The notes under the pieces are model-generated. The model saw only the letters and a program-made list of their open reading frames with translations, was not told where the DNA came from and ran no database searches. The position numbers and the translations under genes are program-made. From NCBI GenBank assembly GCA_017459485.1, contig JAFUCW010000433.1, forward strand, positions 1 to 12,042: 12,042 nt of DNA, written 5' to 3'. This DNA is from Eggerthellaceae bacterium (GTDB lineage Bacteria; Actinomycetota; Coriobacteriia; Coriobacteriales; Eggerthellaceae). This document shows, piece by piece, positions 1 to 12,042 of this stretch. Numbering within the stretch: the stretch's first letter is position 1; each line of letters opens with the position of its first letter.

Positions 1-59
1 CAACCCCCCCCCTGTTCACGCCCCAGAATGTCACGGCCTTTTTGCTAAGGGAAATTGGT

Positions 60-106
60 AAAAGACCAGGTCTTTTTCAGGTAGACCGGCCCCGCCTGTG
101 ACGGGG
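60..106 (-). terminator. Possible terminator hairpins downstream of the ECF remnant
   Basis: Two symmetric elements lie just past the stop of the minus-strand transport operon. CCCCG (90-94) pairs with CGGGG (102-106) across a 7-base loop, and AAAAGACC-A-GGTCTTTT (60-76) is a perfect palindrome with a T-rich arm. Either could stop leftward transcription. Neither has a classic long stem followed by a separate U tract, so the call is weak. The rest of 1-148 shows only a run of nine C at 4-12 and no gene. Confidence 0.3.
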
Positions 107-148
107 TCCCCTATGAGGAGTATGACAGAATCGGTGATTTATCGCATT

Positions 149-943
149 TTAGACAAGCTTACCCTGTTGCAGGTGAATCACACTCGTGCAGCAGCGGCTG
201 ACCAAGTCGGGGTCATGGGTGACCACAAACACGCTTGCCTTGCCACGCAATGACGCAAGCAGGGCTGCCGTGCGTTCCATGTTCTGGAAGTCCATGCCGC
301 TTGTGGGTTCGTCGAACACGAGCAGGTCCTTGCCGGATAACAGGGCGAACTCTTCCATGGGAATGTCGAAGGCCACGCGCCCGTCTTTCATGCACACCAT
401 GCGGTATTCGATGGTCTTAGCAGCGTTGCTCCCGCCAAAGCGGATGTCGCGCATACGCATGGCGCTTCCGATGGAGGCCGCTTCGTCTGCCACCGTGGGA
501 AAGAAGCGAAACATCGCCGAAAGCGGGATGGTTATTTTTTCGCTTACGTGCATGCGCTGCATGACAGCCGTGAATTCGCTGACCGTGGTGGTGCTCATCA
601 GCCAGGCTGCCAACAGGATGCTGGGCAGGAAGCGGTTGAGGATGGCGCAGCTTCCCAACGCGATGAACGCTAGAACGCCACTTAAATGCGGACTCACGTA
701 CTGCATGAACAGGTCGGATAGCACATAGGCCGCTGCACCGAAGGCGGCCCACTTCCATTTTCCTGCCAAGAGCAAAAGCACATAAGGCGAAAGCAGCACG
801 AAGGGCAGCACCACGTCAACTGCTTCACCGCCTGCCCCGCCCAGGCCGAAAGTTGCCATGGTGAGCAGCAGGAACAACTTCGTGCGCGGGTCGAAGGTCA
901 ACCCGCTTTTCTGCCCTTCGAACTGAAGAATGGAGGATGCCAT
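149..943 (-). pseudogene. EcfT-EcfA deletion fusion (broken ECF importer)
   Basis: This 264-codon frame is two or three genes collapsed into one. Residues 1 to about 183 are an EcfT/CbiQ-type membrane protein with several hydrophobic helices and a cytoplasmic segment near 158-170 (SAMRMRDIRFGG) of the type that couples EcfT to its ATPases. The end of EcfT is missing. Residues about 184-200 (MKDGRVAFDIP) read like the end of a first ABC ATPase domain. From about 201 on it is the C-terminal part of an ABC domain: Walker B at 207-218 (LLVFDEPTSGMD) and the H-loop His243 in VTHD. There is no Walker A, Q-loop or LSGG signature. At least two internal deletions therefore seem to have fused T and A subunits. 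The ATPase cannot bind ATP normally, so I treat it as a pseudogene although the frame is open. It starts directly after the stop of the S-component stub. A novel fusion that still scaffolds something is possible but unlikely. Confidence 0.7.
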
Positions 944-1042
944 CTAAGCGATGCCCGCCTTTTCGAAGTGCTTCTTCAGCAGCTTCTGGCCAAGAATGGC
1001 ACCCAATGCGTCGAACACGAAGCAGGCAAATATGTTGCTCAA
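944..1042 (-). pseudogene. C-terminal stub of an ECF substrate-binding (S) component
   Basis: Between the end of the second ABC exporter (stop at 1050-1052) and the EcfT fragment, the minus strand carries 32 codons plus a TAG stop encoding a hydrophobic segment (SNIFACFVFDALGAILGQ) and a basic tail (KLLKKHFEKAGIA). A last membrane helix followed by a lysine-rich end is what I would expect at the C terminus of an ECF S component, possibly the Trep_Strep/MptS-like type often found beside such EcfT/EcfA genes. There is no start codon or ribosome site of its own, and about 150 N-terminal residues are missing. The next gene's ATG follows the TAG without a gap, as in an intact S-T-A operon. Family assignment is from memory of C-terminal ends and is tentative. 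Confidence 0.5.
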
Positions 1043-1049
1043 TCCGTTG

Positions 1050-2792
1050 TTACAGGCTCCATTGGGCACTTGTTGACTGCAACTGGCGCATGCGGGCGAA
1101 GGTACTGTTCTCGCGCGCCAGCAGGTCTGCCGGGGCGCCCTCTTCGATGACCTTGCCGTCTGCCAGCACAACAATCTTGTCGGCGGCTTCGACCGTGCGC
1201 ATGCGGTGTGCGATAACGAGCACCGTCTTGCCCGCAAGCAAACGCGACAGAGCCCCTTGGACCTTTGTCTCGTTTTCCACGTCGAGTGAGGCCGTGGCTT
1301 CGTCGAGCAGCACGATGGGCGCATTTTTCAGCAGCGCACGCGCAATCGAGATGCGCTGGCGTTCGCCGCCGGAAAGCTTCGCGCCGTTTTCGCCGATGGG
1401 CGTGTCGTAGCCCTGCGGGAGCTTGTTCACGAACTCGTCGCAGTTGGCTGCCGCAGCAGCGGCAAGCACTTCTTCGTCGGTGGCACCAGCCTTGCCCAGG
1501 CGGATGTTGGCCATAACGGTGTCGTCGAAGAGCGTAACGTCCTGGAACACCATGGAGTAGTCGGTCAGGAGCACCTCGGGGTCGACCGTGGCAATATCCA
1601 CACCACCCACTTCGATGGTGCCCTCGGTGGCGTCCCACAGGCGCGCGGCCAGGCGGGCGCAGGTGCTCTTGCCCGAACCGCTTGGGCCCACGAGCGCCGT
1701 CACTTCGCCTTCCTTGGCGGTGAAGTTCACGCCACGCAGGACCTGCTCGTTGTCGTAGGCGAAGCCAACGTTCTTGAACACGATGTCGTGGTCGGCAGGC
1801 GCAAAAGTTTCCGCGCCTTCAGCAATGGGCGGGTCGTAGATTTCCATCAGGCGGTTGGCCGACACCTGCGAGAGGAACACTTCGGCAATCATGGTTAGGC
1901 TCTGATCGAAGGGCGCGTAGATGCGCGTGATCACCAGCAGGAACAAGAACAGCATCATGAAGTCGATCTGGCCGGACACGATCGGGTTGGCGCCCACGAG
2001 GATGGTGGTTGCCACGCCCAGACGCATGATAACGCTTGCGCCGTTCACGAACAGACCCGTGGCCAGCTCGCCCTTGATCATAGTGCGCTCGTGCGTATCG
2101 ATTTTGGCGTTGAGTGCGTCCAGGTAGCGCTGCTCCTGGTTGGTGGCGCGAATCTCGCGGATGTTTTCGAGGGTTTCCTGGATGCCGTCGGACACCTCAA
2201 GCGCTGCCGCCTTCGTTTTTTCGGCGTTGCGCTCGGACATGCGGCGGCTGCCGAACAGCAGCAGGAAGGCCACGGGTACGCCCCACAAACATGCAATGGC
2301 CAGCCTCCAGTCCATGACAAAAAGCATGACCGCGATGATTGCCGTAGAGATGTAGCTGCCGTAGAGGTAGCCCAGCACGTGTGACCACACATGCTCCATG
2401 CGATTCACGTCGCCCATGACAGTTTCGGTCAAGTCGGCCAGGTCGCGCTTGCCAAAGAAGCTCAAGGGCAGCTTGCGCAGGCGCTCGGCCAGGCCCACGC
2501 GCATGGTCTTCACTTCCTCGTAGACCAGGCCGTAGGTTGCAACATACTGCTGCAAGTGCGTGACGAAGGACAGTACCACAAAGGCAAGCGTGAGCAGGCT
2601 GAAGATGGCGATGCTGGGAAGTTCGGCGCCGTCGGTAAGCGTGTTCATAAACTGCATCATGAGCATATAGAGAATACCCATACCCATCATAACAACCAAG
2701 TTCACGATAATGGTCCACAGGGTACCTTTTTTGGTGTTGGCTACGCCTTGGTCAGAGAGGGCGTATTTCCTCTGGAACTTTTCTCCAAACAT
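1050..2792 (-). CDS. ABC exporter half-transporter (membrane + ATPase), second of pair
   Basis: A 580-residue type IV ABC half-transporter. Residues about 20-310 hold the six-helix exporter membrane domain; the C-terminal nucleotide-binding domain has Walker A at 369-377 (GPSGSGKST), Q-loop Gln417, signature LSGGE at 473-477, Walker B VLLDEATASLD near 494-504 and H-loop His519. All ATP-site motifs look canonical. The ATG at 2792 sits directly after the TAA of the upstream exporter, with a good GGAGGTG ribosome site inside that gene's end, so the two are co-translated and very likely form a heterodimer. The family (IrtAB/YbtPQ-like exporters fused to or linked with metal-chelate systems) and the ECF remnants next door suggest handling of an iron chelate, heme or similar compound. 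The substrate cannot be read from the sequence. Confidence 0.93.
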   Translation of the reverse strand: MFGEKFQRKYALSDQGVANTKKGTLWTIIVNLVVMMGMGILYMLMMQFMNTLTDGAELPSIAIFSLLTLAFVVLSFVTHLQQYVATYGLVYEEVKTMRVGLAERLRKLPLSFFGKRDLADLTETVMGDVNRMEHVWSHVLGYLYGSYISTAIIAVMLFVMDWRLAIACLWGVPVAFLLLFGSRRMSERNAEKTKAAALEVSDGIQETLENIREIRATNQEQRYLDALNAKIDTHERTMIKGELATGLFVNGASVIMRLGVATTILVGANPIVSGQIDFMMLFLFLLVITRIYAPFDQSLTMIAEVFLSQVSANRLMEIYDPPIAEGAETFAPADHDIVFKNVGFAYDNEQVLRGVNFTAKEGEVTALVGPSGSGKSTCARLAARLWDATEGTIEVGGVDIATVDPEVLLTDYSMVFQDVTLFDDTVMANIRLGKAGATDEEVLAAAAAANCDEFVNKLPQGYDTPIGENGAKLSGGERQRISIARALLKNAPIVLLDEATASLDVENETKVQGALSRLLAGKTVLVIAHRMRTVEAADKIVVLADGKVIEEGAPADLLARENSTFARMRQLQSTSAQWSL

Positions 2793-4595
2793 TTACGCCA
2801 CCTCCCCATCACTCGAAATTCGCCAGGTGACGGCTTTGTTGTAGTCGGCCCACATGCGGGCGTAGAGGCCACCAGCAGCCACGAGCTGCTCATGCGTGCC
2901 TTCTTCGACCACGCTGCCATCGTCGAGCACGACAATCTTGTCGGCGCCCGTTACCGTGGACAGGCGATGCGCAATCATGATGACCGTGCGCCCCTGCGTA
3001 AGCGTAGCGAAGGCCTTCTGAATAAGCGCTTCGTTTTCGGGGTCGGCAAAGGCGGTTGCTTCGTCAAGCACCACGATAGGTGCGTCTTTGAGGATGGCAC
3101 GGGCCAGGGCCACGCGCTGCTGTTCGCCACCGGAAAGGTAGGTACCCTCCGTGCCGATAACGGTGTCGATGCCGTCGGGCAATTTGGCGATAATGTCGTC
3201 GCACTGCGCCGCAGCCAGGGCCGCTTCCACTTCTTCACGCGTTGCTTCGGGGCGGGCCGCACGCACGTTTTCAAGAATCGAAGTCTTGAACAGGCGGTTG
3301 TTTTGGAACACGAAAGCCACCTGGTCCATGAGCACGTGGGGGTCCATATTGCGCACGTCCACGCCACCCACTTCCACAGCGCCTGACGTGGTATCCCAGA
3401 AGCGTGGGATTAGGCTGGCCGCCGTGGTCTTGCCGCCACCAGATGGCCCCACAAGCGCAACCGTCTGACCAGGCTCAACCACAAAAGAAACGTTCTTCAG
3501 CGCGTCTTCTGTAGCACCTTCGTAGGTGAAGGACACATCCTTGAACTCTACCTTGTTGCCCTGCGGGGCTTGCGGGTTTGCCGCAATTTCAAGCGTGGGA
3601 GCACCCGTAACTTGGCGGATGCGGTTTAAGGCCGTGTTGGCCAGCATCATGCCACTTGCTGCGAACATGATTTTCGCAAGCGCCGTGGAAATGATGGCGG
3701 AAAAAACTGCGTAGAACGCAAAGTTGGTCACGAAGCCCGCGAAGTCGCCTGAGGCGAGCGCACCCGGGGCCAAAAACAGCACGAGCGGCACCAAGAACAC
3801 AAAGGCGCCTTCGGTGAAAGTGAGATTGACCGACTGGGGCACGCGGCAGACGTCACCTTGGTAGTAGCCTGCCTTCGCGCTGTAATCTTCGATGGCCTCC
3901 TTGAAGGCCTTGAAGGAATTCACCGTCTGCTGGAATACCTTCACCACGGGGATGCCGCGCACGTATTCGGTGCCCGCTTTGCTCATGCGGTCCTGCGCAG
4001 CCTGGTATTCCTGCATGAGGCCCGCGTTCTTGCCGCCCATCATGGTAAACATGGCCACGACCGAGATGACGGCTGCCAGCAGGCATGCCGCGCCCATGCG
4101 CCAGTCGAACACGAGCATGAGCACCACCATGCCAATGAACATGGCAACGGTGCCCACGATGTCTGCTAGGTTGTGTGCAAGTAGCGTCTCGGTTTCGGCG
4201 GAGGCGCCGTCGAGGCGGTTGCGGATCAGGCCGCTTGCGTTGTTGTCGAAGTAACCGAGCGGCGTGTTCATCAGGTGCGCCATACCTTGTTTGCGGATGT
4301 TGGAAGCCGTACGGAAGGCCGCCAAGTGCGTGCACATGAGCGCTGCAAAGTACACAAGGATGCCCGCCACCGCAAAGGCGAAGGCCATCCAGCCATAGCT
4401 TCCCACGTTGGTCGCCGCGCTCCAGTTGGGCGCCACGGCAATCAGGTCACGCGCCACCAACCAGATGCAGATGTAGGGCGCCATGCCCAGCAGCATGGAA
4501 ATGGCTGAAAGTGCTAGGCCGACAAAGGTCAGGCCCCGGCGCTCGCCTGTGTAATGCAGAAGCTCGCCCAAGTCACTCTGTTTCTTTTCTGCCAC
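2793..4595 (-). CDS. ABC exporter half-transporter (membrane + ATPase), first of pair
   Basis: A 600-residue ABC half-transporter and first gene of the leftward operon. The N-terminal about 330 residues form the exporter membrane domain; the ATPase domain has Walker A at 383-391 (GPSGGGKTT), signature LSGGE at 487-491, Walker B VVLDE at 508-512 and H-loop His533. The D-loop reads AFAD rather than the usual SALD, a variant I associate with siderophore-type transporters such as IrtA and YbtP; this is memory, not a search. The start is GTG at 4595, chosen because AGAGGA lies a few bases upstream and the reading AEKKQSD is a typical exporter N terminus. It ends with TAA touching the next ATG. The promoter region upstream carries a palindrome suggesting control by a metal-dependent repressor. 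Together with the following gene it probably forms a heterodimeric exporter or chelate transporter in the cytoplasmic membrane. Confidence 0.92.
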   Translation of the reverse strand: MAEKKQSDLGELLHYTGERRGLTFVGLALSAISMLLGMAPYICIWLVARDLIAVAPNWSAATNVGSYGWMAFAFAVAGILVYFAALMCTHLAAFRTASNIRKQGMAHLMNTPLGYFDNNASGLIRNRLDGASAETETLLAHNLADIVGTVAMFIGMVVLMLVFDWRMGAACLLAAVISVVAMFTMMGGKNAGLMQEYQAAQDRMSKAGTEYVRGIPVVKVFQQTVNSFKAFKEAIEDYSAKAGYYQGDVCRVPQSVNLTFTEGAFVFLVPLVLFLAPGALASGDFAGFVTNFAFYAVFSAIISTALAKIMFAASGMMLANTALNRIRQVTGAPTLEIAANPQAPQGNKVEFKDVSFTYEGATEDALKNVSFVVEPGQTVALVGPSGGGKTTAASLIPRFWDTTSGAVEVGGVDVRNMDPHVLMDQVAFVFQNNRLFKTSILENVRAARPEATREEVEAALAAAQCDDIIAKLPDGIDTVIGTEGTYLSGGEQQRVALARAILKDAPIVVLDEATAFADPENEALIQKAFATLTQGRTVIMIAHRLSTVTGADKIVVLDDGSVVEEGTHEQLVAAGGLYARMWADYNKAVTWRISSDGEVA

Positions 4596-4620
4596 GATTC
4601 CTCTTTTCGTTAAACGTGTA

Positions 4621-4643
4621 AAAGCAGCAAAGACTGCTGCTTT
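4621..4643 (-). promoter_or_regulatory. Leader hairpin upstream of the ABC operon
   Basis: AAAGCAGC (4621-4628) and GCTGCTTT (4636-4643) form an 8-bp stem with a 7-base loop. Read on the minus strand it ends in TTTT and lies between the predicted promoter and the GTG start at 4595. It resembles a short terminator or attenuator, or a stabilising 5' hairpin. Function is inferred. Confidence 0.4.
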
Positions 4644-4661
4644 AATGAATAAAGTAAGATT

Positions 4662-4689
4662 AGTATAACTTATAGTTAGAGATGTCTAA
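4662..4689 (-). promoter_or_regulatory. Candidate sigma-70-type promoter of the ABC operon
   Basis: On the minus strand TTAGAC (4689-4684) is followed after 16 bases by TATACT (4667-4662). The -10 matches the consensus well and the -35 poorly. Spacing and position, about 70 bases ahead of the first gene, fit a promoter that a bound repressor at 4673-4692 would block. Confidence 0.42.
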
Positions 4690-4692
4690 CTA
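4673..4692. promoter_or_regulatory. Palindromic operator, DtxR/IdeR-like by appearance
   Basis: TAGTTAGA (4673-4680), spacer GATG, TCTAACTA (4685-4692): a perfect 8-bp inverted repeat. The TTAG..CTAA half-site style recalls boxes bound by iron- or manganese-dependent DtxR-family repressors, and it covers the -35 and spacer of the predicted promoter. A second short palindrome, TATAA-C-TTATA (4664-4674), overlaps the -10. The regulator is not encoded in the window, so its identity is inferred. Confidence 0.5.
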
Positions 4693-4733
4693 GGACTAAT
4701 GCAGTTTCCATATTCGACAATTCGTCGGCGTTT

Positions 4734-4748
4734 GCAACCGGCGGTTGC
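4734..4748. repeat. Short perfect inverted repeat in the intergenic region
   Basis: GCAACCG-G-CGGTTGC is a perfect 15-base palindrome between the ABC operon promoter and the terminator of the LysR gene. It has no T tract. Beyond this, the promoter elements and the 4822-4841 repeat, I see nothing else in 4693-4874. Confidence 0.35.
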
Positions 4749-4821
4749 GACACTGGATAGCCTCAACTCTAGCTCCCCTGCTTTCCTAAAAAGGGCTTCT
4801 CTCAAGCACTAGCCACTGGAG

Positions 4822-4841
4822 ACTATAGAGTGGGAGTGACG
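4822..4841. repeat. 20-bp direct repeat, left copy
   Basis: The 20 bases here recur identically and in the same orientation at 11896-11915. Identity stops abruptly at both ends. On the minus strand the right-hand copy reads as RHSHSIV, a string I recall from many spurious hypothetical proteins, which hints at a widely dispersed sequence such as the end of a mobile element. That recollection needs a database search. The two copies bracket the whole LysR-to-macrodomain gene block. Confidence 0.6.
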
Positions 4842-4874
4842 AACGGGTACATTTCCCCAGCTAAGTACAATAAA

Positions 4875-4905
4875 CCCCTCTGCTCGCCGACGATGAACAG
4901 AGGGG
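4875..4905 (-). terminator. Rho-independent terminator of the LysR gene
   Basis: CCCCTCTG (4875-4882) and CAGAGGGG (4898-4905) make a perfect 8-bp GC-rich stem with a 15-base loop. Leftward it is followed by TTTATT, fitting the 3' end of the LysR gene about 50 bases after its stop. Rightward it is followed by CTTCTT, so weak two-way action is possible. Confidence 0.7.
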
Positions 4906-4951
4906 CTTCTTAAGCTCGTATAAGCCTTTCCAGGCCGGTGTTACCTTCGGA

Positions 4952-5833
4952 TCAGCCCATTTGCCCTTTCAGTATCTCAATGAACCAGTCCACGATGGAT
5001 GCTCGCCCTCTTTCGCGCGTGAAAACACCGTATGGGACGGTCTCGGACTCCGCAAGCTCGACGTCGCGGATGCCCTTGCTCGGCATGAGGAGCGGCGAGG
5101 GCACGATCGCGTATGCCAGGCCGGCGCTCACGAGACTGCACGCCTCCGCAACGGAGGAGCACATGAAAACCTCCTGGCCGGCATGAACGGGCGTGACATG
5201 GCGCCCGCCATCATGGAAGCTCCTTCGGCGCAGGTCTGCGGGGGCGCAAATCGCCTGTGGCATGCTGGCGAGCGCATCGAAGGAGACCTTCCCCCGCGAG
5301 ACCAGGCGATTCCTGGCCGGAAGCACGCAGCGCAGCGTCGCATCCCCCAGCTTCTCGAAGGCGACGCCCTCGGCCTCTGGGAAGAGGCCCTGCATCCCCA
5401 GCGCAGCGTCGAGCTTTCCGTGCGCGACCGCATTGACGCAGTCGTCCTGCAGACCGCAGCGCAAGACCGGGTGGACGCCTAATCTTTCAGCCCGCATCGT
5501 TCGCCAAGCCTTCGAGAGTATCACAAGCTCGACCGTATCCGTGTAACCGACCCGGATGGTGTTTGCAAGCTCGACACGCTGGCGCCCAGCCCTGTCGGCC
5601 GCGCCGCGCATGAGCGCGAGCATCTCTACGGCATCGGGCATGAAACTCTCGCCGGCCGGCGTGAGAGAGACCGACCGCGTGGTCCGCTCGAGCAGCTTCA
5701 CCCCCAGTTCGCCCTCCAGCGACTTGACCTGCTTGCTCACGGCAGGCTGCGTCATGTTCAGTCTGGATGCGGCTTGCGCGAAGCTGAGCGTCGACGCGAC
5801 CTCGATGAAGCACTCGATCTGAACGGTGTTCAC
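4952..5833 (-). CDS. LysR-type transcriptional regulator
   Basis: A 293-residue protein, the usual length for the family. The N-terminal winged helix-turn-helix is clear: SFAQAASRLNMTQPAVSKQV at about residues 17-36, followed by LEGELGVKLLERTTRSVSLT. Residues about 90-290 form the two-lobed effector-binding domain (IRVGYTDTVELV through VPYGVFTRERG). The start is GTG at 5833 with GTGAGG seven bases upstream on the minus strand. It is transcribed away from the Cys-repeat peptide operon and shares a 151-base intergenic region with it, the standard layout for a LysR protein controlling its divergent neighbour and itself. A dyad at 5862-5882 is a likely binding site. The effector is unknown; it could be the peptide product or a redox-active compound handled by the nitroreductases. 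Confidence 0.93.
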   Translation of the reverse strand: MNTVQIECFIEVASTLSFAQAASRLNMTQPAVSKQVKSLEGELGVKLLERTTRSVSLTPAGESFMPDAVEMLALMRGAADRAGRQRVELANTIRVGYTDTVELVILSKAWRTMRAERLGVHPVLRCGLQDDCVNAVAHGKLDAALGMQGLFPEAEGVAFEKLGDATLRCVLPARNRLVSRGKVSFDALASMPQAICAPADLRRRSFHDGGRHVTPVHAGQEVFMCSSVAEACSLVSAGLAYAIVPSPLLMPSKGIRDVELAESETVPYGVFTRERGRASIVDWFIEILKGQMG

Positions 5834-5861
5834 GGCTTTGCCTCACAGTCATAACATATCG

Positions 5862-5882
5862 GAATCAATTTAAGCATGATTC
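5862..5882. promoter_or_regulatory. LysR-type operator dyad
   Basis: GAATCA (5862-5867), nine bases, TGATTC (5877-5882): a perfect 6-bp inverted repeat with the size and spacing of LysR-family recognition boxes. It lies 29 bases upstream of the LysR start and about 100 bases ahead of the peptide gene. A second palindrome, CATGG-T-CCATG (5888-5898), follows and could be a lower-affinity activation site. Confidence 0.55.
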
Positions 5883-5913
5883 TAACGCATGGTCCATGAC
5901 ACGGAAGCTACAA

Positions 5914-5942
5914 TTAGCTCAAGGGAAAACCCCGGGGATAAT
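5914..5942 (+). promoter_or_regulatory. Candidate promoter of the Cys-repeat peptide operon
   Basis: TTAGCT (5914-5919), 17 bases, GATAAT (5937-5942) has a good -10 and a weak -35, as expected for a promoter needing an activator. TACAAT at 5909-5914 is an alternative -10. The LysR dyad is centred near 5872, upstream of either. Choosing between them needs transcript-start mapping. Confidence 0.35.
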
Positions 5943-5984
5943 CGGCAATCGAGCGCGTTTTGGCGCGTGGAGAGGAGTTTGGAA

Positions 5985-6185
5985 ATGGCACTTTCCGACA
6001 TCGCTTCTTGGACTGACGAAGAGAAACCGGCCGCGTGCGGAGCTGCTTGCGGGGCAGCCGAGGAGAAGCCGGCGGCATGTGGAGCGGCCGAAGAGGCTCC
6101 TGCGGCATGTGGAGCGGCCGAGGAAGCGCCTGCTGCCTGCGGCGCGGCCGAAGAGGCTCCTGCGGCGTGCGGAGCGGCCGAGTAA
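5985..6185 (+). CDS. ACGX-type Cys-repeat peptide (putative RiPP precursor)
   Basis: A 66-residue peptide: a short leader (MALSDIASWTDEEKP, 1-15), then a repeat region running to the last residue. Cys are at 18, 22, 32, 42, 52 and 62; each is in an A-C-G-A context and five are in a C-x3-E spacing (CGAAE); Cys18 is followed by Cys22 in place of Glu. The start ATG has AGAGGAG seven bases upstream. The composition (only Ala, Gly, Cys, Glu, Pro, Lys after residue 12) is unlike an ordinary protein. I recognise the motif as that of 'ACGX-repeat' peptides paired with a dedicated radical SAM/SPASM enzyme, which is the next gene. C-x3-D/E spacing is also the substrate pattern of thioether-forming enzymes such as PapB (Cys to Asp/Glu side-chain carbon), so Cys-Glu thioether links are a reasonable guess. 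Neither the modification nor the role is known to me; no peptidase or dedicated exporter is adjacent. Confidence 0.88.
   Translation: MALSDIASWTDEEKPAACGAACGAAEEKPAACGAAEEAPAACGAAEEAPAACGAAEEAPAACGAAE
6030..6182 (+). repeat. Coding tandem repeats, 30-bp units of the Cys peptide
   Basis: Three full 30-bp units (6072-6101, 6102-6131, 6132-6161) each encode AACGAAEEAP; a final partial unit (6162-6182) encodes AACGAAE, and an earlier variant (6030-6071) encodes AACGAACGAAEEKP. Full units differ from the first by three or four bases, all silent, so the amino-acid repeat is held constant while the DNA has drifted. Confidence 0.9.
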
Positions 6186-6209
6186 GGCCGGTTCGAACGG
6201 CATGCTGGA

Positions 6210-6247
6210 GGCCCGGGGAAGCCGCGCGCTTCGCCGGGCCTTTTCTT
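6210..6247 (+). terminator. Internal terminator/attenuator between peptide and radical SAM genes
   Basis: Bases 6210-6222 pair with 6228-6240 as a 13-bp GC-rich stem (GGCCCGG outer, GAAGC inner) with one G-G mismatch and a CGCGC loop, followed by TTTTCTT. It starts 25 bases after the peptide stop, and its T tract abuts the ribosome site of the next gene. Partial read-through would give far more peptide transcript than enzyme transcript, a common arrangement for RiPP precursors. Confidence 0.78.
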
Positions 6248-6266
6248 GAAAGGAGGCAGGAGGGCC

Positions 6267-7289
6267 GTGGAGTTCGCGTTCCAATGGCATATCACCGATG
6301 ATTGTGATCAGCGCTGCAAGCACTGCTACATCTACGCCGAGGACGGCTCGAAGCACGTCGACACGATGAGCTGGGAGCAGATCGAGGCCACGTGGGCGAA
6401 CATCCGCGACTTCTGCGCCACGTTCAAGCGCACGCCGCATCCCTACATAACGGGCGGCGACCCGATCCTGCACCCGGACTTCTGGCGGCTCATGGAACTT
6501 ATGCACGACGAGGGCGTCACCTTCACGCTCATGGGCAACCCGTTCCATCTGACCGACGAGGTCTGCGCCCGTCTGAAGGAGGCGGGATGTCGCAAGTACC
6601 AACTCTCACTCGACGGCATGCGCGAAACGCACGACTGGTTCCGCAAGCCGGGCTCCTTCGATGCGACGCTCGACGCCATCGGCACGATCAATCGATCGGG
6701 GATGAAGTCGGTCGTCATGTCGACCGTCTCCGCCGAGAACATCGACGAGATTCCCGACCTCATCGACGCGGTGGTGGAGCGCGAGGTCGGCATCTTCGCC
6801 TTCGGGCGCTACGTGCCGAGCGGGGGCGGTCTGGACGCGGGGGTCGAGCCCTTGCGCTACCGGAAACTGCTCGACACCTGCCACAAGAAGTACACCGCCT
6901 ACAGGCAAGCGGGATGCAAGACCCATTTCAGCCGTAAGGACCATTTGTGGGCCCTCTACGACTGGGAAGAGGGCCGCTTCGAGATACCCGAGGACGCAGT
7001 CCCCGGCAAAGTGTACGGGGGTTGCAACTGCGGCGTGTGCCACCTTACCATCACACCCGCCGGCCAGGTGCTCGCCTGCAGGCGCGTGCCCGACTCCCCC
7101 GTGGGAGACATAGCCCGCGATCGCCTCGCCGACATCTGGACGGGGCCGATGGAGGACTACCGCGACTTTACGCGCTTCGAGAAGTGCGCGGAATGCGAGA
7201 TTATGCCATGGTGCCGTGGGTGCCCTGCGGTCGCCAAGGGGACAAATGGAAGCTTTTATTCCCCCGACCCGCAATGCTGGAAGGAGTGA
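6267..7289 (+). CDS. Radical SAM/SPASM peptide maturase, ACGX system
   Basis: A 340-residue radical SAM enzyme counted from GTG 6267, chosen because AGGAGG ends four bases before it; an upstream in-frame TTG at 6246 lies before that site and would make the ribosome site coding. The S-adenosylmethionine [4Fe-4S] motif CxxxCxxC is at 13, 17 and 20 (CDQRCKHCY), with GGDP at 63-66 in place of the usual GGEP. The C-terminal SPASM domain has Cys at 253, 255, 258, 271, 307, 310, 316, 319 and 337, including G-x4-C and CxxC-x5-CxxC patterns, enough for two auxiliary iron-sulfur clusters. It follows the Cys-repeat peptide and matches what I remember of the NCBI family 'radical SAM/SPASM domain protein, ACGX system'. 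The likely job is post-translational modification of that peptide in the cytosol; a Cys thioether bond is the leading guess. Its TGA overlaps the ribosome site region of the following gene, showing translational linkage. Confidence 0.92.
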   Translation: MEFAFQWHITDDCDQRCKHCYIYAEDGSKHVDTMSWEQIEATWANIRDFCATFKRTPHPYITGGDPILHPDFWRLMELMHDEGVTFTLMGNPFHLTDEVCARLKEAGCRKYQLSLDGMRETHDWFRKPGSFDATLDAIGTINRSGMKSVVMSTVSAENIDEIPDLIDAVVEREVGIFAFGRYVPSGGGLDAGVEPLRYRKLLDTCHKKYTAYRQAGCKTHFSRKDHLWALYDWEEGRFEIPEDAVPGKVYGGCNCGVCHLTITPAGQVLACRRVPDSPVGDIARDRLADIWTGPMEDYRDFTRFEKCAECEIMPWCRGCPAVAKGTNGSFYSPDPQCWKE

Positions 7290-7295
7290 GCGGCG

Positions 7296-8288
7296 ATGAT
7301 TCCTAAAGCCATGCGCGCGCTTAAGATAGACCGCATCACAACTGGCGAAGAAGCGCTTTTGGCGGAGATTCCCGTCCCCGCCGCGAAGCCGGGCTGGGCG
7401 CTCGTGAAGGTAGAGGCGTTCGGCCTGAACAACGCCGAGAAGTCCGTGAGGCTCCTCGAGATCGGGTCCCCGTGGATAGCCCCGCAGATCGTCCCGGGCA
7501 TCGAGTGCGCGGGTACCGTGGCCGACAGCTCCGACACCGACCTGGCGGACGGCGAGCGCGTCATCACCTGCATGGGCGGCATGGGCCGCGAATTCGACGG
7601 CTCGTACGCCGAATACGCGCTGCTGCCCCGCAGGAACATCTTCCGCGTGCCCGAGCGCATCGACTGGAGCTGGGCCGAACTCGGGGCCTTCCCCGAGACC
7701 TACCTCACAGCCTGGGGCAGCCTTTCCGAAAGCCTGCGGCTCGAATCGGGCGACACGCTGCTCGTGCGCGGCGCGACCTGCGGTCTCGGTTACGCCGCCA
7801 TCCAGCTTGCAAAGGCGCTCGACGTCTACGTAATCGCGACCACGCACCGCGAGCAGAAGCTGCAGCTACTGCTCGATGCGGGCGCCGATAAAGCCGTGCT
7901 CGACGAGGGGCGTCTCGCCGCCACGCGGACCGAGTCCGCGAAGGTCTCGGGCGCCAACAAAGTGCTCGACCTCATCGGTGTGCGCGACCTGCCCGACACG
8001 ATGCGCTGCTGCGCGAAGGGCGGCATCGTCTGCACCTCAGGCCAGCTCGGCAAGGCCTACTCGTGGAAGAGCTTCGACCCGATCAAAGACATCCCGAACG
8101 GCGTGTGCCTGACCGGGTTCTTCAGCAACTACCCCACGCAGGAGCTCTTCGACGGGCTGTTCTCGTTCATGAGCGACCATGCCATCAGGCCCATCTACGC
8201 ACAGGAGTACGACTTCTGTGACCTACGTGAAGCGCTCGTACGACAAGATGAGGGCACGGGCGGCAAGCTCGTTGTCGTGCACGGGTAG
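7296..8288 (+). CDS. MDR-family oxidoreductase (quinone reductase-like, zinc-free)
   Basis: A 330-residue medium-chain dehydrogenase/reductase. The N-terminal GroES-like catalytic domain (about 1-125) contains VPGIECAGTV near 67-76; the Rossmann domain carries GATCGLGYAAIQLAKA at 159-174 for NAD(P)H. The Cys/His ligands of the catalytic zinc and the four-Cys structural zinc loop of true alcohol dehydrogenases are absent, so it belongs with the NAD(P)H:quinone reductase/enoyl reductase branch. The ATG has AAGGAG overlapping the previous stop codon, and the next gene starts seven bases after its end, so it is firmly within the operon. Substrate unknown. Its presence next to a peptide maturase recalls mycofactocin loci, where dehydrogenases depend on a peptide-derived redox carrier, but this is only an analogy. 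Confidence 0.88.
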   Translation: MIPKAMRALKIDRITTGEEALLAEIPVPAAKPGWALVKVEAFGLNNAEKSVRLLEIGSPWIAPQIVPGIECAGTVADSSDTDLADGERVITCMGGMGREFDGSYAEYALLPRRNIFRVPERIDWSWAELGAFPETYLTAWGSLSESLRLESGDTLLVRGATCGLGYAAIQLAKALDVYVIATTHREQKLQLLLDAGADKAVLDEGRLAATRTESAKVSGANKVLDLIGVRDLPDTMRCCAKGGIVCTSGQLGKAYSWKSFDPIKDIPNGVCLTGFFSNYPTQELFDGLFSFMSDHAIRPIYAQEYDFCDLREALVRQDEGTGGKLVVVHG

Positions 8289-8295
8289 GCGCGCC

Positions 8296-9192
8296 ATGGG
8301 AGCTGAAAGGACAGCGCGTTTCGCAGCCGACGCGACCAAGTGCATCCGATGCGGACGATGCGTCGCCGTGTGCACGGGCATGGTGCTGGAACAGCAGGGG
8401 GACGACCCGCCGCGAATGCTGCCGTTCGAGCGCTACGGCTGGCGCGGATGCTGGAGATGCGAGCACTGCCTTGCCGTGTGTCCTACGGGCGCCATCACGA
8501 TATTCGGGAAGCGCCCCGAGGGCTCGCTTCCGCCCGCGCCTCCAGAGACCGGCGAGTACCTCGAGCGCCTCGTCGCCAACCGGCGCTCGTGCCGCCGTTA
8601 CCTCGACGAGAACGTCGACCCTGCTATCGTCAGCAGCATCCTCGCCGCTATGCAGAACGCGCCCGCCGGGGGGAACTCGCAGACGACCGAGTACACCGTC
8701 GTCGACGACAGGGATCGCATACGCGCGATACGGGACGTCGCCTATGCGGCCATGGAGGAGGCAGCCGCCCACGGGCGCTACACATCGAGCTTCGACGACT
8801 TCTACTATGCGAAGATGAAGCAGTCCGAGGAGACCGTGCGCAAGGGCGATATGCTCTTCTGCGGGGCGCCCCACCTGTTCGTGGCGCATGCTAAGGCGAC
8901 GGGGCGCTGGGCCGCCGACATCGCAGTGAACTGCAATCTGGCAACGGCATACTTCGAGCTGCTCGCGAACGCCCACGGACTCGGCACCGTCATCATGAGT
9001 TACCCGTCGGATGTTGTCCGCGAGCTCGCGCCAGAAGCGCGCGAGATGCTTGGCATACCAGCCGACCACTACATGAAGCTGCTCGTGGGCTTCGGCTATC
9101 CGGAAGTCCCGTATGCGCGCGGGGTGCAGAAGGACCGCCGCAAGGTCCATCGCTGGTCTGAACAGGCGAAGGGGCAGCTGAGCCTGCTATAG
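8296..9192 (+). CDS. Ferredoxin-nitroreductase fusion (2x[4Fe-4S] + FMN domain)
   Basis: A 298-residue two-part protein. Residues 16-62 hold two bacterial ferredoxin motifs: C16-C19-C22-C26 (CIRCGRCVAVC) and C52-C55-C58-C62 (CWRCEHCLAVCP). From about residue 85 the nitroreductase-like FMN domain begins, with NRRSCRRY at 95-102 for the flavin phosphate and NAPAGGNSQ near 127. Such fusions are common in strict anaerobes and pass electrons from ferredoxin clusters to FMN. The ATG at 8296 is seven bases after the preceding stop; the frame is open further upstream but that stretch overlaps the MDR gene and lacks a ribosome site. The next gene follows after nine bases. The substrate is not readable; it may reduce nitro compounds, quinones or the modified peptide. 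Confidence 0.9.
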   Translation: MGAERTARFAADATKCIRCGRCVAVCTGMVLEQQGDDPPRMLPFERYGWRGCWRCEHCLAVCPTGAITIFGKRPEGSLPPAPPETGEYLERLVANRRSCRRYLDENVDPAIVSSILAAMQNAPAGGNSQTTEYTVVDDRDRIRAIRDVAYAAMEEAAAHGRYTSSFDDFYYAKMKQSEETVRKGDMLFCGAPHLFVAHAKATGRWAADIAVNCNLATAYFELLANAHGLGTVIMSYPSDVVRELAPEAREMLGIPADHYMKLLVGFGYPEVPYARGVQKDRRKVHRWSEQAKGQLSLL

Positions 9193-9201
9193 GAGGATAG
9201 A

Positions 9202-9780
9202 ATGCAATATGCGAACGAGACCATACGCACACTGTTCGAGAAGCACACGATCCGAAAATACCTGCCTGATCCCGTGGACCGAACGGCGCTTGAGACCATC
9301 GTGCAGGCTGGCCTTCGCGCGCCCAGTTCGGGCGGGACGCAAGGCCCTGTGCTTCTCGTGTGCGAGGATCGCGGTACGAACCTCGCGCTCGGGCGCCTGA
9401 GCAAGTTGCTCTACGACGAAGGGGCGTACCCGGTGTCGAGCGCGCAACCCTCCATCGCAGACGACGATACGATAGATGACGGTTTCTACGGCGCGCCTGC
9501 GATGGTGCACTGTTTCACCCCGCGCGACTACCGCTACTCGCCCTTCGACGGCTCGATGGCGGCGGCCAACATGATGATCGCAGCCTGGTCGCTGGGGGTG
9601 GGAAGCTGCTTCGTCAGCCGCGCCGAGCGCCTTTTCGAGGTGGCTTGGGCTCGCGAATGGGCGCGCAAGCAGGGCGTGAGCGACGACTGGGAAGGCTGCT
9701 TCCATCTGTGTCTGGGCTACCCCTCGGATGACTCATGGACCCCGAAACCTCTCTATCCGAACCGCTTGTTATGGTGTTAG
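9202..9780 (+). CDS. Nitroreductase-family FMN oxidoreductase
   Basis: A 192-residue protein with the nitroreductase fold signature: HTIRKYLPDPVD at 15-26 (FMN phosphate-binding Arg/Lys), RAPSSGGTQ at 39-47, and AAWSLGVGSCFVSR in the second half where the flavin-binding GxG element of the family sits. The ATG at 9202 has a strong AGGAGG nine to eleven bases upstream, touching the previous stop. It is a single-domain relative of the preceding fusion, and the two could work as a pair or on the same substrate. A 46-base gap with no obvious promoter separates it from the sirtuin gene. Confidence 0.9.
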   Translation: MQYANETIRTLFEKHTIRKYLPDPVDRTALETIVQAGLRAPSSGGTQGPVLLVCEDRGTNLALGRLSKLLYDEGAYPVSSAQPSIADDDTIDDGFYGAPAMVHCFTPRDYRYSPFDGSMAAANMMIAAWSLGVGSCFVSRAERLFEVAWAREWARKQGVSDDWEGCFHLCLGYPSDDSWTPKPLYPNRLLWC

Positions 9781-9826
9781 AGCGGAATTACCCAGGTGGT
9801 TTCTGACAAGGCGCAGGAGGCGTATC

Positions 9827-10687
9827 ATGTCTGACATGGATTTCGAAAACGGACTTCAGCAGTTGCGCAGAGCCATCGACGAGGCGGATGCCGTCGTGGT
9901 CGGTGCGGGAGCCGGGCTCTCTACCTCGGCGGGCTTCGTATACTCTGGCGAGCGCTTCGAGCGGCTGTTCGGCGACTTCGCCGCCAAGTATGGCTTCCGC
10001 GACATGTATTCGGCGGGTTTCTACCCTTACAAGACGCCCGAGGAGCTCTGGTCGTACTGGAGCCGCTACATCTGGCACAACCGCTACGAACCATCACCGA
10101 AGGACACCTACGGCAAGCTGTTGCGCCTGCTGGATGGCAAGGACTTCTTCGTGATCACTACCAACGTCGACCACCAGTTCCAGCTGGCTGGCTTTCCCAA
10201 AGAGCGGCTGTTCTACACGCAAGGCGACTACGGCCTGTGGCAATGCAGCGTGCCATGCCATAATGCGACCTACGATAACTACGAGACGGTGACGCGCATG
10301 GTCGAGGAGCAGCGCGACATGCGCGTGCCGACCGAGCTCGTGCCGCACTGTCCCGTGTGCGGCAAACCCATGGCCATGAACCTGCGAGCCGATGACTCCT
10401 TTGTGGAGGACGAAGGTTGGCATGCGGCATCCAAACGCTATCAGGACTTCCTCGATGCGCATGCGCGCGGCAAGGTGCTCTACTTGGAACTGGGCGTGGG
10501 CGGGAACACGCCCGTCATCATCAAGTACCCGTTCTGGCGTTTCGCATATGCCAACCCCGACGCTGCCTACGCGTGCGTGAACCTCGGCGAGACGTTTGCG
10601 CCTGCGGAAATCCGTGACAAATCCATCCTCGTCGATGCCGATATCGACCGCGTAATCAACGGCTTGCTGGAAGACGCGGGAAGGTAG
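9827..10687 (+). CDS. SirTM-type sirtuin (putative protein ADP-ribosyltransferase)
   Basis: A 286-residue Sir2-fold protein. GAGAGLSTSAGF at 26-37 is the NAD-binding motif, TTNVDHQF at 111-118 corresponds to the TQNID motif, and C140/C144 with C175/C178 are the zinc ligands. The catalytic His of deacetylating sirtuins (normally in an HG pair ahead of the zinc Cys) is Gln132 (YTQGDYG). In the microbial SirTM class (class M), which transfers ADP-ribose to proteins instead of deacetylating, I recall the same His-to-Gln change. The ATG has CAGGAGG six bases upstream. The macrodomain gene that typically removes the mark starts six bases after the stop. Classic SirTM operons also encode a lipoylated GcvH-like carrier and a lipoate ligase; neither is seen here, so the target is open. 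Confidence 0.88.
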   Translation: MSDMDFENGLQQLRRAIDEADAVVVGAGAGLSTSAGFVYSGERFERLFGDFAAKYGFRDMYSAGFYPYKTPEELWSYWSRYIWHNRYEPSPKDTYGKLLRLLDGKDFFVITTNVDHQFQLAGFPKERLFYTQGDYGLWQCSVPCHNATYDNYETVTRMVEEQRDMRVPTELVPHCPVCGKPMAMNLRADDSFVEDEGWHAASKRYQDFLDAHARGKVLYLELGVGGNTPVIIKYPFWRFAYANPDAAYACVNLGETFAPAEIRDKSILVDADIDRVINGLLEDAGR

Positions 10688-10692
10688 CCGAT

Positions 10693-10814
10693 ATGGAGCA
10701 GGTGCGCAAGCTGCAGCTTCTGGAATCGCTGGTGGGGCGCTCTGCGCCTAGCGGGGCGATGGAGCTCCAGAGACACACGATGCAGACGATCTTTGGGCGG
10801 CGTTCCGCGCGCTC
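10693..10814 (+). pseudogene. Displaced N terminus of the macrodomain gene (frameshift)
   Basis: ATG 10693 opens a frame (MEQVRKLQLLESLVGRSAPSG) that hits TGA at 10816-10818 after off-frame sequence. From about 10755 the coding signal moves to another frame (GDGAPETHDADDLWAAFRAL) that runs straight into the macrodomain body but is closed upstream by TAG at 10749. One extra G in the G run at 10753-10756 would join both halves into a single frame with the expected helical N-terminal region of SirTM-linked macrodomain proteins. It is either a real one-base deletion or a homopolymer sequencing error. Confidence 0.7.
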
Positions 10815-11486
10815 GTGAACATGCGTCCGCCGTGGCCCGCAGACGAAGCGTTCCTCGCGGAGCAGGACGAGTTGCTGCAGGGACTCATCGCCGAGGCGGG
10901 TATCCACAGCGTCGACGAGACCACCCCCTCGCCAGCGGATGGACGCATGCGCCTGTGGCGCGGCAACATCACGACGCTTTCCGCCGACGCCATCGTGAAC
11001 GCGGCGAACTCGCAGATGCTCGGCTGCTGGGCACCCGACCACCATTGCATCGACAACGCCATCCACACCTATGCCGGCGTGCAGCTGCGCGCGGAATGCG
11101 CTCGCATCATGGAGCTGCAGGGCCACGAGGAACCGACAGGCGTAGCGAAGATCACCGGCGCCCACAACCTGCCTTGCAAGCGCATCCTCCACACGGTCGG
11201 CCCCATCGCGAACGAGCATCCGACCGACCTGCACTGCGAGCAGCTGGCGTCATGCTACACGAGTTGCCTCGATGTGGCGGCATCGGAGAGCCTGCGATCG
11301 ATCGCGTTCTGCTGCATCAGCACCGGCGTGTTCGGCTTCCCGCAAGAAGAGGCGGCGGGAATCGCCGTGCGCGCCGTGCGGGAGTGGCTCGACGCAGCCG
11401 AAGCCGAGATCTCCGTCGTCTTCAACGTGTTCGGCGAGAAGGACGAGCGGATATACCGCAGTTTGCTCGGCATCCGACATGCGTAG
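10815..11486 (+). CDS. Macrodomain protein, SirTM-linked Zn-binding type (5' frameshifted)
   Basis: The body of a macrodomain ADP-ribosyl hydrolase; the start shown is GTG 10815, with ATG 10821 equally possible, but the true start is probably ATG 10693 before a frameshift (see the preceding entry). Counting from GTG, residues 57-71 contain ADAIVNAANSQMLGC, the ADP-ribose-binding strand and loop; residues 71-84 (CWAPDHHCIDNAIH) replace the usual glycine-rich loop and carry Cys71, His76 or His77 and Cys78, the Cys/His pattern of zinc-dependent macrodomains associated with SirTM; ISTGVFGFP at 168-176 is the phosphate-binding loop. MRPPWPADEAFLAEQDELL near the N terminus is also typical of these paired proteins. 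It should reverse the ADP-ribosylation made by the upstream sirtuin. No ribosome site is visible at 10815, so output from the broken gene may be low. Confidence 0.82.
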   Translation: MNMRPPWPADEAFLAEQDELLQGLIAEAGIHSVDETTPSPADGRMRLWRGNITTLSADAIVNAANSQMLGCWAPDHHCIDNAIHTYAGVQLRAECARIMELQGHEEPTGVAKITGAHNLPCKRILHTVGPIANEHPTDLHCEQLASCYTSCLDVAASESLRSIAFCCISTGVFGFPQEEAAGIAVRAVREWLDAAEAEISVVFNVFGEKDERIYRSLLGIRHA

Positions 11487-11532
11487 GCATCTGCTCGGCG
11501 CTTTACGGTTCCGCTAACCGAGCGGCTTCCGC

Positions 11533-11832
11533 TGGTAGCCATCTGGCTACCATTTTGGGGGTTTCCGGAAACGTTTCCGCAGGTAAAGCGGCATGCAGAT
11601 TTACTCCCATCCTTTACTCCCCATATCCATGCGAAAACGGTCTCGGAGGGGCGTTTTCGAGGGTGGTAGCCACTTCGTCGTTTCTCGGGACTGGCTACCA
11701 CCCGTTTCCGCAGGTCAGGGCTTTTACTCCCCATACCACGTGCATTTACTCCCCATCACTGGCTACCACCCTGGTAGCCACTTTCTGGCTACCAACTGGC
11801 TACCACCCGAAAACGGGTTTTAGGGGAGTAAA
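11533..11832. repeat. Mosaic of interleaved short repeats, non-coding
   Basis: This gene-free stretch is built from recurring words. TGGTAGCCA occurs at 11533, 11664 and 11772; its reverse complement TGGCTACCA at 11544, 11692, 11760, 11786 and 11798. TTTACTCCC(C) occurs at 11600, 11613, 11723 and 11745, and inverted as GGGGAGTAAA at 11823. GTTTCCGCAGGT occurs at 11573 and 11704. Two words recur at exactly 131 bp (11533/11664 and 11573/11704), suggesting an old tandem duplication. Several pairs can fold: 11533-11552 (8-bp stem, 4-base loop) and 11661-11703 (12-bp arms GGGTGGTAGCCA/TGGCTACCACCC). Open frames crossing it are repeat translations. Function unknown; REP-like elements, protein-binding arrays or folded 3' RNA are possibilities. 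Confidence 0.85.
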
Positions 11833-11895
11833 TCCGGACGTGGCCGCACGGGCTAGCACGTGCTGGACGAGAGAGCACAATTTGGAAATGTGGGA

Positions 11896-11915
11896 ACTAT
11901 AGAGTGGGAGTGACG
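11896..11915. repeat. 20-bp direct repeat, right copy
   Basis: Identical over 20 bases to 4822-4841 and in the same orientation, 7074 bp apart. It sits between the repeat mosaic and the unassigned right end of the window. Sequence outside the 20 bases differs from the left copy. Confidence 0.6.
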
Positions 11916-11964
11916 CTTGTTGGCAAAGCCGTCACCATCATCTCGACTGAACAGGATGAGCCCA

Positions 11965-12042
11965 TTATTCCAATCGAGTTGAAGCCATCGAGAAGAGCAG
12001 TTTGCGAATGCCTTCGCCGTATTTCGCTGGCTCCAAATCGCA
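11965..12042 (-). CDS. Possible C-terminal end of an unidentified gene, cut by the window edge
   Basis: On the minus strand 25 codons run from the window edge to TAA at 11965-11967, reading DLEPAKYGEGIRKLLFSMAS near the end of a protein. I do not recognise it. The composition looks protein-like, but other frames are also open here, including a plus-strand one from about 11832 to the edge, so the strand and reality of a gene are uncertain. Confidence 0.25.
   Translation of the reverse strand, partial: CDLEPAKYGEGIRKLLFSMASTRLE

Follow-up and report, generated by a model that had tools for sequence, protein, structure and literature searches.

The window analyzed here, 12,042 nucleotides from a member of the Eggerthellaceae, encodes a Cys-repeat peptide and a radical SAM enzyme that form a pair of the NCBIfam ACGX system. 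Both score beyond chance and above the curated cut-offs of their models, the peptide with 30.0 bits on TIGR04341 (cut-off 28) and the enzyme with 554.2 bits on TIGR04340 (cut-off 400), which is of type hypoth_equivalog and named only for its system. The initial annotation had named the ACGX families, and the profile search bears this out. It had also ended the feature at 7289; the pair instead sits in one predicted redox and ADP-ribosylation operon, which runs well beyond that point, from 5985 to 11486, and includes SirTM, macrodomain and oxidoreductase genes. The features are:

4952..5833, minus strand: LysR-type regulator, divergent (PF00126, PF03466)
5985..6185, plus strand: ACGX-repeat precursor peptide, 66 aa (TIGR04341; ATG at 5985, stop at 6185)
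6036..6185, plus strand: repeat core and stop codon (Cys codons at 6036, 6048, 6078, 6108, 6138 and 6168)
6207..6243, plus strand: stem-loop between the peptide and enzyme genes (MFE -36.3 kcal/mol, z -2.47)
6267..7289, plus strand: radical SAM/SPASM enzyme of the ACGX system, 340 aa from GTG (TIGR04340, PF04055, PF13186)
7296..8288, plus strand: Zn-ADH/quinone-oxidoreductase family protein (PF08240, PF00107)
8293..9192, plus strand: ferredoxin-nitroreductase fusion (PF00881 and Fer4; frame open from 8179, 8293 the probable start)
9202..9780, plus strand: nitroreductase (PF00881)
9827..10687, plus strand: class M sirtuin (SirTM), predicted protein ADP-ribosyltransferase (frame open from 9728, 9827 the probable start)
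10815..11486, plus strand: Zn-macrodomain, predicted protein-ADP-ribose hydrolase (NF003163, 306 bits, cut-off 272)

The peptide has a short leader, probably residues 1-17, followed by six Cys (residues 18, 22, 32, 42, 52 and 62, spanning 45 residues) in C-G-x-x-E or C-G-x-x-C units. Glu stands at +4 of Cys 22, 32, 42, 52 and 62, and Cys22 at +4 of Cys18; the length, Cys count, span and five C-x3-E spacings given by the initial annotation were all reproduced when measured again. A purine-rich GAGAGGAG lies 5' of the ATG at 5985, and a longer open frame of 98 aa scores 27.4 bits on TIGR04341 compared with 30.0 for the 66-aa form. A Pfam profile search of the peptide returned no family. For the precursor statistics the frame-mixed candidates L058 and L059 were excluded, L004 was grouped with the window's family, and the truncated G856 peptide and that of G799, identical to the window's, were left uncounted. 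In nine precursors of the window's family the linkers between Cys units have diverged, and all 48 Cys have Asp, Glu or Cys at +4 (45 Asp/Glu, 3 Cys). Among 61 precursors outside the family, where the usual unit is CxxxC then CxxxD, this holds for 389 of 405 Cys (209 Asp/Glu, 180 Cys), with Gly, Ala, Asn or Gln at +4 of the remaining 16. Gly directly follows 451 of 453 Cys in all precursors compared. Across these sequences the unit that is conserved proves to be C-G-x-x-[D/E] or C-G-x-x-C, and C-x3-D/E spacing holds as a constraint on the family. The CxxxC at residues 18 and 22, which had been expected to form something different or stay free, is no oddity given the 180 Cys outside the window's family that also have Cys at +4. 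Conservation of C-G-x-x-[D/E] would be compatible with Cys-to-Asp/Glu thioethers, which PapB is described as making (PMC9413430). An earlier suggestion of PapB-type chemistry at C-x3-D/E repeats holds for the spacing and is not supported for the enzyme, which is no PapB by sequence (54.1 bits on NF047865, curated cut-off 340).

The enzyme frame is open from a possible TTG start at 6246; GTG at 6267, preceded by AAAGGAGG, is the better start, and the stop is at 7289. Nine Cys lie in the SPASM region, confirming the initial annotation of a radical SAM enzyme with nine such C-terminal Cys directly after the peptide. The second-best NCBIfam model for the enzyme is that of SbtM (TIGR04082, 168.5 bits, cut-off 350), which has about 195 more N-terminal positions. 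An SbtM search of 348 genomes from the phylum to which G396 belongs gave no match over the cut-off; the two weaker matches are another ACGX locus (L178) and an SbtM-like locus, itself under the cut-off (L177), with a precursor quite unlike the ACGX peptide. In a fold search, the AF2 model of the enzyme resembles PqqE, SkfB and SuiB; as these, anSME and a further match that we take to be CteB all fall within about 1.5 Z, the fold search cannot pick the chemistry of the enzyme.

The related loci compared are the best 80 out of 582 that were confirmed. Homologous enzymes that never neighbor such a peptide would have spoken against the initial annotation. Such a pattern is not seen: 73 of these best 80 of 582 extend 700 bp or more upstream, and in 70 of the 73 a peptide with at least two CGxx[D/E/C] units lies no more than 900 nt 5' of the enzyme, and L008, with a shorter ACGX peptide, is a 71st; no peptide was found 5' of the enzyme at L009 and L021. 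The stem-loop between the two genes may act as a partial terminator or mRNA stabilizer. By folding energy, a fold with z of -2 or lower lies 3' of the precursor stop at 46 of 62 loci from the best 80 of 582, and only 16 of the 62, to which the window does not belong, combine it with a tail rich in T. A strict hairpin rule recovered 7 of 62 loci compared with 0.4 expected and missed the window's hairpin, and a scan with consensus promoters and terminators did no better than on shuffled sequences, leaving the window's stem-loop unflagged.

The downstream sirtuin is of class M by its residues: it is nearest SpySirTM (best PDB match 5a3a, 252.9 bits), Gln replaces the catalytic His, and the equivalents of N118, Q137 and R192 are retained. 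The catalytic residues are kept in 71 of 71 aligned SirTM sequences. The Zn-macrodomain, whose N-terminal part apparently lies upstream in another frame, has 8rsi, 5kiv and 8rsl as its best PDB matches. Its Cx4HxC zinc loop, NAAN and Asp/His dyad, the motif as set out in PMC11490716, are all present, and the motif is retained in 36 of 36 ACGX-linked sequences. A nitroreductase is fused to the ACGX enzyme itself in P0102, P0107, P0111 and L025, and the window's nitroreductase (9202..9780) is 31% identical over 180 aa to the fused domain of P0102. The divergent LysR (4952..5833) likely regulates the operon; a LysR is also found at the locus of G863, and an HxlR regulator lies 5' on the other strand at 59 of 69 loci from the best 80 of 582.

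Much of this gene set recurs. Neighbors were counted at the 58 of the best 80 of 582 loci that have at least 5 kb downstream, with L001-L003 left out and with SirTM and macrodomain genes required on the same strand within 6.5 kb. Within these 58, SirTM is nearby at 39, a macrodomain at 32, either at 41, both at 30 and neither at 17. Nitroreductase matches occur at 37, PNPOx-ferredoxin at 36 and ADH at 17 of the same 58 loci; the ferredoxin-nitroreductase of the window has a match at 4, so that the PNPOx-ferredoxin protein is commoner. The redox partner is variable among loci with ACGX and SirTM/macrodomain genes, being a nitroreductase, an ADH or a PNPOx-ferredoxin. Comparison across Clostridia and the window's family supports a repeated association of the peptide, enzyme, flavin or Zn oxidoreductases, SirTM and Zn-macrodomain. 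Among the best 80 of 582 loci, the 14 neighbor clusters with at least 8 loci contain neither a recognized transporter or protease at a fixed place nor a recognized LplA2. Outside the operon pattern, clusters of 8 loci contain a transporter at scattered places and another protein, which we take to be a MATE-like transporter and a histidine-kinase-like protein.

Genome-wide co-occurrence was surveyed in a sample of 341 Clostridia genomes. A SirTM match (E ≤ 1e-30) is present in 15 of 15 ACGX genomes versus 44 of 326 others, in a comparison that ignores phylogeny and includes many incomplete MAGs; in 12 of the 15, ACGX and SirTM lie less than 5 kb apart, start to start, on the same strand. Of 40 ACGX genomes hand-picked from the best 80 of 582 loci, mainly for long contigs, 36 have a SirTM match and 4 do not, and of the 11 carriers in the window's family 10 have one. 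In the near-complete genome G817, ACGX is present and no SirTM match was found; all five Cys of its peptide have Asp at +4, which argues that this Asp does not serve solely in ADP-ribosylation and weakens the idea that the +4 Asp/Glu are ADP-ribose acceptors only. To our knowledge the sole known SirTM target is GcvH-L, a GcvH-domain protein. No GcvH (PF01597, E ≤ 1e-5) was found in 32 of the 40 genomes or in any of the 11 family carriers, the window's own genome (72% complete) included; in the remaining 8 of the 40 it is never on the SirTM contig. A clade of their own for ACGX-linked SirTMs was rejected, as the tree gives 16 changes compared with a shuffled mean of 17.7, and 97 of 500 shuffles were as low. 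A second, divergent SirTM lineage is also found within ACGX operons (L062, L081). The single ACGX occurrence among 396 genomes of a phylum-wide sample might suggest misbinning or horizontal transfer; a family-wide search found ACGX in 11 of 138 genomes and 7 of 48 genera, three of these genomes being of one or two contigs, which speaks against misbinning.

Given the above, the reading we prefer, with a probability of about 0.4, is that the ACGX peptide is an enzyme-matured intracellular redox peptide within a SirTM/macrodomain switch and a candidate new SirTM target. The stem-loop would keep the peptide in excess over the enzyme, which would act on the Cys in every C-G-x-x-D/E unit, the likeliest outcome being a Cys-Asp/Glu thioether, with the Cys of the C-x3-C pairs left free or otherwise modified. 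The product may remain intracellular, where it would serve the nitroreductase, ADH or ferredoxin partners as a redox carrier based on sulfur; the SirTM and redox gene setting suggests such an internal carrier rather than a secreted antibiotic. ADP-ribosylation of the matured peptide by SirTM and its removal by the Zn-macrodomain would then form an on/off switch, comparable to the lipoyl-GcvH-L switch of the extended SirTM operon already described, with the ACGX peptide and enzyme in place of GcvH-L and LplA2. Somewhat more tentative is the fuller version, in which the peptide, ribosomally made, is a redox cofactor built by the radical SAM enzyme and would be the first target of SirTM besides GcvH-L, its matured C-x3-D/E units switched off and on by ADP-ribosylation and its removal, and replaces lipoyl-GcvH-L in gut anaerobes mostly devoid of GcvH. 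The redox-switch reading is favored by family membership, operon recurrence, co-occurrence, the scarcity of GcvH, the kept catalytic residues, the enzyme-nitroreductase fusions, the conservation of C-G-x-x-D/E, the divergent SirTM lineage in ACGX operons and, in the best 80 of 582 loci, the lack of a recognized transporter or protease at a fixed place. Against it stand the 17 of 58 loci (from the best 80 of 582) lacking SirTM and macrodomain genes, the 4 of 40 genomes without SirTM, the 16 of 405 Cys without Asp, Glu or Cys at +4, and an enzyme nearer to SbtM than to PapB by profile score.

The SirTM-ACGX link may also be less specific than this reading requires, as SirTM is found in 44 of 326 ACGX-free genomes, the SirTM tree leaves ACGX-linked sequences unseparated and G817 lacks a match. 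It is possible, if rather unlikely, that ACGX is merely co-regulated in a redox-stress regulon and that the target of SirTM and the macrodomain is a different protein of the set, such as the PNPOx-ferredoxin. Macrodomain-SirTM pairs without the ACGX enzyme exist (20 loci, of 44 genomes, were examined), several of them with HxlR and PNPOx-ferredoxin, and the SirTM tree does not separate ACGX-linked and ACGX-free sequences; G817 is also on its side. However, the contrast of 15/15 with 44/326 and the close same-strand placement in 12 of 15 genomes argue against it, as does an oxidoreductase partner that differs among loci with ACGX and SirTM/macrodomain genes. Less probable again is a ranthipeptide pathway along the lines of the initial annotation, with Cys-Glu/Asp thioether loops formed one after another by an enzyme like PapB, a stand-alone and perhaps secreted product, and downstream genes that are incidental. 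The C-x3-D/E spacing suits such loops, but the PapB score falls far below its cut-off, 180 of the 405 Cys in precursors from other families than the window's have Cys rather than Asp/Glu at +4, and the recurrence of the SirTM, Zn-macrodomain and oxidoreductase genes without a fixed exporter or protease (best 80 of 582 loci) argues against a stand-alone polycyclic product.

Chemistry like that of SbtM, with each Cys converted to a 5-thiooxazole (-4 H) in an anaerobic counterpart of the metal-binding captophorin and bufferin repeat peptides, seems improbable. The SbtM model is the top other NCBIfam match, and Gly after nearly every Cys would be in keeping with it. A review gives thiooxazole (-4 H) as the SbtM product, and the captophorin EGKCG repeats are described as bearing thiooxazoles and binding copper. 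Yet the score is under the SbtM cut-off, the model is longer at the N terminus, the precursor at L177 is quite different, the +4 Asp/Glu is left unexplained, and no metal-transport family was recognized among the conserved neighbors (best 80 of 582 loci). SIR2 proteins are found in defense systems, which would suit an anti-phage or toxin-like NAD-consuming system with the peptide as trigger or effector. We rejected this as very improbable, as the sirtuin residues match SirTM and PADLOC returned nothing for the SIR2, macrodomain, peptide, oxidoreductase or LysR proteins of the window and only weak viperin matches for the enzyme (48.2 and 32.5 bits).

Our literature search found no paper on the ACGX family and none joining SirTM and radical SAM; PMC9062424 mentions neither ACG repeats nor TIGR04340. 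Lying next to SirTM in genomes of which most gave no GcvH match, the short ACGX peptide is a directly testable candidate for a SirTM target. If the redox-switch reading is correct, it would give the ACGX family its first physiological context and join RiPP chemistry to reversible ADP-ribosylation.

Among the closest known systems is the NCBIfam ACGX system (rSAM_ACGX and target_ACGX), with both models matched by adjacent genes, peptide first; it differs in that its models span the enzyme and peptide only and in that GCGSADP units, where Cys is not preceded by Ala, occur in some precursors of the window's family. PapA/PapB, which yield the ranthipeptide freyrasin, share repeated C-x3-D/E units and a SPASM enzyme with the window, and differ in the low PapB score, the many C-x3-C pairs of the window's relatives and the SirTM/macrodomain setting. 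The thio(seleno)oxazole maturase SbtM is likewise a Cys-modifying SPASM enzyme and the best other profile match; its cut-off is not reached, the model's long N-terminal stretch is absent from the ACGX enzyme, and the L177 precursor is unlike the ACGX peptide. The extended SirTM operon of staphylococci and streptococci (GcvH-L, LplA2, SirTM, Zn-Macro, OYE and LLM) shares the SirTM Asn, Gln and Arg residues, a Cx4HxC Zn-macrodomain, flavin oxidoreductases nearby and a small carrier-like partner. Unlike that operon, ACGX loci have a radical SAM enzyme and a Cys-repeat peptide, GcvH being found in none of the 11 carriers of the window's family and missing from the matches of 32 among 40 further ACGX genomes, and a nitroreductase, ADH or PNPOx-ferredoxin where the extended operon has OYE and LLM.

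The two genes that the initial annotation had proposed as a RiPP pair are real and correctly placed: a 66-residue peptide (5985 to 6185) contains six Cys, of which five are followed by Glu at +4, and the radical SAM/SPASM enzyme behind it most likely starts at the GTG at 6267, following AAAGGAGG. The ACGX models gave 554 bits for TIGR04340 (cut-off 400) and 30.0 bits for TIGR04341 (cut-off 28). As both cut-offs were exceeded, the pair in itself is, judged by these profiles, a new member of a bioinformatically named family, known but uncharacterized, on which we found no paper among the open-licence publications searched. What is new is the setting of the pair, an ADP-ribosylation operon without GcvH-L, the only known target of SirTM; in the same literature no paper treating both SirTM and a radical SAM enzyme was found. 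The window's contig matches that of an Eggerthellaceae MAG from roe deer jejunum (L004), with the window beginning at base 1 of that contig, and Eggerthellaceae is therefore taken as the window's family; a copy of the contig in a second genome (G799) differs at a few positions.

Genes around 80 enzymes, from the best 80 of 582 confirmed loci (mostly gut Clostridia by title), were clustered to find recurrent neighbors. A recurrent downstream gene set emerged, and the window carries the same kinds, identified by domain search; listed before them is the stem-loop between the peptide and enzyme genes:

6207 to 6243, plus strand, stem-loop after the precursor stop codon (z -2.47)
7296 to 8288, plus strand, Zn-ADH
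8293 to 9192, plus strand, ferredoxin-nitroreductase
9202 to 9780, plus strand, nitroreductase
9827 to 10687, plus strand, SIR2 (SirTM)
10815 to 11486, plus strand, macrodomain

By tblastn, the 58 loci of the best 80 with at least 5 kb downstream encode SIR2 in 39 cases and the macrodomain in 32 (either 41, both 30, neither 17), along with nitroreductase (37), PNPOx-ferredoxin (36), ADH (17) and ferredoxin-nitroreductase (4). Three proteins (P0102, P0107, P0111) and locus L025 have the ACGX enzyme fused to a nitroreductase domain; the P0102 domain shares 31% identity with the window's nitroreductase. Among the 69 loci of this set with at least 1.5 kb upstream, 59 encode an HxlR regulator upstream on the opposite strand, a place taken by LysR in the window. 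Secreted RiPPs are mostly accompanied by transporter or protease genes. Neither was recognized at a fixed place among the 14 neighbor clusters of at least 8 loci from the best 80; one 8-locus cluster, which we take to be MATE-like, has scattered positions. Two ABC exporter-type proteins are encoded in the window (1050 to 4595, minus strand) upstream of the LysR gene, and an ABC exporter-type cluster is absent from the recurrent neighbors of the best 80.

The window's SIR2 protein matches SpySirTM (5a3a) at 252.9 bits and carries equivalents of N118, Q137 and R192, which passages of Rack et al. (PMC4518038) show to be important; these are kept in 71 of 71 aligned sequences, 51 of them ACGX-linked. 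For the macrodomain, the best structure matches are 8rsi, 5kiv and 8rsl, the latter two being SauMacro according to an excerpt of PMC11490716, which also gives Cx4HxC, NAAN and Asp/His as Zn-macrodomain features. All are present in the window's protein and in the 36 ACGX-linked macrodomains tested. The ORF, whose profile match starts at 42, is short by about 40 N-terminal residues, probably through a frameshift or an error of assembly, because an ORF in another frame just upstream (10693 to 10818) by eye resembles the missing part. The window's genome has a second, more distant SirTM match (G000:C295:4444-5187, 47% identity). A second, very divergent SirTM lineage (branch length 2.83) occurs in the ACGX operons L062 (10023 to 10985) and L081; Pfam SIR2 did not detect the L062 protein.

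In a sample of 341 genomes belonging to the same class as G396 (Frisingicoccus, Clostridia), 15 had the enzyme above the cut-off and 59 a SirTM match (E ≤ 1e-30), which was present in all 15 ACGX genomes versus 44 of 326 others (Fisher p = 7e-13, without correction for relatedness). For 12 of these ACGX genomes, the enzyme and SirTM genes lie on the same strand of a single contig, their starts separated by less than 5 kb. Two genomes whose enzyme relatives scored under the cut-off (G546, G614) had no SirTM match and no ACGX peptide nearby. Forty ACGX genomes picked from the best 80 of 582 loci gave SirTM matches in 36 and GcvH matches in 8, none on the SirTM contig. Within the window's family the enzyme occurs in 11 of 138 genomes and 7 of 48 genera; 10 of the 11 have a SirTM match and none a GcvH match. 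SirTM adjoins the ACGX genes in the window, on nearly the same contig of G799, and also in G785, G856, G859 and G874; G877 and G878 have it on a separate contig, and their ACGX contig ends early. Incomplete MAGs are frequent among these genomes. The link, though strong, is not obligatory, and SirTMs of this group must, as far as sequences indicate, also have other targets, because SirTM/macrodomain pairs without the ACGX enzyme exist (20 loci read), the ACGX-linked SirTMs do not form a separate group in the SirTM tree (16 changes, shuffled mean 17.7), a single-contig genome that is 99% complete, G817, carries ACGX without a SirTM match, G863 has the two about 270 kb apart, and G858 (L167) keeps the precursor with a SirTM fragment only and TGA and TAG in the enzyme frame, apparently a decaying copy. 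At L140 (7488 to 7625, minus strand), an ACGX precursor remnant lies by PNPOx-ferredoxin, macrodomain and SirTM genes, the ACGX enzyme being absent there.

A precursor with at least two CGxx[D/E/C] units lies no more than 900 nt before the enzyme gene in 70 of the 73 best-80 loci with at least 700 bp upstream; in that set L008 has a shorter precursor, and none was seen within this distance at L009 and L021. The usual unit, AACGSACGAGDKPEEKP, is a C-x3-C pair with Asp at +4 of the second Cys. Across 405 Cys in 61 precursors that are not of the window's family, Gly is at +1 in 404, and +4 is Asp (200), Cys (180), Glu (9) or another residue (16). Precursors in the window's family have drifted (GCGSADP, ACGASD or ACGTADPAP). 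Since D, E or C stands at +4 of all 48 Cys in nine of them, while the Ala before Cys that gave ACGX its name precedes only 26, the sequences indicate that the constraint is C-G-x-x-[D/E] or C-G-x-x-C.

Two leads on the enzyme's chemistry conflict. The substrate shows the C-x3-D/E pattern of PapA/PapB, a system in which PapB joins Cys to Asp C-beta or Glu C-gamma (according to part of PMC9413430), although the ACGX enzyme reaches only 54 bits on the PapB profile (cut-off 340). The enzyme profile instead leads to SbtM, at 168.5 bits, below the cut-off of 350; in an excerpted review its product is a thiooxazole, with four H lost, and a section of PMC12668002 has EGKCG repeat peptides with thiooxazoles binding copper. 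We give the substrate pattern more weight because the precursor of the SbtM-like locus L177 is quite unlike the ACGX peptide. A thioether, as initially annotated between Cys and Glu, is thus our leading reading, at roughly 45%; a thiooxazole appears unlikely, and the remaining share goes to a product that is neither. The AF2 model (mean pLDDT 76.6) has a SPASM peptide-maturase fold, which does not discriminate between the chemistries, and begins directly with the radical SAM part, leaving no space for an RRE domain at the N-terminus. At L177 (6729 to 8426), the gene behind the SbtM-like radical SAM gene encodes a Cys-rich peptide whose leader is long; selenium-metabolism genes, as recognized by eye, apparently lie nearby.

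In 62 loci of the best 80, the stem-loop after the precursor stop has a median z of -3.0, with z ≤ -2 in 46, of which 16 have a T-rich tail. It might raise peptide mRNA above enzyme mRNA.

Gene content, motifs and association are the observed part of the mechanism that we propose. The peptide, matured by the enzyme, would stay intracellular as a redox carrier with the oxidoreductases as its partners, SirTM and the macrodomain would act as a switch of the matured peptide, and LysR or HxlR would control the operon. In the known extended SirTM operon, as published excerpts describe it, LplA2 lipoylates GcvH-L, SirTM ADP-ribosylates it, probably at Asp27, the macrodomain undoes this modification, and flavin oxidoreductases are encoded nearby. 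The ACGX operon shares SirTM, macrodomain and oxidoreductases with that system and differs in the carrier and its modifying enzyme, as if GcvH-L and LplA2 had been replaced by the ACGX peptide and the radical SAM enzyme while the rest was retained.
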